A stretch of DNA of 64,000 nucleotides from a virus. The notes beneath the pieces were generated by a model, which worked only from the letters and a program-made list of their open reading frames with translations, was not told the DNA's origin and did not search any database. The stretch spans positions 1 to 64,000 of the IMG/VR virus record IMGVR_UViG_3300027917_001949, one strand, 5' to 3'. Below are positions 1 to 64,000 of the stretch, piece after piece; position 1 is the first letter of the stretch; each line of letters starts with the position of its first letter. The position numbers were made by a program, and so were the translations under genes.

Positions 1-1
1 T

Positions 2-493
2 GGTCTCCCGTGTTCTGGGAAAACTACAATAGCGGATGCGTTAGCGGAGAAACTAAAGGAAAAACGTTCTAAAGTAGAGAGATTGGACGGTGATGTCACT
101 AGAGTACTGTGGAGGGAACTAGGGTTCTCGAAGGGGGATAGGGATGAAAACATTCATAGGGTTGGAGTCTTGTGCGAGATGCTGGTTCGTAACGGGGTCG
201 CAGTTGTCACTGCATTTGTGTCTCCTTACGCAGTGGCTCGAGATTCTGTTCATGAAACCATTGGAGAGTTTGTTGAAGTATATGTCAAATGCCCGCTTGA
301 AATCTGCATTGAACGTGATGTTAAGGGGATGTACAAGAAAGCAATAGCTGGTGAGATAACTAATTTTACCGGTATATCTGACCCGTACGAAGAACCACAG
401 AATCCAGACATTATTGTTAATACTAGTACCACTACAGTTGATGAGTGTGTCGATGAGATATATGCGAAATTGGAGGAGTGCGGGTACTTATGA
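2..493 (+). CDS. cysC: APS kinase (CysC-like), 5' end outside window
   Basis: Adenylylsulfate kinase phosphorylates APS to PAPS, the sulfate donor used by sulfotransferases. The open frame enters from the left edge, so the start lies upstream. The first visible residues form a P-loop, GLPCSGKTT, followed by RLDGDVTR, the substrate-binding stretch typical of CysC. Further on come VEVYVKCPLEICIERD and GISDPYE, which match the conserved CysC C-terminal half; the 163 visible codons are close to a complete C-terminal portion. The stop TGA overlaps the ATG of the sulfotransferase gene (ATGA), so the PAPS maker and the PAPS user are translationally coupled. The family call is strong; use of the PAPS by the neighbouring gene is inference from the coupling. 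Confidence 0.9.
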   Translation, partial: GLPCSGKTTIADALAEKLKEKRSKVERLDGDVTRVLWRELGFSKGDRDENIHRVGVLCEMLVRNGVAVVTAFVSPYAVARDSVHETIGEFVEVYVKCPLEICIERDVKGMYKKAIAGEITNFTGISDPYEEPQNPDIIVNTSTTTVDECVDEIYAKLEECGYL

Positions 494-1170
494 TAGTTAA
501 CCATAAACATAAATTCATATTCATACGTTCTGAAAAAACAGCGAGCACCAGTCTGGAGCGATACTTGCATGACCATTGTAAGTTTTCCAAAGATGACATT
601 ATTACTTTTGTTCCTAGTGGTAAACGTAAAGCGCAGAATATCGGTGGTGGACTGAGCGAGGATGACCCAACAGCGTTCTGGAATCATATGCCAGGGTATA
701 TTATCCGTGATTTGATTCCATATGAGTGGGATAATTATTACAAGTGGTGTGTTGACAGACACCCGTTGGAGAAAACTATATCATCATACTTCCATAAATT
801 AGACTTAAAATGGGTTAAAAATTTTGACGATTACATGAGCGGTTCAAGGTATTTTCCGGCTGCTAGAGCAACTATGGGACATCCTGAGCAAGCGTGTAAT
901 TATCCGAAGTATACTGAACCAACCAATCCAGATATAATTATTGTCGATAGAGTTATTAAATATGAAAACCTAAATCGTGAGTTAGCTGATGTGTTCAAGA
1001 TGTTGGGGATACCGTGGCGTGGTTCGCTTGGGTACACCGATAAAAATAAGTATCGGAAGGATAAACGACCAGCAACCGAAATATTTAAGAAAGACCCGTT
1101 CAACAAACATCTTCCTAAATTGAGGGAAGTTTTCGCACAAGAGTGCAAGTTGCTAGGGTACAAATTCTAG
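490..1170 (+). CDS. Sulfotransferase, Sulfotransfer_2-like
   Basis: Predicted PAPS-dependent sulfotransferase of 226 aa. Near the N-terminus FIRSEKTASTSLE resembles the 5'-phosphosulfate-binding loop of Golgi-type and bacterial sulfotransferases (I-x-K-T-x-x-T-S-L). CVDRHPLEKTISSYF around residue 87 matches the 3'-phosphate-binding motif (R-x-P-x(4)-S-x-Y). The start at 490 is preferred over the in-frame GTG at 478: it overlaps the APS kinase stop and has GGAGG upstream at 472-476. The acceptor cannot be read from sequence. With two GT4 glycosyltransferases in the same structural block, a sulfated glycan on the virion or the host surface is plausible, but that is inference. Confidence 0.8.
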   Translation: MIVNHKHKFIFIRSEKTASTSLERYLHDHCKFSKDDIITFVPSGKRKAQNIGGGLSEDDPTAFWNHMPGYIIRDLIPYEWDNYYKWCVDRHPLEKTISSYFHKLDLKWVKNFDDYMSGSRYFPAARATMGHPEQACNYPKYTEPTNPDIIIVDRVIKYENLNRELADVFKMLGIPWRGSLGYTDKNKYRKDKRPATEIFKKDPFNKHLPKLREVFAQECKLLGYKF

Positions 1171-1201
1171 AAAACGGAATGAGATTTGAGAGGTGTAGGA
1201 A

Positions 1202-1702
1202 ATGCCTTATGGAATAGAGAACGAAACTCCAAAGCAGACAAAGTGGATGGAGGATTGTGTAGAAAGCGTCATGTCAAAGAATAAAGGATATGACAAAAGT
1301 AAAGCTATTGCTATTTGCAAAGCTCAGTTGAAGAAGAGTGACTGGGACCCAGACGCTCAGAGTGAGTTGAGTATGCGTGAAGAGTTGTGGCAATTGGAAG
1401 ACAAAATACGTGAAGCTATTGGTGGTGGTAACAACACAATGGTTGAACCGGCGTATAGTCCATACGTTGCTGACGTTTTTGATGACTATGTTATCATCGA
1501 AAAAGGACCAAAACTTTACAAGGTTGACTGGTCACTGTCAGGTGGTGATGTCACAATAATGTGGGATACTGCTGTTGAGGTTGAGAGGAAAACTGTGTAC
1601 GAACCTACCGGTGAGAGTGAGATGAAGTATACTCAAGTACCAGTTATCAGGTCAAAGAAAAATACCAGAGTTATCACATTTGGTGGGAGAACAGTTAATT
1701 AA
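1202..1702 (+). CDS. Small head-region protein with CVESVM/AIAICKAQ motif
   Basis: A 166-aa protein. The N-terminal 45 residues contain TKWMEDCVESVMSKNKGYDKS and AIAICKAQL, a short helical segment that recurs in phage head genes near portal and protease. The C-terminal half (residues about 80-166) is beta-rich and has no motif I recognise. The start follows GAGAGGTGTAGGA. It sits between the sulfotransferase and a glycosyltransferase, upstream of the maturation/scaffold genes. A role in head assembly is likely from position and the N-terminal segment only; the exact function is unknown. Confidence 0.5.
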   Translation: MPYGIENETPKQTKWMEDCVESVMSKNKGYDKSKAIAICKAQLKKSDWDPDAQSELSMREELWQLEDKIREAIGGGNNTMVEPAYSPYVADVFDDYVIIEKGPKLYKVDWSLSGGDVTIMWDTAVEVERKTVYEPTGESEMKYTQVPVIRSKKNTRVITFGGRTVN

Positions 1703-1711
1703 GGAGAGGAA

Positions 1712-2839
1712 ATGAAGGTCTTATGGATAGGAGATGCCATTGTAAATTCTGGGTTCAGTATTGTAACTCATAACATTTGTAATGAGTTGTATCAAAAATG
1801 TGACCTAGAAGTTTTTGGGATACGTTACGATGGTAGAGAAAAGCACCAATACCCGTATCACATATATCCAGGTTCGTTTGGCAGAGACATTTATTCGATT
1901 GAGTTTGCCAGTGAGGTTATTAGTAAGACACGTCCCGACGTAGTGGTAGTGTTTAACGATGACCATATTATTAACAGTTACACTACGCAGATGATGTTAC
2001 CATCAGGTACTCGGGTAATTCCGATGTTTCCTGTCAACATGTTACCAATCAACAAGGAGACCGTGCTCGGTTTTGGTGACGCTACGGTTATTACCTATAC
2101 TAATTTTGCTAAAAATAAGGTAAGAGAGATAAACCCTAATCTCAGCATATCGTCGGTATATCATGGTGTTAGTCATGAAGTATTCAAAAAGGTTGATGGG
2201 GTAAAAGAGTCAGTTGGCATGAAGAACTATTTTGTGGTCGGCACAATTAATTCAAATACGTACCGTAAAAGATTAGACTTGTTCTTACAAGGGTTTGCGA
2301 AGTTTGCGAAAGGTAAGTCAGATGTTAGGTGTCTTATTCATGCTACGAACAAGGACTACTCGTACGAGTTGGGAGACATCGTTAGAGACCTCGGTATCAG
2401 TAATAAAACCATTTTAAGCACGTTACCCCGTGATTTTGTAGAAATAAATGCTCTATATAACATGATGGACGTTAATGTTAATACCTCAATGGGTGAAGGT
2501 TTTGGTTTATCGTTGATTGAAGGAGCAGCATGTTCTGTACCTGTGTTGTGCCCGTCTCACGGTAATCTAATTGACATATGGACTCAGGGAGCGGAGTTTA
2601 TTGACATTGAAGACTATGAGTATGTTGCCGGTACGAGATTTGTGGGTGGAAGGATAAGTACCGATAGTATGGCGACTAAACTGGACAAATTATACGAAGA
2701 CCGTGAGTACACCAAAGAACTTGGTAAATTGGCTTTAGAGCATAGCAACGAGTCGAAGTTTTCTTGGGAAACGGTATCAAATAAGGTCTATAAAGCCATT
2801 TTTGACGTAAATTTCAGTAAAATATCCTATATAACGTAA
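1712..2839 (+). CDS. GT4-family glycosyltransferase (copy 1)
   Basis: Retaining GT-B fold glycosyltransferase of 375 aa. The N-terminal Rossmann half starts with KVLWIGDAIVNSGFS, a glycine-containing acceptor loop. The C-terminal half carries GEGFGLSLIEGAAC around residues 258-271, the E-x7-E motif that binds the nucleotide-sugar in GT4 enzymes. KRLDLFLQGFAKF is the usual phosphate-contact helix region. GGAGAGG lies a few bases upstream of the ATG. It is paralogous to the gene at 17256-18554 (shared LLWIGD/LWIGD start, KRLDLFL, TSMGEGFGLS). It probably glycosylates a virion protein or host surface; donor and acceptor are unknown. Confidence 0.85.
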   Translation: MKVLWIGDAIVNSGFSIVTHNICNELYQKCDLEVFGIRYDGREKHQYPYHIYPGSFGRDIYSIEFASEVISKTRPDVVVVFNDDHIINSYTTQMMLPSGTRVIPMFPVNMLPINKETVLGFGDATVITYTNFAKNKVREINPNLSISSVYHGVSHEVFKKVDGVKESVGMKNYFVVGTINSNTYRKRLDLFLQGFAKFAKGKSDVRCLIHATNKDYSYELGDIVRDLGISNKTILSTLPRDFVEINALYNMMDVNVNTSMGEGFGLSLIEGAACSVPVLCPSHGNLIDIWTQGAEFIDIEDYEYVAGTRFVGGRISTDSMATKLDKLYEDREYTKELGKLALEHSNESKFSWETVSNKVYKAIFDVNFSKISYIT

Positions 2840-2847
2840 AAAAATTG

Positions 2848-2865
2848 AAAATAATTGAAAAAAAG
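2848..2865 (+). repeat. 18-nt A-rich repeat, copy 1 (second copy at 60949)
   Basis: AAAATAATTGAAAAAAAG occurs here and, identically, at 60949-60966. Both copies sit just after a stop codon and just upstream of a promoter-like region. It could act as an A-tract UP element or a remnant of a shared regulatory cassette. The function is inferred from position only. Confidence 0.6.
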
Positions 2866-2870
2866 TAGCC

Positions 2871-2898
2871 AAAAAGTGTAACAAAAGTGGCACTTTTT
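2871..2898 (+). terminator. Stem-loop, possible weak terminator after glycosyltransferase gene
   Basis: AAAAAGTG (2871-2878) pairs with CACTTTTT (2891-2898) around a 12-nt loop, so the 3' arm ends in a T run. It lies in the gap between the glycosyltransferase and the capsid block. The stem is AT-rich, so termination would be weak or bidirectional. Confidence 0.45.
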
Positions 2899-2905
2899 CG
2901 TAGTA

Positions 2906-2911
2906 TATAAT
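2906..2911 (+). promoter_or_regulatory. Possible -10 element (TATAAT) upstream of capsid genes
   Basis: TATAAT within TATATAATTAGAGG sits about 55 nt before the protease-like gene and right after the stem-loop. No good -35 is found 16-18 bp upstream, unlike the six strong promoters elsewhere in the window. A similar TATATAAT lies at 6769-6776. They may be late promoters needing a phage factor; support is weak. Confidence 0.3.
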
Positions 2912-2965
2912 TAGAGGCGTAGTATAACCACTACCCTCGTGCCCGTTTGGGTGCTGGAGAATTTA

Positions 2966-3553
2966 ATGAAGGATACTATATTTAACATAAGTCTTAGTTT
3001 CATAGAAGACGGTGACCTAGCCCAAGCTGGTATACCTGAAGAATACAAGAATCCGTTATTGACATGGGTTAAGCTCATCTTTACTGATGACAAACCTAAT
3101 GCCAACAATCAGGGTATTAGTCAGGAAGAATTCCCGAATCTTTTGAAATCTATGGCTTATATGCCAATAAAAGCCAATTTTGATTCCGAGTTCGGTTTAG
3201 AAGGTCATTCTGATGCACATGTGATAGGGGTGATAAAGGGCGGACAGCAAGAAGGTGATAAAATAGTAGCTGTTGGTGCTCTTTTTCAGGACGAGTATCC
3301 AGATGTTGTCGATTTCTTTAAGAATGAGATGGCTGAAGGAAGCAACGTTGACTTTTCTTGGGAGATTCGTTACAAGGACTCTGAGGAGAAGGACGGAGTT
3401 GAGTGGTTACAGCATGTAACTACAAAAGCTATTACGGCTGTTCAACATCCTGCATACGAAGGCAGAACACCATTAATATCTATTAGTGCACACGATTTGA
3501 TTAAGATAGTGGACGAGGAGTTGAAAGAACGTAAAGCTACTGAGGTGGTGTAA
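2966..3553 (+). CDS. Putative prohead (capsid maturation) protease
   Basis: A 195-aa protein placed two genes before the decoration and capsid genes, where tailed phages usually encode the maturation protease. Visible features are GHSDAHVIGVI around residue 80, which offers a candidate catalytic His, NVDFSWEIRY around residue 128 with a candidate Ser, and AVQHPAYEGRTPLIS near the C-terminus, a stretch I associate with phage head proteins of this position. The start is the ATG preceded by GGAGA at 2956-2960 rather than the upstream GTG codons. Its stop overlaps the next start (TAATG). The protease call rests on synteny and weak motifs; it could also be a scaffold partner. Confidence 0.5.
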   Translation: MKDTIFNISLSFIEDGDLAQAGIPEEYKNPLLTWVKLIFTDDKPNANNQGISQEEFPNLLKSMAYMPIKANFDSEFGLEGHSDAHVIGVIKGGQQEGDKIVAVGALFQDEYPDVVDFFKNEMAEGSNVDFSWEIRYKDSEEKDGVEWLQHVTTKAITAVQHPAYEGRTPLISISAHDLIKIVDEELKERKATEVV

Positions 3554-4500
3554 TGAAAAGACTATTGGATTTAAGCAATGTTCCGACCCCTCAGTTGAAG
3601 GAAATCAGAAAAGTACTTGTTGCTGGTGTTCAAGCAGTGGCAGAAGATACGAACAAACCGGACATGTCTGGAGTTGCTCAACTGTGTCATAAGAGTCCAC
3701 CAAAAGGGTATCCTGATGACAAATCAGAGTATGGTGACCCAGAGTGTTACAGATACCCATTGAACACAAAAGCAAGGTGCTTAACCGCTTGGAGGTATGT
3801 ACACCAAGCCGATAACAAGGAAATCTTGGGTGATAAATTTAAAGGCGTTGAAAGCAAGATAAAAAGCTACGCTAAGAAACACTATGATTTAGACCTTCAG
3901 GTCGGTGAATCAGATAAGTTCAATTGGGAGCAGGCATTTCTAGAGTACTACGATGCCGAAACTATGGGCGAACGTTGCGACTCGGTAGAGCTTGAACCCG
4001 AAGGAGCGACTAACGAAGGAGATGATAATATTATGGAAGATATTGAAAAGAAGGTAGCGTCTCTTGAACAGGAAGTAGAAGACCTTAAGAAAACTAAGGA
4101 CACATTGGAAACCGAGAATGCTTCTCTTAAGGAACAGGCTTCTCAGGTCGAGACTCTCACAACTGAAATAAACGAGATGAAGACTGAACTAGAAGCTCTC
4201 AGGAAGTTCAAGACCGATACCGAAGAAGCTCAGGAAAGAGCAGATAATATAAAGGCTATCAAGAGTAAGTTAGACGAAGCTGGTATTGAAGCAGATGTTG
4301 AAGCTGAAGCTGATTACTGGTTGAGTATGACTGATGATAACCTAGTGAAGACAATCGCAAAATTGAGCGAATTGTCAAAAGGAGCTAAGGCTTCTGCAAG
4401 TATAAAAGTTCCTCCTGTTAAGACCGATGACGAGGACGATGATAATGTATCAATCGTCTCTCAAGCATTGAACGAGCGCAAGCAGGCGAAGAACGATTAA
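3553..4500 (+). CDS. Putative scaffold-type head protein with coiled coil
   Basis: A 315-aa acidic protein. Residues about 35-115 form a compact domain (GVAQLCHKSPPKGYP, YGDPECYRYPLNTKARC, SKIKSYAKKHYDL) that I have seen in phage proteins next to prohead proteases. Residues about 160-240 are strongly heptad-patterned (KKVASLEQEVEDLKKTKDTL), a long coiled coil typical of internal scaffolds. The C-terminus is very acidic, then basic. It overlaps the preceding gene by one base, so translation is coupled. A scaffold or core role immediately before the capsid genes fits, but the domain assignment is by eye. Confidence 0.55.
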   Translation: MKRLLDLSNVPTPQLKEIRKVLVAGVQAVAEDTNKPDMSGVAQLCHKSPPKGYPDDKSEYGDPECYRYPLNTKARCLTAWRYVHQADNKEILGDKFKGVESKIKSYAKKHYDLDLQVGESDKFNWEQAFLEYYDAETMGERCDSVELEPEGATNEGDDNIMEDIEKKVASLEQEVEDLKKTKDTLETENASLKEQASQVETLTTEINEMKTELEALRKFKTDTEEAQERADNIKAIKSKLDEAGIEADVEAEADYWLSMTDDNLVKTIAKLSELSKGAKASASIKVPPVKTDDEDDDNVSIVSQALNERKQAKND

Positions 4501-4513
4501 GTGAGGTAATCTA

Positions 4514-5116
4514 ATGGGTGTAGAAATTAGACTTAGAGGTACAGCTATCCCATGTATAGCACAGGAAGACATCAAAGCAGGACTTGCCGTTAAGCTTGGT
4601 GCCGCTGCAAATGCCCCTCAGATTCTGAGCGGTAATGCCGACCCAGACCCTAATTTGCAGGGAGGAATCTATAACGTACTACAGGGTGCGTCACTACCTA
4701 CTGGCGACAACGATACCGCTGCTAAGTATGTAGCTGCGTTCCGTGTGTACAACGAGAAGCCTCCGCTATATGAGGACCTTCCAGCTAATAACGAAAGTTC
4801 AACCACTGTTCCTTATACCCTACGTCCGGTGACAGAGGGTTCTGAGAACTTACCAGCAGATGTAACGCTGAGAATGGTTGTACCTAGATTGAAGGAAGAT
4901 GCCACCATCCCATCAGGCGCACTTATGTTAGCTTATGATGATGGTATTTACACCGTTACTAGCGGTTGCTACAGCGGTGCATTATCAACATTCACCATTG
5001 GTGCTGGCATCAGTGTAAACACTGGTGGTTTGTGGGTAAATGGTACAGGTGGTCAAGTTGGTATTTGTTTTGAAAAGAACACTACCAAGGGCACACTTAC
5101 CATAAAGACAGGATAA
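4514..5116 (+). CDS. Putative capsid decoration/stabilisation protein
   Basis: A 200-aa beta-rich protein (low Lys/Arg, many Gly, Thr, Ala) directly upstream of the major capsid gene. RGTAIPCIAQEDIKAGLAVKL at the start and GICFEKNTTKGTLTIKTG at the end resemble head decoration or capsid-stabilising proteins that precede the major capsid gene in many siphoviruses. GTGAGG lies before the ATG. It is followed by a strong hairpin. The call rests mainly on position and composition. Confidence 0.5.
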   Translation: MGVEIRLRGTAIPCIAQEDIKAGLAVKLGAAANAPQILSGNADPDPNLQGGIYNVLQGASLPTGDNDTAAKYVAAFRVYNEKPPLYEDLPANNESSTTVPYTLRPVTEGSENLPADVTLRMVVPRLKEDATIPSGALMLAYDDGIYTVTSGCYSGALSTFTIGAGISVNTGGLWVNGTGGQVGICFEKNTTKGTLTIKTG

Positions 5117-5137
5117 CAAAAAATAATAATTGATTAG

Positions 5138-5161
5138 GGGGAGAGGTTAATCCCTCTCCCC
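5138..5161 (+). promoter_or_regulatory. GC-rich RNA hairpin before major capsid gene
   Basis: GGGGAGAGG (5138-5146) pairs perfectly with CCTCTCCCC (5153-5161) around a 6-nt loop. There is no T tract after it, so it is more likely an mRNA stabiliser, RNase site or partial terminator than a classical terminator. It lies 19 nt before the capsid ATG. Confidence 0.65.
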
Positions 5162-5179
5162 ACTATAGGTGAAACCAAA

Positions 5180-6100
5180 ATGGACGAAACTAAACTAAAG
5201 AAAGCCCTTGCTGAAGTGGCGAAGAATGATAAGAGAGCACTGGCTGAATTGATTGTTGAGTACGTCGGTCCGAAGCATGTTTCTCAGGACATCGTGGGTA
5301 TGTTCCTAAACACTCGTTCACTTAACCCTGGAGATGCTCTTGTAAAGAAAGTACGTAGAGGTATCGAAGTTAGACAGTTAGTTCCTGGTCAGGATACTCT
5401 TGCAAGCCAGATTACAGTGAAAGAAGTTGTAACGCACAACTTGGACACTGCGTACGCAGAGGTTTCCCACAACGAGTGGGAGGTAGAGTCAGGTGAGATT
5501 GGCACTGTTGACGAAATAAGACAGGAAATCATGGCTAAATTGTCAGATTTCTATGTTGTTAAGGTTATGAATGCGTTGTATACATTGGCTACTATCGATG
5601 ACGACACCAACTTCTTCTATGTGACATCCCCAATCACCAGAACCACATTGGAAACCGCTATCGATAATATTGCTGATGTTGCGGGCAACGTCAAAGCTGT
5701 AGTTGGTAGAAGAACCGCTCTTGCTCCTATTACCAAGTTTGCTGGATACAGAGCCGCTGTGGGTGCAACTGAATCAAGTGCATACCTAGTACCTGTTCCT
5801 TCAGCCCTTGAGGAAATTAGGAGAACTGGTTGGTTTGGTGTGTACTACGGTGCAAACTTTATCAGCTTAGAGCAGGTTTATGATAATATGTATGATAGAA
5901 ATGGTCTCATCAGAGACGACTTAATCGTCGTTATCGGTGATAACTGTGGTGAATTTATCACCTACGGTGACTCAAGAGAGGACCAGTGGACTGATATGCA
6001 GACCGCTCCTCCAACATGGCACATCAGAGTCTATCAGCAGTACGGTCTATTGTTCGACCAGATGGAGAACGTAGCTGTTATCAGAACCGACTCACCGTAA
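5180..6100 (+). CDS. Major capsid protein (HK97 fold)
   Basis: Main shell protein, 306 aa. An N-terminal basic/helical arm (residues 1-60) is followed by LNPGDALVKKVRRGIEVRQLVPG, then the long spine-helix region EIRQEIMAKLSDFYVVKVMNAL. The P-domain/A-domain region contains VKAVVGRRTALAPITKF, and the C-terminal beta strands include IVVIGDNCGEFITYGD and YGLLFDQMENVAVIRTDSP, which is typical of HK97-type capsid endings. It stands alone between two strong hairpins, as expected for the most abundant transcript. No cleaved delta domain is obvious, so scaffold function probably comes from the separate gene upstream. No RBS is very strong (AGGTGAAACC). Confidence 0.85.
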   Translation: MDETKLKKALAEVAKNDKRALAELIVEYVGPKHVSQDIVGMFLNTRSLNPGDALVKKVRRGIEVRQLVPGQDTLASQITVKEVVTHNLDTAYAEVSHNEWEVESGEIGTVDEIRQEIMAKLSDFYVVKVMNALYTLATIDDDTNFFYVTSPITRTTLETAIDNIADVAGNVKAVVGRRTALAPITKFAGYRAAVGATESSAYLVPVPSALEEIRRTGWFGVYYGANFISLEQVYDNMYDRNGLIRDDLIVVIGDNCGEFITYGDSREDQWTDMQTAPPTWHIRVYQQYGLLFDQMENVAVIRTDSP

Positions 6101-6113
6101 TGATAACGGATAA

Positions 6114-6138
6114 AGGGGGGAGTTAAAACCTCCCCCCT
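6114..6138 (+). terminator. GC-rich hairpin after major capsid gene
   Basis: AGGGGGGAG (6114-6122) pairs with CTCCCCCCT (6130-6138), loop of 7 nt. The following bases are AATTAATAT, a weak tail. It most likely marks the 3' end of the capsid mRNA or protects it; readthrough would feed the next gene. Confidence 0.6.
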
Positions 6139-6205
6139 AATTAATATAAAGACTAGGTGGGAGAGAGGTTCAGAAGCCTAGTATAAAAAACATAAAGGAG
6201 ATATT

Positions 6206-6709
6206 ATGAACGAGAAACAATATCCTAGAGTATTCAAGAAAGCTATAAAAGGTTCTGTGGGTGGCAGGTACATAAACAGTAGAGGTGAGTATGATGAATT
6301 TTTGCTAATCGGTGACCCTGCTAAAGCTGACATCGAAAAAGTGTCTGTTGAAATAGTAGATGTGGAAGCTGAAAAATATTTCCTCAAGAATAACAAACTC
6401 GCTATCACCAATGGTTATCTTGTTGAGATTACCGATGGAACAGAAATTGTATTAGATGAGGTTAATGCGGTTAATGATAGTTTCCTCAAAGACCTATTGA
6501 AACAACCTTATAAGAGAATGGAAAAGAGGGTGAACGAGTTTACGTCACCTGTACCTGTTAGTAGGTTACTTGCCCTAGCAAAAGAAGAGAATCGACCTGT
6601 GAAGACTATTGAGTTTTTACAGAACGCTCTTAATAGATTGGATAATCGCAACCCACTGCCCAATATAGCCAGTATCGGCGATGTAAAAGTCGGCGGTGCT
6701 ACTGGATAG
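6206..6709 (+). CDS. Conserved head-region protein of unknown function
   Basis: A 167-aa protein bracketed by two hairpins. The start is preceded by AAAGGAG, a strong RBS. The N-terminal half is beta-rich (FLLIGDPAKADIEKVSVEIVD); the C-terminal half is helical (VSRLLALAKEENRPVKTIEFLQNAL) and ends in a glycine-rich tail. No recognised family. Its position right after the capsid gene suggests a head accessory or completion role. Confidence 0.55.
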   Translation: MNEKQYPRVFKKAIKGSVGGRYINSRGEYDEFLLIGDPAKADIEKVSVEIVDVEAEKYFLKNNKLAITNGYLVEITDGTEIVLDEVNAVNDSFLKDLLKQPYKRMEKRVNEFTSPVPVSRLLALAKEENRPVKTIEFLQNALNRLDNRNPLPNIASIGDVKVGGATG

Positions 6710-6714
6710 TACAT

Positions 6715-6743
6715 GGGGAGTGGAGTTTTTTGTTCTGCTCCCC
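6715..6743 (+). terminator. Stem-loop after capsid accessory gene
   Basis: GGGGAGTGGA (6715-6724) pairs with TCTGCTCCCC (6734-6743) with two G-U pairs, ten base pairs in RNA; the 9-nt loop is T-rich. It is the third strong hairpin around the capsid genes and probably separates the capsid and tail-fibre transcripts. Confidence 0.5.
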
Positions 6744-6805
6744 TACCGGAAGGTAGATTTGACGATATTATATAATATGAGTAGAGGTTTCTAGAGGTAC
6801 TTGTT

Positions 6806-7075
6806 ATGCCTATTGACGGAGTTGAACCTACAAAGGTTAAACCAAGATATGATAGACGAGGTAAATGTAATAGGTGTGGTTGGTGTTGTCAGTACCACAA
6901 TTGTGAGAAGCTAAGGTTTGAAGGAGATTTGGCGGTTTGTTCTATCTATGAAGACAGACCACAAAGGTGTGTAGTCTTTCCTGAAGCACCCCCGATTTTA
7001 ACTGAGAGTTGTGGTTATTATTTCCTTGATACTTGGGAGGACAATCGACCAGTTAAGTACGGGAGAGACTTATAA
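6806..7075 (+). CDS. CxxCxxCC protein (YkgJ-like metal-binding family), copy 1
   Basis: An 89-aa protein with the YkgJ signature: CNRCGWCCQYH at residues about 21-31 (C-x2-C-x2-C-C), then CSIYEDRPQRCVVFP, matching the family's C-x(n)-RP-x2-C-x2-FP. These cysteines are thought to bind Zn or an Fe-S centre; the biochemical role of the family is unclear. Its stop overlaps the ATG of the large beta-rich gene downstream (TAATGG), and a second family member lies at 12926-13387 in the same virion-protein block. A role in modification or folding of virion proteins is conjecture. Confidence 0.75.
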   Translation: MPIDGVEPTKVKPRYDRRGKCNRCGWCCQYHNCEKLRFEGDLAVCSIYEDRPQRCVVFPEAPPILTESCGYYFLDTWEDNRPVKYGRDL

Positions 7076-8637
7076 TGGCTGTTACTGTAACAACAAAGAA
7101 TTATACATACCTAGATGACTGCGAAAGCCTATCACCTTGGTCAGGCTTAGTAGATGCACTTGTTGGTGACTTTTACAAAGAAGGAAGCAACTGCTTAGGC
7201 ATGGAGCTTTGGGGTAGCGGTACTAACGACCATACTTTAACCGGCTCATGGGATTTATCCGGTATTAAGCACTTACATTTGTGGTGGATGACAACAGTTC
7301 TTAACGAGCTTGATACGGATGCAAACGGTGGTTTCCAAATAGGAATGAGCGACGGGTCTAATACAGGTTTCTGGAAAGTATCCGGTTCAACCACGTATCC
7401 TGGAGGTTGGTACAATCCGGTTCTTGACCTATCTCGTGCGGTAGACTCAGGTACTAAACCATCAATGTCAGCCATCACATCAATTATTTTCAGATGGGTT
7501 TTAACCTCTAATGCTAAAAAGGTACAAAGTTGCTGGATAGATAACATTTATTGTGCAGACGGTTTAATAGCATACGGTGATTTGTCCGGTAGTCCGTTTG
7601 CGTTTTCAGATATATTATCAGCAGACCAAAACACAGCGAATGGTTGGGGTATGATACGCCAAATTGGTGGAGTTTACTTTCTGGTTGGCAGTTTAACTTT
7701 TGGTGATGACTCTGGTACTAATGGTTGCGAGTTTGAAGACTCTAGTCAAGTACTAATATTTGAGAACAGACCTGTAAACGTATCAGGATACAGCATCGAC
7801 ATTGTCGGTAATTCTACCGGTGATACCGGTTTTCAACTGGGTGACGTTGCTGGTGGAAGAGGAACTCAAGGATGCGTGGTCAGGGTTCAGGACGTCACAC
7901 AAATACCAAAATTCGAGTTTAATGCTACTGATGTTAATGTGTCTGGTTTCAGAGTGTATGGTACAACGCTATTAGATGCGGCTGGTGTGTCGTTTCCTAC
8001 AGCAAGTGTAACGAGAGAGGTATTAAGCTCAAGCTTTGAGTCTTGCGGAGAGATTTTACCAAGTACTTGTAAGGTTCAGTATTGTAATATAGTTTCAGCT
8101 AATGACCGTGGAATAAGGATAAGTGATGCTGATTTTGATATTACTGATACTACATTTATCAGTTGCCCGAGCGGTGTACACATAAGCATAAGTGGAGCGT
8201 TTGATTTCGATGGTTTGGTGTTTTCAGATTGTGGTTATGATGTTGAAAACTCAACTGCTGGTGTGGTAACGGTTAACAACCTTCCTGGTGGTGCTAATGC
8301 TAGTACGTACATAAACACTGGTGGTGGTAGTACGGTAATACAGACAGGTGTTTATATAACAGTTAATGTTAAAGACGCTGATACAGACCCAATTGAAAAT
8401 GCCCAAGTGGCAGTTTATAAAAGTTCGGACAATACAGAGTTAATGAATGAGGATACGACATCATTAGGAGTGGCACAAGCTACGTATAATTACACCGGTG
8501 ATACAGCGGTATATATCAGAGTTAGGAAATCCTCAACAGGGGCAACAAAATATATTCCTGTATCAACTACTGGTACTATAACAGATACTGGTCTGACAGT
8601 AACAGTTACTCTGTATGAAGATACAACAGCGTTGTAG
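7075..8637 (+). CDS. Large virion protein, beta-helix and Ig-like domains
   Basis: A 520-aa beta-rich protein. Residues about 1-160 look like a jelly-roll/carbohydrate-binding module (DLSGIKHLHLWWMTT). The middle (about 165-420) has regularly spaced short strands, such as VQYCNIVSANDRGIRI and DTTFISCPSGVHISISG, consistent with a right-handed beta-helix. The C-terminal 90 residues (ITVNVKDADTDPIENAQVAVYK) match an Ig-like/CarboxypepD-regulatory repeat. The composition is typical of tail fibres, spikes or head fibres. It is translationally coupled to the CxxCxxCC gene. The exact location on the virion is unknown. Confidence 0.6.
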   Translation: MAVTVTTKNYTYLDDCESLSPWSGLVDALVGDFYKEGSNCLGMELWGSGTNDHTLTGSWDLSGIKHLHLWWMTTVLNELDTDANGGFQIGMSDGSNTGFWKVSGSTTYPGGWYNPVLDLSRAVDSGTKPSMSAITSIIFRWVLTSNAKKVQSCWIDNIYCADGLIAYGDLSGSPFAFSDILSADQNTANGWGMIRQIGGVYFLVGSLTFGDDSGTNGCEFEDSSQVLIFENRPVNVSGYSIDIVGNSTGDTGFQLGDVAGGRGTQGCVVRVQDVTQIPKFEFNATDVNVSGFRVYGTTLLDAAGVSFPTASVTREVLSSSFESCGEILPSTCKVQYCNIVSANDRGIRISDADFDITDTTFISCPSGVHISISGAFDFDGLVFSDCGYDVENSTAGVVTVNNLPGGANASTYINTGGGSTVIQTGVYITVNVKDADTDPIENAQVAVYKSSDNTELMNEDTTSLGVAQATYNYTGDTAVYIRVRKSSTGATKYIPVSTTGTITDTGLTVTVTLYEDTTAL

Positions 8638-8665
8638 GTGTGGAATTAAAACGAGGTAAACAACA

Positions 8666-11101
8666 ATGAGTGATACAGTTCTATCAGGTAGATGGGTAGT
8701 TTACTACAGTGTAGAAAACCGCCAAAAAAGAATTTATAGAGATACATCAGTCTCACCTACGACAACTGACACAGTTAGGCAACTATACTCTGCCCTACAA
8801 GATTTATTCGATGAAGTTAATCAGATGGACGATGGTATCCCAATCAGATATGCTACTCCTACCGAGTACGCTATTGGTATTATTGATGCTGGTGATAAAG
8901 ACCCGTGGTTTATCGATAAGCAGAGTGCTGAGTATCTGACTGGTGGTGCTATATCAACCGCTTCTTGGACACGTTCTGAAGGTTCAAATGTAGGTATTAT
9001 ACGTGTTCCACGTACCGGTACTAATATCGTTGAAGCTGATATTGGTTACGACATTGTCGGTGATTCTGACAGTGATACTGGTACTCTATTAGATGTCCAA
9101 GGTAGTTATCTATGGATTCGTCCAGATACATATGCTGCCGGTAACAGTTTTGATAACGCTTCACAGAATCTGACTTGTAATGGTCACACGGATGCTCAAA
9201 ATGGTGCACCAGAATCTGGTGAAATGTTGTGGGCTAATATTTACTCTCTTGGTACTATTGAAACTAATACACATCTTTATGTGTACCAAGACGGGACTAA
9301 TTTAGTCGCTTACAAGGGTTCGTCAGACTGGTGGAGTGATGGTCACATAGATTTATTGGTTTGTGTACAAGACCCAGACGGTTTAATTGATGAAGGTTAT
9401 ATTACCGTGATGGCTCGTCAGTACTCAAAGACTTATTCATACTATACAGTTGACTTGAGCAATGGTGGTCGTAACCCTATTCCTTTGCAGACTGGTGACG
9501 ACCTAAACAACGAAAGTGGTTATCGTCAGATGGTACTAACAGATGCTACCGATGAGTTTACTGTTGGTGAGGTTATTACTGATGATGGTGCTACAGACTT
9601 ACCGAAAGGTGTCGTAACTTCGTCAGAGGGAACAGCACCAAATGTTACAATTCAGTACTATTTAATCGGTGACCCACTTACTGAATTTAATTCCGGTACA
9701 GGTACATTTACAGGTGAATCGTCAGGAGCACAGGCAACTGCGGTTGACCCTTCAAACGTAGGTCCAGCAGGTTTGTCTGGTCTTTCAATTACTCATTCTG
9801 CAAATGAAACATTCGATGTTAATGAAGATGGTACTACAGAAAATTACTCAATCGTTATCGACTGTAGTGATGAGCGTCTTTCTGATGTCTATGAGTGGGT
9901 TAAGTATATAACAAGACGTGGTGACACCGGTACTGGTAATACTGACGGTATTGAGGGTGAACAGTATCTTGGTAGTGACTACCGTATTGTGTACACTACC
10001 TTGAATAACACTGTCAGTGAGGGTGACGTGGTGACACAGTATAGCGGTGGTTATGGTACTGGTTATGTTGCTACCGGTACAGTTGTTGCCCACAACACTA
10101 CTGACAAGATACTTATTCTCAGAAGTTCAAGAGATACGTTTAACAATACTGACCCAATCTACGTAGACGGTTCAAACTACGTAACTGGTCCTACCTCAAC
10201 GGCTATTACTCCTATCGCAGCTTCACCTTATGGTACGTTTGCTGGTGGTAAGTTCTTCTGCGCTCCAGGTGTAGTGCTTGATAACATTGATGCTGCTGAT
10301 AACAACAACTATCAGTTGACAGATGATAACGGAAACGTTGTTACTGCTCCTACTAAAGTGTCTATCACTGTCGGTAACTCAAGACAAGGTGATAGGATTG
10401 CAGTATTCAGGTTAGCTTCTGCGGGTGGTATAATTGAGAAGGACGCATACACGATTGACTCAGGTCAAGGTGGTGCAGGTTCTTCAATAATCAAAGTTGA
10501 CCCCGCAATTGAGACAGATGAACCTGGAAAAACTGCTGGTGGTGTTGTAAGGGTAGTTGATGTTGAAAATCAGCGTGAGGACAGGTACAGGTTTATCAGT
10601 TGGAACGGTGACGAATTTACTTTGTACACTGCGTCAGGTACGGCTGATGCTGGTGGTAGCCAGACGTCATTGGTACATGCAGGTGTCGATTTCACCCCTT
10701 CAGGTATTGATGTTCTTGTTGGAGACATTGTTCTCAATGTTACCGAAGATACGTATGCGTTTGTCACTGTTGTCGCATCTGGTCAATTGACATTAAGTAA
10801 TACTGGTTCAGCAAGACCGGTAACTGATTGGTCAAGTGACGAGTACCAAATTGGTGTGACGATTACTGGTTATTCAGTATCTGGTACTGCGTATGTCCCT
10901 CTTATTGATATACATGAGACCGAGGGCACTGATGAGAGTGCGGGTTCAGCATCATCTCTTGTAACCTTTGTAAGTACTATTCCAGTTAGAATTAGAGCAC
11001 GTCAAGCAGGTGATATTACCCCGTATGAAGCTGACTCAACTGTGACGTCTGCGGGTATGAGCAACAACATTATTCGTAACTCAGATACGGTTTATGTGTA
11101 A
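8666..11101 (+). CDS. Large virion structural protein
   Basis: An 811-aa Gly/Thr/Asp-rich protein with almost no lysine clusters, typical of beta-structured virion proteins. The N-terminus SGRWVVYYSVENRQKRIYRD is followed by a helical stretch (VRQLYSALQDLFDEVNQMDDG) and then mostly beta. Repeated Gly-Thr rich patterns such as TGTLLDVQGSYLWIRP and DDGATDLPKGVVTSSEGT suggest several small beta domains. GAGGTAAACAACA precedes the ATG. The gene order (followed by a small coiled-coil protein and connector-like genes) supports a fibre or minor tail/head role. No family is recognised with certainty. Confidence 0.55.
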   Translation: MSDTVLSGRWVVYYSVENRQKRIYRDTSVSPTTTDTVRQLYSALQDLFDEVNQMDDGIPIRYATPTEYAIGIIDAGDKDPWFIDKQSAEYLTGGAISTASWTRSEGSNVGIIRVPRTGTNIVEADIGYDIVGDSDSDTGTLLDVQGSYLWIRPDTYAAGNSFDNASQNLTCNGHTDAQNGAPESGEMLWANIYSLGTIETNTHLYVYQDGTNLVAYKGSSDWWSDGHIDLLVCVQDPDGLIDEGYITVMARQYSKTYSYYTVDLSNGGRNPIPLQTGDDLNNESGYRQMVLTDATDEFTVGEVITDDGATDLPKGVVTSSEGTAPNVTIQYYLIGDPLTEFNSGTGTFTGESSGAQATAVDPSNVGPAGLSGLSITHSANETFDVNEDGTTENYSIVIDCSDERLSDVYEWVKYITRRGDTGTGNTDGIEGEQYLGSDYRIVYTTLNNTVSEGDVVTQYSGGYGTGYVATGTVVAHNTTDKILILRSSRDTFNNTDPIYVDGSNYVTGPTSTAITPIAASPYGTFAGGKFFCAPGVVLDNIDAADNNNYQLTDDNGNVVTAPTKVSITVGNSRQGDRIAVFRLASAGGIIEKDAYTIDSGQGGAGSSIIKVDPAIETDEPGKTAGGVVRVVDVENQREDRYRFISWNGDEFTLYTASGTADAGGSQTSLVHAGVDFTPSGIDVLVGDIVLNVTEDTYAFVTVVASGQLTLSNTGSARPVTDWSSDEYQIGVTITGYSVSGTAYVPLIDIHETEGTDESAGSASSLVTFVSTIPVRIRARQAGDITPYEADSTVTSAGMSNNIIRNSDTVYV

Positions 11102-11110
11102 AGGAGCTAT

Positions 11111-11431
11111 ATGATAAGTGAAGAGGAGTTGCAGTTTGACCTAGATAGCTTGATACAACTCCAAGCTAAAAGGAAAGCCACCATTTCAAGGTTGAAGGAA
11201 GCGATTGATGCAGAACGTCAGGCTTATAGTGAGCGTGAACAGATTATCTCTGTGCTTAGAGATGGTGAACAAACCGACATTGTAGTACATGATTTGGATA
11301 TTTTGTATAACGAACAATCCAAGAGGAATGATAACATAGCAGACCTTAACAATGTTATTAACACAGAACTTGAAGCAATGTCACATGAGTTAGATATAAT
11401 TGAAGCGATAAAGTTGGGAGAGTCGTCATAG
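11111..11431 (+). CDS. Small coiled-coil protein
   Basis: A 106-aa helical protein with two heptad stretches (QLQAKRKATISRLKEAIDAE and SKRNDNIADLNNVINTELEA), giving an antiparallel or dimeric coiled coil. Strong RBS AAGGAG. It lies between two virion proteins, with a gap of one base to the next GTG start. Probably structural or a chaperone; no family recognised. Confidence 0.55.
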   Translation: MISEEELQFDLDSLIQLQAKRKATISRLKEAIDAERQAYSEREQIISVLRDGEQTDIVVHDLDILYNEQSKRNDNIADLNNVINTELEAMSHELDIIEAIKLGESS

Positions 11432-11432
11432 T

Positions 11433-12299
11433 GTGGCAAATTTTACGTTCGACAAAGTCAATAAGCTCGTCATTGTTGATGCACCTGAAACAGAGGTAAC
11501 GGTTCAGGAGATAGTTAATGCCGTTCGAGATTGGTCGGACGAATTACAGAACATGGAAGTTGAGACCTTCATGTTTGTGTCTGGTAAGGAAGCTCTAGGT
11601 GGTGGGGTGTACGTTGGAATAACGTGTGTGTTTGTGGTGTGGAAGTTACAGTTTGAAGGCAGAGCAGGACCTGATTGGACAGTTTGTAAGATAACGGGAG
11701 GTAACTTCATCGGTACGAATGAGAACGGTGAAGAGCAAGTACCGATTCAACCATCAGCATATGTTACGGTATTAAGTCAAGCTTCCTCATCTGCGACTAT
11801 CATTACTACGAGCGGAATAGTTGGTAGTAGTGTTTGGTCTGAGGCAGAGAAAGACCAGATTATTGAGGATGTTGGTAGCATTGAGACAACAGTTGCTGGT
11901 ATTGACACCAATGTTGATGCGCTAGGCATCACTCTTGCAGGTGTGGTTTCTTCATTAGGTACAATCCAAACTACTCTTGACGAAGTTCACGCTATGGTAA
12001 GCGGACTTGAAGTTACGCTAAGTGGTAGTGAGCAACTTACAGCAATTTATGAAGCAGTAACCAATACGGAACAAATAGTCAGTGGTATGGACATCACCAT
12101 TGATGCGATTGATTCTAATGTAGTGACTATCGGTACATTGGTAGAACTTTTAAGAGATGCTAATTGGAATAAGAAAGTCCTTACGAGAATTAATGACAGT
12201 CTCTACAAAGAAGAACTGTATGATGACGCTGGATTAGTGGTGATTAGAACACACCGACTAAGTGCAGTTGGTGATGTTGAGACGAGGGATACATGGTAG
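11433..12299 (+). CDS. Virion protein with beta N-terminus and trimeric-coil-like repeats
   Basis: 288 aa from a GTG start with GGGAGAG upstream. The N-terminus FTFDKVNKLVIVDAPETEVTV resembles phage proteins that bind other tail or fibre components. Residues about 130-240 repeat short phrases (IETTVAGIDTNVDALGITLAG, LEVTLSGSEQLTAIYEAV), a left-handed coiled-coil/beta-prism-like pattern common in trimeric fibres. The C-terminus (KVLTRINDSLYKEELYDDAG) is a conserved-looking tail. Likely a fibre or spike component. Confidence 0.5.
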   Translation: MANFTFDKVNKLVIVDAPETEVTVQEIVNAVRDWSDELQNMEVETFMFVSGKEALGGGVYVGITCVFVVWKLQFEGRAGPDWTVCKITGGNFIGTNENGEEQVPIQPSAYVTVLSQASSSATIITTSGIVGSSVWSEAEKDQIIEDVGSIETTVAGIDTNVDALGITLAGVVSSLGTIQTTLDEVHAMVSGLEVTLSGSEQLTAIYEAVTNTEQIVSGMDITIDAIDSNVVTIGTLVELLRDANWNKKVLTRINDSLYKEELYDDAGLVVIRTHRLSAVGDVETRDTW

Positions 12300-12326
12300 A
12301 TAAAATAACATTAGGACTTACTTGGT

Positions 12327-12923
12327 ATGAATAATAACGATTTAATTACAAGTGATTTCGGGGGTGGAACTGTAAAGGTCACCACCAGAACTGAGGCAAG
12401 AAAGAAGGTTCTGTCCGAACTCGGTTTTGCCATACTAAAAGACTATGAACGTGCTTATCCAGAGCTTAGTGTATCTGAAGTTCTATCACTTTTGGCAAAA
12501 GACCATCCAGAATTATGGATATATGATGGTACAAAGCGTATCATTCATGACCGTGTGGTTACGACAGCCTTCGTTAACGACATTGTTGACAATTTGATTA
12601 CAGAAACTTCTGCGTTTGGTGATTATAAGTATCATGATTCTGGTGAAGATAACACGGCTGAGAATGCTTCTGATACAGGTCTTGGTACACCGTGTGGTGA
12701 AGCTCGTGATACCGGAACACAGGTTGAAGGGTCACAAACTTATGAGTATAAGTCAGTTGCAACACACACTTATGCTGGTTCATTTACTATTACTGAACAT
12801 GGTTTATTTAATCAGTCATCTGGTGGTATTCTTATGGATAGAACGGTTTTTACCGGAATTCCAGTGTCTGCATCCGACCAGATAGAGTTTACTTTTACGA
12901 TTCAATTTGCCGCTGGTAGTTAA
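12327..12923 (+). CDS. Putative virion protein with TEHGLFN motif
   Basis: A 198-aa protein. The first 75 residues are helical (EARKKVLSELGFAILKDYERA). The C-terminal half is beta-rich with FTITEHGLFNQSSGGILMDR, a motif found in many small phage structural proteins of unknown role. There is no strong RBS before ATG 12327 (ACTTACTTGGT). It overlaps nothing and is followed two bases later by the second CxxCxxCC gene. Confidence 0.5.
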   Translation: MNNNDLITSDFGGGTVKVTTRTEARKKVLSELGFAILKDYERAYPELSVSEVLSLLAKDHPELWIYDGTKRIIHDRVVTTAFVNDIVDNLITETSAFGDYKYHDSGEDNTAENASDTGLGTPCGEARDTGTQVEGSQTYEYKSVATHTYAGSFTITEHGLFNQSSGGILMDRTVFTGIPVSASDQIEFTFTIQFAAGS

Positions 12924-12925
12924 TT

Positions 12926-13387
12926 ATGAAGGTAATTAGAGGGACATGCAACCGGTGCGGGGAGTGTTGTGGTAAGACTACTAATAAACCACCATTCGGA
13001 TGGGGTTTCTTTGAAATAATACTTCAAACTGAAGGTAACACTGACTTTCCGTTCGACGCTTTACCGGAAGAGAAGCGGTATATCTGGAGTTGGGTAAATG
13101 CTGCTCTAGATAATAATAGAAATGTTCGTATCGGGTCACGTAACTATACCTTGATAGTGAGAACTGGTGTTGGGTTAATCAAGGAAGATGGTAATAATGA
13201 GTGTCCATTCCTACTGACTGATGGTAGTTGTGGAATTTGGGACGAAGTAAGCGTTTCTATTTGGCATGATGCTCTTTGTAAAAGTGCGTTCCCGTACAAT
13301 GGATTTGTACTCCCTGATGGTGCAGATAATTACGAACAATTTTTTGTTGACCATCCATCTTGTAGTTACTACATCAATGAGGAGTAA
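12926..13387 (+). CDS. CxxCxxCC protein (YkgJ-like), copy 2
   Basis: A 153-aa protein starting MKVIRGTCNRCGECCGK, the C-x2-C-x2-C-C signature, followed by CPFLLTDGSCGIWD (C-x8-C) and C-terminal cysteines (SCSYY). It is longer than copy 1 at 6806-7075 and diverged from it. The start lies two bases after the previous stop; TAGTTAATT gives little SD. As with copy 1, metal binding by the cysteine cluster is expected from the family, while the role in a virion gene block is unknown. Confidence 0.7.
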   Translation: MKVIRGTCNRCGECCGKTTNKPPFGWGFFEIILQTEGNTDFPFDALPEEKRYIWSWVNAALDNNRNVRIGSRNYTLIVRTGVGLIKEDGNNECPFLLTDGSCGIWDEVSVSIWHDALCKSAFPYNGFVLPDGADNYEQFFVDHPSCSYYINEE

Positions 13388-13389
13388 AA

Positions 13390-15540
13390 ATGACAGCTAC
13401 ATTAATCACTTCAACTAACCAATATTGGTATGGTGTCGGTAACAGAGCAGTATTTGATGTCTCTGGAACTCCTTATGTTGTCTTGCGTAATTACGGTGAC
13501 TATATAAGTGTGTTTAAGAAAACAAATGGTAGCTTTTCTGAGCAAGACTCAAGTAACAGACCATCTGAAACCGGTATGAAGCACATGGATGCGAGACTTG
13601 ATGGAACAACTATCAAGATTGCGTACGGTCTCTATGTTACTGGTGTTAATTGGTTGGTCAGGTATGTAGAATTTGACACATCATCTGACACGTGGGGTTC
13701 TCCTGAGACAGCCGTTAGTCATGCTTATGAGGAATACCCATCTGCAAACTATGATACTTGTCGTCTCGATATAGATAGTTCAGGTTACGCACACATAGCT
13801 TATGGTAGGATTTATACCCACCATGGAACTAATTACCGACATATTTATCATGTTTGGGAAACTAGTGGTGGTTGGCAAACTCCAGAGAGGATAACACCTA
13901 CTGATGCTAATAATTATCAGATAAAGTCAGTTGCGATGGATTCTTCAGACCGTTTTATCACCATTTATGATGATGTTAGCGGGGGAGATTTAGTTCACCG
14001 CTCTCGTAGTTCCGCAGGAACATGGGATACTGAAAACATAGTATCAAGTAATCCGAGTACCAATTCTTATTGTTCTATAGCTTTAGACAGTTCTGATGTA
14101 AGAAAGGTTGCTTTAGAGGACTATTCACATTACTTAGATATACGTTCTGGTACATCTGGAGCTAACCCTACATGGTCTGATGACGGTAGTGACGAGGATA
14201 CGGGTGTCTATTACCCATCAATAGGTATTTACGGTACAAATAGGTATGTAGTTTATGAGGATAGTGTCGCTTCTCCATATGCTATTAGTTTAGCAAAAAG
14301 AGAAAATGGTAGTTACTCTGTAGAGTCAGCAATTGAGCAAGATTCAACGTATGAATTCGCTTACCCAATTATAGAACATCCCGTACGTTCCACAGGGTTT
14401 CATTATATTTGGATTAAATGGACTGATGATGACTGGTACTGGAATGAGTATTCTTTTGCAGGAGGGGTGACACCTCAAGCAGTCGGTGGTGGTACAGTAT
14501 CGATTTCTGGGGACCTATCTAAAGAATTAACATTACATAAATCAGTTGGTGCTGGTAGCGTAACTCCTGCGGGTGATGTCTCGATTCGTCGGCTTCTTAC
14601 TCACATTGGAGTTGGTAGCGGTTCAGTACCCATTACCGGATTATTATCGAAAAAGACGTTTAAAGCAGTTGGTTCTGGGGTTATAAACCCGTTTGGTATC
14701 CTATCAACTACAAAGAAAATTCTGCAATCAGTTGGTGGTGGAACAGTAACTCCTGTAGGAGTATTGTCATTTTGGACGAAGTTTTTCCAGTCCGTAGGTA
14801 ATGGTGTCGTAACATCGTCTGGAACGTTAACTTTCTGGAAGAGAGTATTCCAAGCGGTAGGTGGTGGTACGGTTACTCCAACAGGAACACTCAGCTTATG
14901 GAAGAAGTCGTTCCAATCTGTCGGTAACGGTGTCATCAGTGTTGCTGGTACACTTACATCCTGGAAGAAAGCTTTCCAATCAGTGGGAGAAGGTATTGTT
15001 ACTTCTTCTGGTGAGTTATCAACATCTAAGAAGTCATTTCTTAACGTTGGTTCTGGTGTTGTGTCGATATTGGGTGTTCTTGATAAGCACAGAAAGACTT
15101 CTCTAACTGTTGGTCAAGGTGTCGTATCTATTGTAGGTTCGTTGATTGCAACCCCATCTGTACCACCAACAGGAATATTGAAGCATATTGGTGTCCTTAC
15201 TGACGGAGCATTTCCAAATGTACCTAATTCTGATGTTACCGCTAGGATACCTGTTTTAACGGATGGTGCGTTCTTACCGTTCTTCATCATTGCACCTGAA
15301 CCCGAGATAATCGTCTTTGGTGTAACGGATAAGGGATACACTAAAATATCAGACTTCCCATTCATTATAGCACAAGACTATGAACTAGAAAAACATAGTT
15401 CAAAGAGTACGACTCGTATTACTGATGTTGAACGTGAAATTATCGGTTCGACTGAGAAGAGTGATGTTGATAGTAAAAATGTAGAGAGAATAGTGGACAC
15501 TGATGTTACTGACATTAGTGACACTAACATTGAGGAGTAA
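13390..15540 (+). CDS. Beta-propeller plus tandem-repeat virion protein
   Basis: 716 aa in three parts. Residues about 1-360 are a repetitive beta-propeller-like region (CRLDIDSSGYAHIAYGR, YQIKSVAMDSSDRFITIYDD, CSIALDSSDVRKVALED), with blade-like units carrying D-S-S turns. Residues 365-587 are eleven tandem units of about 21 aa built on V-G-x-G-x-V-x-x-x-G-x-L-S. The C-terminal 125 residues are acidic and may be an assembly tail. The ATG follows GAGGAGTAAAA. Probably an adhesin or fibre; the repeat array may serve as a spacer. Confidence 0.55.
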   Translation: MTATLITSTNQYWYGVGNRAVFDVSGTPYVVLRNYGDYISVFKKTNGSFSEQDSSNRPSETGMKHMDARLDGTTIKIAYGLYVTGVNWLVRYVEFDTSSDTWGSPETAVSHAYEEYPSANYDTCRLDIDSSGYAHIAYGRIYTHHGTNYRHIYHVWETSGGWQTPERITPTDANNYQIKSVAMDSSDRFITIYDDVSGGDLVHRSRSSAGTWDTENIVSSNPSTNSYCSIALDSSDVRKVALEDYSHYLDIRSGTSGANPTWSDDGSDEDTGVYYPSIGIYGTNRYVVYEDSVASPYAISLAKRENGSYSVESAIEQDSTYEFAYPIIEHPVRSTGFHYIWIKWTDDDWYWNEYSFAGGVTPQAVGGGTVSISGDLSKELTLHKSVGAGSVTPAGDVSIRRLLTHIGVGSGSVPITGLLSKKTFKAVGSGVINPFGILSTTKKILQSVGGGTVTPVGVLSFWTKFFQSVGNGVVTSSGTLTFWKRVFQAVGGGTVTPTGTLSLWKKSFQSVGNGVISVAGTLTSWKKAFQSVGEGIVTSSGELSTSKKSFLNVGSGVVSILGVLDKHRKTSLTVGQGVVSIVGSLIATPSVPPTGILKHIGVLTDGAFPNVPNSDVTARIPVLTDGAFLPFFIIAPEPEIIVFGVTDKGYTKISDFPFIIAQDYELEKHSSKSTTRITDVEREIIGSTEKSDVDSKNVERIVDTDVTDISDTNIEE
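14482..15150 (+). repeat. Eleven coding repeats of ~63 bp (about 21 aa)
   Basis: Units such as VGGGTVTPTGTLSLWKKSFQS and VGNGVVTSSGTLTFWKRVFQA recur head to tail. Middle units keep a 21-residue length and the phrase W-K-K-x-F-Q-S; the first, third and last units vary in length. Two flavours alternate in the middle (GGGTVTP and GNGV[VI]), suggesting duplication of a two-unit block. Confidence 0.85.
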
Positions 15541-15541
15541 A

Positions 15542-15817
15542 ATGGCATTACCATGGTATATTGGAGAAACTAAATATGCGTACGCTTTGGTAACTGCTGC
15601 CACCGGCACTCCGGTTATTGCTTCTGGTGTTTATACAATTTATGATACAGAGGATGAGTCTATCGTTGCAAGTGGTGTTGCGGGGATTAGTGGGACGACT
15701 TTGTATTGTCTATGGACTCCGACTGAAAGTGGTATATACGTAGTTGATTTTGATTACGTTGTAGGTCAAGAAACCCACACGTCACGTCAGGTAGTAGAAG
15801 TTAAGGAGACAATGTAA
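15542..15817 (+). CDS. Small Ig-like/BppU-type virion protein
   Basis: 91 aa, start ATG at 15542 just after GAGGAGTAAA. The sequence is beta-rich (YAYALVTAATGTPVIASGVY, YCLWTPTESGIYVVDFDYVV) and resembles single Ig-like domains found beside tail or connector genes. The upstream in-frame extension overlaps the previous gene and is rejected as start. Its stop overlaps the next start (TAATGG). The role is unknown but virion-associated by context. Confidence 0.55.
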   Translation: MALPWYIGETKYAYALVTAATGTPVIASGVYTIYDTEDESIVASGVAGISGTTLYCLWTPTESGIYVVDFDYVVGQETHTSRQVVEVKETM

Positions 15818-16293
15818 TGGCTTTCAAGACATCTAATTTAGAAGAATTAATTGCACCGCTTCGTTTACAGATTGGTGACTTAGCAGCGACACCAACGTAC
15901 TCTGATGAGACATTACACATGGTTCTCAGGGATGCAGTGTCTTCCCTTATGCGTAGGTGGAATGACCGGTACTACGTCGATGTCGAAGGTGTTGTTCACA
16001 GAAATAGTGGAGTTACTTTTATATGGTCAAGCCCACCGGTGATACAAGCCGGTGACAGGAGACCAATTATTGTTCAAGCTTCGATTATGATAAAGACCGG
16101 AAAGAAATTTTCTGAAGCTGGAAACGCAATCTCATGGAAGGACGATGAAATTTCCTATAGTAACAGAGAGTCAGCTATCCAGACTAGCTCCTCTCTTAAA
16201 GATGACATAGATGAACTAAATACTTTGCTACCCGTTAAATTGGCTGGTACTAAATATGGTAGATTGTACGGGTGGGACAAAGATTGGGATTAG
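15817..16293 (+). CDS. Putative head-tail connector (adaptor) protein
   Basis: A 158-aa protein whose N-terminal part (LEELIAPLRLQIGDLAATPTYSDE and LRDAVSSLMRRWNDRYYV) matches the helical pattern of gp6-like/Ad1 adaptors that dock under the portal. It is the first gene of a run of connector and tail-completion sized genes ending at the tail tube gene. AAGGAGACA precedes the ATG. Confidence is moderate; the family is recognised from pattern and synteny. Confidence 0.6.
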   Translation: MAFKTSNLEELIAPLRLQIGDLAATPTYSDETLHMVLRDAVSSLMRRWNDRYYVDVEGVVHRNSGVTFIWSSPPVIQAGDRRPIIVQASIMIKTGKKFSEAGNAISWKDDEISYSNRESAIQTSSSLKDDIDELNTLLPVKLAGTKYGRLYGWDKDWD

Positions 16294-16358
16294 AGTATCA
16301 TGATGGTTAATCCTGTAATGGACGGGATTCCAAACTAAAGTATATAAAGGAGAATATT

Positions 16359-17066
16359 GTGGTAGAATCAAGGGAAGGAATTGCGTTGCGTCTGATTCAA
16401 TTATCAGATTTGCACATCTCAGGTCATCGAGACCTGTTAGCTCCAATGGTGGATAGCATTAATAACGAAAGTGCTGACCTAGTTATTGTAACGGGTGATG
16501 TTGTTCACTCAAGGGATAAGGAATTATACAAGAAAGCGGCAGAATCGTTAAACAAAATACGACATAGAGTCGTACTTGTCCCAGGTGATTATGATAATGG
16601 TGATTTGTGGCACGAATACTTTGGAAGTAACCGTTATAACTCGATTTCATTAAATGGATTTGAGATAGATTTAATGGATACTTCGTTCATGGGGCATCAA
16701 TATGCACTTGGTTGGGCAGATACTCTGGAGAAGGAAGACCAAGAACAGCATGAATGGTTGCTGGAAAAGCTAAAAATTGACAAGTATCATTTAATATTTT
16801 CACATCATCCGTTCTGGGTTAACCCAACTAAGGAAGGTGACCAGTACGCACAAAACACATTACGAGCGGTATTTTCTGGGCATTTCCATGATGTGATTAG
16901 GTATTACTTTAAGTACAGTGAACCGAGGTCAACTTTTCCTAACGGTTTTGTGAGTGTTCCAATCAAGTTTCACGGAAACTCATGTTATATAAATATTTGG
17001 GTAAAAGAGAACGGTGAGATGATTAATACACCACGATTGGTGAACGTTAAAAGAACAGCATGGTAG
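16359..17066 (+). CDS. Calcineurin-like metallophosphoesterase, variant active site
   Basis: 235 aa from a GTG with AAGGAG upstream. Motifs in order are LSDLHIS (D-x-H), VTGDVVHS (GD), VPGDYDNG, SHHPFW (H) and SGHFHD (G-H-x-H). The third block, normally GNH[DE], reads G-D-Y-D-N, so the usual Asn and catalytic His are replaced. Metal-binding Asp and His residues of the other blocks are kept. It could be a phosphodiesterase with altered chemistry or a binding protein. Its place among connector genes and glycosyltransferases is unusual; two more metallophosphoesterases lie at 45120 and 53608. Confidence 0.8.
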   Translation: MVESREGIALRLIQLSDLHISGHRDLLAPMVDSINNESADLVIVTGDVVHSRDKELYKKAAESLNKIRHRVVLVPGDYDNGDLWHEYFGSNRYNSISLNGFEIDLMDTSFMGHQYALGWADTLEKEDQEQHEWLLEKLKIDKYHLIFSHHPFWVNPTKEGDQYAQNTLRAVFSGHFHDVIRYYFKYSEPRSTFPNGFVSVPIKFHGNSCYINIWVKENGEMINTPRLVNVKRTAW

Positions 17067-17075
17067 GTGATTAAA

Positions 17076-17228
17076 ATGACGTTAGATGAATTAAGAGACT
17101 ACATTCAGGCTTTGGGGTTAGATGACAATGCCAAAATAGTGGTATTGGTTGGCTATGATGCTGCTAATTCAGAGTTTAGAGTAATCAATGTAGATGTCAA
17201 TGGTAATATAAAGACTGTTGCCGGTTAA
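17076..17228 (+). CDS. Small protein, 50 aa
   Basis: A short open frame from ATG 17076 with GTAGGTGA upstream, between the metallophosphoesterase and glycosyltransferase genes. The predicted peptide begins MTLDELRDYIQALGLDDNAK and continues with hydrophobic beta strands (IVVLVGYDAANSEFRVINVD). The frame fills an otherwise empty gap and has coding-like composition. No family recognised. Confidence 0.55.
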   Translation: MTLDELRDYIQALGLDDNAKIVVLVGYDAANSEFRVINVDVNGNIKTVAG

Positions 17229-17255
17229 TGTCGGTACAATAAAGGAGAGGATTTA

Positions 17256-18554
17256 ATGGAAGGAAATAGAGTAAAATTACTGTGGATTGGTGATTCACCA
17301 GCAGTAACTACAGGGTTCGGACGAGTTTCACAAGGAGTCTTGGAGGGGTTGTACCAGACTGGTAAGTACAGTGTCTCCGTATTAGGTATTAATCATCCGG
17401 TTGGAGACCCACATCGGTATGAGGGAATGTTCAGGATATATCCTGCAAGAACAGGTGGCAACGTGTATGGGTTTGACAGAGTTAGTGAGGTAATAAGTAA
17501 AGAGCAACCAGACATTGTTTTCATTAACAACGACCTGTGGATTGTAAGTCAATATCTACGAAGTATTCCAGAAAAGAGTCGCATCATGATATATTCACCT
17601 ATTGATGCACTACCGGTTCAAAAAGATTGGATAGCTGTTATTGAGAAAGTAAATGCACGATTGGTCACCTATACCAACTTTGCTAGAGACGGTATCCAAG
17701 AAGCAATGAAAATTCCGGTGGATATTGTTGGTCACGGTGTTGACACCGATGAATTTTATCCCGTAGATGACGCTCGAAAGATACTTGCTAACATACCAGA
17801 AGACGTATTTGTGGTTCAAAACGTAAACCGTAATCAACCGAGAAAACGTCTTGACCTGTTCTTAAAAGCAATTAAGTTATGGGTAGATAGGTTACCTGCG
17901 AGTGACAAGAAGAACGTTCGTTTCTACTATCATGGTACATTAAGAGACTTAGGATGGAACTTAACGTCATTGGCACAGAGGTGGGGTATTGATGACAAGT
18001 TCTTGATAACTGACCAGACTAACATGACCCCCGCTGCCGGTGTACCGTTGGCGATGTTGTGTCAGATATATAATGTTGCTGACGTCCATGTTATGACATC
18101 GATGGGGGAAGGGTTTGGATTGAGTCCGTTCGAAAGTGGTGCGTGTGGAGTTGCACAAGTATTACCAAACCATTCAGCTTGTAAAGAGTTATGGGAAGGT
18201 AGAGCACCATTAATTGATATTGCTGATTGGGAAGTATTGACGGGTGGTATTAATACGGAAGGTGGAATTATCGATATTGACCATTTAGCTACTATTTTGG
18301 AGGACTTGTACTACCACAGGGATAAGGTCAAGGAATATGGTAGGTTAGCGTATGAGTACACCCAACGTGAAGAATTTACGTGGTCGTATGTATCTAACCA
18401 GTTTGATAAGATGATTATGGAAATGTTAAATACCGAAGATTCATTATCAAAACCTATTGATACTCCAAAAATGGTTGAAGCACCTGTTAAGGCAGATACA
18501 ACGACAGCGGCAGGTGATGGTGTAAAAGATGACGATAAACTTTCCGTCAACTAA
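17256..18554 (+). CDS. GT4-family glycosyltransferase (copy 2)
   Basis: 432-aa GT-B enzyme. KLLWIGDSPAVTTGFGRVSQ forms the N-terminal acceptor loop, RKRLDLFLKAIKLW the start of the C-terminal Rossmann half, and GEGFGLSPFESGAC around residue 283 the E-x7-E donor motif. The C-terminal 40 residues are low-complexity (Thr/Ala/Val/Asp) and overlap the next gene. A strong RBS (AAAGGAGAGG) precedes the ATG. It shares motifs with the gene at 1712-2839, so the phage encodes at least two related transferases inside its structural region. Virion or host-surface glycosylation is the likely role. Confidence 0.85.
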   Translation: MEGNRVKLLWIGDSPAVTTGFGRVSQGVLEGLYQTGKYSVSVLGINHPVGDPHRYEGMFRIYPARTGGNVYGFDRVSEVISKEQPDIVFINNDLWIVSQYLRSIPEKSRIMIYSPIDALPVQKDWIAVIEKVNARLVTYTNFARDGIQEAMKIPVDIVGHGVDTDEFYPVDDARKILANIPEDVFVVQNVNRNQPRKRLDLFLKAIKLWVDRLPASDKKNVRFYYHGTLRDLGWNLTSLAQRWGIDDKFLITDQTNMTPAAGVPLAMLCQIYNVADVHVMTSMGEGFGLSPFESGACGVAQVLPNHSACKELWEGRAPLIDIADWEVLTGGINTEGGIIDIDHLATILEDLYYHRDKVKEYGRLAYEYTQREEFTWSYVSNQFDKMIMEMLNTEDSLSKPIDTPKMVEAPVKADTTTAAGDGVKDDDKLSVN

Positions 18555-18984
18555 AGCAACAAAAGATGCAATACGAAACGCAATTGGGCAGACGGTCACC
18601 TTTGTAATTCGTGGTGAAGCGACAGCATGTCCCGTTTGCAGCGGTCTTGATTTATACGATGGTGTAAATGAGGTAAGTCTTGACCCGTATTGTGAGACTT
18701 GTTCTGGGTATTACTGGATAACGAGTGATGTATCTTCTGGAGTTGTTGCCCACGTTAGATGGAGGAATGAGGACGAACCGGATAGAGGTGTCGGTGGCTC
18801 AATACCTGAAGGTAACTGTTATGTCACTATCGACATTGACGCATTATCCGAAGATAGCATTGTAAAAATAAAAGAAGTTATTGTTGACTCTAGGAAGCTC
18901 CAAGTTTACCGAGCAATCCATAGAGGAGTTCCTCAGAGAGACCGCATCAGGTTTGTTTGTAAGGAATGGGGAAAGGAGAATTAA
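18529..18984 (+). CDS. Putative head-completion protein with zinc-ribbon pairs
   Basis: A 151-aa protein starting inside the end of the glycosyltransferase gene. Two CxxC pairs (ACPVCSGLD around residue 34 and YCETCSGYY around residue 53) form a zinc ribbon inserted in a beta-rich protein (VVAHVRWRNEDEPDRG). Size and position in the connector run suggest a head-closure (stopper) or adaptor protein. A phage stopper with a zinc ribbon would be uncommon, so the role is tentative. Confidence 0.5.
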   Translation: MTINFPSTKATKDAIRNAIGQTVTFVIRGEATACPVCSGLDLYDGVNEVSLDPYCETCSGYYWITSDVSSGVVAHVRWRNEDEPDRGVGGSIPEGNCYVTIDIDALSEDSIVKIKEVIVDSRKLQVYRAIHRGVPQRDRIRFVCKEWGKEN

Positions 18985-18985
18985 A

Positions 18986-19210
18986 ATGGCTAAAGAGTTT
19001 CAAGGTTTAACCGAGCTTGAAATTGTTAAACTGATAAACAAGAAGAAGAGTAGATATTGTGCGATGGCACTAAATGACCTTGAGGAGGAAATATCTAATC
19101 CTGACGAATATAAAAAGGCAAGGAAGATTTTTCTCGATAACATGAACAGTTTTACAAGGAGTCTGTTTACTGTGATTGGAATCGATGTTGAAGGTATAGA
19201 GGACGATTAA
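18986..19210 (+). CDS. Small helical protein in connector region
   Basis: 74 aa, start ATG 18986 with AAAGGAGAA upstream; the longer in-frame extension overlapping the previous gene is rejected. The protein is helical and charged (LNDLEEEISNPDEYKKARKIF). It ends one base before the next gene. Unknown function; possibly a head-tail joining accessory. Confidence 0.55.
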   Translation: MAKEFQGLTELEIVKLINKKKSRYCAMALNDLEEEISNPDEYKKARKIFLDNMNSFTRSLFTVIGIDVEGIEDD

Positions 19211-19211
19211 A

Positions 19212-20078
19212 ATGTGGGGTCCTAAGTTCACTCATAATATATCATTGTTTTACCCTACTGCAATTTTAAATTACTTTGGTATTGATGGACGACATCCGTA
19301 TTACAGTATATTAGAAACGAAAGTTATTACCACGATAAACACTGAAGTTAGGGTGGCAGCAGTTAATTTGAATAACTTGATACGGAATGAATTCCGTAAA
19401 GACTTGTATGACATTGAGGAATACACCTTATTACCAGACTATGCAACTGCACTTGACTTAGCGTTATCTAACCCCGCTCATGTGGGGGTAACGTGGGAAA
19501 AGACGCTTGTTCAAGCTAAGTTTATTGATACGAATATATTGGGTGGTCTTAAGGAACTTATTGAAATACAGAAACTAGTATATCCAACACAAGGACAACA
19601 TAATCTTGGAGCTTGGGTATCTCTGTACAACCGATGGAAGGATGGTACGGATGACAGGATTGGTGAGACGCTTCGAAAACGTTTAAGTGTAATGATGTCT
19701 CGTGGTAGCGCACCGTTTGCCGAATTGATTGAGACGGGTAATGATATGTATCCAGCGTACCCAACTCATCCAGGTAAGAACACTCTTCGAGATTTCAAAC
19801 CTACTTATCGCAGAGAGATGAGGGCAGCGTATCATAGAGTCGTTGCCGAAGTAGAATTAATGATACAGACGCTACCACCTATAGCGATGACACCAGATAT
19901 TGTTGAAGTGTCAGGGGCAGGTAAAGCAGGATTTACTTGGAAAGCAAAAAGTGGTAATACGATATTCGTTATTGAGGATAGTATTAAATTAGTTGGTACG
20001 AGATTTCGTGGGACTGGTTTTATCTTGTCATCAAGTGGGAGCATAATGAAGCGTTGGAGTGGATGGATACCAAAATAG
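19212..20078 (+). CDS. Putative head-tail joining / minor capsid protein
   Basis: 288 aa. The N-terminal half is helical (YYSILETKVITTINTEVRVAA). The middle contains RDFKPTYRREMRAAYHRVVAEVELM, and the C-terminus is beta (GKAGFTWKAKSGNTIFVIED). Located between small connector-sized genes and the tail terminator candidate. I do not recognise a specific family; HK97 gp10-like or another tail-completion role is the best guess from order. Confidence 0.45.
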   Translation: MWGPKFTHNISLFYPTAILNYFGIDGRHPYYSILETKVITTINTEVRVAAVNLNNLIRNEFRKDLYDIEEYTLLPDYATALDLALSNPAHVGVTWEKTLVQAKFIDTNILGGLKELIEIQKLVYPTQGQHNLGAWVSLYNRWKDGTDDRIGETLRKRLSVMMSRGSAPFAELIETGNDMYPAYPTHPGKNTLRDFKPTYRREMRAAYHRVVAEVELMIQTLPPIAMTPDIVEVSGAGKAGFTWKAKSGNTIFVIEDSIKLVGTRFRGTGFILSSSGSIMKRWSGWIPK

Positions 20079-20088
20079 GAGCACTGTT

Positions 20089-20352
20089 ATGACTGAGCAA
20101 CCGTATACAAATGGGATTCTACAAAGTGCTGTAAGGCAAGCAATTAACAAACTTGCAGAGAAGGGCGTCGAAGGATGTGACGAGAAGGATATTATCTTAG
20201 CGTCATTTGGCTGTCTGTCTCTGAGTGGTGGACTGGCAACGTCAGAAGAAGTCATTGCCCTAACCAACGAAGTAAGAAAGTTTGGATGGAAGATTGTGGG
20301 AACTTGCGTTGGTACTTTGGTGTCTATTATTCTAGTATTGATATTTTTATAG
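20089..20352 (+). CDS. Small tail-anchored membrane protein
   Basis: 87 aa from ATG 20089 (GGAGCACTGTT upstream). The soluble N-terminal 65 residues are followed by IVGTCVGTLVSIILVLIFL, one hydrophobic segment at the very C-terminus with no charged tail. That topology fits a tail-anchored inner-membrane protein. A holin-like or other lysis role is possible but unusual at this position among connector genes; no lysis gene is otherwise obvious in the window except the NlpC/P60-like gene at 59433. Confidence 0.5.
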   Translation: MTEQPYTNGILQSAVRQAINKLAEKGVEGCDEKDIILASFGCLSLSGGLATSEEVIALTNEVRKFGWKIVGTCVGTLVSIILVLIFL

Positions 20353-20362
20353 GTGAGGGATT

Positions 20363-20863
20363 ATGGCAACAGGTAAGTTTCATAACGAGGATTTAAGCGT
20401 TTATTTCTTTATTAAGTCTATCGATGTTGATGGTAGGGAATTAGGAGATATTGCTAGGATTGTAGACGGTTATCCTTACAACGAGATTGAATCAGAGACA
20501 CTTGTGTTACCTACAGTGTCCGTTGAAGCTGGTGTTACTTCTGATGATGCTGGTGAAATGGGTGCTAGTTGGTACAGACGTGTTTGGTCTATCGACGTCT
20601 TCGCTAATTCTGATGTTCAGCGTGACGACTTAGCAGACCGAATTTTCCAAGCGTTAGGATTAGCAATTCCTATTAAGGACTTTTCCGAAGGTTATAACAA
20701 GGATACCGGATTGAAGATTTCAGGTCTTCCACTGCGAGTTATTGAGTATATTAGTGCTGATGACAGAACGATGAGACCTGCATACGCTTTTAACTTGTAC
20801 CAAAAGATAAGGTACTGGAGGAGTACCGTTACATTTGAAACGGTATCGACACAAGCGAGTTAG
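20363..20863 (+). CDS. Putative tail terminator / tail completion protein
   Basis: A 166-aa protein two genes before the tail tube gene. An alpha/beta pattern (YRRVWSIDVFANSDVQRDDLADRIFQAL) resembles tail terminators, which have a central sheet against helices and precede the tube gene in siphoviruses. AGGTGAGGGATT precedes ATG 20363. The call is from order and pattern, without a diagnostic motif. Confidence 0.55.
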   Translation: MATGKFHNEDLSVYFFIKSIDVDGRELGDIARIVDGYPYNEIESETLVLPTVSVEAGVTSDDAGEMGASWYRRVWSIDVFANSDVQRDDLADRIFQALGLAIPIKDFSEGYNKDTGLKISGLPLRVIEYISADDRTMRPAYAFNLYQKIRYWRSTVTFETVSTQAS

Positions 20864-21040
20864 TGTCATGGTATGGTAAAAGGTTGGTCAGGACATAGGA
20901 TTGGTAGGATTTAAACAAATAAAGGGATAATCTCTCTCGGGTTTGGATGAAGAGATTCGGATTGAATAAAGGTTAGGATTTCTCGTGGGCTTAAATGGTC
21001 AATAGGTATTAAGGGATAATAGAGAGAGTATGGAGTAAAA
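20864..21040 (+). promoter_or_regulatory. 177-nt leader before tail tube gene
   Basis: No open frame of note. The direct repeat AAGGGATAAT occurs twice (near 20927 and near 21011), the first followed by CTCTCTC and the second by AGAGAGAG. These flanks can pair, closing a roughly 90-nt RNA loop just before the start codon. Several AGGATT copies occur between. It may control translation or stability of the abundant tail tube mRNA. No promoter was seen. Confidence 0.35.
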
Positions 21041-22204
21041 ATGGCGAAGAAAGTTGCAATTCCGTATAAGGATGTAAAATTAAGGATTGTAGGACCGCAA
21101 GCAGACTTTTATGCCCATCGTGTTCAGAGATTGGATATTCCAGTTAATTTACCAAACACAACTATTAACGAACTTGGTAATCCAGGACACGCTGGTATCA
21201 TAACTGATGTACCTGAAGTATCAGCCACGTTCCAAGCATTCGACGTGTCGCACAAGATATATTCAATTCTTACTGGTTACACCCCAGACACATTTCCTGT
21301 AACCGGTGTAGACGTGACAAATCTTGGTTATGTTGACCTTGTTGGATACATTAAGGATACTACGGATATATTGAAATGCATCCACGCTAAATATATGAGA
21401 ATCACTGATTTTACGTTTACGTACTCAGTGGACGGTGAGAGTACCGAAGAGTACACTTGTGCTGGCAGTGAGAAGAGATACTTGGCAAACGATGTTGTTG
21501 TTGACTCTGGTAATTTGGCTGCTGGTGCGTTGACATTGACCTACTCTCCGAAGACGCTCAAGAACGGTAACGACTTGTTAAGTCTTATTGTTGATGGTGA
21601 GTGGTTGACAGAGGGTAGCGATTATAGTGTTGCTGGTACGACAGTCACTGTTAGCGGTGGTACAACCGAGTATGCACTTGCTGTGTATCACACCCAGAGT
21701 GGGGTGTTGACTTGGTCTGACATCGATGATTCATCAGTTCCGGTTGCTATCCGTGGTAAGAACATTCCTGTTACAATCGGTGTAGAGCACATGTACAGGG
21801 TACAGAGTGTGACCATCAGAGGTACATTCCCTTCAACCAAAGTTCTTGAAATGGGTAATACTTCTGTTGTTGGTTATATCACTGACCCACCTGATGTTAG
21901 CGGTGATATTACAGTATTAGATACAGACAATGAAATTGTCTCATTATTGACAACTGGTGGAATTAATGATGATGATGGTTACGGAGAGTTTGGTGTCGAT
22001 GAATATGAGGAAAGAAAATTAGCATTAACAGTTCAGTTGAAAGACCCTGTTGATAACACGACAATTCAGAAGACGCTTAGAATTCCTGAAATGAGAATAA
22101 CATCTGACGGTTCTTCATCAAGTGTTGGTGGTCAATTGACGCAGACATTCTCATTCATGTCTGAAACCGCAGAACTTGTTGTATATTCTGGTGCAGTTGC
22201 GTAA
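21041..22204 (+). CDS. Major tail tube protein with duplicated segment
   Basis: A 387-aa tail tube candidate immediately before the tail assembly chaperones and tape measure. Residues about 27-79 (RVQRLDIPVNLPNTTINELG, ITDVPEVSATFQAFD) and about 252-305 (RVQSVTIRGTFPSTKVLEMG, ITDPPDVSGDITVLD) align with each other, with the same order of strands and a shared R-V-Q, E-x-G-N and I-T-D-x-P pattern. So the protein carries two tube-like halves, separated by an Ig-like stretch (GALTLTYSPKTLKNGNDLLS). Two tube folds in one chain are known for phage T5 pb6, where rings are trimers. RBS GGAGTAAAA. Confidence 0.75.
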   Translation: MAKKVAIPYKDVKLRIVGPQADFYAHRVQRLDIPVNLPNTTINELGNPGHAGIITDVPEVSATFQAFDVSHKIYSILTGYTPDTFPVTGVDVTNLGYVDLVGYIKDTTDILKCIHAKYMRITDFTFTYSVDGESTEEYTCAGSEKRYLANDVVVDSGNLAAGALTLTYSPKTLKNGNDLLSLIVDGEWLTEGSDYSVAGTTVTVSGGTTEYALAVYHTQSGVLTWSDIDDSSVPVAIRGKNIPVTIGVEHMYRVQSVTIRGTFPSTKVLEMGNTSVVGYITDPPDVSGDITVLDTDNEIVSLLTTGGINDDDGYGEFGVDEYEERKLALTVQLKDPVDNTTIQKTLRIPEMRITSDGSSSSVGGQLTQTFSFMSETAELVVYSGAVA

Positions 22205-22241
22205 AATATAAAACAATATAATTTAGGATAATCATCTAAAG

Positions 22242-22247
22242 TATAAT
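22242..22247 (+). promoter_or_regulatory. Possible -10 element before tail chaperone leader
   Basis: TATAAT lies in the spacer after the tail tube gene, with an AT-rich upstream but no recognisable -35 at 16-18 bp. If active it would start a leader of about 110 nt that contains the hairpins listed next. Weak evidence. Confidence 0.25.
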
Positions 22248-22268
22248 ATACTGGAGATTAAAAGGGAT

Positions 22269-22284
22269 TTAGCATACGTGCTAA
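22269..22284 (+). promoter_or_regulatory. UACG-tetraloop hairpin in tail chaperone leader
   Basis: TTAGCA (22269-22274) pairs with TGCTAA (22279-22284) around the tetraloop TACG. It lies upstream of the terminator-like stem. UNCG loops are very stable, although usually closed by C-G rather than A-U. Probably part of a structured leader. Confidence 0.55.
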
Positions 22285-22289
22285 GTTAT

Positions 22290-22350
22290 AAAGGGAGTCT
22301 TTGATGATGGTAGTGTGTAGACTATTGTCTGAGAGACTCCCTTTTATTTT
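22290..22350 (+). terminator. Intrinsic terminator / attenuator between tail tube and chaperone genes
   Basis: AAAGGGAGTCT (22290-22300) pairs with AGACTCCCTTT (22334-22344), eleven base pairs, followed by TATTTTT. This is a good Rho-independent terminator with a long loop. The AGTCT part can instead pair with AGACT at 22319-22323, giving an alternative hairpin that would break the terminator. It probably lowers chaperone and tape-measure expression relative to tail tube. Confidence 0.65.
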
Positions 22351-22366
22351 TAGTTAGGAGAGGATA

Positions 22367-23056
22367 ATGAGTAAATTATCGGATTTATTTCGTTGGAGTA
22401 AGAAATTAGAAATTAAAGAGGGTGACAGGGTTTTGGATACCGTATATCTAAGACTTGTCGGTGATGCTGACTTTCAAGATGCCAAAAATGTTGCATTGAA
22501 AGCAAGTAAATCTCTCAGGATAAGATTGAAGAATCCAGAGACAGAAGACTATCAAGCCAGTTTTTCAGACATCGATACGCTGAGTAGAGAAGAGTTAGCA
22601 ATGGGTATCGTTTACGGTGAAATCACTGACTATAGAGATGAAGCAATTGTGAAGAATCCTGACAAGATGCCACCAGACCCGCTTGACAACCCAACCTTGG
22701 AAGAGCAGGAAGAGTATGAAGAAACGCTTGAAAAGATGCGTACTGATAGGATAACCGCTCTTGCTAAGTATATCGAGAAGAGAACAGATGAGAGGAAAGC
22801 CGAACTATTAGAAGAAGAGGACGATAGGCTTCGTGAGTTGTACCATTATTCAATAATTAATCTGAAATGCAATGAGGAATTTACCAATGCTTTCAGGTCT
22901 TACCAAATATATAGAGGTACATATAAAGATGCTAAATTTAAGGAATTAGCTTTTGATTCGTTCGAGGACTTCACGTCCTGTTCACCACAGTTGAAAGAGA
23001 TTTTACTCCAAGCGTATATCGGACTTGAGTTATCGGGTGATGACTTAAAAAACTAG
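22367..23056 (+). CDS. Tail assembly chaperone, short (0-frame) product
   Basis: 229 aa; counterpart of lambda gpG. Helical, with an acidic middle (EEQEEYEETLEKMRTDRITA) and C-terminus LSGDDLKN before TAG. It lies directly upstream of the tape measure gene, which these chaperones coat during tail assembly. The last codons are TTA AAA AAC TAG, so the slippery heptamer A AAA AAC (23047-23053) sits next to the stop. A strong RBS (GGAGAGGATA) precedes the ATG. The short form is expected to be the major product. Confidence 0.85.
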   Translation: MSKLSDLFRWSKKLEIKEGDRVLDTVYLRLVGDADFQDAKNVALKASKSLRIRLKNPETEDYQASFSDIDTLSREELAMGIVYGEITDYRDEAIVKNPDKMPPDPLDNPTLEEQEEYEETLEKMRTDRITALAKYIEKRTDERKAELLEEEDDRLRELYHYSIINLKCNEEFTNAFRSYQIYRGTYKDAKFKELAFDSFEDFTSCSPQLKEILLQAYIGLELSGDDLKN

Positions 23057-23346
23057 CGGAGGACAATGCGTTTGTGGGGGTTTGGCGTATTGTCAAGGAT
23101 TTGAATTATCCATTACATAATAGCTTATTAGAGTTAGCTGTGTTTGACTACCCTCATACTATAAATTACGTTATAAAAAGACGAATGCAACTTGACTCAT
23201 ACTTGGAACTACCGGAAGATAAGCGACCACCACGTAGTATATGGGATAGACCATCTGAGTTAAAGGAATGGTTTGATAGAGCATTTTCTGGAGGAGAGAT
23301 GCAAACTGAGTTTTCTCTTCCTGTTAATGAGAACGACATCGAGTAG
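22367..23346 (+). CDS. Tail assembly chaperone, -1 frameshift fusion (gpGT-like)
   Basis: Slippage by one base at A AAA AAC re-reads the C at 23053. The -1 frame then continues KLAEDNAFVGVWRIVKD and runs to the TAG ending at 23346, adding about 97 residues for a fusion of about 326 aa. The -1 frame is open from the slip site and has no SD-preceded start of its own: its first candidate start, a GTG at 23074, lies inside the coherent sequence FVGVWRIV. That is the lambda G/GT arrangement. The T-like part (SYLELPEDKRPPRSIWDRPSE) would bind the tail tube protein. The efficiency cannot be read from sequence. Confidence 0.85.
23047..23053 (+). promoter_or_regulatory. -1 ribosomal frameshift slippery site A AAA AAC
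   Basis: The heptamer fits X XXY YYZ in the 0-frame (TTA AAA AAC) and is followed at once by the 0-frame stop TAG. It is among the most efficient bacterial -1 slippery sequences. The downstream GCGGAGGA could also act as an internal SD-like stimulator or as an SD for a separate start. Confidence 0.85.
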
Positions 23347-23355
23347 AGGTAATCT

Positions 23356-26300
23356 ATGGCGTATGCTGATTACATGAACCCTGGTCAAGACCCGAGCACT
23401 TGGGCGGCTAGAGGAGCTTCGGCAACGAAAGAACTGAATAGGCAATTAAACGAAACGGTTGCTAGGTATGATGCTTTAGCAATCCGTCAAAACCAGTCTA
23501 CCAGAGAAATGGTAGCATTCACTGATGCCACTGGACGTGGTAGAATTACCATGGAAAACTTTGGTAGAACGTTTGATAATGCTACCAGAAAGGTTATTGT
23601 CTGGCAGTTCGCTATTCTAGCAGTCTACGGTGTGATGCGTAGGTTTGAAGAGGTTATCCAAATATGGAGAGACTTCGAAGTAACGCTTGCCAGAATTAGT
23701 ATCACCACCGGTGCAGTCGGTGACCGTCTTATGAATTTCTTCAAACAGACAGCCGACGTTGCTATCGAGTTTGGTGTGTCTATTGACCAAGCATTGACGG
23801 GTATGGACTTAGCTTTGAGAGCTACTGCCGGTATTGAAGGGAACGCTAAGAGGTCAGCCACCGCTGTTCAATTACTTCGAGATGCCTCTGTTCTAGCGAA
23901 TATTACTGGTATGCAGTATAGTCAATCTATTGATATTTTGGTTGGTTCTCTACGTCAGTCTGGTATGGAGCTAGACCAAGGTTTGAGATTACTTGATAAG
24001 TGGACTGCGGTTGCTAAGAATGCTGCTGTATCAGTTAGTGACCTGTCACAAGGTTTCGCTATCATGGCTGACGCTGGTCGGGCAGCAGGTCTTACTGTTG
24101 ACCAGATTAATGGTTTAATTGCTGCTTTGAGTGAGACCGTTACTCTTGGACCTGTTGAGATTGGTAACTCTATCAGAGCATTAATGTCAACGTTGTACAA
24201 TCCAGGTTCAATTCAGATTATGCAGAAATTTGGTGTAGCAGTTCGTGATACTACTGGTGAAGTTAGAAGTTTCTGGGACGTCATGGAACAACTATCTGCT
24301 ATGAGAATATCTGGTATTCTTGATGACTCTATCTGGTTGGAAATAGCTAAGGCGGCTGGTGCTGGTCAGAGACGTTACGCTCAGTTCTTGGCTTTGCTTA
24401 ACAACTTCTCAACTGCTATGAGAGTGGCTGGTATCAGTTCAAACGCTGAAGGTCAGGCACTTGATGCTAACCGCAAGATTGTTGATACGTTAACCAATTC
24501 ATTCGATAAGTTTACGGCTGCACAACGTAAGTTTGCATTTACGCTAGGTGACCAAACCGGAGCGATTAGTGACCTTTCCGGTGCATTGTTGAAGCTTACC
24601 AGATTCTTTGATGTGTTATCTGGTTCTGAGTTCAAGATTCTTGGTCTTAACCTGAGACTAACTGATACGTTTTACACCTTGGGTAGAGGTGTCATGTTCT
24701 TGGTTGGTACTCTTGCAGCATTAAAGGTTGCTTCCGTCGCAATGGGATGGTTTGGTGTTGCACCGAGGGTTGGTGCATTGCTTGGTGGAATGGCTGGACT
24801 ACCTAGTGCCACTATTGCCGGTACTGGAGCAGCTAGAACCGCTTTTGCGGCAGGTGGTTATACGTCAATGGCGGCGGGTCAGGCGGCAGGTATTGGTGTT
24901 ATTGCTCCAACACAAGCGATGCGTGCAGGTCTTCTTGGATTAACTGGATTATTACCTAGCTTCCTTAGAGATAGACTTCAGCAATCTTTAACCGGTGGTG
25001 CGTCATACAATCAGGCTACTGGTCGTTGGATGGGGTATCAACCGACTGGTAGATATGGTTTCGTACCTGCTCCACAGATAGCTGGTCAACCGGTAAGTGC
25101 TTTATCATGGGGAGGTATTGGTCAACGTCTAACCCAACCTGTTCGTGGTCTTGGTACTGCGATAGGTGCTCTTGGTGCAGGTGCACTAGCATACGGTGTG
25201 ACAAAAGAAGTTGAAGCTGGTCTTGGTGCGGCAGTTGGTACTGCTGTAGGTGGTTGGTTTGGTGGACCTGCTGGTATGGCTGTCGGTGGTGCATTTGGTA
25301 CATTGATTGGTCATACTATCGCTGATGCCATGATTTCAGATGAACAACGAATCAAAGACATGTTCACCAAAATATCTGAAGACTTTGGTATCAACGTTGG
25401 TGATAAAGTAGCAAAAGAACTTGAAAAAATATCACCGGAACAAGCTGGTAGATTAGCAGCGGCAGCATTCCCTGGAGAACGGCTAGCTGAAGCAGCACCG
25501 TTTTGGGCTCGACTATCACGTGGTGGTTTAGCTCTTGGTGGACCTTTAAGTCAACCCAATGCACTTAGTTTTACCGCACCTTGGGTTCAAAGACCTGGTG
25601 AGAGGGAGTGGACTGAGGGTCTTGGTGCATTACCAGCGTTGAATCAAGCACTTCTTGATGGTGTTATTACTGTTGAGGAATATAGAGATGCTCTCGGTGA
25701 AACCCGAGTTAAATGGGAAGAGTTATCAGATGCAGCTAAAGCATATATGACCGTTGTTGAGATACAGCGTCACGGACTTGCATCTCCAGAGATGATAGCA
25801 CAAGCAGAAGCGTATGCTCAGGCTGTTCGTGAGATGGAAGAACGTGCTAGAGCACTAGCAGAAATAAATAGTAGATACGCTGACTCTCAGGACAGAATCA
25901 AGACGCTGATGACCGATGTTGGTGCAGCAATTGAAGGTGTCTCACTAAAGGAGTGGGAGCAGACCGAGATTCAGAGGTTATTACAGAAACAGATGAGAAT
26001 GACTTCTGACGAGTTCCAAGCATGGTACGATGTTCTTTTGGGTGCTTCATACGGTTATGCTTCTCACCTTGAATCTATTGAACGATTAACTCCATTACTA
26101 TCACAATATGGACTAACATTAAATGCTATCCCAGAGGATAAGTGGTTAGCTATCCAAAAATGGGACACAACGTTAGCAACACGTATTGTCGAAACAGCGC
26201 AAACGTTGACGACCCTAACCGATGAGATTGATAGGTTCGGCGTTAACTTTGCTGACATGTTAGAACTTGCCGGTGTCGAAGGAACAATCGATGACATTGA

Positions 26301-27216
26301 CCGTGTTCGTGATGCTTTGCAGGAATTGTTTACTACTACTGGTGAAGAGAAGTATGGTGAAGCTCTTTCTGAGATTGACCAATATATGGCTGACATTCTA
26401 CAGAAAGATATTGAAGCTAGACGATTTGGTACGCTTACTCAAGCTGGTGCTCAGTACCAACGTCCAACAGAAGTACGACTTGTTGATACTGAAGAACTTG
26501 AAGCATATACACAGCAGTTGGGTAGACTACCTGCATTAACGCAGCTTGCAGAATCTCTTGGTAAGTTTGATACTTCTGTCCTTACTTTGGTTGACCCTAT
26601 AACTGGGCAGACACTAAGGATGGAAGAAAACACCCTTGCAATGCAGATGTTGGGGCAATTCGTAAAAGATAATACAGATGCTGTCAAGATGCTCGAAGCT
26701 ACCTATAATCTACCAGGATGGTATCAAGAACCTAACAGATTTTGGGCAATGAGAAGTCTTGGCGGTGATTATGGTGGCTTTGGACCTCAGCAAAAGGATT
26801 GGTGGGATAAGTGGGCTAGTTTTTTGGCACAGGGTGAAGCTGAATCTAGTGCTGTCACAGACTTTATTACAAGAGCTACTGCTACCCAGACCGAACCTAT
26901 TACCTATCAAGAATCACCTGTTACCAGTTTACCGAGTGGAGTGACAACTTATGGGGCTGTTGGTAAGGAATCTCCATTGGAGACGACTCCTACTATATCT
27001 GATACCAACGTTATATTAGGTAATTCTTATAGAGTGTTAGTTGATTCACAGCAATATTTGTCAAGCATTAATCTGGGTATTCAGGGACTACGAGATGAGA
27101 TACGGGCATTGCGTGCCGTGTTCAGTGGTTCTGAGCCAATACCGACTACATCAGAACTAGTCGCAGCAGCTAGAGCAGGTGTGGTGGGTATCGGTTATTC
27201 AATAGGGGGAAGATAA
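23356..27216 (+). CDS. Tail tape measure protein
   Basis: 1286 aa. It sets tail length and passes into the host envelope during DNA ejection. The N-terminal part is helical with NRQLNETVARYDALAIRQNQ, followed by a hydrophobic segment (VIVWQFAILAVYGVM) near residues 75-90 and a TP901-type minor tail region (GAVGDRLMNFFKQTADVAIEF, GLTVDQINGLIAALSETV). Further hydrophobic and Gly/Ala-rich segments occur near residues 440-475 and 600-655 (AVGTAVGGWFGGPAGMAVGG), then a long helical region. At about 0.15 nm per residue the tail would be near 190 nm. It follows the frameshifting chaperones as expected. Confidence 0.92.
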   Translation: MAYADYMNPGQDPSTWAARGASATKELNRQLNETVARYDALAIRQNQSTREMVAFTDATGRGRITMENFGRTFDNATRKVIVWQFAILAVYGVMRRFEEVIQIWRDFEVTLARISITTGAVGDRLMNFFKQTADVAIEFGVSIDQALTGMDLALRATAGIEGNAKRSATAVQLLRDASVLANITGMQYSQSIDILVGSLRQSGMELDQGLRLLDKWTAVAKNAAVSVSDLSQGFAIMADAGRAAGLTVDQINGLIAALSETVTLGPVEIGNSIRALMSTLYNPGSIQIMQKFGVAVRDTTGEVRSFWDVMEQLSAMRISGILDDSIWLEIAKAAGAGQRRYAQFLALLNNFSTAMRVAGISSNAEGQALDANRKIVDTLTNSFDKFTAAQRKFAFTLGDQTGAISDLSGALLKLTRFFDVLSGSEFKILGLNLRLTDTFYTLGRGVMFLVGTLAALKVASVAMGWFGVAPRVGALLGGMAGLPSATIAGTGAARTAFAAGGYTSMAAGQAAGIGVIAPTQAMRAGLLGLTGLLPSFLRDRLQQSLTGGASYNQATGRWMGYQPTGRYGFVPAPQIAGQPVSALSWGGIGQRLTQPVRGLGTAIGALGAGALAYGVTKEVEAGLGAAVGTAVGGWFGGPAGMAVGGAFGTLIGHTIADAMISDEQRIKDMFTKISEDFGINVGDKVAKELEKISPEQAGRLAAAAFPGERLAEAAPFWARLSRGGLALGGPLSQPNALSFTAPWVQRPGEREWTEGLGALPALNQALLDGVITVEEYRDALGETRVKWEELSDAAKAYMTVVEIQRHGLASPEMIAQAEAYAQAVREMEERARALAEINSRYADSQDRIKTLMTDVGAAIEGVSLKEWEQTEIQRLLQKQMRMTSDEFQAWYDVLLGASYGYASHLESIERLTPLLSQYGLTLNAIPEDKWLAIQKWDTTLATRIVETAQTLTTLTDEIDRFGVNFADMLELAGVEGTIDDIDRVRDALQELFTTTGEEKYGEALSEIDQYMADILQKDIEARRFGTLTQAGAQYQRPTEVRLVDTEELEAYTQQLGRLPALTQLAESLGKFDTSVLTLVDPITGQTLRMEENTLAMQMLGQFVKDNTDAVKMLEATYNLPGWYQEPNRFWAMRSLGGDYGGFGPQQKDWWDKWASFLAQGEAESSAVTDFITRATATQTEPITYQESPVTSLPSGVTTYGAVGKESPLETTPTISDTNVILGNSYRVLVDSQQYLSSINLGIQGLRDEIRALRAVFSGSEPIPTTSELVAAARAGVVGIGYSIGGR

Positions 27217-27219
27217 GAA

Positions 27220-27621
27220 ATGACGTCAGTAACAAGATGGATTTTTGACAACGGTGGCACGTATCATTACTTGTTTCCACGTAACCCAAATAGAATTGCC
27301 GGTGATACTGGTTGGAGGTTCAATCCAAAATTGAATATCCTAGACGTTCTTGGTGCAAACACACCAACGATACAGGTAGACGGGTTTAGTGGTGCACAGC
27401 GTACGATTAAGTTTACTGCAATTACTGGTACTATGATGCGTAAGTTACGTGAGTTTTGGTTACGTCAAGCAGTGATTTATAATTGTCGTGACCACCTGTC
27501 ATCAGAGTTTGATTGCTTTATTGTTGATTTTAATGCTGTCTTTCATCCTACTACTGGTAGTTTTCCAGGTTCTGGTGAAGATACGTATGATTTAGAAGTA
27601 ACTCTTTTGAAGATGGGATAA
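27220..27621 (+). CDS. Putative distal tail protein or small baseplate protein
   Basis: A 133-aa protein between tape measure and baseplate hub. It is beta-rich (TYHYLFPRNPNRIAGDTGWR, IKFTAITGTMMRKLREFW) and ends LEVTLLKMG, a pattern usual for Dit-N-like or tail-tip adaptor proteins. It starts three bases after the tape-measure stop region. The specific family is uncertain; position is the main argument. Confidence 0.55.
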   Translation: MTSVTRWIFDNGGTYHYLFPRNPNRIAGDTGWRFNPKLNILDVLGANTPTIQVDGFSGAQRTIKFTAITGTMMRKLREFWLRQAVIYNCRDHLSSEFDCFIVDFNAVFHPTTGSFPGSGEDTYDLEVTLLKMG

Positions 27622-27622
27622 C

Positions 27623-29221
27623 ATGGGTATTGCTGAAGAATATGTAAAGAAAGTTAAGACACCTCTTATAAAGGTGTGGCTAACTGTGTTCGGTGAAGGC
27701 ATAAAACCTGGTGTTGATGTGTGGGGGTATAGTTATTATCCCCAAGTAGTTAGTTGTGACATTAATGCTAGTTTAGACCAAGGAAGCACAACTTGTACAT
27801 TAATACTTGTTCCACCACGTGATTATGCTGGTAATGTTATACAAATTCCTCCGATGACCAGAGTGTTAGTTCAACAAGGATGGAACAACACCTCTACGTA
27901 TAGGGTTACTTTTCACGGGTTTGTTGACGATGTCGATTATTCGAATGCACCAGAGACATTTAGACTTGAATGTCGTGACTTACTAAAACTTGCTCAGGAT
28001 AACTACTTGATAAAGTCTAACAGATTAGTCTATTCCGCAGTCGCTGATGAAAGTGAGTTGGACGAGGATGATAACCCGATGGGTGGTCAACCAATTGAGG
28101 ACAGACAAGCTCAAGTTATCTTAACCGATTTGTTAACTGGGTGCGGTATTCCCGAGAGATTTTTACATCTTGACTTTCCAGAGTATCCTGCATCTGGGGC
28201 AATAATCATAGGTAATTACGCTACTGCCGTATTCGAGTACGAAACAGCGTTAGATGCGTGTATGAGAATTTGCGACCTTGTCGGGTATCGTATATGGGCT
28301 GATAAGACAGGAAACATACAGTGTCGTGAGGTTAGACCGATTGCTGGTCCGTTGGAGTCACAGACATACCAAAGTCAACTTGAAACGTATAGTAGTGGTG
28401 ATTCGTGGACAACTGTAAGAACCGGTAACTTGTTAGGAGTATCAACTCAGGTAGACGATGACTTGCGTAATTGGATTGAGGTCATTGGATGGGACGTTAA
28501 GGCAACGGTTGCTGGTGAGTCAGATTATGTACCATCTCCACCGACGTATAGACGAGCAGAAGTTCGCTCATATTTATTAGACACACAAGAACTGTGTGAT
28601 GCGGTGGCTTTAAGAATCTATGGTGACCTCAATAGACTAAGATATACCGCTACTGCCAGAATTGAAGGAGACCCACGTATTGAGATAGGTCAGACCATCG
28701 CAGTGTATGATGAGTTTGCCACTGGAGAAGAGACAAGATACTTTGTAGCTGGTTATACAAGTACTTTATCACGTGGTCAGTGGACAATGGATTTACAGTT
28801 AGTTGGTGGTATCGGCACTGGTTCAGAACCTCTTAGTAATTTAGCTCCACATGCGTCATTCCTAACATCGGTGGAACAGGAGAAACTTGTCAACGGCAGT
28901 ACTATAGTTGAACTTCACTGTGACGCTTCAACTTCGTACGATACTGATGGTGATATTGAGGACATGACCTATAAGTGGACTGTCTCTGGGTTTGAGGATA
29001 GAGATACCGTTCAGACTACCTATGTAGTGTCAGGTATATCTTCAATTGATGTCACATTGGAAGTAACTGATGGTGGTGAACCACCGTTATCCGATTCAGT
29101 TACTCACACTGTTGATTTAACGGCTAATGTCATTCAGAGAACAATATTTGCCGTCACAAGTGATAAAGTATGGTATACCCAAGACGGTGGTTTTAATTGG
29201 GATTCAAGGAGTATTTATTAA
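27623..29221 (+). CDS. Baseplate hub protein with PKD domain and terminal Asp-box
   Basis: 532 aa. Residues about 1-390 follow the gp27/gpD-like hub pattern: an OB-like start (PLIKVWLTVFGEGI), TFHGFVDDVDYSNAPETFRLE, a helix-rich insert (ETALDACMRICDLVGYRIWAD) and the closing barrel (IEIGQTIAVYDEFATGEE). Residues about 404-500 are a PKD-type Ig domain (VELHCDASTSYDTDGDIEDM, YKWTVSG). The last residues, KVWYTQDGGFNWDS, form one Asp-box (S/T-x-D-x-G-x-x-W) blade that ends abruptly. The next two genes carry further Asp-boxes, so this end looks like the first blade of a divided propeller. Confidence 0.75.
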   Translation: MGIAEEYVKKVKTPLIKVWLTVFGEGIKPGVDVWGYSYYPQVVSCDINASLDQGSTTCTLILVPPRDYAGNVIQIPPMTRVLVQQGWNNTSTYRVTFHGFVDDVDYSNAPETFRLECRDLLKLAQDNYLIKSNRLVYSAVADESELDEDDNPMGGQPIEDRQAQVILTDLLTGCGIPERFLHLDFPEYPASGAIIIGNYATAVFEYETALDACMRICDLVGYRIWADKTGNIQCREVRPIAGPLESQTYQSQLETYSSGDSWTTVRTGNLLGVSTQVDDDLRNWIEVIGWDVKATVAGESDYVPSPPTYRRAEVRSYLLDTQELCDAVALRIYGDLNRLRYTATARIEGDPRIEIGQTIAVYDEFATGEETRYFVAGYTSTLSRGQWTMDLQLVGGIGTGSEPLSNLAPHASFLTSVEQEKLVNGSTIVELHCDASTSYDTDGDIEDMTYKWTVSGFEDRDTVQTTYVVSGISSIDVTLEVTDGGEPPLSDSVTHTVDLTANVIQRTIFAVTSDKVWYTQDGGFNWDSRSIY

Positions 29222-30439
29222 ATGGCTGATGTAGTATGGTGGATTGACCCACCTAAAAACATAAGTGGTGGTGGTTACATAACGGAAAAATTGATGGACG
29301 ATGAGGTTGACGAAGTAAACACCAGTAATTACTATGTTCCCGTCGGTTTTGTGTGCGAAAAACAAAATGGTTTTCCTCTTGATTTAATAACGGACGCTTA
29401 CGAAAACTGGGAGCATAATGGTTATATTAGGTTCGATATTCCGACATATGTGTCAGCGTCAGGTTTCAGTAACGCATCTTTGTACCTTAGAATGGCTAGT
29501 TACGAGTTAGCAATGAACGATACACTAGATGACATGGCTGTTGACGTATGGTCTAGGGGTGAACTTGACCCTACTGACTTTCCATGGTCAACGTTACAAT
29601 CTGATGATTGGGAGTTTGGTGAGTACACTAAAGAGCTATACAGTTCTGATGATTTCGACACGCTAATCGCTACATTTGAATCTGAGGGTTCGTTTTGGAT
29701 TGGTCCGATAGACGTTACTGATGCTTTTGAGGACGCTATTGACAACGGTTGGGACAGAGTTGGTATACGTCTTGTTCCAAGCAAGTTTTGTCCTGATGAT
29801 TGGAGTTATGCTAATCGACCAACTGATTATGACCAGAAAGCTCTGATTAGATTTTATGGTCCTTCGTATAATGGTGCACCCATAGCCTTGGTCGCAGCAC
29901 CAAGCGGGTTTGCAACTGCTTCATGTTACCCATGTCCGTGGGTAGCAATTACGTATACACCTACGGTATCTGGGTTATCATTACCAGAACAGGGAGAACC
30001 TGGTGAAGACGCTACTCCAGCATCTGGTCAAGCAATGATAACATGTGTGGCTGCTGATAGTAAAGCTAGGAGTGCGCTTATTGGTTCAGACACTGGAAGT
30101 TTGTGGTATTGTTGGGATGGCGGAGATACTTGGACTAAGGTTCATGAGTTTGATTCTGCTGTAACTGCAATATGGATGGACCCAACAATAAACTTTATTG
30201 ATTATCCAACTACTCAGGTTACTTGGGTCGGTTGTGCGGACGGTAAAGTCTTTAAGAGCGTAAATTCATTACAGTCTTGGTATGAGGTCATGGATAGTAT
30301 ATATAGTATTATTGAGATACAGGGCAGTGAGGTTAATCCAAATAGGGTGGCGGTTGCAGTGAGCAGTGGTATTTATATAACGCTGGACGGTGGTGAGAAT
30401 TGGAGTATGCCACTAACACGACCTACATTGGGAGAATAG
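29222..30439 (+). CDS. Tail protein: jelly-roll domain plus Asp-box propeller part
   Basis: 405 aa, ATG directly after the hub stop. Residues about 1-225 resemble DNRLRE-type beta jelly-rolls (YIRFDIPTYVSASGFSNASL, WIGPIDVTDAFEDAIDNGWD, KALIRFYGP). Residues about 275-400 contain Asp-box blades: LWYCWDGGDTWTKV, KVFKSVNSLQSWYEV and IYITLDGGENWSMP. A collagen-like GEPGEDATP linker joins the two parts. Probably part of the tail-tip adhesin complex with its neighbours. Confidence 0.65.
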   Translation: MADVVWWIDPPKNISGGGYITEKLMDDEVDEVNTSNYYVPVGFVCEKQNGFPLDLITDAYENWEHNGYIRFDIPTYVSASGFSNASLYLRMASYELAMNDTLDDMAVDVWSRGELDPTDFPWSTLQSDDWEFGEYTKELYSSDDFDTLIATFESEGSFWIGPIDVTDAFEDAIDNGWDRVGIRLVPSKFCPDDWSYANRPTDYDQKALIRFYGPSYNGAPIALVAAPSGFATASCYPCPWVAITYTPTVSGLSLPEQGEPGEDATPASGQAMITCVAADSKARSALIGSDTGSLWYCWDGGDTWTKVHEFDSAVTAIWMDPTINFIDYPTTQVTWVGCADGKVFKSVNSLQSWYEVMDSIYSIIEIQGSEVNPNRVAVAVSSGIYITLDGGENWSMPLTRPTLGE

Positions 30440-30445
30440 TAAAAA

Positions 30446-31879
30446 ATGGCTATAAATTGGGTGAAAATACATTCAAGAATACGTGGAAGAGATGAGTATA
30501 TCTTTAACAATGCCGAGCGTTTAGGATTCTATAATTTTTCAACATCACAATACCAGACAGTATACGCACCCGATGACTTGATATGGAGGAATTATTCTGT
30601 AACATTTTATACCAATCCGTATACCGGAAATCCGTGGCAGTCATTAGAAGAACTAGAATCATATGTGGTTTATTTTGCAATTCTTGGTGATAATAGGTCT
30701 AATTGGAATATAGGGTCATCTAATACGTACATCTGGCTTGAGGTAAGTACAACTGCGGGTACAGTGATATATTATGTGTATGATAACCCATCACACTTTA
30801 CAGCTAATATAGTCGGTGGTCCTCCTGCGGCTGATGCCCTTTCTGACTACGATGCGGCAGATACTGCTAGGTATTGCATATGGTATGGTACTACCGCAGG
30901 TCCATCATGGGCATGGGGGTATGCCGCACTTACTAGAGCGACACCAACGTGTTTACCGCTTCAAGGTATTTTCGTATCTGGTGACGAAATACAAGCTGTC
31001 TTTACTGCGTCCGGTTATACTGCTGTTTATAGAAGTCCTGATTTTGGTACGACATGGTATCCACCTGCTTCAGGTGTCTCAACGCAACAAATTAGTGCAT
31101 ATGACATTGGTTTTAACCCACGTAACCCCCAGAATTCAATACTTGGTGGTGATGGGGTTGTTTACAAATTCGCAAGTGAGTCTGAGGGGGAGTATACGTA
31201 CGAGTCTGGTGATTCATTAAATGGTATAGTAACAAACATATCTGTTGACTTGGATGAAGGTCAATTAGCTCTGTTATCATCAGGTGAGGGGTTGTATAAG
31301 ACTACTGATTGGGGAAATACAGTTCACTTGTTGTTAGATGAACCAGTTATTGATGCAGCATTTGGTGGAACTGAGATGGCAGACCAACCAGAGATATATG
31401 AGTTAAACCCTACCGGTGATGGTGATTACAGAGAGTTAGGAATATCACCAAATACACCTCTATCTCACTATGATAAAGTTGATGATGAGGATTCAAAGAG
31501 ATGTCAGAATTTATTACAAGGTATTGGTGGTAACGATGCGTGGGGTGGAGTAGGTCGTTTAGCGGATACGTACTTCTTCACAGGAGTTACCGGAGACGGT
31601 ACTATCAGTAGTGTCACTGTTCATGCTGTGTTTGGTGGTTATGGTGACAGTTTGTCACGTAATTTTATACTTAGACTAAATGGTGGTAATTACTTTAGTG
31701 GATATGCAACGGTAGACCTTGAAGAGGATGTGTATTACACTTGGGACACAAATCCAGCTACCGCTAGTGGTTGGCAGGTTTCCGAGTTACAGAATGGGAC
31801 ATTCCAAGCTGGTGCAATTATTGCGGATGAAGATTACTGTTGGATTAATAGAATTTGGATAGAGGTAGATTGGGTATGA
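30446..31879 (+). CDS. Tail protein with Asp-box propeller part and C-terminal jelly-roll
   Basis: 477 aa. The N-terminal 175 residues are an unrecognised beta domain (YIFNNAERLGFYNFSTSQYQ). Residues about 175-315 continue the Asp-box series: VYRSPDFGTTWYPP, a degenerate unit with VVYKFASESEGEYTYESG, and LYKTTDWGNTVHLL. The C-terminal 160 residues (ELNPTGDGDYRELG, SVTVHAVFGGYGD, IWIEVDWV) are a jelly-roll seen in other phage tail proteins. Its stop overlaps the next start (ATGA). Likely an adhesin working with the two upstream gene products. Confidence 0.6.
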   Translation: MAINWVKIHSRIRGRDEYIFNNAERLGFYNFSTSQYQTVYAPDDLIWRNYSVTFYTNPYTGNPWQSLEELESYVVYFAILGDNRSNWNIGSSNTYIWLEVSTTAGTVIYYVYDNPSHFTANIVGGPPAADALSDYDAADTARYCIWYGTTAGPSWAWGYAALTRATPTCLPLQGIFVSGDEIQAVFTASGYTAVYRSPDFGTTWYPPASGVSTQQISAYDIGFNPRNPQNSILGGDGVVYKFASESEGEYTYESGDSLNGIVTNISVDLDEGQLALLSSGEGLYKTTDWGNTVHLLLDEPVIDAAFGGTEMADQPEIYELNPTGDGDYRELGISPNTPLSHYDKVDDEDSKRCQNLLQGIGGNDAWGGVGRLADTYFFTGVTGDGTISSVTVHAVFGGYGDSLSRNFILRLNGGNYFSGYATVDLEEDVYYTWDTNPATASGWQVSELQNGTFQAGAIIADEDYCWINRIWIEVDWV

Positions 31880-32334
31880 TAAGTAGACGAGATGCACGAG
31901 AGATTGTCGAGTTAGTCGTAAGGGAAGTAAGGAAAAGAAGTTCACCGTATGTGACGGATGGTAAAGTTGACCTTACGAAAGCGGTATCTGCCCCTGCAAC
32001 CGGTACTCCAAATACTGGTGGTGTAATTGCTGACAATGCTATATATAACCGTCATATTGCCGAGGATGCCGCAATTGATATTGAAAAGATTGACTACGCT
32101 GATATAGCCTTGTCATTTCTTACGCTACTTGATACTCCTACGTCTTATGTCGGACAACATGACCAAGTCGCAACTGTTAATCCAGAAGAAAACGGTTTAA
32201 TATTTAAACCAATTGATTATTTAGAGGGTGGGTATTTCACATCCAGTTACTCTGGTGCTGTTACCACGAACTTAACAGAGGTCGAAGCCGGTTCATTCAA
32301 CGAAAACCTAATCCTTAACGGAGGAACTTTTTAA
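31876..32334 (+). CDS. Fibre-connecting tail protein
   Basis: 152 aa from ATG 31876, overlapping the previous stop; the upstream TTG is rejected. The helical N-terminus (RRDAREIVELVVREVRKRSS) is likely a coiled-coil attachment. The C-terminal half holds LLDTPTSYVGQHDQVATVNP, the same ~30-residue unit found three times in the next gene. It therefore belongs to the fibre system, perhaps as the adaptor. Its stop overlaps the ATG of the fibre gene. Confidence 0.55.
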   Translation: MISRRDAREIVELVVREVRKRSSPYVTDGKVDLTKAVSAPATGTPNTGGVIADNAIYNRHIAEDAAIDIEKIDYADIALSFLTLLDTPTSYVGQHDQVATVNPEENGLIFKPIDYLEGGYFTSSYSGAVTTNLTEVEAGSFNENLILNGGTF

Positions 32335-33956
32335 TGCCTACTAAGATATATATTAGAAGAGGTACTGACACCGAGCGTCAAACTACCATCTTAGATGAAG
32401 GAGAACCAGGATATACAACTGACACCAAGAAACTATATATTGGTGACGGAGTTACTTCTGGTGGTATTTTCGTTGGTGGTTCTGGTATTGGTATCGATAG
32501 TCTTAACTCATTGATTGGGGATGTTACCGTAGTCGGTGGACAAGGTATTGTTGTTTCTGTCAGTGGTCAGAGTTTAGTAGTTGATGAAGAAGCCGGTGGT
32601 TTAGACGTTGATTCTATTAATGGTTTAACTGGAGTGGTAACAATCTCTGGGACTGGACTTGTTACTGTTACATTATCTGGTCAGGACATTTTAGTCGGAG
32701 CTACCGCATCATTCCTTGATTTAACTGACTCACCGTCAAGTTATAGTGGTGAGGGTGGTAAGATAGTCATCGTCAAAGCGACAGAGGATGGTCTAGAATT
32801 TGGTACATCTGCAAGCGGACTTGTGTCATCTGTCAATACTCTTAATCAAGATATAACCATATCAGGTATTGGTGCTACAGTTGTATCAATCTCTGGTCAA
32901 TATATCCTCATCCAAGGTGGTGGTGGAAGTTTTACTGATTTAGATGATGCACCATCCGATTATGCTGGTTATGGTAACCATATTTTAGCTGTTAATGCAG
33001 GTGAAAGTGCGCTAGAGTTTGTGAAAGCTGTTACTCTTAGACACGATTTGAGTAATGAAGATTATTCCGGTATCGTAACAAGTGGTATTGCAGGTCAAAC
33101 CCTCCTGTTTGGCGATGTTGTTCAATATACCAGTGGTAAATGGAGCAGAACAGATAATACGGCAGAAAGCACATCTATCGGTCAATTGGGATTAGTGGTG
33201 CAGAGTGGTTCGTTAGATGATGATATAACATTACTATTAATAGGATATGCGAGAGACGATACTTGGTCTTATAATGCTACCACAAGCGGTTTATGGTTAA
33301 GTACGACAGGGGCAATGACGGAGACAATCCCAGATACTCTTAATAGCATTGTTCGTCACGTAGGTTATGCAAAGAGTACCGGTGTGATTTGGTTTAACCC
33401 CGACGATATGTATATTGAGCTACTTGACACTCCGAGTGGTTATACCCAGTTCACAGTTCTCGAAGATACTCCTGATTCTTATGCTGGTCAGGAGAATAAG
33501 ATAGTGTCAGTTAATGCTGGTGGTACTGCTTTAGAATTTGCCACTAGCTTTATCATGACTAATTCTCTCAGTGGTGATGAAACATATGCTGGTATTGTTA
33601 CGAGTGGTGTTGCTTCAGAGACGTTAGCATTTGGTGACCTTGCTATGTATAACAATGACTCTAAGTGGATAAAAGCGGATAAATCAGAGGAGACTAAGGT
33701 TGATGGTCAAATAGGAGTTGTTGTTGTAAGTGGTGCAACCGATGAGAGTATTTCATTACTGCTCATGGGGTATGCTAGAGATAATGACTGGTCTTATGTA
33801 ACTGCCAGTTCAGTGTATGTAGGTACAAGTGGTGTTATGTCACAGACATTACCAACCACAAGTGGAGATTTTGTGCGTACGGTTGGTTATGCTATTTCTC
33901 CAAATATTATATTCTTTAATCCTGACAATAACATAATCGAATTAGGTACACCGTAA
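32334..33956 (+). CDS. Tail fibre with N-terminal Mtd_N-like domain and internal duplication
   Basis: 540 aa. The start MPTKIYIRRGTDTERQTTIL followed by GEPGYTTDTKKLYIGDG is the N-terminal module common to many phage fibres (major-tropism-determinant N-terminal type). Beta-helix-like repeats follow (VDSINGLTGVVTISGTGLVT), then D-x-P-S-x-Y-x-G units (LTDSPSSYSGEGGKIVIVKA, LDDAPSDYAGYGNHILAVNA, LEDTPDSYAGQENKIVSVNA). Two copies of a ~130-aa domain occupy residues about 234-362 and 406-537, both ending IWFNPDD/IFFNPDN then IEL. Receptor binding is the probable role. Confidence 0.75.
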   Translation: MPTKIYIRRGTDTERQTTILDEGEPGYTTDTKKLYIGDGVTSGGIFVGGSGIGIDSLNSLIGDVTVVGGQGIVVSVSGQSLVVDEEAGGLDVDSINGLTGVVTISGTGLVTVTLSGQDILVGATASFLDLTDSPSSYSGEGGKIVIVKATEDGLEFGTSASGLVSSVNTLNQDITISGIGATVVSISGQYILIQGGGGSFTDLDDAPSDYAGYGNHILAVNAGESALEFVKAVTLRHDLSNEDYSGIVTSGIAGQTLLFGDVVQYTSGKWSRTDNTAESTSIGQLGLVVQSGSLDDDITLLLIGYARDDTWSYNATTSGLWLSTTGAMTETIPDTLNSIVRHVGYAKSTGVIWFNPDDMYIELLDTPSGYTQFTVLEDTPDSYAGQENKIVSVNAGGTALEFATSFIMTNSLSGDETYAGIVTSGVASETLAFGDLAMYNNDSKWIKADKSEETKVDGQIGVVVVSGATDESISLLLMGYARDNDWSYVTASSVYVGTSGVMSQTLPTTSGDFVRTVGYAISPNIIFFNPDNNIIELGTP

Positions 33957-33967
33957 AGAGGTAAAAT

Positions 33968-35734
33968 ATGGCGACTCGTTATGAATATTACAACACAGGA
34001 GACATTGGTGGTCAGGTCGTATATGGTATATACTGGCGTGGGCAGACATTTACCCCACAGATTACTCATGAATTAACCTCAGTTAAAATAAAGTGGTATC
34101 AGTATGGTACAGTTTCTCCTTATACGATTACTGTACGTATACGAGAAGCAAGTGCTGGACTTCCTATCGGAGCAGACTTAGATTCCGCTGAAGTTGACCC
34201 AACCACACTTCCAAGTACTCCAGGAGATTGGGATGAAATAAGTCTTACTGGTGGTATAACGTTACAGGCTGGTACTCAATATGCTATAATCCTCTCTCTT
34301 TCAGGTGGAGATGGTTCAAATTGTATTGTCTGGAGATATGACACAGCTTCTCCAACATACACTGGTGGAACATACGTGTCGTCTTCAAATTCCGGTTCAT
34401 CTTGGTCACAAACATCTACCCTTGATAATATGTTTGAGGAATGGGGAAATCTTGTAACTATTGGTTCAAGTACCTTTTCTGTTCAACCTACTGGTTGTAA
34501 TTTACAGTATCGCAAACCTGTTAAGATGACACTCAGTGAGACGGGGGACAGCGACTATTCTGTAAAGATTGTTGCATATAAAAGTACGGGTTCGGATAGT
34601 GGTGAAGACGTTTACCTTGGTGAAAATGTTGAGGATACGTTTAATGACATTAGGTTTACTAAAGGAGATGGCGTAACACTAATACCTTGCTGGAAAGAAT
34701 CAGGGGAACTGTCTTCCGGTGTATCATGCCCATATTGGGTAAAAGCACCGAAGATAGGTCACTCTGCCCTGACAGATTATTCTGGTGTCGGTACTGAGTT
34801 CGACGTTACGGACGGTTCTCTGTTCGCAATTAATGACTGGGTAATCGTGTACGATGACCAATATCCAGAAGGCGAAATTCACCAGATAGCTGGTGTTTCT
34901 AGCAACACTATTACGCTTAAGACTAACCTATCGATTTCGTACTCTTCAACCCAAAATGCGGTGTGTGCACATGTAATATTCTTGTACTACTGTGACTCTT
35001 CATTAAGTGACCCATCAGATGGTGAGAATACATTCATTGTCTTTGATAGCTTTGATAGAGGTAATGATGGTGACGAAGTTGGTGGTAGTTGGACAGAAGA
35101 GCAAGGACAAGTTGAAATATCGACTGAACAATCATTTAGTAGCTCTAGGTCAATGAAATTGGTGGGTGACACTACAATGCCTATAGCTAGTATTGATGTT
35201 ACTCCGTCTGATAATATTGCTCTAAGGTGGAGGTTGTATAAGCTTAACGTTACCGCAGCGCACCAAATATCTCACACCAAAGTAAATGATTTAATGTCTG
35301 TTTATGTAGATGCCGATGAAAATGTAAAGTATCTCGATGGTTCTTGGATAGATACTGGTAGTAACATAACTGCCGATGCGTGGCAACTAATGGAGATAAA
35401 TGACTTTGACTGGACAGCTTTTACATATGATATTTATCTGAATGGGTCTAGAATTCAAGATGATGCTACAGTTTACGAAGATTATGGAACAGAAAGTGCA
35501 GACGAAGTCCATTTTAGGGGTCATACCGTATCTGGGCATGACTCTTATGTAGATGACTTTATTGTTCGTAAGTGGTTATCAACAGAACCAACCCCCGACT
35601 GGGGTAGTGAGCAATCATACGACGAACCTGCTGGTGGTGGATTTGTTAATTTGCATAATCTCCCTAACATAAAACGTGTTGGTGGGGTTAATTATAGTTT
35701 AATTAAAAAAGTAAACGGAGTACCAAGGAGTTAA
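33968..35734 (+). CDS. Adhesin-like virion protein with DUF2341-like and LamG-like regions (copy 1)
   Basis: 588 aa. The N-terminal ~165 residues form a jelly-roll (QTFTPQITHELTSVKIKWYQ, WDEISLTGGITLQAGTQYAI). Residues about 175-270 look like DUF2341 (YRKPVKMTLSETGDSDYSVK, DVYLGENVEDTFNDIRFTKG). A concanavalin/LamG-type part follows (FDSFDRGNDGDEVGGSWTEE, YDIYLNGSRI). A short hydrophilic tail ends INLHNLPN-like residues. It is paralogous to the next gene in the DUF2341-like and LamG-like parts. Likely carbohydrate binding at the tail tip. Confidence 0.6.
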   Translation: MATRYEYYNTGDIGGQVVYGIYWRGQTFTPQITHELTSVKIKWYQYGTVSPYTITVRIREASAGLPIGADLDSAEVDPTTLPSTPGDWDEISLTGGITLQAGTQYAIILSLSGGDGSNCIVWRYDTASPTYTGGTYVSSSNSGSSWSQTSTLDNMFEEWGNLVTIGSSTFSVQPTGCNLQYRKPVKMTLSETGDSDYSVKIVAYKSTGSDSGEDVYLGENVEDTFNDIRFTKGDGVTLIPCWKESGELSSGVSCPYWVKAPKIGHSALTDYSGVGTEFDVTDGSLFAINDWVIVYDDQYPEGEIHQIAGVSSNTITLKTNLSISYSSTQNAVCAHVIFLYYCDSSLSDPSDGENTFIVFDSFDRGNDGDEVGGSWTEEQGQVEISTEQSFSSSRSMKLVGDTTMPIASIDVTPSDNIALRWRLYKLNVTAAHQISHTKVNDLMSVYVDADENVKYLDGSWIDTGSNITADAWQLMEINDFDWTAFTYDIYLNGSRIQDDATVYEDYGTESADEVHFRGHTVSGHDSYVDDFIVRKWLSTEPTPDWGSEQSYDEPAGGGFVNLHNLPNIKRVGGVNYSLIKKVNGVPRS

Positions 35735-35736
35735 AT

Positions 35737-38040
35737 ATGTCAGAAAGAGTTCTATATGCTGCAAGTGCCGATACTGACTTGAAGAAACTGCATGCCGTAT
35801 ATTCATTGGTTAATGAGATACTTAAAAATAGAAACGACGTAGCTGCTACGGCAAAGACCGACGTAGAACGTTATATGCATACCGGTAAGTTCTACAATTA
35901 CAATAAGAAAGCTACGAAAAATCTCAAGCAGTTACTGTATGAACAGAATACACTTAAAGACAAAATTATTGCGGCTAACTACTCTGATGAGGAGTGGAAA
36001 GAACTTAGCGTAGATGAACAGTTGGTCATCGAGCGTAATCTTTTTGGTGACAAATTAGTGGAGAGAGAAAAACCAACGACATCAACATCACCGTTACTCG
36101 ACAACGTTCGCTCACTTAAACTAGACGGGATGGATGAGGTTGAGTTGGTTGACCCTACTGAGAATCTGTTACAGTATATCGAAGTTGATACTGGTGGTGA
36201 TTTCTCTATAACTGCTAACCAAATAACTGTCAGTACGATGGACAAAAACTATAAGGCGTACGTCTATAAGGATTTTGGTCCTGGGTTCTTTAATGGTGAT
36301 TTTTATCACAAATTTATATTTAACATGACTGCTTCATCTGGTTCGTATGTAGAGCTACCGTTGTGGGGAATGAAGAATATAATTGGTGACATGTCTGATT
36401 TAAGAAGTCAAAGTGAGAACGGTTACACCTTTGAGACTGATTGGAATATCCCTGTCGCTATTAATCAATTAAGACTTTACAGAACTAGTTCAGGTTCTGA
36501 GAGTGCTGATTCGTACACCACTGCTCAACCACTAAATACTGAATATTATGTCGAAATTGAGCGTGATGAAAGTATCGGTACTTATGGAGCTATTTATTGT
36601 TACTTCTGTAGAGATGACTACTACTCAGAAGGTGGTACACCGGATGACACTCTAAGCAGAAGTGAAGTTGCTAAAATAGATTTTCGTTATTTCTATGTCG
36701 CCCAAACTAACTATTACAACCAAACAGCGAGAGATGCAAGCGGATACGGCAATTCGTATGACTTGGGTTGGACTGCCCCTGCTCCTAATTCGTTTTCCGT
36801 GAGACCGGCTGGTACAGAATGTCAGTATCGTATGAGTATTCCATTACGTAAAACAACTGTTAATACTGGTTATCCTACTTTATTTACAGTTTTAAAGTCA
36901 GGTGCTCCAAGTTCACAACAAGCCATATGTCTTGCAGAAGTAGAAGATGACTTCAGAGATATTGTGTTTGCCAAAGGTGACGGTACAACAATTGTTCCAC
37001 ATTGGAAGGATTTGGGGTATTACTCGGAGGGGGAGTACGTTGATGTGTGGGTTAACCTACATAAAGCCGGTCATTCTTCATTGACTAGTGATTCAGGAAC
37101 TGGCACAGTTATTGTTTCTGATGGTAGCAAGTTTGAAGAAGGTGACTACATTGTTGTGGCAGATGATACTAACCCACAAGGTGAGGTGGTTCGTATCATT
37201 GGTATCTCTACCAATACACTTACTGTAACCCCTAGTCTGTCTAACACGTATACTACAGCAGAGAATGCCGTCGCTAGCCACATGATTTACGTGTACTACG
37301 GTGACCCTGCTATGACTGACCAGTCAAATGGTGACGATACGTGGGAATTCTTTGATGACTTCGAAGATGGTACGACTGATAAGTGGTCAGTTTATAATAC
37401 AGAGTATGGTTCGTTTGACGTTGATGCGGCATACGCTAAAGCCGGTAATTACGGTTTGAGGATATACGATACTAGTACTGGTGGTACACCGTATATGCGT
37501 GCACTTGGAATGGCAGCAGAAGGAAAACGAGTTAAGTTCTGGCATAAACCAATGCACGAAACTAATGAAAACTATCTGTTCTGGTACAACTCGCTTGACG
37601 GTGACCGTTGTTATCTGTTTCAATATTTTGGTCAGTATGCTTACTATACTACGGGTGTAAACTATTTGTATAATTATACCGCTGGTAATTGGTATCATAT
37701 TGAGATATTAGCTAGGTCAGGTAATGCAACGTGGCAATTTTTTATGAACAAAATCCAGTACGGTGGCACAATCGCTATGTATGCTGGAAGCTCAAGTAGT
37801 GACTACCTACACTTTGGTTACAACACTACCCAGACAAATTATTATGATTATTATGATTCGGTTTGTATTGGTAAGTTTGATTACGGTGACGAACCTTATG
37901 CTGGAGTGTACGGGTACGAGCAGTCATATGTACCAAGCGGGGCAGCAAATAAGATTAATCGTATTTCAGTGACTAGTATAAAGAAAATGAGTAAAGTCAA
38001 TAGAGCAAACATCTTGAAATTTAACAAAATAAGCGTCTAA
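35737..38040 (+). CDS. Adhesin-like virion protein with DUF2341-like and LamG-like regions (copy 2)
   Basis: 767 aa. The N-terminal 115 residues are helical and charged (TDLKKLHAVYSLVNEILKNR), probably an attachment domain unlike copy 1. A beta domain follows (about 150-350), then the DUF2341-like part (CQYRMSIPLRKTTVNTGY, EVEDDFRDIVFAKGDGTTIV) and a LamG-like part (FFDDFEDGTTDKWSVYNTEY, WYHIEILARSGNATWQFFMN). The tail ends with a short basic peptide (KKMSKVNRANILKFNKISV), analogous to the tail of copy 1. It is the last gene before the promoter cluster, so it ends the structural operon. Confidence 0.6.
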   Translation: MSERVLYAASADTDLKKLHAVYSLVNEILKNRNDVAATAKTDVERYMHTGKFYNYNKKATKNLKQLLYEQNTLKDKIIAANYSDEEWKELSVDEQLVIERNLFGDKLVEREKPTTSTSPLLDNVRSLKLDGMDEVELVDPTENLLQYIEVDTGGDFSITANQITVSTMDKNYKAYVYKDFGPGFFNGDFYHKFIFNMTASSGSYVELPLWGMKNIIGDMSDLRSQSENGYTFETDWNIPVAINQLRLYRTSSGSESADSYTTAQPLNTEYYVEIERDESIGTYGAIYCYFCRDDYYSEGGTPDDTLSRSEVAKIDFRYFYVAQTNYYNQTARDASGYGNSYDLGWTAPAPNSFSVRPAGTECQYRMSIPLRKTTVNTGYPTLFTVLKSGAPSSQQAICLAEVEDDFRDIVFAKGDGTTIVPHWKDLGYYSEGEYVDVWVNLHKAGHSSLTSDSGTGTVIVSDGSKFEEGDYIVVADDTNPQGEVVRIIGISTNTLTVTPSLSNTYTTAENAVASHMIYVYYGDPAMTDQSNGDDTWEFFDDFEDGTTDKWSVYNTEYGSFDVDAAYAKAGNYGLRIYDTSTGGTPYMRALGMAAEGKRVKFWHKPMHETNENYLFWYNSLDGDRCYLFQYFGQYAYYTTGVNYLYNYTAGNWYHIEILARSGNATWQFFMNKIQYGGTIAMYAGSSSSDYLHFGYNTTQTNYYDYYDSVCIGKFDYGDEPYAGVYGYEQSYVPSGAANKINRISVTSIKKMSKVNRANILKFNKISV

Positions 38041-38042
38041 AC

Positions 38043-38071
38043 TTGACTTGTGGCAAATAGTGTGGTATAAT
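38043..38071 (+). promoter_or_regulatory. Sigma70 promoter P1
   Basis: TTGACT (38043-38048), 17-bp spacer, TATAAT (38066-38071) with TGG just before it (extended -10). It starts three bases after the structural operon ends and precedes the gene at 38092. Part of a six-member family in the window. Confidence 0.9.
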
Positions 38072-38091
38072 AGATATAGGGGTGGAAAATA

Positions 38092-38406
38092 ATGTTGAGG
38101 TTGATGGGAACAATGGCTAGACAAAGTGAAATCGTTAGTATTGTGGAGTTGACACCTGATGAAGTTGTAGCAAAAGTTAATGCAGCAACATCACAAATCA
38201 TTAGGGATGATGCTATTGACGCTCAGTGCGTTTCTGGGTGGGATAATGTCATCATTGAAATCAGGGATGCCTGGAAAGGTAAACCAATTAACCAACGTGG
38301 TGTTATATTTACTGAACCACCAGTTGGTGGTTTCCGTGTCGTCTCTATTCAGAAGAAGGATGATGGTGACTATGAGTTTGATTATGATGATGACCCTGTA
38401 ACATAG
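38092..38406 (+). CDS. Small protein under promoter P1
   Basis: 104 aa (97 if the ATG at 38113 is used). ATG 38092 follows GGTGGAAAATA; the internal ATG follows GGGAACA and may be equally used. Sequence highlights are IVELTPDEVVAKVNAAT, GWDNVIIEIRDAWKGK and a very acidic end (DDGDYEFDYDDDPVT). No family recognised. First gene of the P1 transcript. Confidence 0.5.
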   Translation: MLRLMGTMARQSEIVSIVELTPDEVVAKVNAATSQIIRDDAIDAQCVSGWDNVIIEIRDAWKGKPINQRGVIFTEPPVGGFRVVSIQKKDDGDYEFDYDDDPVT

Positions 38407-38417
38407 TAACTGTCTGA

Positions 38418-38897
38418 GTGGCGGATATGGTGAGGGATATAGATAATAACAATATCCCCGAAGATGCTGGTAGCCACAAGGTTGCTGTTCCATTCATTTT
38501 CAACCCAGAAGCAGGTGAATTTTATCCTGATAACAGAGATTCGTACTCAGCCGAGCCACAAACTCATAGGGAAAATGTGACGGCGGTTGATACAAGCGAA
38601 CCTGACGTTTCAAGTGGGATTACCTGCAAAGGGTTTAGGCGTTGTCGATTTGACATCGCTGTTACCGGTTCAAATATTACAACTTTGAAAGTTAAATTGT
38701 TACGTTGGAACACAAAAGCAGCGACGTGGTTTCCTAGCGGGGTAAGCGTAAAACTTAATGATGCCGAAGGTTTCTTGGCATCTGGAGGCAAAGTATCATT
38801 GCTAGAAGACGAAGCGTTTGGGGCTACGATATTTTTAGCAGTATCGGAATTTGTTGGGGATGCGTTTGCCATGAATATTTACTACATATTATGCTAG
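38418..38897 (+). CDS. Hypothetical beta-rich protein
   Basis: 159 aa from a GTG start (in-frame ATG at 38427 is an alternative). The N-terminal 60 residues are acidic and polar; the C-terminal 100 form a beta domain (RRCRFDIAVTGSNITTLKVK, FGATIFLAVSEFVGDAFAMN), resembling small decoration or fibre-like domains. It is transcribed from P1 separately from the tail operon. Function unknown. Confidence 0.5.
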   Translation: MADMVRDIDNNNIPEDAGSHKVAVPFIFNPEAGEFYPDNRDSYSAEPQTHRENVTAVDTSEPDVSSGITCKGFRRCRFDIAVTGSNITTLKVKLLRWNTKAATWFPSGVSVKLNDAEGFLASGGKVSLLEDEAFGATIFLAVSEFVGDAFAMNIYYILC

Positions 38898-38900
38898 GGC

Positions 38901-38929
38901 TTGACTTGAGCCACTTTGTATGGTATAAT
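38901..38929 (+). promoter_or_regulatory. Sigma70 promoter P2
   Basis: TTGACT (38901-38906), 17 bp, TATAAT (38924-38929), with TGG before the -10. It lies just after the previous stop and 120 nt before the SSB gene, in tandem with P3. Confidence 0.9.
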
Positions 38930-38988
38930 ATAATTGTAAGGGTGAGGTAAGGAGAAGACAACCAATATACTTTGCCACGACTTGAGGC

Positions 38989-39017
38989 TTGACTTCAGCC
39001 ATTTCATGTGGTATAAT
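38989..39017 (+). promoter_or_regulatory. Sigma70 promoter P3
   Basis: TTGACT (38989-38994), 17 bp, TATAAT (39012-39017) with TGTGG before it. It is the closest promoter to the SSB/replication operon; a leader of about 25 nt with AAAGGAAGG follows. Confidence 0.92.
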
Positions 39018-39049
39018 AAAGTAGAAAATAAAAAAAGGAAGGTCTGATA

Positions 39050-39802
39050 ATGAGTGATTTTGGCAAAACTTTAGAAGAAAGTAATAAAAAGGGGGGCAAG
39101 ACAAGATACGGTTCTGATTTCATCAAAATTAATAGCGACCATCCAAGTGTGATTCGTGTTCTCGACGCAAAACCAGAGACAAGTTGGTCACACTTTGTAC
39201 CAAAGGGACATCACGCTTTTCCGCAAGCTAACGCAGGAAAGGGGATGTCTTTTATGTGCCCTGGATGGGATGACTGTCCTATTTGCGCTTATAACAGAGC
39301 ACAGAAAGAACAAGACCCGAAGACTAAGGATACTTTGAACGCTCGAAGAGTGTATACGTTCAACGTTCTAGACAGAACTCCTGTTGTCGTATGTCCTAGC
39401 TGTGAAGCTGAGTATTATGAGAACGGTGGTAGCTATCCTAGCGAATGTGAATGCGGTGCCGAACTAGCAAATGTTGACCCAACTCCACGTAACAGGGTTC
39501 AAATTATGCAGAAAGGCAAGAGAATCATCGAACAGTTCAAGTCATTCGAGGAAGAACCAGAGCTTGGTAATCTAAGGGACTATGACATCAAACTTACTAC
39601 CAGTGGTAAGGGTAGTGAGACTATGACTACTTGTGTCCCTAAGCAGAAAACCAAGATTGACTATGACGTTATTTTTGGTGAGAATTGGGAAGAAGAGCAG
39701 CTATATGATTGTGCAGCAATTGTTAAACCTCTTCCTGTGGAAGCAGTAAATAGAATTCTAAATGGGGAAGACTATTACACAGTTCTAAAGAAAGACGACT
39801 AG
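39050..39802 (+). CDS. Single-stranded DNA-binding protein (T4 gp32-like)
   Basis: 250 aa. It coats ssDNA in replication and recombination. The gp32-like core shows SDFIKINSDHPSVIRVLDA, a zinc-ligand cluster CPGWDDCPICAYNRAQ and the OB-fold stretch RVYTFNVLDRTPVVVCPSC. A second zinc-ribbon pair (CPSCEAEYY, CECGAEL) is inserted near residues 121-142. RNRVQIMQKGKRIIEQFK matches the family's C-terminal OB strands. The C-terminal tail is acidic, as in gp32. It is first in the replication operon, right under P2/P3 with RBS AAGGAAGG. Confidence 0.85.
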   Translation: MSDFGKTLEESNKKGGKTRYGSDFIKINSDHPSVIRVLDAKPETSWSHFVPKGHHAFPQANAGKGMSFMCPGWDDCPICAYNRAQKEQDPKTKDTLNARRVYTFNVLDRTPVVVCPSCEAEYYENGGSYPSECECGAELANVDPTPRNRVQIMQKGKRIIEQFKSFEEEPELGNLRDYDIKLTTSGKGSETMTTCVPKQKTKIDYDVIFGENWEEEQLYDCAAIVKPLPVEAVNRILNGEDYYTVLKKDD

Positions 39803-39803
39803 T

Positions 39804-40322
39804 ATGGCGAAGAGCGACATTCTCGATAATGACCAGAATCTTACATGGTTGTGGGAACAGGTTAAATCTTCTGATGACTGGAATTCGTTACCAACTAAAG
39901 AACGTATCACATTAATGAAGCGTCTCCAAAGAGCGTTTGGTACGATTACTGAGGGTGGACAAATATCGATAGAACAGATACAGGATTTGATAATTTTAAC
40001 CAGTCCCACTATCGTGTGGGATGCCATGTTAAAGCTAAATCTACAAACCATTCAACATATGAACAAGTACGAGTTGTATTTTTACTTCCGAGCAGTGGTA
40101 GTAGGTACATGGAAAGATAGTCATCCCACTCAACAACCAATCTTGCAGAAACCCATAAAGAAACGAGATTTTATCCCCGCTTCGTGGGTGACTGCTATGA
40201 AATATGACTCTCGTAATGTAAAGGTCAAAAGGTGTGTGGTGTGTGGTGGAAAGTTAAGGAGCGACAATACCACAGGTTATTGTCGAGAATGTCAGCGAAA
40301 TGGACAGTGCAGTGGATATTAG
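39804..40322 (+). CDS. Replication-operon protein with C-terminal zinc ribbon
   Basis: 172 aa between SSB and primase. The helical N-terminal 125 residues (TWLWEQVKSSDDWNSLPTKE, LMKRLQRAFGTI) are followed by CVVCGGKLRSDNTTGYCREC, a C-x2-C...C-x2-C ribbon. Its end overlaps the primase start by 23 bases. Size, place and helical character would suit a helicase loader or primase accessory, but there is no diagnostic motif. Confidence 0.5.
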   Translation: MAKSDILDNDQNLTWLWEQVKSSDDWNSLPTKERITLMKRLQRAFGTITEGGQISIEQIQDLIILTSPTIVWDAMLKLNLQTIQHMNKYELYFYFRAVVVGTWKDSHPTQQPILQKPIKKRDFIPASWVTAMKYDSRNVKVKRCVVCGGKLRSDNTTGYCRECQRNGQCSGY

Positions 40323-41304
40323 TATTGCAATGGTTGAGGATTTAACGATTCGTCAACGCAGGTCGGACGAGATTTTAGGGGTATGCCCTGTGTGCGGTTG
40401 TGACGACGCTAATTTCAATACAACAAAACTTAAATGGAGATGTTGGCATTGTCCTGCTAAGGGTAATATAACACCGGAAGAAGGTTACGTATTTCAGGAA
40501 GTTGAAGAGAAACAGATTGATATAACTAAAGTTAGAGAACTGTATACATCTATTGCTAACCAATATCATGATGACATAACTGATGAAGCTGTTGACTACC
40601 TGAAAAATAGGGGTCTTACACAGGACACCATTGATAAATTTAAGTTGGGGTTCTGTTCTACAAGATTCTATTCCGAGTATGATACAGACATATCTGAGGA
40701 CTCGGGTATTGTCTATAATAATCATCCAGCATTAACTAACAGAATTACTATTCCCTACATTGTGAACGGGGAAACAACGGATATACGTGGTAGGACATTA
40801 AGTACCTTAACGTATAAACCAAATACTCCAACGTACCTGAGCTTGTCCGGTAATCACAAGATGCGTGGAGCGACTTACTTATTTAATCATGATGTTATTG
40901 ACCATTATGATAGAGTAATCATTACCGAGGGAGAGTTTAAAGCCATTGTCGGTTACCAGTTTGACTTTCCCGTAGTTGCTACTCCAGGAATATTTGGATG
41001 GCAGAAAGAGTGGTCAGAGTTGCTAACAGATAAGGAAGTCATCCTTGCAGCAGACTTTGATAGGCGATATGGGGCACGTGCACCTGTATACATGATGGCA
41101 AAATCGTTGAAAGACGAAATACCACAATTAAAAATCGCACAATTATCTTACGCATCTGATGTAATAGATGGTAAGATAGACATTGATTCATTACTGGTTA
41201 ACGGTAGTATCAGTAGGTTCAGGTTAGCGATTAGAGCTGCCGTACCAGTAAACGAGTGGCTTGAGATAGCAAAAAGGAGATGGGATGGCAGACGACACGA
41301 CTAA
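40300..41304 (+). CDS. DNA primase (CHC2-type zinc finger, TOPRIM)
   Basis: 334 aa. It makes RNA primers for lagging-strand synthesis. The zinc-binding domain CPVCGCDDANF...WRCWHCPAKG lies at residues about 30-60. VDYLKNRGLTQDTIDKFKLG is the linker typical of DnaG-type primases. The TOPRIM metal motifs are EGEFKAI (about residue 209) and AADFDRR (about residue 250). The ATG at 40300 lies inside the previous gene; an alternative ATG is 40330. It overlaps the helicase gene, consistent with a primase-helicase pair. Confidence 0.88.
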   Translation: MDSAVDISIAMVEDLTIRQRRSDEILGVCPVCGCDDANFNTTKLKWRCWHCPAKGNITPEEGYVFQEVEEKQIDITKVRELYTSIANQYHDDITDEAVDYLKNRGLTQDTIDKFKLGFCSTRFYSEYDTDISEDSGIVYNNHPALTNRITIPYIVNGETTDIRGRTLSTLTYKPNTPTYLSLSGNHKMRGATYLFNHDVIDHYDRVIITEGEFKAIVGYQFDFPVVATPGIFGWQKEWSELLTDKEVILAADFDRRYGARAPVYMMAKSLKDEIPQLKIAQLSYASDVIDGKIDIDSLLVNGSISRFRLAIRAAVPVNEWLEIAKRRWDGRRHD

Positions 41305-42856
41305 AACCATTGATGATGCGGATTTGTTGACTGAAGATGAAGATGACTTGTTTGATACGATGTTCAACGAGTCACCAGATACGGTAATGACTGCCGATGA
41401 TACAGAGCTAACGGTCAAGAAAGACCTTGCAGAGGAAGCAGTCTTATCAATGATGATGCATGATGACGAGATAGCTGAATATATCATTACTCAGAGCGGT
41501 ATCACGGCTGACCATTTCTTAAAACGTAAAAATCGTTTACTGTATCCGGTCATATTATCAGTACGTTACAGCAAGGGTGCGTCTACTCTTGACTTTATTG
41601 AAGAAGCTATTGAGAGCGAGACATTACCGGACGGTAAATCGCTTATTGACCACATTGGTGGGTGGAAAGAACTTGGTATAATCGAAGAAGCTACTCCAAC
41701 GGTGTTGGATTTTAGGGTAGCTGAGGGTTATGTTAATATTGTCAAAAACCGGTATCGACTAACCAAAATGAAGGAAAAAGCTAATTGGTTGGTAGCTCAA
41801 AACAAGTTTGATGACCTTAAGTTTAGTGAGGTATTGTCGGAGTTACAGAGTATTGTTGCAGAGACCACGAGTGAACGTGGGCTTGTTCCAGTCGATGTTC
41901 TGTCTACTGAGATGTATGCTAGATACATAGACCGTAAAGAGAATCCAGAAAAATATAAACCAATACCGACTGGGTTTTATTTTATGGACTTGTTTCGTAC
42001 AATACAGAGAAAATGTCTTGCTGTTTTCGGTGCAAACACTAACGTAGGTAAAACTATCATTATCGGTAACATGATTACACCCATGATGTTGAGTGGTTAT
42101 AAGGTAGTACTGTTTACACCAGAAGTTGACAATCTTGAATTTATGGACAGAATCGTATGTGCTGAAGCTGGTGTTCCGCTCGATGATTGGAAAGACGGTA
42201 TAATTAGTGAGGGTGACAACCATAAGATTGGGATAGTCAAGAATAAATTTATTGCCCATGCTAACAATTTGTTCATTGATGACAAGGGTTCTCAGACGAC
42301 GAGCTATATTTTGAATAGTCTGAGGAGACACATGATTAGTCATAAAGTTGACGTTGTGGTCGTTGATTACTTACAAGGTCTTACTCCTGAAGCTTCCGGT
42401 AGACGTGATGATAGACGACAACAGGTTAACGATGCAATGACCAGATTCAGAGCGTTTGCAAAGGAAAATGATATTGCTTTTATTGTAGTTAGTCAGCTAC
42501 GACGTAGCCGTGATGAAGAACCTCAAATACAGGATTTGAAGGAGAGTGGTGATATTGAGAACATTGCCGACGCAGTAGTTCTTATACATCGATTTAGTGA
42601 GACCAATCCAATTGACCGGAAAAAGGGATGGTATAAGATAGTTAAGAATCGACATGGTAGGAAATCGAACACCGTTCTTTTGGACTATGATGAGGATATT
42701 TTGAAATTCACGGAAGTACCACCGGACACGTCAAGTGTTGAAGATTATAGCACAGATGTCGAAGAACAGGGTCATGATGATGTAGCTGATGACGAGCAAT
42801 CAGGTTTTGGTGATACGTTAGATACGTTTAAGAAGGAGAAACATGTCAGTTCGTAA
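41285..42856 (+). CDS. dnaB: Replicative DNA helicase (DnaB-like)
   Basis: 523 aa. It unwinds DNA 5'-3' at the fork. The N-terminal helical domain EEAVLSMMMHDDEIAEYII is followed by the RecA-like core with Walker A FGANTNVGKT (about residue 242), Walker B VDVVVVDYLQGL (about residue 355), SQLRRSRDEEPQ as the H4-type motif and the Arg-finger region near KNRHGRKSNTV. The C-terminus is acidic. It overlaps both the primase gene upstream and the nuclease gene downstream. Confidence 0.92.
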   Translation: MADDTTKTIDDADLLTEDEDDLFDTMFNESPDTVMTADDTELTVKKDLAEEAVLSMMMHDDEIAEYIITQSGITADHFLKRKNRLLYPVILSVRYSKGASTLDFIEEAIESETLPDGKSLIDHIGGWKELGIIEEATPTVLDFRVAEGYVNIVKNRYRLTKMKEKANWLVAQNKFDDLKFSEVLSELQSIVAETTSERGLVPVDVLSTEMYARYIDRKENPEKYKPIPTGFYFMDLFRTIQRKCLAVFGANTNVGKTIIIGNMITPMMLSGYKVVLFTPEVDNLEFMDRIVCAEAGVPLDDWKDGIISEGDNHKIGIVKNKFIAHANNLFIDDKGSQTTSYILNSLRRHMISHKVDVVVVDYLQGLTPEASGRRDDRRQQVNDAMTRFRAFAKENDIAFIVVSQLRRSRDEEPQIQDLKESGDIENIADAVVLIHRFSETNPIDRKKGWYKIVKNRHGRKSNTVLLDYDEDILKFTEVPPDTSSVEDYSTDVEEQGHDDVADDEQSGFGDTLDTFKKEKHVSS

Positions 42857-43283
42857 AGGAAAAGCGTTTGAGAAAGAGACAGCAGAATTAGCTGGAAAGT
42901 ATGGTAAGCGAGTCAGGGGTTCAGGTGCTATAGGTACGGTTGATGGATATAGGGCGTACGTCGGAGATGCTAAGTGGTATTTTCCATTCAGGTTTGGTGG
43001 GGGAAATCATATCCATATAGAGTGTAAACACGGGTATGATAGAAGTAAAAAAGAACAGAAGTCGATGACCATCTATCGTGAGTGGTTTGAGAAGCATTTA
43101 GCGCAAGCGAAAGCGTTCGATTTCGTTCCTATGTTCGCAATGAAGTTTAAGTTCACCCAACAAAATGGATTAAGTAAGTTTATGCTGATTCCATTCCCTG
43201 TTATGGAGCAACTCATTAAGGATGTAGAAAACCTGTACCTTGAAAATGAGGAACTTAAAGAGGAGTTAGCAAAGAAACAATGA
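42843..43283 (+). CDS. Holliday-junction-resolvase-like nuclease
   Basis: 146 aa. The start GKAFEKETAELAGKYGKRVRG and SGAIGTVDGYRAYVGDAKW, followed by HIHIECKHGYD, give the E...D...E-x-K arrangement of the PD-(D/E)XK fold used by Hjc/RecU-type resolvases. The C-terminal 30 residues form a helix (VENLYLENEELKEELAKKQ) that may mediate dimerisation. It is in the replication operon right after the helicase. The resolvase function is inferred from fold and context. Confidence 0.7.
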   Translation: MSVRKGKAFEKETAELAGKYGKRVRGSGAIGTVDGYRAYVGDAKWYFPFRFGGGNHIHIECKHGYDRSKKEQKSMTIYREWFEKHLAQAKAFDFVPMFAMKFKFTQQNGLSKFMLIPFPVMEQLIKDVENLYLENEELKEELAKKQ

Positions 43284-43927
43284 ATCTTACCTTTTTAGAA
43301 GTGCGTGATTTGAACGAAGCGTGGTGGAAATGTATACGTGAAGTCTTGTTACATGGTAGAGATTATATCATAGACAAGGGTAGTTTTGAGGGGCAGAAAC
43401 GAAAGGAATTAGACCTCTTGATTTGTCAAATCAAGTATCCAAATACTAGACCACTTGTACCGGTAGTACCGGACGGTGTCCCACCACCCGCAGATATGCA
43501 CTATGTTGAAACAGATTATCTGCAATATCTCATGACTGATAATAAACAACCGGATGAGATGTATACGTATGGTGAGGATATAGAGAAGCAGTTTATCGAA
43601 ATATGCGAGCGATACAAGAACTATGGGTATAACACGAATCAGCTTACCATGTCCATAGGAAATAGCAATTCAATCTTCTTAGAGCATTCCCAGTGTCTAC
43701 GACTGATTGATACACGGGTATTAGATGGTAAGCTTAATTATGTTGTGTACTTCCGGTCATGGGATTTGTGGGGAGGTTTCCCCGTTAATTTAGCTGGTAT
43801 TCAGTTAATGAAAGAGATGATGGCAGCAGATATAGGGAAAGAGGATGGTGAAATAATTGCTATCAGTAAAGGTCTTCATCTCTATGACCACCAATGGGAA
43901 GTTGGAAAAATAGTTGCGAGGTTATAA
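43280..43927 (+). CDS. Thymidylate-synthase-like enzyme
   Basis: 215 aa, shorter than ThyA (about 264). Catalytic features are visible: Cys139 in LEHSQCLRLID, RSWD at 159-162 (ThyA R-S-x-D), GGFPVNLAGIQL (ThyA L-G-x-P-F-N) and LHLYDHQWEV near residue 199 (ThyA H-x-Y-x-x-H). These support methylation or hydroxymethylation of a deoxypyrimidine monophosphate. It may make dTMP, or 5-hydroxymethyl-dUMP/dCMP as in phages with modified DNA; sequence alone does not decide. A dCMP deaminase at 50320 could supply dUMP. Confidence 0.8.
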   Translation: MNLTFLEVRDLNEAWWKCIREVLLHGRDYIIDKGSFEGQKRKELDLLICQIKYPNTRPLVPVVPDGVPPPADMHYVETDYLQYLMTDNKQPDEMYTYGEDIEKQFIEICERYKNYGYNTNQLTMSIGNSNSIFLEHSQCLRLIDTRVLDGKLNYVVYFRSWDLWGGFPVNLAGIQLMKEMMAADIGKEDGEIIAISKGLHLYDHQWEVGKIVARL

Positions 43928-44922
43928 TGAAGAAAATAGATGCTATAAGAGAAGCAAAGAAAGTTATCGAAACTGGTAATTTCCCTAACGTTCAGGGTGT
44001 CGGGATTGGTTATAAGGTCAAGAATGGGAAGAAGACTAAAGAGCTAGGTGTCATAGTTTTTGTGGATAAGAAGCTTACTGAAGCTCAGTTGACATCACAA
44101 GGTGTGATACCAAAGACAGTAGCGGTTTCTGACAAGGACGTAAAGACAGACGTGGTCGAGTCTGGTACATTTAAAAGTCTCGAATTAACAGATAGAATGA
44201 GACCAATTGTTCCTGGATATTCGGTTGGACATCCAGATATTACGGCTGGTACACTTAGTTGTATTGTGCTGTGTGATGGTGAACTGTGTATCTTGAGCAA
44301 CAATCATGTTCTAGCTAACGTCAACAAGGCTCAGATAGGTGACCCAATTGTCCAACCAGGAACTTATGATGGTGGTTCATTGCCAGATGACATAGTAGCT
44401 ACATTATATGATTATGTTAAAATTGAGACGCTATTGAGCCAGTGCAAGTTTAGTGTAGCGGTTGCCAACTTATTCAATTTCTTTGCGAAGAAAGCTAAGA
44501 AGAAGACTAGGCAGAAGTTAACACCGATTGTCCCAATTGGTAATCTTGTTGATTGTGCGGTAGCATTGATTGCACCAGATACTTCTGTACAACTTGAAGT
44601 ACCGAATATCGGTATTCCGACAGGGATGGTAGATGGTGATTTGGGAATGAGGATTCGTAAGACTGGTAGGACATCTGAGTACACTGAGGGTGAGATTACT
44701 GCGGTTGAGGCAACTATCAATGTTCAGATGGGTGAAGCTGGTATTGCGGTGTTCACTGACCAGATTATAAGTGATATTCCTAGTGCGGGTGGTGACTCGG
44801 GTTCAGCAGTTTTCGATGATGGAACGAACCTAGTAGGGTTGCTGTTTGCAGGTGGTGAAGGAATCACTGTGCTAAACCGAATTCAGAATGTGTTTGAGGC
44901 ATTAGATTTAGAGTTACCATAA
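43927..44922 (+). CDS. Trypsin-like serine protease
   Basis: 331 aa from ATG 43927 with GCGAGG upstream; the longer in-frame extension overlapping the previous gene is rejected. The catalytic triad is readable: His127 in LSNNHVLAN, Asp209 in NLVDCAVAL, Ser291 in GGDSGSAV. The N-terminal 85 residues (NVQGVGIGYKVKNGKKTKEL, GVIVFVDKKL) are a pro-domain-like module also seen in bacterial homologues. There is no signal peptide, so it should act in the cytoplasm. A chymotrypsin-fold protease in a phage replication operon is uncommon. The target is unknown. Confidence 0.85.
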   Translation: MKKIDAIREAKKVIETGNFPNVQGVGIGYKVKNGKKTKELGVIVFVDKKLTEAQLTSQGVIPKTVAVSDKDVKTDVVESGTFKSLELTDRMRPIVPGYSVGHPDITAGTLSCIVLCDGELCILSNNHVLANVNKAQIGDPIVQPGTYDGGSLPDDIVATLYDYVKIETLLSQCKFSVAVANLFNFFAKKAKKKTRQKLTPIVPIGNLVDCAVALIAPDTSVQLEVPNIGIPTGMVDGDLGMRIRKTGRTSEYTEGEITAVEATINVQMGEAGIAVFTDQIISDIPSAGGDSGSAVFDDGTNLVGLLFAGGEGITVLNRIQNVFEALDLELP

Positions 44923-45123
44923 GTGCGAAAGAACAAGTATTATACTTTATTTACCAAGGAAGATATTCCAAATGACGAGGAGCGTGTAGCAGTTAATTGT
45001 TACTACGCTGTCCTCGTCCCGTGTAACGAAAAGAGGGCAAGAAGATGCAGGAATGACTCTTTTCGAATGTGGCGTAACTGCCCCAAACAAACGGGTAAAA
45101 GATATAGAGGAGAGACTACATGA
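44923..45123 (+). CDS. Small Cys/Arg-rich protein
   Basis: 66 aa from a GTG immediately after the protease stop. The basic C-terminal half contains NCYYAVLVPCNEKRARRCRN and RNCPKQ, four spaced cysteines that could bind a metal. It overlaps the next start by four bases. No SD is obvious, so translation is probably coupled to the protease. Unrecognised; moderate support as a gene. Confidence 0.45.
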   Translation: MRKNKYYTLFTKEDIPNDEERVAVNCYYAVLVPCNEKRARRCRNDSFRMWRNCPKQTGKRYRGETT

Positions 45124-46169
45124 TAGATTGGACTTTTGATAAGTCACGACGTTTGACCGAATTGGTTTGCGACGATGCACGTTACAGTGAATACAAAATT
45201 GCTGAGATTATGACGGAAGAGTTTGGTGAGACTTTCAGCAGAGACGCTGTTCACAACAAGATTATACGTCTTGAAGTTAGGTCTCTTCTTGATAGACCGA
45301 TTCCAGATAGGATGCCATACTATAATGCTTATAAAGATATTATAGAGGGTAATGACGAACCGGATAAAGTCTTCGAGTTGAAACCAGACCAGATGTATAT
45401 CGATTTACCGAAGGATTTAAAGATACTTCATTTAGGTGACCCACACATACCGTTCCAGAACGATGACCAGATACAGGATGCAATCAATAAACACGCAACA
45501 GCGGATATAGTGGTTACGACAGAAGTTATCGATTGTTACTCAATTTCACGATTTAACAAGAATTTAAGTGTTCCGTTCGAGGTTGAGGTTGACAGTGCGG
45601 TGCGGTATTTAGAGACTTTGAGTGAAAATTTCCCACTTGTTATAATCACATCTGGTAACCATGATAAACGAATTGATAAAGCATTTATGCGTGGTGTACC
45701 ACCAGCCCTACTCTGGTTAGTTAAAGGAAGTATTTTAAAACTTCTTGCAAAACCATTTCCTAATGTAATCGTATCAGAGACACCTGTTCTCCAGATAAAT
45801 GATGCGGTGTTCGCTCATGCTGAGTTCTTTTCAAAGATAGATTTAAGGTCTGCAATGAACGTAAGAACATTCTTGCAGGAATGGAAAGAAACCCTTGATT
45901 TGAGAGACTTTAGACTGGTTGTTGAATCACACACTCACATGATGGGTGCAACGTATCGTGGTGGTGCTACTAAAATAATGGAAAGCGGGTGTTTGTGCAA
46001 AGTACCAGACTATGCGGTTATTGGTTTTTACAGTAAACCTCAGACAAACGGGTATATAACCGTTGTTCAACGGGGTGGGGTTACTGATTTTAACGCTACA
46101 CGTGAGTATGTGTTCCCAACTGAGAAGTATGCACCAGATAGTCCAACAGGGGTGAGGTTTGAAATATAA
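45120..46169 (+). CDS. Metallophosphoesterase with N-terminal HTH-like domain
   Basis: 349 aa. Residues 1-55 (WTFDKSRRLTELVCDDARYS, FGETFSRDAVHNKIIRL) resemble a GcrA-like DNA-binding segment. The phosphoesterase part has ILHLGDPHIP (D-x-H), SGNHDKR (GNHD), AHAEFF and ESHTHMM (G-H-x-H variant). The second block, normally GD, reads TTEVIDCYS. Phages often carry such enzymes near replication genes, and Mre11-type nuclease activity is one option. It overlaps its neighbours on both sides. Confidence 0.75.
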   Translation: MIDWTFDKSRRLTELVCDDARYSEYKIAEIMTEEFGETFSRDAVHNKIIRLEVRSLLDRPIPDRMPYYNAYKDIIEGNDEPDKVFELKPDQMYIDLPKDLKILHLGDPHIPFQNDDQIQDAINKHATADIVVTTEVIDCYSISRFNKNLSVPFEVEVDSAVRYLETLSENFPLVIITSGNHDKRIDKAFMRGVPPALLWLVKGSILKLLAKPFPNVIVSETPVLQINDAVFAHAEFFSKIDLRSAMNVRTFLQEWKETLDLRDFRLVVESHTHMMGATYRGGATKIMESGCLCKVPDYAVIGFYSKPQTNGYITVVQRGGVTDFNATREYVFPTEKYAPDSPTGVRFEI

Positions 46170-46504
46170 TGAGTTATCGAATAGAGGGTGATGGGAGTTA
46201 CAATAATACTAAGATATGGCAGGAAGGTGAATTAATTGAGTGGAATCACTGTCGTATTATTATTAATCCTGAACGGTATTATGCGATAGTTGACGGTGAG
46301 CCTAACCCTTTATCTCGTATCGTACTGTTGGGAATTTATCAGATTGTTGGTGATGGGTCATACTCTAATACAAGACTGTTCGTCGGAGAAACATTCATTC
46401 ACGGTGTTCAACAAGTGTGTTTAGACATTGACAGTAGTTGTCACACGAAGATGACGTTAGATGCAATTTGGTTACCTAACCTAGTGGAGGACGATGGTGT
46501 ATAA
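46169..46504 (+). CDS. Small protein with internal duplication
   Basis: 111 aa. Two halves repeat: YRIEGDGSYNNTKIWQEGEL at residue 3 and YQIVGDGSYSNTRLFVGETF at about residue 57, each followed by a stretch with a similar strand pattern. The repeated G-D-G-S-Y-x-N-T unit suggests two copies of a small beta domain. Overlaps neighbours by one and eleven bases. Function unknown. Confidence 0.55.
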   Translation: MSYRIEGDGSYNNTKIWQEGELIEWNHCRIIINPERYYAIVDGEPNPLSRIVLLGIYQIVGDGSYSNTRLFVGETFIHGVQQVCLDIDSSCHTKMTLDAIWLPNLVEDDGV

Positions 46505-46922
46505 CATTTACGTGGATGGTTCTGCTCGTCCAAACCCTGGTATTGCAGGTTATGGATTGTGGATTGAGCATCGTGGAAACTACCAATCAATTGTTAAGGT
46601 ATTAGCGGGTACGCACACCAATAACGAAGCTGAGTATCATGCTGTTCTGGCTGCACTCCAGTGGATGCAGAGTATCGGTTCGGATGAGGATATTACAATA
46701 TTCAGCGACAGCAAATTGGTGGTGAATCAGCTTAACGGTTCGTGGAAATGCAATGAACCTAAGTTAGTGTATTACCGTAATCGAATAAACGGTATTATAG
46801 AGCAATTTGTGACCAGTGGGTGTTGTGTCGATATACGATGGATTTCTAGGGTAAATAATGAGTTAGCTAATGATTTAGCTCAAGCAATTACTCAAGCAGA
46901 GAAGGAGAGGATAAATGGCTAA
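46494..46922 (+). CDS. rnhA: Ribonuclease HI-like
   Basis: 142 aa. It removes RNA from RNA-DNA hybrids, for example primers. The DEDD residues are visible: NIYVDGSARPNPG (D), THTNNEAEYHAVLAAL (E), IFSDSKLVVNQL (D), and RVNNELANDLAQ (D). The length matches the minimal RNase H1 fold. Start ATG at 46494; GAGGACG upstream. It is well placed with primase and polymerase. Confidence 0.9.
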   Translation: MVYNIYVDGSARPNPGIAGYGLWIEHRGNYQSIVKVLAGTHTNNEAEYHAVLAALQWMQSIGSDEDITIFSDSKLVVNQLNGSWKCNEPKLVYYRNRINGIIEQFVTSGCCVDIRWISRVNNELANDLAQAITQAEKERING

Positions 46923-47319
46923 ACCAGATACTGAGTTCAGTGAAGTAAAGGATAGTGGAAAACGTCAGGAGTTTAACACTGGTAGTAAGAGAGATACCAG
47001 AGAAGGAAAGGGACGCTATGACCTCATACCAGCGTATGCTCTGTCACGGCTTGCGAAGCACTATGAGAACGGTGCGGATAAGTACGGTGATAGGAACTGG
47101 GAGAAGGGTCAACCACTATCGAGATACCTTGATTCAATGATTCGCCATGGTTTCAAGTTTCTTGGTGGTAGCAGGGATGAAGACCACCTAGCGGCAGTTG
47201 CGTGGAATGCACTTGCTTTTATGGAAACCGAGTACAGGATTAATCAAGGCATACTACCGAAGGAACTGGATGATATAGAACCAGTGAGGCAGATATTGGA
47301 TGGACAAACACAAGAATAA
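46915..47319 (+). CDS. dATP/dGTP diphosphohydrolase (DUF5664 family)
   Basis: 134 aa. GKGRYDLIPAYALSRLAKHY, GADKYGDRNWEKGQPLSRYL, MIRHGFKFLGGS and DEDHLAAVAWNALAFMETE are hallmark stretches of this MazG-like family, with E/D metal ligands in the helices. Members hydrolyse purine dNTPs; the MazZ enzyme in 2-aminoadenine (Z) phages is related. An HD phosphohydrolase at 54401 and the family A polymerase next door are also parts of known Z systems, but no purZ gene is seen here, so the role is left open. Confidence 0.8.
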   Translation: MAKPDTEFSEVKDSGKRQEFNTGSKRDTREGKGRYDLIPAYALSRLAKHYENGADKYGDRNWEKGQPLSRYLDSMIRHGFKFLGGSRDEDHLAAVAWNALAFMETEYRINQGILPKELDDIEPVRQILDGQTQE

Positions 47320-47689
47320 AGCATTAGAGGATGATTGTCTCTGTACACAATGTAAGTATAGATTTCAATGTTTTACACAGGAACGAGTGTTTTCTGACCC
47401 ACTCTATCAAGGTTTATTTGAAGCGTTAATGGCTAAGGGTAGGTCACGTGAAGAAGCTATTGAAGAGGTTGCCAACGAGTTAAAACTAAGTATTGGTGGA
47501 GGTTTTAAGTTTACCGGTGACATTGTTGTTGGTGAAACATCATATCCATGGAAGTACTACTATCCAGAGTCAGGTAACACTTTTTCAGTCGATGGAGACC
47601 AAATCACGTACACAATGAGTACAGGAGAGGAAGTTAGCTGGTATGCAGGTACAGACGGAATTGGGGACATACGAATACATTTACAGTGA
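47300..47689 (+). CDS. Cys-motif protein with beta domain
   Basis: 129 aa, overlapping both neighbours (20 and 47 bases). CTQCKYRFQCFTQ near residue 15 is the C-x2-C-x5-C-F-T motif shared with small genes at 55-64 kb. It is followed by a helical segment (MAKGRSREEAIEEVANELKL) and a C-terminal beta part (YPWKYYYPESGNTF). The cysteines probably bind Zn or an Fe-S cluster. This is the only copy found outside the tRNA region. Confidence 0.6.
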   Translation: MDKHKNKALEDDCLCTQCKYRFQCFTQERVFSDPLYQGLFEALMAKGRSREEAIEEVANELKLSIGGGFKFTGDIVVGETSYPWKYYYPESGNTFSVDGDQITYTMSTGEEVSWYAGTDGIGDIRIHLQ

Positions 47690-49664
47690 GTCGGATGTAC
47701 CCCGTGTCTTAGAAGAATTAAAGCAATATAAATATATTTCATTAGATACTGAGAATAGTGGTGGTCTCGACCCCATCGCAGATACGATTCGAGTATTACT
47801 ATTACAGCTAGAAGCTGGTGGAAAAGCTTTTGTTATTGACGTAAGAAAAGTAAGTATGCATCTGTTCAGTGATATTCTTAGTAATCGACAGTGGATTAAG
47901 ATAATTCAGAATGCCGTGTATGACTACAAGATGATAAAGCATATCTATGGTATTCCAATTAGGGGGATATTTGACACCCAAACGTCGGAATCATTATTGT
48001 TTGCCGGATTAAAGAAAAGCGGGTTTTCGTTAGAGGTCTTAGCAGAAAGTTATGCTGGTATTACTATGAATAAGGATACCGTCATGTCGTTTGTTAACCA
48101 TCCATATGATGAACCGTTCTCTAGTGAACAGCTACGGTATGCGGCAGATGATGTTCTCATTCTACCACGAATACACAATAAACAGCAGAAACTTTTGACT
48201 GAGTATGGTCTTAATCAGACTGCGGCATTGGAATTTGCTCTCATTGAACCAGTAGCGGAGATGGAACTTGCTGGTGTTCGAATCGATGATGAAATGTGGA
48301 AAGTAAGCTTGCAGAACACCAAGGGTAAGTTATTTGAAGTGGCGGCAGAGTTAAGGTCGGTTTTACCTGCACCTACACCACCTCCACCAAAACCGGTCAG
48401 GTTGAGGAAAGATGGTACTCCATATGCTAATCAAGCAAAACCTAAACCACCACCTGTTCTAAATCTTGATAGTTGGAAGCAACTGGTTGTGGCGTTTGAG
48501 GAGATAGGGGTTGATTTAGAGAAAGCTAATAGTGTCACGAAACGTGGTCTCACTAACAATTCAACCATTAAATATGCGCTAACCATGTATCGTGGTGAAT
48601 CCGAGAAAACTAAACCGCTAAATGATTTATTAACTTACCGTGGTCTAAATCAGGTTGTGAAAACTTTTGGTGACAATCTTCTTGCGTTCATCAGAGCAGA
48701 TGGTCGTATTCATGCGAGATTTAACCCGAATGGAACTGATAGTGGTAGGTTTAGTAGTACTGAACCAAATCTTCAGAACATCCAGAAGAAGGGTACAGAG
48801 GGCAAAATTCTGCGTTCGTGCTTTATTCCGGCTGATGGGTATAAATATATTATTGCTGACTATTCTCAGATTGAATTGAGAATTGCGGCAGAGTTAAGTA
48901 ATGACATTGCTATGATGGCAGCTTTCCAAGACCCTAGTAGTGATATTCACCGCTCAACAGCATCTCAGATGTATAAAGTCCCGTATGACAAGGTAACGAA
49001 TGATTTGAGGAAAGCAGCAAAGACACTTAACTTTGGTATCATCTATGGGATGATGATTAAAACTCTATCAGAACGGTTAAACTGTTCCACAGCGGAAGCG
49101 CAAACAGCGTATGATAAGTATGTTGATGCATATGATGGACTGATGAAATGGTTGACTAGTGCGAGCGATAAGTCGTACAAAGATGGTCGTACAAGTACGA
49201 TGGGTGGACGTATCCGATGGTTTCCACGTCTTGACCCCGATACTTTTGAGACGAAACGTGACTTCAAGAACATGGTTGAGTATTACAAGAGAGTCGGTAG
49301 AAACCATCCTGTTCAGGGTACATCTGCGGATATGACAAAGACATCTATTGTACTAATGCATCGTCCATTACTTGAACTTAACGCTAAATTAGTTAATACT
49401 ATTCATGATGAGGTGTGTGTTGAAGCACCAGTCGAGCATACATTTGAAGCGGCACGTATAGTTCGTGACAAGATGATAGAAGCGGGTGAGCGATACCTTA
49501 AAAATATACCTGTTCTCGTTGATGTGAAGATACGTGATTGTTGGTTCAAGGATGATGATGTCGAAGATGATGAATACGGTCAGCAACTATGGCTGATGCC
49601 AAATACTTGGGGATTAGATTTGAGTCGTGACAATGATGACGATGATGTACAAGGAGAGGAATGA
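47643..49664 (+). CDS. polA: DNA polymerase, family A
   Basis: 673 aa replicative polymerase. The N-terminal 3'-5' exonuclease has ISLDTENSGG (Exo I), QNAVYDYKMI (Exo II) and YAADDVLILPRI (Exo III). A Pro-rich linker lies near residue 240. The polymerase motifs are ADYSQIELRIAAELS (A), RKAAKTLNFGIIYGMM (B, with Phe at the Pol I F762 position) and NTIHDEVCVEAP (C). No 5'-3' exonuclease is present. The C-terminus is very acidic. Phe at the 762 position is common in lytic phages, in line with no lysogeny genes here. Confidence 0.95.
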   Translation: MQVQTELGTYEYIYSESDVPRVLEELKQYKYISLDTENSGGLDPIADTIRVLLLQLEAGGKAFVIDVRKVSMHLFSDILSNRQWIKIIQNAVYDYKMIKHIYGIPIRGIFDTQTSESLLFAGLKKSGFSLEVLAESYAGITMNKDTVMSFVNHPYDEPFSSEQLRYAADDVLILPRIHNKQQKLLTEYGLNQTAALEFALIEPVAEMELAGVRIDDEMWKVSLQNTKGKLFEVAAELRSVLPAPTPPPPKPVRLRKDGTPYANQAKPKPPPVLNLDSWKQLVVAFEEIGVDLEKANSVTKRGLTNNSTIKYALTMYRGESEKTKPLNDLLTYRGLNQVVKTFGDNLLAFIRADGRIHARFNPNGTDSGRFSSTEPNLQNIQKKGTEGKILRSCFIPADGYKYIIADYSQIELRIAAELSNDIAMMAAFQDPSSDIHRSTASQMYKVPYDKVTNDLRKAAKTLNFGIIYGMMIKTLSERLNCSTAEAQTAYDKYVDAYDGLMKWLTSASDKSYKDGRTSTMGGRIRWFPRLDPDTFETKRDFKNMVEYYKRVGRNHPVQGTSADMTKTSIVLMHRPLLELNAKLVNTIHDEVCVEAPVEHTFEAARIVRDKMIEAGERYLKNIPVLVDVKIRDCWFKDDDVEDDEYGQQLWLMPNTWGLDLSRDNDDDDVQGEE

Positions 49665-50059
49665 GCTATAAGAGATTTGACAAAGATTTATACAACCAGT
49701 GGGATGATAAAGCAAAGCAAGTTGTCATGACGTATTTTGCATCGAATGGGATACGTTTAAAAGTAAACCCAAATAAATATGGAATTGACCTTTTAGACAG
49801 GGTTGGAGTTGGGGTCGAGGTTGAGGTCAAGGAAGTGTGGGAAGATGTTTTCCCGTTTGAGACAATTCATATACCATACCGTAAAAAGAAGTGGGTGAAC
49901 GGGAAGAACTTGTTTGTTATCTTAAATCGTCGTCTATCTAAAATGGCAATTATTGACAGTGTTGATATGACAAACATTGTAACAAAGGATACGATTTATA
50001 CGGACAAAGAAAAGTTTTATGAGGTATCCATTGATAAGATAACCATAGTTAACTTATAG
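49661..50059 (+). CDS. PD-(D/E)XK-like nuclease
   Basis: 132 aa. NKYGIDLLDRVGVGVEVEVKEVWE gives D...E-x-K in a short beta-turn-beta arrangement typical of small restriction-like folds. The flanking strands (ETIHIPYRKKKWVNG, LFVILNRRLSKMAI) complete the fold pattern. It overlaps the polymerase stop by four bases. It may be a repair or resolvase-type nuclease; the substrate is unknown. Confidence 0.55.
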   Translation: MSYKRFDKDLYNQWDDKAKQVVMTYFASNGIRLKVNPNKYGIDLLDRVGVGVEVEVKEVWEDVFPFETIHIPYRKKKWVNGKNLFVILNRRLSKMAIIDSVDMTNIVTKDTIYTDKEKFYEVSIDKITIVNL

Positions 50060-50069
50060 GAGAGGAATA

Positions 50070-50333
50070 ATGGAAATATTTATTTACTTGACAAATGGTA
50101 ATGTTGATGTGTATGAGGTAGATAGTCCATGGAAAGCTAGGGAACACGCAGAAAAAATATGGAAAGGTGGTTACCGAATGCGTGTTGGTTCTAGGATGGA
50201 GTGGTTTGGTCCTCATTACATAGATAAGATTTGTTGGGACATGGATGAAGAGGATTATCTATCTGTTAAATATGAGAGTCCTAAACAGCAAGCTGATAGA
50301 GAATCGGTAAGGGGGCATCGTGGAAGCGCATAG
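50070..50333 (+). CDS. Small hypothetical protein
   Basis: 87 aa with a strong RBS (GGAGAGGAATA). The sequence is alpha/beta (VDVYEVDSPWKAREHAEKIW) with aromatic residues in the middle (MEWFGPHYIDKICWDMDEED) and a basic end. It overlaps the deaminase start by 14 bases. No family recognised. Confidence 0.6.
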   Translation: MEIFIYLTNGNVDVYEVDSPWKAREHAEKIWKGGYRMRVGSRMEWFGPHYIDKICWDMDEEDYLSVKYESPKQQADRESVRGHRGSA

Positions 50334-50907
50334 AAGTCAAAAGGAATGGGACATCCATTTCATGAAAGAGGCAAGGTTATGGATGCCGATGAGCAAATGC
50401 TTATCACGTAAAATCGGCACTGTTCTGGTAAAAGACAACAGAGTCATTGCCACTGGGTATAACGGACCACCAAGTGGGATACCGCACTGTGACCATAGGA
50501 TTATTGATGTAGCAAGCGTACAAGCACCCTATGTTGACTACGTTGTGGACGAGACATGTCCGAGACGTAGATTAGGTATTCCTAGTGGCGAGGGGTTAGA
50601 ATTATGTCCTGCGGTTCACGCTGAAATTAATCCTATTATTCAGGCAGCAAAGATGCACATCTCAACAGAGGGGGCTACTTTGTACTGCTACTGTGGGACA
50701 CCTTGTATCAACTGTTCTAAAGAACTGATTCAAGCAGGGGTGAAACGTATAGTATGTCTTGCGAAGAGCGGTGACCGTAACTGGGACACACCCATTAAAG
50801 ACGGTGACAATCCCGATAAAAGGGAGTTTAACTTTACGTTATCTGAGGAGTTGCTTCGTCTGGCTGGTGTACAGCTTGATATAATTACGGAGGAAGAACT
50901 TGGATAA
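50320..50907 (+). CDS. Deoxycytidylate deaminase
   Basis: 195 aa from a GTG start inside the previous gene. It converts dCMP to dUMP, the substrate for thymidylate synthesis. Zinc and catalytic residues: CPAVHAEINPI (H-A-E) and YCGTPCINCSKE (P-C-x2-C). SRKIGTVLVKDNRVIATGYN and GPPSGIPHCD are standard for the family, and the insert with CPRR may bind a second zinc as in T4-type enzymes. It links to the thymidylate-synthase-like gene at 43280. Confidence 0.92.
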   Translation: MEAHRSQKEWDIHFMKEARLWMPMSKCLSRKIGTVLVKDNRVIATGYNGPPSGIPHCDHRIIDVASVQAPYVDYVVDETCPRRRLGIPSGEGLELCPAVHAEINPIIQAAKMHISTEGATLYCYCGTPCINCSKELIQAGVKRIVCLAKSGDRNWDTPIKDGDNPDKREFNFTLSEELLRLAGVQLDIITEEELG

Positions 50908-51913
50908 GATAGGTGACTTGATAAAGAAGAATGTTGAAAAGTCAACGGAGTTATACGTACCAAAAGGGAGGGTTTCTTGGAGATTGGCTACCGGTATACC
51001 ATCTCTGGACGTAGTTCTTGGTGGTGGATTTCCTGGTGGTTCTATTTCCCAGATATATGGTCCTGAATCATCTGGTAAAACAAGCTTGGCATACAACGTG
51101 GTAGCACAGGCTGTTCAGAACCAATTTGAAACGCTATTGTTATCATTAGAGGACTACTCAGAAGTCTACGCTCAAGCATGTGGCATCGATACAGAATCTC
51201 CATACTATCATGTCTTGGCTGGTGAGTCAGCCGAGCATGTCTTCAACTTTACAGTTGATGCTGCTCGAAATAGTGATGTCAGGGTGATTGTGATGGACTC
51301 CATTTCAGCGGCATCACCAAAGTCAAATCTTGAGAAAAAGCAGAAGACCACAAATCTTGATAAAGGACTAAAACCTGGTGAGAAAGCCAGATTAATTGGT
51401 CATTTTATTGAGCAAGTTAAACCACCTGTTCTGCGTAAAGAGCTTGTGTTTGTTACTGTCAATCAGTTGCGTTCAGACATCGGTAAGTTTGTTTCTGGGT
51501 TAAAACCTAGTGGTGGGATGGCACTTCAATACTTCTCTAATATTAAAATTTCACTGTGGGGTCGTAAAGACAATACAAAGCAGGAGATAGAGACTAGTGT
51601 AAGGGTTGAGAAAGGTAAAGATTGGGACGTTATCCCGTTTGGTGTGACTACACTGTATTTCATACACGGTAAGGGTGTCGATATTGAGCGTGACATATTA
51701 TTGACATGTGAAAAAGGAAACATCGTTAATAAAAGTGGTTCGTGGTTATCTTATATTGACGATTCCGGTAAGGAACATAAATATCAAGGTATGGACAATT
51801 TCGCCACGGTACTTCGTAGTGACTTAACACTTCGTGATGAATTGCGTAGTAAAGCTACTAATGTCGAAGCAGATGTTGAAGAAGAATCAATACTTCCTGA
51901 AAGTGAGGAATAA
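50900..51913 (+). CDS. RecA/UvsX-type recombinase
   Basis: 337 aa from a TTG with GAGGAAG upstream. The core has Walker A YGPESSGKTSL (about residue 55), VIVMDSISAASPKSNLEKK as Walker B and L1 region, and VFVTVNQLRSDIGKFVSG with L2. LKPSGGMALQYFSNIKISLW matches the RecA C-terminal core. The acidic C-terminus is typical. It directs homologous recombination and replication restart with the SSB and nuclease genes nearby. Confidence 0.92.
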   Translation: MDKIGDLIKKNVEKSTELYVPKGRVSWRLATGIPSLDVVLGGGFPGGSISQIYGPESSGKTSLAYNVVAQAVQNQFETLLLSLEDYSEVYAQACGIDTESPYYHVLAGESAEHVFNFTVDAARNSDVRVIVMDSISAASPKSNLEKKQKTTNLDKGLKPGEKARLIGHFIEQVKPPVLRKELVFVTVNQLRSDIGKFVSGLKPSGGMALQYFSNIKISLWGRKDNTKQEIETSVRVEKGKDWDVIPFGVTTLYFIHGKGVDIERDILLTCEKGNIVNKSGSWLSYIDDSGKEHKYQGMDNFATVLRSDLTLRDELRSKATNVEADVEEESILPESEE

Positions 51914-52071
51914 TGAGTGAGTTAGGTGACATGTGGTATGAGGTATGTCTCGAAATATGGGAAATGGGTAAAGATAGACCTTATCTCAGAGACGAAGCAA
52001 CGATATGGAATGCGTTTGAATACGCATACATGAAGAGGGTTGGTAATGGAGGAGTCAGACAATGTGGCTAG
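51913..52071 (+). CDS. Small hypothetical protein, 52 aa
   Basis: A short frame whose ATG overlaps the RecA stop (TAATG). It starts MSELGDMWYEVCLEIWEMGK and ends in a glycine-rich tail (VGNGGVRQCG), overlapping the next gene by ten bases. It fills the gap fully and has coding-like codon use. Function unknown. Confidence 0.55.
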   Translation: MSELGDMWYEVCLEIWEMGKDRPYLRDEATIWNAFEYAYMKRVGNGGVRQCG

Positions 52072-52421
52072 AGCGACCAGATGTAGACGAATATTTAAGA
52101 CTTGTTGATGAACTTGCAGATGTTCAGGACGAATTAAATAAGTTGGAATATCAATACAGTAAAGCGGTGGCAGCTAATGTTCGTTCCGCAATTGGACGTG
52201 GTGCAAAAACTCGTGAGCTTGATTGTGTCAAAGTGCTCGGTAATAATGATGAGGAAAAGCTAAAGCTAGACGCATTGCAGGAGCAGATTTTTGACAAGAA
52301 GAAAAGGACACGTGTGTTGTGGGGTAAGATAGAGGCATGGAAAGCTTACAAGGAGTTATACCGTACGGATAGCTATAATAACTACGGTATTCGTGGGGCA
52401 GGGTTCGGCGATGAAGAATAA
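52062..52421 (+). CDS. Helical coiled-coil protein
   Basis: 119 aa starting MWLERPDVDEYLRLVDELAD, a conserved-looking phage protein that is often found beside recombinase and Cas4-like nuclease genes. It has two long helices (VQDELNKLEYQYSKAVAANV, LDALQEQIFDKKKRTRVLWG), then YRTDSYNNYGIRG at the C-terminus. RBS AATGGAGGAG. Probably an accessory of recombination; unproven. Confidence 0.6.
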   Translation: MWLERPDVDEYLRLVDELADVQDELNKLEYQYSKAVAANVRSAIGRGAKTRELDCVKVLGNNDEEKLKLDALQEQIFDKKKRTRVLWGKIEAWKAYKELYRTDSYNNYGIRGAGFGDEE

Positions 52422-52435
52422 AGAAAGGTTGATAT

Positions 52436-53182
52436 ATGGAATTTAGTTATACAGCGTTACACTCATTGATGAACTGTGAGTACAGTTATTTCTTAAGGTA
52501 TGTTTTGAGAGTACCTATAAAAGAGTCGTCAGCATCGGTTTATGGTACTGCGATTCACCAAACGATAAAGCTTGGTTATGATAATGACCTGCCACGAGAC
52601 GAGTGGGCAAATGTTTTTCGGCAGCAGTGGATGGAGTTAACATCTAATAAAGACATTGTTTTTGCAAATGAGGGTGAATACCTTAAGAAGTTCAAAGACG
52701 GGGCACAGATGGTTACTGATTATTATGATAAGTTTGTGAAGCGACACAAAGCTCCACAGATGACGGAATTCTTTTTTGGCAGAGACCAAGCGGTGACAAT
52801 CGGTGACGGTCATCTTCTTATAGGAGTATTAGACCAAATTGATGCCAAGAACAGAGTTATTGATTATAAGTCGGGAGTAAAACCAACAAAGAACAAGCTC
52901 GATTTAGACTTGCAGTTTACTGTATATAGTTATGCGTATAGGCAACTCTTTGGTAAGAAAGAGAGTGGTCTAGTGCTACGCCATCTTGGTACTATGAAAG
53001 ATTTGGTGACCACTCGTACAGAGGACGACTTTGCTGTTCTGGAGGAGGAAGTTAACAAGGTAGCAAAAAGATTAAAGGGTAAGTTATACCTTAGAAATCT
53101 TGATAGAAGCTGCGACAATTGTTACTTCATTGAACATTGCTTGGGAAAGGAACGTTCATATGGGAGAAGACAATACTACTAA
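52436..53182 (+). CDS. PD-(D/E)XK exonuclease, Cas4/RecB-like with Cys cluster
   Basis: 248 aa. FSYTALHSLMNCEYSYFLRY is the N-terminal RecB-family start with a cysteine. GTAIHQTIKLG supplies the His, GVLDQIDAKNRVIDYKSG the D...D-x-K, and LDLQFTVYSYAY the Q-x(3)-Y motif. The C-terminal SCDNCYFIEHCLGKE holds C-x2-C-x5-C, which with Cys12-like N-terminal cysteine may bind a 4Fe-4S cluster as in Cas4/AddB. Likely a recombination exonuclease acting with the RecA homologue. Confidence 0.85.
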   Translation: MEFSYTALHSLMNCEYSYFLRYVLRVPIKESSASVYGTAIHQTIKLGYDNDLPRDEWANVFRQQWMELTSNKDIVFANEGEYLKKFKDGAQMVTDYYDKFVKRHKAPQMTEFFFGRDQAVTIGDGHLLIGVLDQIDAKNRVIDYKSGVKPTKNKLDLDLQFTVYSYAYRQLFGKKESGLVLRHLGTMKDLVTTRTEDDFAVLEEEVNKVAKRLKGKLYLRNLDRSCDNCYFIEHCLGKERSYGRRQYY

Positions 53183-53618
53183 TATGGCAGTAATCGTGAA
53201 GGATATGCTACGAAATTATTACGACCTCGATACCACATCAAAGATTGACCTTGATAGGGCTATACAATCGTTAATTGATTGTGAAACCTTGGTAGGTGAT
53301 GACCTAATTATCATGCAACTTATTATTGAAGGTGCTAATTACCGTGAGATTTCAAAAATCATTAATAGAAATACTAGATATGTTAGCACAAGATTCAACG
53401 ACCTTGCTCAGACATTGGCGGATGAGCTTGGGGATGAGTATCAAGACACCGTGATATTAAAAAGAGTGTCCGATAAGCTTGGTAGACCGTTGACCTCTGA
53501 TGAGGAAAAATTTTGTTGGAAAGTGATTAGGTCAGGACAGTCTCTTGGAGATGGTCTGAGTATACTTAATTTTAAGGTTGGAAAACGTGGTAGAATTACC
53601 AAGAGAGATGAGGATTAA
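53160..53618 (+). CDS. HTH protein, sigma-like or regulatory
   Basis: 152 aa from ATG 53160 (AAAGGAACG upstream), overlapping the nuclease end. The longer extension is rejected as overlapping in another frame. IIEGANYREISKIINRNTRY is a helix-turn-helix reminiscent of sigma region 4 or RNA-polymerase-associated regulators. The rest is helical and charged. It could be a phage transcription factor for late genes, which lack good sigma70 promoters; this is inference. Confidence 0.5.
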   Translation: MGEDNTTNMAVIVKDMLRNYYDLDTTSKIDLDRAIQSLIDCETLVGDDLIIMQLIIEGANYREISKIINRNTRYVSTRFNDLAQTLADELGDEYQDTVILKRVSDKLGRPLTSDEEKFCWKVIRSGQSLGDGLSILNFKVGKRGRITKRDED

Positions 53619-54414
53619 ACAGCGTGACCACTGGTCATGCAGACGTTGTGGCAAAAAATTTGAGGATTTAGTAATCTGTCAGCATGTCTATCCTGCCACA
53701 AGTGATGACCACTTTATAACATTATGCAACAAATGTATTGATTGGGCGTTCGATAATCCCAGTGAAGCAGTCATTGAGTGTGAAAAGTTACTTCGTCGTA
53801 ATAAGATAGTTCTCATTGGTGATTGTCATGGTAACTTTGAAAGATTGAACACTGTTCTCACGGACGAAATGCCTTTTGACTTCTTTCTATCGGTGGGTGA
53901 TGTTGGCACATTGAGAGACGTTACACCTGATAATATCAACATAATCGATAGGTGGCAGGATAAAGGACACTTTGTATTTGGTAATCACGATAATTGCTGG
54001 TTCTTTAATCAACTAGCATTACATCAGGACATCAATGGTGTCAGCGTTGCAGGTTTAAACGGTATGTTAAAAAGCAGAACGTTCTTAAAAGAGCAACCAA
54101 ATAACATATCGTTTCGTGAGATTATGTATCTATCTCATCTCAATGATATTGACATTTTGGTAACTCATCAACCTCCGACAGGGATGTTCGACAATGCGGG
54201 GGAATTTATCTTGGAAGAGTTATTAAATTATCTAGTACCAAAAATATACATAAGTGGTCACATTCATAAATATAAGCTTAAGTTTCATTTAAACACATTT
54301 ATGATTTCATTACCGATGATTACAAACGGTTACGCTGTAGCGTACTTTCAGGGCAGAGATTTGCGTGACCTAGAGGTGGTAATGAAGAAAGGACGGAGAT
54401 ATGTACGCATATAA
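53608..54414 (+). CDS. Zinc-ribbon (HNH-like) plus metallophosphoesterase fusion
   Basis: 268 aa from ATG 53608; TTG 53578 is an alternative start. Residues about 1-60 have CRRCGKKFEDLVICQHVYPA and TLCNKCIDWAF, two CxxC pairs and His residues as in HNH endonuclease zinc frames. The phosphoesterase follows with LIGDCHGNFERL, LSVGDVGTL, FGNHDN, THQPP and SGHIHKY, all canonical. The fusion suggests a nucleic-acid substrate. It is the third phosphoesterase in the window and the only one with the full motif set. Confidence 0.75.
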   Translation: MRIKQRDHWSCRRCGKKFEDLVICQHVYPATSDDHFITLCNKCIDWAFDNPSEAVIECEKLLRRNKIVLIGDCHGNFERLNTVLTDEMPFDFFLSVGDVGTLRDVTPDNINIIDRWQDKGHFVFGNHDNCWFFNQLALHQDINGVSVAGLNGMLKSRTFLKEQPNNISFREIMYLSHLNDIDILVTHQPPTGMFDNAGEFILEELLNYLVPKIYISGHIHKYKLKFHLNTFMISLPMITNGYAVAYFQGRDLRDLEVVMKKGRRYVRI

Positions 54415-54931
54415 CCTTGATACCGAAGTTGGGTGGATAAAAAACCCTAAACTGCGTGAGCTTGTTGAGGAGATATTAAGCCACGCACCGGCACTGTTCT
54501 GGACAGCACCAAGTTCTCGTTCCGGTAAGCATCATCCGATTGATGAGTTCGACACCGGTGGTAGGATATTGCACACCAAACGGGTTGCTAAAGTTGCAAA
54601 AGATTTGGCACGTTCGTTCAACCTCAGTCGAGCAGACACTGATTGGTCAATAGCGGGTGCGTTAGTCCACGACATGGGAATGCATATAGCTGATGACGTT
54701 TATTATGGTCATGGCAGTCTATTGCTGAACGTTGTTAAGGAATTTAAGAGTCAACTTGATATTCTAAACGATAGCTACATTATAAGGTTGGCTGAGATTG
54801 TACAGTTACATATGGGAGTCTTTGATACTCCGTTCCGAGTTGCGTGGGACGACCCTATTGTCTTGGTATTGCAGTTAGCTGACTATGTAGCGTCAAGAAC
54901 ATATATAAAGGTGGATGTCGATGCCGATTGA
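54401..54931 (+). CDS. HD-domain phosphohydrolase
   Basis: 176 aa. HD residues: GGRILHTKRVAKVAKDLA (H), ALVHDMGMH (HD) and LQLADYVASR (D). GKHHPIDEFDTGG precedes, as in many phage HD proteins. The length is close to that of the HD dATP triphosphohydrolase DatZ of 2-aminoadenine phages, but the HD family is broad and substrate is unknown. It overlaps neighbours by 14 and 17 bases. Confidence 0.75.
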   Translation: MYAYNLDTEVGWIKNPKLRELVEEILSHAPALFWTAPSSRSGKHHPIDEFDTGGRILHTKRVAKVAKDLARSFNLSRADTDWSIAGALVHDMGMHIADDVYYGHGSLLLNVVKEFKSQLDILNDSYIIRLAEIVQLHMGVFDTPFRVAWDDPIVLVLQLADYVASRTYIKVDVDAD

Positions 54932-55130
54932 TAAACAAGAACCACGAAAATCAGACGTAGACCCAGGAAGTTTGAAGCAGAGTGTACAGTTACAGAATTT
55001 GATTTGCTGTTCTGAGTGCAGTGACACTAACTCCCTACGACGAGTGAGAGACAGTGAAGGTCGAAAAATTAAACCTGCACAATATATATGTGAGGATTGT
55101 TACCAGCGTGACCTTAGAATTCGCAGTTGA
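54915..55130 (+). CDS. Small zinc-finger protein
   Basis: 71 aa (69 from ATG 54921). It has CCSECSDTNSLRRVRDSEGR and YICEDCYQRD, a treble-clef-like two-CxxC zinc finger. It overlaps the HD gene and the next Cys protein. Unknown function; small zinc proteins of this type are frequent in this part of the genome. Confidence 0.6.
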   Translation: MSMPIDKQEPRKSDVDPGSLKQSVQLQNLICCSECSDTNSLRRVRDSEGRKIKPAQYICEDCYQRDLRIRS

Positions 55131-55338
55131 TACTAGAGCTTTTTTGAAGTGTGATTGTGGACACGTCGTCCACACAGAGAAAGTACTCCCATTGCTTACT
55201 CTATTATTGGGTAAGGAGAGTTATACATGTAAGCAGTGTGGGTCTGTTCTTGACTTTTTCCAGATTTCTTTCTGTTCTAAGGATATAAGTAAAGAGTGCG
55301 AAGATTGTACGTTCAGATTCCAGTGTTATACGACTTGA
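55108..55338 (+). CDS. Cys-rich protein ending in C-x2-C-x5-C-Y-T motif
   Basis: 76 aa from GTG 55108 (GAGGATT upstream); the ATG at 55054 in the same frame would overlap more. KCDCGHVVHTE and YTCKQCGSVLD form one zinc ribbon. The C-terminus KECEDCTFRFQCYTT is a clean copy of the recurrent motif and ends the protein. It is the last gene before promoter P4 and the tRNA cluster. Confidence 0.6.
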   Translation: MTLEFAVDTRAFLKCDCGHVVHTEKVLPLLTLLLGKESYTCKQCGSVLDFFQISFCSKDISKECEDCTFRFQCYTT

Positions 55339-55349
55339 CAATGGGGGGC

Positions 55350-55378
55350 TTGACATGTGACCATTTATATGGTATAAT
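55350..55378 (+). promoter_or_regulatory. Sigma70 promoter P4
   Basis: TTGACA (55350-55355), 17 bp, TATAAT (55373-55378) with TGG before it. It lies 12 nt after the preceding stop and about 27 nt before the tRNA-Gly gene, so it drives the first tRNA/small-gene cluster. Confidence 0.92.
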
Positions 55379-55404
55379 ATATATGTAGGATGGGGTAGTA
55401 AAAT

Positions 55405-55475
55405 GCGTCCATAGTGTTAATATAGCATGTAACGCTTCCAACGTTACGGTGTGGGTTTGAATCCCGCTGGACGCT
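55405..55475 (+). tRNA. tRNA-Gly (anticodon TCC)
   Basis: Acceptor GCGTCCA pairs with TGGACGC (55468-55474), discriminator T. Anticodon stem TAACG/CGTTA with loop CTTCCAA. T arm GTGGG-TTTGAAT-CCCGC. The D arm is AT-rich and lacks the usual GG. No CCA is encoded. G1 is the last base of an ATG (55403-55405). Confidence 0.85.
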
Positions 55476-55479
55476 CTCA

Positions 55480-55586
55480 TGTAGGGCAAAGTGGTAAGTA
55501 AGGTAGTCGTATTCTAGAGAACGATACCCACGAGGTTGTTGTATAGGTAGCTCCTATTCAAAGAGGTTCGAACCCTCTCCCTACTC
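55480..55586 (+). tRNA. tRNA-like element with expanded anticodon region (A)
   Basis: The 3' half is tRNA-like: T arm AGAGG-TTCGAAC-CCTCT and acceptor strand CCCTACT pairing with TGTAGGG (outer pair T-T mismatched). The total of 107 nt is far too long. Where the anticodon arm should be, two hairpins occur: 55502-55528 (GGTA/TACC, TCG/CGA, TTC/GAA) and 55539-55561 (TTG/CAA, ATAGG/CCTAT). No 5-bp stem with 7-nt loop is found. The ATG of the next gene follows immediately after position 73. It may be a processing signal or a degenerate tRNA. Confidence 0.55.
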
Positions 55587-55808
55587 ATGAAAGTTATAGA
55601 TTATAAGTTAATATGTCGAAAGTGTGGGAAACAGATGGGTGCATTAAGCATGGCATATATCGGTGTACCACACAATACCGGTGTCAAAGCATGTACCTGT
55701 ATTGAGTGTCTGCCAAAATCTCTGGATGAAGCTGAAGCTAATGGTTATGATGAGAAGATAATCAAAGAGTTCAGAGAGTGGATTGCTGCGGGTAGGACAA
55801 ACGGTTAA
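55587..55808 (+). CDS. Small protein abutting tRNA-like element
   Basis: 73 aa. The ATG is the first base after the tRNA-like element, with no room for an SD outside the RNA fold. CRKCGKQMGALSMAY and CTCIECLPKSLDEAEANG give two CxxC-type pairs, so a small zinc finger. The helical C-terminus EKIIKEFREWIAAGR overlaps the 5' end of the tRNA-Met gene by 22 bases, so the mRNA and that tRNA cannot both come intact from one transcript copy. Function unknown. Confidence 0.65.
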   Translation: MKVIDYKLICRKCGKQMGALSMAYIGVPHNTGVKACTCIECLPKSLDEAEANGYDEKIIKEFREWIAAGRTNG

Positions 55809-55859
55809 GTCGCAACCTTCATAAGGTTAGAGGATAGGGTTCAACTCCCTAACCCGCTA
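55787..55859 (+). tRNA. tRNA-Met (anticodon CAT)
   Basis: Anticodon loop TTCATAA between CAACC and GGTTA (4 of 5 pairs). D arm GAC-AAACGGTTAA-GTC, T arm TAGGG-TTCAACT-CCCTA. The acceptor has six good pairs (GCGGGT/ACCCGC) with outer T-T mismatch. It could be initiator-like or an Ile2 precursor (CAT). It overlaps the upstream CDS, and the next CDS starts at the base after the discriminator. Confidence 0.8.
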
Positions 55860-56414
55860 ATGGGATTATTTGATTCATTACCAAACGGTAGTCAGGTAAA
55901 ACTTTGGGGATGTAACATGAAAACTTTCGAAGTAGGAGATGCAGTCCCCGATTTCGGTCTGCCAATATACATAATTATTCTCCGTGAAGGTGGGTTTGTG
56001 TCAGTCGAAGACGGTAAGATTATGGAGATACGTGAAGACGGGTTCAGGTATTTCCCAGAAGACTTTATGGGTGTACCGTGTTTTGACAAGTGGGGTAAAC
56101 GTCTCGATACCTACACCGAGATGGACGGGATATTCGGTTTTGACGAGTACTTTGACGAGCATGTCAAGAGCTTTGTGTCAAAAGACCGTATAGACCCGTG
56201 GAGAGGGAGAGTTCCGAAGCAGTTCCCGTTTCCGTTCCCTATTCCAACCACGTCTGATGGGGTGTTTGCGAAGTGTCCCAAATGTAACCGTATAAAGAGT
56301 TTGCGGGTATGTTATGGCTGTCAGGAAATTATGTGTGAGAACTGCTTAACGGAACATCAAATCGCATGTTTAAGAAAGGATGAAGATGAAATATTGGACA
56401 TACGTAGTGATTGA
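55860..56414 (+). CDS. MGLFDSLPNGSQ-type phage protein with C-terminal zinc finger
   Basis: 184 aa; ATG directly follows the tRNA-Met discriminator base. The start GLFDSLPNGSQVKLWGCNMK then FEVGDAVPDFGLP is a conserved-looking module that I associate with phage small proteins. The C-terminus has CPKCNRIKSLRVCYGCQEIM and CENCLTEHQIAC, a treble-clef pair of zinc sites. It overlaps the next gene. Function unknown. Confidence 0.7.
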   Translation: MGLFDSLPNGSQVKLWGCNMKTFEVGDAVPDFGLPIYIIILREGGFVSVEDGKIMEIREDGFRYFPEDFMGVPCFDKWGKRLDTYTEMDGIFGFDEYFDEHVKSFVSKDRIDPWRGRVPKQFPFPFPIPTTSDGVFAKCPKCNRIKSLRVCYGCQEIMCENCLTEHQIACLRKDEDEILDIRSD

Positions 56415-56820
56415 AGGTCACTGCTTTGGTGAGGAAGATGAGAATGGTCACAACCCATGTGGTGTTGATGTACCGTCTCCACGTTGTTTAGGTAATGGTA
56501 AGTCAGGAATGTGTCCCCATTTTGCCTGGACTCCTGAGACTGAACGTGAAGCTGCTTTTTTTGTACCGATTAAACTTATTTTGAAAGACAAATTTATAGG
56601 TCTCTGTCATCACATATGGGATAAGATTGAGTGGTATGCGTGGGGTCAGCTTTGGTTTAATCGTCGTAAGGTACGGGAATTCTTTGACAATATCGAGGTT
56701 GTAGATGACACTAATCCTTCGGTTCAGAGATGGTTAAAACAACAGGACAAGTCACAGACACAATTTGAAAAGTGGTTACCTAAAGTAAAGAAGGACTGGG
56801 ATGCCGATATACGTATATAG
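56386..56820 (+). CDS. Hypothetical protein with Cys-rich start
   Basis: 144 aa from ATG 56386 (AAGGATGAAG upstream; ATG 56380 possible). CGVDVPSPRCLGNGKSGMC near residue 26 offers three cysteines, followed by CPHF-like residues and a Trp-rich helical body (IWDKIEWYAWGQLWFNRRKV). The C-terminus is charged and overlaps the FmdB-like gene by 20 bases. No family recognised. Confidence 0.55.
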   Translation: MKYWTYVVIEGHCFGEEDENGHNPCGVDVPSPRCLGNGKSGMCPHFAWTPETEREAAFFVPIKLILKDKFIGLCHHIWDKIEWYAWGQLWFNRRKVREFFDNIEVVDDTNPSVQRWLKQQDKSQTQFEKWLPKVKKDWDADIRI

Positions 56821-57073
56821 ATGCGATGAGTGTGATACAGAGTTTGAGGAACGTCAGTCGTTTGATGATGAACCTCTCACAGAATGCCAAGAGTGTAGTG
56901 GTCCGATATATCGGGTAATATTTGCTACTCCTGTTCATTATAAGGGGGCAGGATTTGCGACCACTGAAGCACGTGGTATTACAGGGCGAAGAAGAAAGCC
57001 CAACATAAAGGTAGGTAGTGTGCATAACTTACCACCAGAAGAGAGGGAGAGAGCACTTGACCACTTCGACTAA
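56801..57073 (+). CDS. FmdB-family zinc ribbon protein
   Basis: 90 aa. MPIYVYRCDECDTEFEERQS followed by ECQECSGPIYRVIFATPV is the FmdB/putative regulatory zinc ribbon pattern (C-x2-C...C-x2-C). The C-terminal tail is basic and glycine-rich (GRRRKPNIKVGSVHNLPP). It overlaps the neighbouring genes. The family's role is unclear; regulation of transcription has been proposed for some members. Confidence 0.8.
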   Translation: MPIYVYRCDECDTEFEERQSFDDEPLTECQECSGPIYRVIFATPVHYKGAGFATTEARGITGRRRKPNIKVGSVHNLPPEERERALDHFD

Positions 57074-58019
57074 AGATGAATTACGAGCGTTACTATCAGA
57101 AGCGCAGAAACCGTATTTAGAGAGACATAAAGAACGTTTAGATAAAATTAAACCAGTATGGGATGAGTATCAAAGTGTTGTACCGGATGTGAATAATCTA
57201 CAACCATATATTCAGATAGCAGATGGTAACAAGGAATTACTTGACTTGCTGTTCTATGGACGAATGACTATATCAAGTTTCCCGTTCAGTGGGGCGGTTG
57301 GTAGAAGGATTCATTACTTGATACGGAATAAACCAGATGATTACATACTTGGATTAGTTGTAATAATGTCTGACTTGACTATACCTATACGTGATAAGCA
57401 TATAGGTTGGACAAGAGATAATATGTGGAAGAGCAAGAGGATAAACTATCTAATGAATGTACATCTTGCTATTAGTACACCACCGTTATCACAGTACTTA
57501 ACTGGTAAGTTAACCGCTATATCAGTTGAGAGCAAAGAAATCCAAGACTATTTCCAGGGAAAATATGGACACCCGTTGGCAGCAATGACGTGTACCAGTC
57601 TATTTGGTAAATCGTCAATCTATAATCGACTGAGAGGATACGAGTATTTAGGTTTGACGAAAGGGCATAGCGTTGCTCTTGTTCCGGTTGAGGTCAAGGA
57701 TAAAATGAGAGAAGACTTCAAAAAGGAAAAGGGTAAGCACTCCGAGATATACTATAACGAAGACGGTTCGGTCAAAGAAACGTATGGTGTCGTTAAAGGA
57801 TTTCAAAAACTCCAGAAATACTGGGATATTCAGCAGACGGAAAATCAACGAGGGACATACATTATTCCATTAGCTGAAAATTATAAGGAGTTCTTGTGTT
57901 GCGAGACGGATGAGTTGAAATCGTTTGACCATCCAACCTACGATGAACTTATAGATTATTGGAAGGAAAGATGGCTGAAAGGTCGTTTGGAGAGATTTGG
58001 TTTAAACACGGAGAACTAG
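57057..58019 (+). CDS. DruA-like (DUF4338) protein
   Basis: 320 aa from TTG 57057 with GAGGGAG upstream. The core is DDYILGLVVIMSDLTIPIRD, then HIGWTRDNMWKSKRINYLMN, which matches the DUF4338/DruA pattern (I-G-W-x(4)-R-x(5)-hydrophobic). AAMTCTSLFGKSSIYNRLRG and GYEYLGLTKGHSVALVPV are further family-like stretches. DruA belongs to the bacterial Druantia anti-phage system; a phage copy could serve inter-phage exclusion, counter-defence or a DNA-processing role. No other Druantia genes are nearby. Confidence 0.65.
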   Translation: MTTSTKDELRALLSEAQKPYLERHKERLDKIKPVWDEYQSVVPDVNNLQPYIQIADGNKELLDLLFYGRMTISSFPFSGAVGRRIHYLIRNKPDDYILGLVVIMSDLTIPIRDKHIGWTRDNMWKSKRINYLMNVHLAISTPPLSQYLTGKLTAISVESKEIQDYFQGKYGHPLAAMTCTSLFGKSSIYNRLRGYEYLGLTKGHSVALVPVEVKDKMREDFKKEKGKHSEIYYNEDGSVKETYGVVKGFQKLQKYWDIQQTENQRGTYIIPLAENYKEFLCCETDELKSFDHPTYDELIDYWKERWLKGRLERFGLNTEN

Positions 58020-58051
58020 GTTATTACTTTTGACAATTTGAAGTAACTTCC

Positions 58052-58183
58052 TTGGGGAGTCCCGAACCAGAGTACATAACTTCATGTCCACGGGAAGGAA
58101 TGTGTTCTCCGTATAGGTGTGGATTTTACGATTTTTGCGATTCGTGTGAACGTAAATTTCACTGTGCAACACATAGAAAGTAA
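58052..58183 (+). CDS. Possible 43-aa Cys-motif peptide
   Basis: An open frame from TTG 58052 (uncertain start) to TAA 58181-58183. The readable peptide includes CPREGMCSPYRCGF and FCDSCERKFHCATHRK, another C-x2-C-x5-C-x-T copy at its C-terminus. There is no clear SD. The motif match argues that this short frame is real and that its start is unusual. Confidence 0.5.
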   Translation: MGSPEPEYITSCPREGMCSPYRCGFYDFCDSCERKFHCATHRK

Positions 58184-58188
58184 GGGAG

Positions 58189-58617
58189 ATGACTATAATA
58201 GGAACAATATTAGCTCTTGTTCTAGCATTTGCACTGGTAGCTTTTCTAGCCTGTGGTTGGGTACGGGAAGTGAAACGCAACAAAGTTTTAGAGCATCAGC
58301 ACGAGGTAGCTATAAAAGAGAATAGAGCGGATGCAGTAAAACGCAGTCGTTCAGTCATTGAGGGACAAGTATTTGAACAGTTAATTGCACACTTTCCAGA
58401 GTGGAAGTTTACTCCGAGTGAAGCTAGGTTTCTTGGGTCACCTATCGATTACTTAGTGTTTGACGGTATGTCAACAGGTAACCCTGAGAAAGTAGTCTTT
58501 GTTGAGGTAAAGACTGGGACGAGTAAAACTACACCTATCCAAAACAAAATAAAGAAGCTGATTCAAGCAGGAAAGGTTGAATGGGAAACCATTGAATTAT
58601 CAAATGGCAAGCGTTAG
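58189..58617 (+). CDS. Membrane-anchored Holliday-junction-resolvase-like nuclease (COG4741 type)
   Basis: 142 aa with GGGAG before the ATG. An N-terminal transmembrane helix (IIGTILALVLAFALVAFLAC) is followed by a helical linker (AIKENRADAVKRSRSVIEGQ). The nuclease part has ARFLGSPIDYLVFDG and VVFVEVKTGTSK, giving D...E-x-K, as in predicted archaeal-type HJ resolvase-related proteins. The family is recognised by this combination; activity is unproven. It overlaps the bS21 gene by 14 bases. Confidence 0.75.
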   Translation: MTIIGTILALVLAFALVAFLACGWVREVKRNKVLEHQHEVAIKENRADAVKRSRSVIEGQVFEQLIAHFPEWKFTPSEARFLGSPIDYLVFDGMSTGNPEKVVFVEVKTGTSKTTPIQNKIKKLIQAGKVEWETIELSNGKR

Positions 58618-58906
58618 ATTAAATAAAGCAGAAGAAAAGATGCGGCAATATGGGCAACACAGGGAAGCGTTTGAGTCCATGTTAAATAGGTTCAATCGTT
58701 TAATTCAGCAGTCTGGTATCTATAGGGATTATAAAAAGTGTGAATCATATGAGAAACCTTCTGATAAGCGACGTCGAAAGAAGCGTGAAGCAGAGGCGAG
58801 GAAACGGAGGGAAAATAGAAGTGCCGTACATAGAAAAGGGCAGAAGAGAAATTCTAGACAACGCAATAAACAATCTGATTCAACACATTCGTCACGACCC
58901 AATTGA
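58604..58906 (+). CDS. rpsU: Phage-encoded ribosomal protein bS21
   Basis: 100 aa from ATG 58604; GAATGGGAAACC lies upstream inside the previous gene. The S21 signature is clear: REAFESMLNRFNRLIQQSG (E-x-F-E-x-x-L-x-R-F-x-R), then YEKPSDKRRRKKREAEARKR. bS21 sits near the mRNA 3' end/anti-SD region of the 30S subunit, so a phage version can bias initiation towards phage mRNAs. The basic C-terminal tail continues beyond the normal length and overlaps the next gene by 86 bases in another frame. Confidence 0.85.
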   Translation: MASVRLNKAEEKMRQYGQHREAFESMLNRFNRLIQQSGIYRDYKKCESYEKPSDKRRRKKREAEARKRRENRSAVHRKGQKRNSRQRNKQSDSTHSSRPN

Positions 58907-59084
58907 TGGCGAGCTTAACTATATGATAACTCGAATCATCGATGCCGCTCACGGTGGGGGTGGCTATGCTAGGTTTAACCGAGCGATGGGGGTGTTGGAT
59001 TGTGTGGCGAGAGAGTTTTACCGGAGACGTGTCGTTCCGTATGAGAACGTCAAAATAGAGGAGAATGGTGATGTATATAATTGA
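58821..59084 (+). CDS. DUF6899-like phage protein
   Basis: 87 aa from GTG 58821 with GGAGGG upstream, inside the bS21 gene's end. VPYIEKGRREILDNAINNLI, GELNYMITRIIDAAHGGGGY, MGVLDCVAREFYRRRVVPYE and KIEENGDVYN follow the conserved pattern of a widespread small phage protein. The function of that family is unknown. The in-frame start at 58740 is rejected because it lies deeper in the bS21 gene and lacks an SD. Confidence 0.75.
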   Translation: MPYIEKGRREILDNAINNLIQHIRHDPIDGELNYMITRIIDAAHGGGGYARFNRAMGVLDCVAREFYRRRVVPYENVKIEENGDVYN

Positions 59085-59304
59085 AGGTGTGTTTGACATG
59101 AAGTGGTATCCTGACGGTTCGGTCAGTCGAATGAAGTCAGCATTTAAGCAACCACTTAATACAGACCACGGAGTTATTGCTTTCATGAAGGAACAGCGAC
59201 CTTTTGAGAGTATAAAGATAACGAATACTACCACAAATGCAGATGTTACTGTGGACTTCTTGAAACAGGTAGACCCGAGGAGCGCAGTTAATGACCCAGA
59301 TTAA
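59065..59304 (+). CDS. Small hypothetical protein
   Basis: 79 aa (77 from ATG 59071, better spaced from GAGGAG). Beta-rich with MYIIEGVFDMKWYPDGSVSR and IKITNTTTNADVTVDFLK. Overlaps the next small gene. No family recognised. Confidence 0.55.
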   Translation: MVMYIIEGVFDMKWYPDGSVSRMKSAFKQPLNTDHGVIAFMKEQRPFESIKITNTTTNADVTVDFLKQVDPRSAVNDPD

Positions 59305-59458
59305 AGATGAAATTAAAGACATAGAACTCATGATTTGGGAAAGTGTTTGTAAGACATGTCGTAAGTATGGTGATTGTGAATGGGTATCACCGTGTCACAA
59401 GGTTGGGAACAAAGCGGAGGAAATTTATAACAATGTTAATCGAAGTAAAGTCAGGTGA
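59291..59458 (+). CDS. Small Cys-motif protein, 55 aa
   Basis: ATG 59291 to TGA 59456-59458, with GAGGAGCGCAGTTA upstream. The peptide has a helical start (MTQIKDEIKDIELMIWESV) and CKTCRKYGDCEWVSPCHK, C-x2-C-x5-C followed by a fourth cysteine. It lacks the F-x-C-[FYA]-T ending of the main motif family. Overlaps both neighbours, as real genes do here. Confidence 0.6.
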   Translation: MTQIKDEIKDIELMIWESVCKTCRKYGDCEWVSPCHKVGNKAEEIYNNVNRSKVR

Positions 59459-60029
59459 TGTTCTTGTTTGTGTTAATAATCGGAATGACCTATTCTCAAA
59501 AATTAAACGGTGGGCAATGGGTCCGTATGAGCATGTTGAATCGTACATAGGTAATGGGTTATATGGCATACCTTTACTTGTGGAGAGTGATAATCGAGGA
59601 GTCGTTCTTCAGAATATCGCACATCAAGACGGCAGACGAGTTATGGTTATGCGTCCGATACGCAATGTACGCAGGAAAGACCTCGTATCACAAGCGGTCA
59701 TTATTGCGAGTGATAGTAAATCAGATTACGATTGGACGGGTGGTTTAAAATTGGCTGCGTTCAGAGTCCTTCGGGAGAAGTTTGGAATCAAACGACCATT
59801 GCTTCGTGTGTATGAACGTGATAAGAAGATGATATGCAGTGAAGCGATTGCGGAACTATTTTGGAGAAGTGATATTCCTGTTCTACCAGATAATGTTGTA
59901 CCTATTCCAGCAGATTTTGCAGTTGATTCGGATTGGTTGAACTATGTTGGTGAAGGTAATATGACGTTGGTTACTGACAACGATGAGTCGTTAGATTTAT
60001 ATATAGAGGATGGGCAAGGAAATGAGTAA
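59433..60029 (+). CDS. Permuted NlpC/P60 (YiiX-like) papain-fold hydrolase
   Basis: 198 aa from ATG 59433 (GCGGAGGAAA upstream); the longer frame extension is rejected because it lies inside the previous gene. KSGDVLVCVNNRNDLFSKIK, MGPYEHVESYIGNG (candidate His) and KKMICSEAIAELFW (candidate Cys before S-E) give the permuted order seen in YiiX/YebB-type NlpC/P60 proteins. It may cleave peptide or amide bonds, perhaps in peptidoglycan, so it is the only endolysin-like candidate in the window. No signal peptide is seen. Confidence 0.7.
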   Translation: MLIEVKSGDVLVCVNNRNDLFSKIKRWAMGPYEHVESYIGNGLYGIPLLVESDNRGVVLQNIAHQDGRRVMVMRPIRNVRRKDLVSQAVIIASDSKSDYDWTGGLKLAAFRVLREKFGIKRPLLRVYERDKKMICSEAIAELFWRSDIPVLPDNVVPIPADFAVDSDWLNYVGEGNMTLVTDNDESLDLYIEDGQGNE

Positions 60030-60294
60030 AGTTGATGACCGTGTTCTTGATGAACTGCTAGAGCGATTGCAATATATAACATTAAGAATACCAGATTGGT
60101 TATACAATACTAAGTTGAGGTATTGTGATGACTGTCAGACTATGACTGTTCAGTATCAAGTTGAAAGGTTTGGGTACATGTTTAATGACCAGTATGTTGA
60201 CAAATACTGGGTGTGTCTGTTCTGTGGCACTAAATGGATACCCGATAACGACATTAGGCTTGAAGAACCGGAGAATCCTGGTGAATCGATTTAA
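60022..60294 (+). CDS. Small zinc-ribbon protein
   Basis: 90 aa from ATG 60022 (GCAAGGAA upstream). LRYCDDCQTMTVQYQV and YWVCLFCGTKWIPD form a two-CxxC ribbon. The N-terminus is helical (DDRVLDELLERLQYI). It overlaps the next GTG start by 14 bases. No known function. Confidence 0.6.
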   Translation: MSKVDDRVLDELLERLQYITLRIPDWLYNTKLRYCDDCQTMTVQYQVERFGYMFNDQYVDKYWVCLFCGTKWIPDNDIRLEEPENPGESI

Positions 60295-60571
60295 ACGTTG
60301 GTTGATGAGATTCCTTATTCCGAAAGGGGTTTATTGTGATGGATGCCCGTTTTGGTTTAGAGATGGTGGTAGACCTGAGCAGGAGAACGGTTACTGTTCT
60401 TATCTTAAGAAAGGTGATTGGGATTTGAATGAGGATATGGCTGATGAGGATTTCATTGTAAGCACAATGGACGGTGACAAAGCCGTAACCTCTATAATTA
60501 AAGGTAGAGACTTCCCGTTCGGTATGGCACTGCTGTGGGATGGATGTAAAGAATGTGGGGTTAAGTGGTAG
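60281..60571 (+). CDS. Hypothetical Cys-containing protein
   Basis: 96 aa from GTG 60281 with CGGAGAATCCTG upstream; the longer frame from 60161 is rejected as it lies in the preceding gene. A basic start (NRFKRWLMRFLIPKGVY) is followed by CDGCPFWF, an acidic middle, and a C-terminal DGCKECGVKW, so CxxC pairs lie at both ends. It stops directly before the next ATG. Function unknown. Confidence 0.6.
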   Translation: MNRFKRWLMRFLIPKGVYCDGCPFWFRDGGRPEQENGYCSYLKKGDWDLNEDMADEDFIVSTMDGDKAVTSIIKGRDFPFGMALLWDGCKECGVKW

Positions 60572-60934
60572 ATGGAAGGTCAAATTTATACTCCGTGGAC
60601 GAACGAGCAAGTTGAGCTTTTGAATGTCTATCAGCGTATTGGGATATTACACCCGTTCACTTGTAATGAACATCATACATTAATAGCTACTAATGATGGT
60701 TGGATTTGTAGTCAATGTTCTGATTATCATCAAGATTGGGCATGGGAAGCAATGGTAACTATTGGAGGGAAAATGAAAGACCAAAATGGTAGAGAGATAA
60801 AAAGAGAATTTGCTCCGAGGAAAGCTGACCCAGATAGCAAGTACAAAGTTAAGGTGGTTCAGAAAGAATCGGATTATAATGTTGACGTAGACCCAGAGAC
60901 GAAAAGACCTATTGTCACGAAAAAAGAAAAATAA
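60572..60934 (+). CDS. Conserved phage protein with CNEHH/CSQC zinc-like site
   Basis: 120 aa. PWTNEQVELLNVYQRIGILH, PFTCNEHHTLIATNDGWICS and QCSDYHQDWAWEAMVTIGG form a module found in many phage small proteins; C, H, H and C-x2-C could bind zinc. The C-terminal 55 residues are charged and disordered (KADPDSKYKVKVVQKESD). Its ATG directly follows the previous stop; an ATG 60773 inside would be too far in. It ends the operon before promoter P5. Confidence 0.65.
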   Translation: MEGQIYTPWTNEQVELLNVYQRIGILHPFTCNEHHTLIATNDGWICSQCSDYHQDWAWEAMVTIGGKMKDQNGREIKREFAPRKADPDSKYKVKVVQKESDYNVDVDPETKRPIVTKKEK

Positions 60935-60948
60935 TTAAAAATTTTTCA

Positions 60949-60966
60949 AAAATAATTGAAAAAAAG
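60949..60966 (+). repeat. 18-nt A-rich repeat, copy 2
   Basis: Identical to 2848-2865. Here it lies 12 bp upstream of the -35 of promoter P5, the usual place for an UP element. Flanked by more A/T tracts (TTTTTCAAAAA). Confidence 0.65.
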
Positions 60967-60978
60967 CCTATTTAGGGC

Positions 60979-61007
60979 TTGACTTCGGGTGTTTTGTATG
61001 TTATAAT
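60979..61007 (+). promoter_or_regulatory. Sigma70 promoter P5
   Basis: TTGACT (60979-60984), 17 bp, TATAAT (61002-61007). It precedes the second tRNA cluster and has the A-rich repeat upstream. TGT rather than TGG precedes the -10. Confidence 0.9.
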
Positions 61008-61108
61008 ATAATTAGAGAGTGAGAAAAGCTCTCAAATATGAGGTATTGTATGAAGAAGAAACATAGATTATGTCCGAATGTCGAATCAAATATACAAGTG
61101 CCTAGTAC

Positions 61109-61183
61109 GGGGACGTAGCTCAAAGGTTGAGCATCGGTCTGATATACCGAAGGTTGTAGGTTCAAGTCCTACCGTCCCTACCA
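61109..61183 (+). tRNA. tRNA-Ile (anticodon GAT)
   Basis: Acceptor GGGGACG with CGTCCCT, discriminator A, encoded CCA. D arm GCTC...GAGC, anticodon stem TCGGT/ACCGA with loop CTGATAT, T arm GTAGG-TTCAAGT-CCTAC. A short frame (61038, starting MRYCMKKKHRLCP) runs into it and could be a leader peptide or chance. Confidence 0.92.
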
Positions 61184-61202
61184 AAAAGGTGGGGATTTTT
61201 AT

Positions 61203-61289
61203 TGGGGCGTTTAATGGGTTCAGGGAAGCTAACAGTTAATACTTAGTTAAGACACTTCCGAGTAGGTTAGACTCCTGCCGCTTCAACCA
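61203..61289 (+). tRNA. tRNA-like element, irregular core (B)
   Basis: Acceptor TGGGGCG pairs with CGCTTCA (two G-U), discriminator A, CCA encoded. T arm GTAGG-TTAGACT-CCTGC has an unusual loop. The 87-nt length would fit a class II tRNA, but no clean anticodon stem is found: CTAA/TTAG leaves a 10-nt loop with GTTAATA (possible TAA, Leu), while GGAAG/CTTCC leaves 26 nt. Identity is unresolved. Confidence 0.5.
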
Positions 61290-61291
61290 AT

Positions 61292-61365
61292 AGAGGTGTA
61301 GCTAACAGGGAAGCAAAGGTGTTACATACCTTGATATGCAGGTTCAAATCCTGTCACCTCTACCA
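61292..61365 (+). tRNA. tRNA-Val (anticodon TAC)
   Basis: Acceptor AGAGGTG/CACCTCT, discriminator A, encoded CCA. Anticodon stem AAGGT/ACCTT with loop GTTACAT, T arm GCAGG-TTCAAAT-CCTGT. The next CDS starts two bases after CCA. Confidence 0.93.
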
Positions 61366-61367
61366 AG

Positions 61368-61820
61368 ATGTATAATGTAGGTGATGTTGTATATACGACT
61401 CATGATTTAAGGTCTGGAGTGAAAGAGTTTACTCCTGGCATTATCATCGATAGGTATAAGAATACGATTGACGTAGCCTTTCATGAGTGTGTCGTATCTT
61501 ACTGTATCGCCGGTAACTTTAAGAAATGTGATAAAGATTGTACTAATTGTCCAGCTAGGTTTAAATGCTTTACTAGAGATTTAGACAGAGTACCACATCC
61601 AAGTATGGTCACATACATTAAATTAGTCGCAAGGTATCACAGCGCATGTTCGAAATGTGGTAAGCATCTCACAACTGGAAAAGAGATTTGGTGGTCTCCT
61701 GTGGTTAAGGGAGTATACTGTATGGATTGCGGTGTCCCTGAATTCGGTTTGAGAGACCTTGAGGAGATACCTGATTCTGAACAAGTTGATTATTCGAAAG
61801 CGTATCGGGTTAAAAAATAA
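61368..61820 (+). CDS. Cys-motif protein after tRNA-Val
   Basis: 150 aa; ATG two bases after the tRNA CCA, no SD. The N-terminus is a small beta-barrel-like part (YNVGDVVYTTHDL, GIIIDRYKNTIDVAFHE). KKCDKDCTNCPARFKCFTRD near residue 53 carries the recurrent motif with an extra cysteine upstream. A second zinc site follows (CSKCGKHLTTGKEIWW, YCMDCG). It ends before the structured RNA region. Confidence 0.7.
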   Translation: MYNVGDVVYTTHDLRSGVKEFTPGIIIDRYKNTIDVAFHECVVSYCIAGNFKKCDKDCTNCPARFKCFTRDLDRVPHPSMVTYIKLVARYHSACSKCGKHLTTGKEIWWSPVVKGVYCMDCGVPEFGLRDLEEIPDSEQVDYSKAYRVKK

Positions 61821-62013
61821 CCCACGACTTGTCTATTTGACAAGTAAGTTATCTGGATTAATGTTCGTAAAATTTGGTCGATATTAGTAATATCATTTTG
61901 TTTTGCTAAGGATGTCCGAATTTTTCGCAAAAAGTAATCTGTGAGGAATAGTCCAGATTGTTGACACCCAGATAGCGTAAAGTCCTTCCGTGAGTCTTAT
62001 TCTAGACTCACAT
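61821..62013 (+). ncRNA. Structured noncoding region before tRNA cluster
   Basis: 193 nt with no credible gene. CTTGTC/GACAAG hairpin at 61828-61844. ATCTGGA (61851-61857) pairs with TCCAGAT (61952-61958), enclosing the hairpin GATATT/AATATC (61880-61894) and TTTTGC (61901) with GCAAAA (61927). A perfect 8-bp hairpin GTGAGTCT/AGACTCAC lies at 61990-62011, two bases before tRNA-Thr. This many nested pairs suggest a small RNA or processing element. Confidence 0.45.
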
Positions 62014-62086
62014 GCTAGGGTAGCCAAATGGTTAAGGCACGTTCTCGGTAAGAACGGGATTGTCGGTTCGAATCCGTCCCCTAGCT
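62014..62086 (+). tRNA. tRNA-Thr (anticodon GGT), C at position 33
   Basis: Acceptor GCTAGGG/CCCTAGC, discriminator T, no CCA. D arm GCC...GGC, anticodon stem CGTTC/GAACG with loop TCGGTAA. The base before the anticodon is C rather than the near-universal T. T stem GTCGG/CCGTC has one T-T mismatch. Confidence 0.8.
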
Positions 62087-62089
62087 CAC

Positions 62090-62175
62090 GGAGTAGTGGC
62101 AGAGAGGTTTATTGCGAACGGTTGCTAACCGTTTGGGCTAACGTCCCACAGGTTCGAATCCTGTCTACTCCGCCA
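62090..62175 (+). tRNA. tRNA-Ser (anticodon GCT)
   Basis: Class II. Acceptor GGAGTAG/CTACTCC, discriminator G, CCA encoded. Anticodon stem AACGG/CCGTT with loop TTGCTAA, long variable arm (GGG/CCC), T arm ACAGG-TTCGAAT-CCTGT. Confidence 0.93.
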
Positions 62176-62184
62176 AAATAGGAC

Positions 62185-62213
62185 TTGACAAATGATTGAA
62201 TTTGTGGTATAAT
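62185..62213 (+). promoter_or_regulatory. Sigma70 promoter P6
   Basis: TTGACA (62185-62190), 17 bp, TATAAT (62208-62213) preceded by TGG. The -10 overlaps an in-frame ATG at 62212 of the next CDS, so that ATG cannot be on transcripts from P6. Confidence 0.92.
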
Positions 62214-62235
62214 GAGAGTAGCGATAACTGGAGAA

Positions 62236-62427
62236 GTGTCTCCAAGTCGGTGGGGAAAAATTTATCTTGAGTGCACTCCACTCTTGGATAAATGTCTTAC
62301 GTGTAGAATAAGGTTTAGATGTTATACACACAAGGAATTTGATAACTGTGGTGGGTATGTGCGAGGTCGGGATGATTGTTTGCAACCCAGAGAATTTATG
62401 GAGTTTATGAATAAGTCGAATGAATGA
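62236..62427 (+). CDS. Cys-motif protein after promoter P6
   Basis: 63 aa if GTG 62236 is the start (the ATG at 62212 lies within the promoter). TPLLDKCLTCRIRFRCYTHK carries the recurrent motif. A second cysteine pair follows (FDNCGGYVRGRDDCLQP). The leader would be only about 16 nt with GGAG close to the GTG, so start assignment is uncertain. It overlaps the next gene by eight bases. Confidence 0.6.
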   Translation: MSPSRWGKIYLECTPLLDKCLTCRIRFRCYTHKEFDNCGGYVRGRDDCLQPREFMEFMNKSNE

Positions 62428-62593
62428 AGTTGAAATTATATCCGAGATAAATAGAGTACAGGAAAAAATGGTATCCGCAACTGAAGAAGAGAAGGTTGTC
62501 CTTCAGGAAAAATTAGCGGTACTGATGCGTCAATTGCAACCAGTCGAGAGAAGCAGAGACCAGAAAGCGTTTCTCGATGAGTGTGCTGGTTAA
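62420..62593 (+). CDS. Small helical protein, 57 aa
   Basis: ATG 62420 overlaps the previous end. The peptide is a heptad-patterned helix (INRVQEKMVSATEEEKVVLQ, KLAVLMRQLQPVERS) ending in DECAG. It stops seven bases before tRNA-Lys. Coding is supported by charge pattern and tight packing; function unknown. Confidence 0.6.
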   Translation: MNEVEIISEINRVQEKMVSATEEEKVVLQEKLAVLMRQLQPVERSRDQKAFLDECAG

Positions 62594-62599
62594 GAAGAA

Positions 62600-62677
62600 G
62601 GAAGTGTAGCTCAATTTGGTTAGAGTAGCGGTCTTTTAAACCGTTCGTTGAGAGTTCGAGTCTCTCCACTTCCACCA
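62600..62677 (+). tRNA. tRNA-Lys (anticodon TTT)
   Basis: Acceptor GGAAGTG/CACTTCC, discriminator A, CCA encoded. Anticodon stem GCGGT/ACCGT with loop CTTTTAA, T arm GAGAG-TTCGAGT-CTCTC. The next element starts one base after CCA. Confidence 0.93.
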
Positions 62678-62678
62678 T

Positions 62679-62780
62679 GCAGGGGATAGTTTAACGGTAA
62701 AATAGCTGTAAAGTTGAAAGAGTTGACTTTATTATCCTAGATAAGGAGTAGCTGTCGGTTCGAGTCCGACTTCCCTGCCA
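62679..62780 (+). tRNA. tRNA-like element with expanded anticodon region (C)
   Basis: Acceptor (G)CAGGGGA/TTCCCTG(C), D arm GTTT-AACGGTA-AAAT and T arm GTCGG-TTCGAGT-CCGAC are sound. In place of the anticodon arm there are about 48 nt with hairpins TAAAGT/ACTTTA (62709-62731) and TTATC/GATAA (62732-62744), inside flanking AGCT repeats. No normal anticodon loop. The G before and C after the acceptor could form a -1:73 pair as in tRNA-His, but no GTG loop exists. Same plan as element A at 55480. Confidence 0.55.
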
Positions 62781-62783
62781 CAT

Positions 62784-62860
62784 GAGGTCGTAGCTCAATT
62801 AGGCAGAGCACTGGTCTCTTAAACCAGTCGTTAAGGGTTCGATTCCCTTCGACCTCACCA
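62784..62860 (+). tRNA. tRNA-Lys (anticodon CTT)
   Basis: Acceptor GAGGTCG/CGACCTC, discriminator A, CCA encoded. Anticodon stem CTGGT/ACCAG with loop CTCTTAA, T arm AAGGG-TTCGATT-CCCTT. Confidence 0.94.
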
Positions 62861-62862
62861 AT

Positions 62863-62920
62863 GGGCTAGTGAGTTAATGGTAACGGTGCACAATATGGGT
62901 CCGATTCCCATCTAGTCCAC
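62863..62920 (+). tRNA. Truncated tRNA-like element lacking anticodon arm (D)
   Basis: Acceptor GGGCTAG pairs with CTAGTCC and the T arm is ATGGG-TCCGATT-CCCAT. Between them are only 25 nt: a D-arm-like GTT-AATGGT-AAC and ten unpaired bases. There is no anticodon arm at all. The acceptor/T-arm half is enough to be cut by RNase P and RNase Z. An ATG starts at 62921 right after it. Confidence 0.6.
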
Positions 62921-63028
62921 ATGGGCATCGATAGGACAATCCCTACGTTGTTCAATAGGCATAAGCAGTTCCTATTTTTACAGAAATGTCTTTTGTGTTT
63001 TACTGCTCGCCGATTAATGGGGCTATAG
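62921..63028 (+). CDS. Possible 35-aa peptide between tRNA elements
   Basis: ATG directly after element D, ending at TAG inside the 5' end of tRNA-Glu. Contains a hydrophobic stretch and KCLLCFTARR, loosely like the end of the Cys motif (C-F-T). The DNA also holds an AGCAGT/ACTGCT inverted repeat with a long loop. It may be a decayed motif gene or noncoding. Confidence 0.3.
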   Translation: MGIDRTIPTLFNRHKQFLFLQKCLLCFTARRLMGL

Positions 63029-63092
63029 TCTAATGGCAGGACACTACCCCCTCAAGGTAGCATTGTCGGTTCGAATCCGTCTAGCCCTACCA
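63019..63092 (+). tRNA. tRNA-Glu (anticodon CTC), C at position 33
   Basis: Acceptor GGGGCTA/TAGCCCT (one G-U), discriminator A, CCA encoded. D arm GTC...GAC, anticodon stem CTACC/GGTAG with loop CCCTCAA. Position 33 is C instead of T. T stem GTCGG/CCGTC as in tRNA-Thr. The A of CCA is the A of the next ATG. Confidence 0.82.
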
Positions 63093-63430
63093 TGAAAAAA
63101 GTAGAAACTTTTACGGCACGAATATACTTAGGACTCAAGGAAGGATATAATGGTCGTGTTCGTGGGTTTGATGAGGTTAGAAAGTGTCTGGAAGAGTATG
63201 TGAAGGTTAATCCCTTCTGCTTTACTCTTGAGCATACTATCTTTATCCACACGGATGGCACAGAACCTGGTGCAGTGATTGGGATTATTAACTATCCACG
63301 TTTCCCCAGAACTAGACCAGAGCTAAAGAAGATAGCTTTAAAAGTGGCAGAAGACCTGCGTGTGTTGTTCGTGCAAAACAGAGTATCTGTAGTGTTTACA
63401 GATGAAACGGTAATGCTTGGTGACGAGTAG
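63092..63430 (+). CDS. Hypothetical protein starting at tRNA-Glu CCA
   Basis: 112 aa. ATG shares its A with the tRNA CCA; the 20 bases upstream are T arm and acceptor, so no SD. Alpha/beta sequence (TFTARIYLGLKEGYNGRVRG, VRKCLEEYVKVNPFCFTLEH, FIHTDGTEPGAVIGIINYPR, KIALKVAEDLRVLFVQNRVS). No family recognised; looks like a compact ferredoxin-like fold. It ends where the next gene starts. Confidence 0.65.
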   Translation: MKKVETFTARIYLGLKEGYNGRVRGFDEVRKCLEEYVKVNPFCFTLEHTIFIHTDGTEPGAVIGIINYPRFPRTRPELKKIALKVAEDLRVLFVQNRVSVVFTDETVMLGDE

Positions 63431-63673
63431 ATGCCGAACACTCGCTACTTGAAACTAATTTGTGTATCCTGTCACAAGCGTAAGAAGGATTGTACATGTC
63501 ACTCTCATTACGCAAAGTATCATGGTGCAAAATATGGGTATACGTGGTGTGTTGATGTTGGTGTTGGCGCATATTGTGATGAATGCGTAAATAGGTTTTA
63601 TTGTTTTACTCATCGAGGATGGTTTGGGACAGATTTACCAGACTATAAATCGTATTACGGAGTATTGAATTAG
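63431..63673 (+). CDS. Cys-motif protein before tRNA
   Basis: 80 aa; ATG follows the previous stop directly. A first cysteine group (LICVSCHKRKKDCTCHSHY) is followed by AYCDECVNRFYCFTHRGWFG, a canonical copy of the recurrent motif. The G of its TAG stop is nucleotide 1 of the next tRNA, so the gene is wedged between coupled neighbours. Confidence 0.7.
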   Translation: MPNTRYLKLICVSCHKRKKDCTCHSHYAKYHGAKYGYTWCVDVGVGAYCDECVNRFYCFTHRGWFGTDLPDYKSYYGVLN

Positions 63674-63768
63674 GGAGCGTAGCACAATTTGGCAGTGCAG
63701 CAGTCTTATAAGCTGTTTAGGGTCTGATACACCCGAGGTTACAGGTTCGAGTCCTGTCGCTCCTACCA
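63673..63768 (+). tRNA. tRNA, likely Ile (anticodon TAT), with long variable arm
   Basis: Acceptor GGGAGCG/CGCTCCT, discriminator A, CCA encoded. D arm GCAC...GTGC, anticodon stem GCAGT/GCTGT with loop CTTATAA (TAT). The variable region is 24 nt with a hairpin GGGT/ACCC, which is class II size, not normal for Ile. T arm ACAGG-TTCGAGT-CCTGT. It may be a tRNA-Ile that gained a hairpin. Confidence 0.65.
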
Positions 63769-63772
63769 ACAA

Positions 63773-63825
63773 ACTCGTCACGCTTTTAATAATGTGGTCA
63801 TTACTTTAAGCGCAACCTGACGAGT
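63773..63825 (+). ncRNA. Nested hairpin between tRNAs
   Basis: ACTCGTCA (63773-63780) pairs with TGACGAGT (63818-63825), CGCTT (63781-63785) with AAGCG, and TAATG with CATTA in the apex. All three helices stack in one arm of about 50 nt. It fills the tRNA spacer. It could be a terminator (followed by GTTTAT), a small RNA or a processing signal. Confidence 0.6.
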
Positions 63826-63831
63826 GTTTAT

Positions 63832-63909
63832 CCCCCTGTAGCTCAATTGGATTTAGAGCACGACGCTACGAACGTCGGTTAGTTGCGGGTTCGAGTCCTG
63901 TCAGGGGGT
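63832..63909 (+). tRNA. tRNA-Arg (anticodon ACG)
   Basis: Acceptor CCCCCTG/CAGGGGG, discriminator T. Anticodon stem CGACG/CGTCG with loop CTACGAA. T arm GCGGG-TTCGAGT-CCTGT with G-U pairs. The next ATG starts three bases later; AGGGGG of the acceptor could double as its SD. Confidence 0.9.
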
Positions 63910-63911
63910 CG

Positions 63912-64000
63912 ATGATTAAGAATTGGTGTAGAGGATACAGAGAGTATTCGAAAGAGATACCAATGTGTAAGTTCTACGGAACAACTGAACATCCAGATTT
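63912..64000 (+). CDS. Start of a Cys-containing protein, cut by window edge
   Basis: At least 29 codons are open to the right edge from ATG 63912, beginning MIKNWCRGYREYSKEIPMCK. Two cysteines are visible. It starts immediately after tRNA-Arg, like other small genes in this cluster. The 3' end is outside the window. Confidence 0.55.
   Translation, partial: MIKNWCRGYREYSKEIPMCKFYGTTEHPD

Follow-up and report, generated by a model that had tools for sequence, protein, structure and literature searches.

Organisation of the locus

The window, by which is meant the whole 64,000-nucleotide stretch analysed, corresponds to bases 1–64000 of a 152,753-bp (152.7-kb) virus contig (G000). The DNA is that of a tailed phage and starts within its head operon, with the end of a kinase gene followed by a candidate sulfotransferase gene, a conserved border gene, a glycosyltransferase gene and head genes. 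The features discussed are the following.

2–493, + strand: APS kinase domain, the C-terminal part of a 281-aa NTase–APS kinase (PF01583, 173 bits; contig overlap; L009)
2–28, + strand: P-loop GLPCSGKTT of the APS kinase (sequence; P-loop G, G, K and T invariant in the alignment)
490–1170, + strand: predicted PAPS-dependent sulfotransferase, 226 aa, with an ATGA start/stop overlap with the kinase gene (PF03567, HMM, AF2 fold)
526–555, + strand: putative 5'-phosphosulfate-binding loop RSEKTASTSL (aa 13–22), aligning with the KxxGxS loop of other viral sulfotransferases
757–783, + strand: putative 3'-phosphate-binding motif RHPLEKTIS (aa 90–98) (alignment)
1202–1702, + strand: orf1202, conserved right border of a variable island (44–64% identical orthologue in L285, L286 and L334–L338)
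1712–2839, + strand: GT4 glycosyltransferase GT4a, conserved beside the island (PF00534, 49.7 bits; PHROG 2170, E 2e-36; 49–62% identical in relatives)
2966–3553, + strand: head-module gene in the position of a prohead protease (66–77% identical in relatives; function by position alone)
3553–4500, + strand: scaffold-like coiled-coil protein (coiled-coil-type matches; kept in relatives)
5180–6100, + strand: presumed major capsid protein (77–87% identical in relatives; PHROG 16565, no function named)
17256–18554, + strand: second GT4 glycosyltransferase GT4b (PHROG 2170, E 1e-41; 69% identical in L335)

Five glycan-type genes lie upstream of the kinase–sulfotransferase pair, beyond the window's start. 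They follow the terminase (contig 144425–146017) and portal (146002–147528; PHROG portal) genes, upstream contig positions being 140000 plus the L003 coordinate, and encode a CDP-glycerol-transferase-like glycosyltransferase (PF04464), a methyltransferase, an NTP_transf_3–GNAT fusion, a class-III aminotransferase and a second methyltransferase; the NTase–APS kinase and then the sulfotransferase come next. On the 3' side, orf1202 and GT4a lead into head genes as far as the presumed major capsid protein, to which a head-module protein of Bacillus phage Slash is homologous. An earlier reading of the sequence alone had placed the pair just upstream of capsid genes with GT4 glycosyltransferases nearby; head genes indeed stand on both sides of the block, and the two GT4 genes were found.

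Other features of the lineage were observed in passing. A large presumed structural protein, possibly tail-associated, is encoded at 13390–15540, with tandem ~30-aa repeats (VGGGTVTPTGTLSxWKK-like) in its middle part. The Cys motif CxxCxxRFxCFT is common to many different small proteins, e.g. CTQCKYRFQCFTQE and CTNCPARFKCFTRD, with sites at window 47300–47689 and 61368–61820, at contig 66158, 88694, 95280, 113304 and 122080, and in L274 and L277. Four adjacent reverse-strand proteins (contig 84997, 85648, 88149 and 88694; L006) have MKIRxGFVSNSSSSSF-like N-termini. Small proteins of a CxxCxxCC type are dispersed (window 6806–7075 and 12926–13387; contig 77280 and 127878); two of them lie amid structural genes, and the product of 6806–7075 matches PF03692 weakly.

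A kinase gene interrupted by the contig end

The final 193 bases of the contig repeat the first 193 with two mismatches, as seen by sequence comparison; this makes the molecule circular or circularly permuted and puts base 1 within a gene. Since the window opens at contig base 1, the APS kinase frame at base 2 is truncated by the contig end. The remainder of the gene is found at contig 152208–152753, and a near-identical contig (IMGVR 3300001687_000745; L009) is unbroken through the join and carries the whole gene at 7647–8492. The full product has 281 residues, comprising an NTase (aa 1–105) and an APS kinase (aa ~111–281). ATGA junctions flank the gene on both sides, one overlapping the preceding methyltransferase gene and the other, at 490–493, the sulfotransferase gene; the latter had been pointed out before. 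An alignment-free AF2 model of the 281-aa fusion reached a pLDDT of only 39.5 and was left out of the evidence.

The family assignment of the kinase, made earlier from the letters alone, stands (PF01583, E 4e-51, 173 bits against a cut-off of 21.1; TIGR00455, 202 against 138.7), as does the P-loop GLPCSGKTT at the first residues of the frame; what had to be corrected is that base 2 is not the start of the gene. The APS kinase motifs are invariant in the alignment, the domain is ~43–52% identical to other APS kinases, and its nearest solved structure is the APS kinase 5cb6. Phosphorylation of APS to PAPS by the fused kinase is thus well supported as a prediction from homology.

The sulfotransferase

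The product of 490–1170 had been proposed to be a PAPS-type sulfotransferase, and both checks named with that proposal, on family match and on predicted fold, bear it out. It matches PF03567 above the cut-off and over the whole length (E 1.1e-7, 32.6 bits, cut-off 22, profile positions 3–252 of 252), and an HMM made from 16 other viral sulfotransferases, from which it was left out, gives it 60.6 bits. An AF2 model (input alignment of 25 sequences) has a pLDDT of 76 and a pTM of 0.78, and its fold is that of a sulfotransferase: the top 50 PDB structure matches are all sulfotransferases, headed by heparan sulfate N-sulfotransferase and SULTs, at TM ~0.5 and with no E below 0.001. R90 and S98 are invariant among the 25 aligned sulfotransferases; they line up with the Arg and Ser through which sulfotransferases bind the 3'-phosphate of PAPS. 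From profile and model together, the protein is predicted to be a genuine sulfotransferase.

Single-sequence searches were less informative. With phmmer against the PDB there was a chance match only, tblastn found no match in 50,697 phage records, and a single-protein search of IMG/VR returned the same strain only. The best PDB match of the family profile is heparan sulfate 2-O-sulfotransferase, which makes a carbohydrate acceptor plausible.

The N-terminal NTase

The first 105 residues belong to the HIGH superfamily (PF01467, 33.6 bits against 21; TIGR00125, 34.4 against 27.7). The motifs are FIGRWSPFHDGH, YGRGVGW and ISATSIR, and both the HxGH and the ISxTxxR patterns are present. The nearest sequence kin are NMN adenylyltransferases, enzymes that use ATP as AMP donor; the resemblance is confined to the first ~60–70 residues, and scores stay below the cut-offs of that family (TIGR01527, 40.1 against 181; PRK01153, 44.6 against 127 bits). 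The NTase–APS kinase protein has no match to Sat-type ATP sulfurylase (PF01747). As the domain falls outside both families, its acceptor is a prediction.

In viruses, this NTase and APS kinase go together. Two sets of loci were compared, both including near-copies. Among the top 80 viral NTase loci, 76 have an APS kinase or APSK-like kinase, separate or fused and in both domain orders; among the top 80 viral APS kinase loci, 52 have the NTase within the stretch (15 fused) and 28 have none there. The NTases closest to that of this phage (L097–L105; ~50–60% identical) mostly adjoin a shortened APSK-like protein of ~107–111 aa, which is without the C-terminal part of APS kinase. At two loci (L112:4986–5660 and L115:4989–5657) the compact NTase is joined to another C-terminal domain (~110 aa, MazG-like by eye), with no kinase.

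Cellular genomes were scanned with a 7-row NTase alignment, a 15-row version being too diverse. Most full-length matches of the compact NTase are NTase–kinase fusions; the carriers belong to Omnitrophota, Planctomycetota, CPR groups, Acidobacteriota, Chlamydiota and Alphaproteobacteria. On a quick tree of 99 APS kinase domains, the NTase/kinase arrangement has to change several times. No description of such a fusion was found in the open-access literature searched, where absence is not proof of novelty.

The distribution of known ATP sulfurylases was compared with that of the NTase. A Sat-type enzyme scored above the cut-off in none of 50 APS kinase-bearing viral contigs, in a search confined to the Sat type. 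A Sat or CysD-like protein is found in 12 of 31 cellular NTase genomes and in 37 of 40 control Omnitrophota with unfused APS kinase (Fisher 1e-6); within Omnitrophota the corresponding fractions are 4/9 and 37/40 (p 0.003). Controls are few in both comparisons, and absence can be mimicked by incompleteness of the MAGs, a minority of which had their completeness shown. Several NTase genomes also carry CysD or Sat. From these patterns we infer that the NTase may make APS, i.e. that it stands in for ATP sulfurylase.

An exchangeable island

Relatives of the phage were found by terminase (75–83% identical) or ribonucleotide reductase, and their sequence was followed through, or at least into, the stretch after the portal. 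Between the portal and the orf1202–GT4–capsid genes they carry an island whose sugar-type genes vary. The order portal–island–orf1202–GT4a is kept wherever both borders could be read (L285, L286, L334–L338), and head genes come after GT4a wherever reading continues. The contents differ: L285 carries a dTDP-sugar set and GT2s, and L286 a GDP-mannose dehydratase, NUDIX, DegT and methyltransferases. Other sugar-type sets, judged from sequence starts and partly cut by contig ends, occur in L277, L278, L279, L280, L333, L334, L337 and L338.

Three relatives (L335, L336 and L339) carry the glycosyltransferase, first methyltransferase, NTP_transf_3–GNAT and aminotransferase genes of the present phage at 52–80% identity, and two of the three also the second methyltransferase; no NTase, APS kinase or sulfotransferase was seen in them. 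The pair's place is taken in L335 and L339 by another methyltransferase-like gene, at which the L339 contig stops. Sharing of the upstream glycan genes without the pair marks the latter as a discrete two-gene add-on. By homology and context, then, the predicted kinase and sulfotransferase form a coupled set within the head operon's variable glycan island.

Sulfotransferases beside APS kinases

Sulfotransferases of the PF03567 family occur in 14 of the 50 APS kinase-bearing viral contigs and in none of 44 control contigs of similar total length. In 13 of the 14 the kinase lies no more than 2.6 kb away, where chance would give 1.2. The controls were partly relatives of the window phage and partly large contigs from a ribonucleotide reductase search, used because a DNA polymerase query yielded none. 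For PF00685 the figure is 15 of the 50, with six of these under the family cut-off, and the union of both families covers 23. A coupled transferase together with glycosyltransferases had tentatively been thought a new combination; it is not unique to this phage. Cellular NTase–APS kinase genes likewise adjoin PF00685, PF13469 or PF03567 sulfotransferases (L197, L199, L202, L203, L206, L208 and L214), two of the seven scoring below the cut-off.

A published account places viral cysC among the auxiliary metabolic genes of sulfate reduction (PMC9529941). Judged by their gene content, the neighbourhoods of viral APS kinases appear to fit sulfation better.

Proposed pathway and its alternatives

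The reading favoured here, with moderate confidence, is that a two-gene sulfation cassette has been added to a variable glycan-biosynthesis island. The NMNAT-like NTase would join ATP and sulfate to give APS, replacing ATP sulfurylase; the fused APS kinase would turn APS into PAPS; and the coupled sulfotransferase would transfer the sulfate of PAPS to an acceptor. The second and third steps are well supported by homology, and sulfation as the function of the pair is likewise a well-supported prediction. The acceptor would be a glycan or amino-sugar polymer made by the upstream genes and the conserved GT4 enzymes, and the virion is a plausible target. The sequence-only reading had suggested a self-contained sulfation pathway; the PAPS-making and PAPS-using pair within a glycan block holds on families, fold, coupling and neighbourhood statistics, while the wider combination has counterparts elsewhere. 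Wider, and more tentative in that we hold it at somewhat short of even confidence, is the proposal that the ~105-aa NTase represents a third kind of ATP sulfurylase, which with APS kinase would form a compact PAPS synthase spread through viruses and several bacterial phyla, powering sulfation that includes that of a modular virion glycan.

Under one alternative the NTase is no ATP sulfurylase: the phage would use host APS, with the NTase making another conjugate (an NDP-sugar or NAD) or an APS-like substrate for the kinase. The NMNAT-like motifs would suit such a role. C. jejuni has a CysC homologue in Cj1415. An analogous case is its phosphoramidate pathway, in which Cj1415–Cj1418 lead to CDP-phosphoramidate 3'-phosphate (PMC11800397); in phages, NDP-sugar synthesis is a role already given to HIGH-superfamily NTases (PMC7824862). 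We consider this rather unlikely, given that sulfotransferases cluster with the NTase–kinase pair, that the kinase domain is as close to other APS kinases as stated above, that fusions exist in both orders and that Sat and CysD are missing from many cellular carriers. A role of the kinase in assimilatory sulfate reduction, for cysteine supply, would follow the reports on viral cysC cited above; it is very improbable and is rejected here, since no PAPS reductase is found among the genes of the block and the kinase has a coupled sulfotransferase amid the genes of a glycan island, sulfotransferases also being enriched beside viral APS kinases.

Even if sulfation of a glycan is accepted, the phage could be editing the surface glycans of its host, for example in superinfection block or protection of the infected cell. 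Variable phage sugar clusters have been interpreted as host-surface modification (PMC7824862), the Glyphos_transf-type glycosyltransferase suggests teichoic-acid-like or capsule chemistry, and OQ572406, apparently a Pseudomonas chromosome, groups a sulfotransferase-like gene with those for an APS kinase and a glycosyltransferase. Against this, the island is co-directional and translationally coupled between portal and capsid genes, a position that favours decoration of the virion over that of the host surface, and the adjoining GT4 gene is conserved along with the head genes. Inspection by eye of the remaining contig showed no integrase, hence no sign of lysogenic conversion. A host-envelope target therefore seems unlikely, and the sulfation cassette with a virion glycan as its target remains the preferred hypothesis. 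Modification of DNA was considered as a further possible target of the glycan. As to the record just mentioned, OQ572406.1 (L011) is labelled 'Pseudomonas phage Y4' and unverified; it resembles a bacterial chromosome and is likely mislabelled, and its APS kinase, Sulfotransfer_3-like and GT4-like genes adjoin one another.

The small adenylyltransferase may be a missing ATP sulfurylase. Viral cysC is usually filed under sulfate reduction, and the neighbourhoods indicate that many of these genes may serve sulfation. Comparison of the islands shows a fixed slot between portal and capsid genes at which entire glycan pathways are exchanged among relatives, much as at a capsule locus but in a virus, sulfation being an add-on there.

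Comparison with known systems

Viral sulfotransferases known from PHROG 3347, Ralstonia phage RSL1 and cyanophages have the fold and PAPS loops in common with the present protein, which is only weakly similar to them in sequence. The phage 'kinase' of PHROG 10255 (Stenotrophomonas phage DLP_6, Clavibacter phage 33) combines the same type of NTase with an APSK-like P-loop kinase; it differs in that the kinase, shorter and diverged, comes first and the NTase last, and no sulfotransferase is annotated alongside within the stretches read.

Phage-encoded sugar enzymes that vary among relatives are familiar from mycobacteriophages, whose capsid and tail glycans exemplify virion glycosylation (Freeman 2023, cited in PMC12619734), and from the sugar clusters of cyanophages (PMC7824862). 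The window phage differs in having a fixed, exchangeable portal–capsid slot with a sulfation add-on. Bacterial clusters for sulfated polysaccharides or Nod factors (NodPQ/NodH) likewise bring together APS kinase, sulfotransferase and glycosyltransferases; unlike the phage locus, they are cellular and use a CysDN-type ATP sulfurylase. Bifunctional PAPS synthases (animal PAPSS; bacterial Sat–APS kinase, 2gks and 3cr8) also unite an adenylyltransferase and APS kinase in one polypeptide, and the overall reaction expected of the predicted fusion, from sulfate to PAPS, would be the same; the predicted adenylyltransferase of this phage is of a ~105-aa NMNAT-like rather than a Sat type, and its family has both domain orders.
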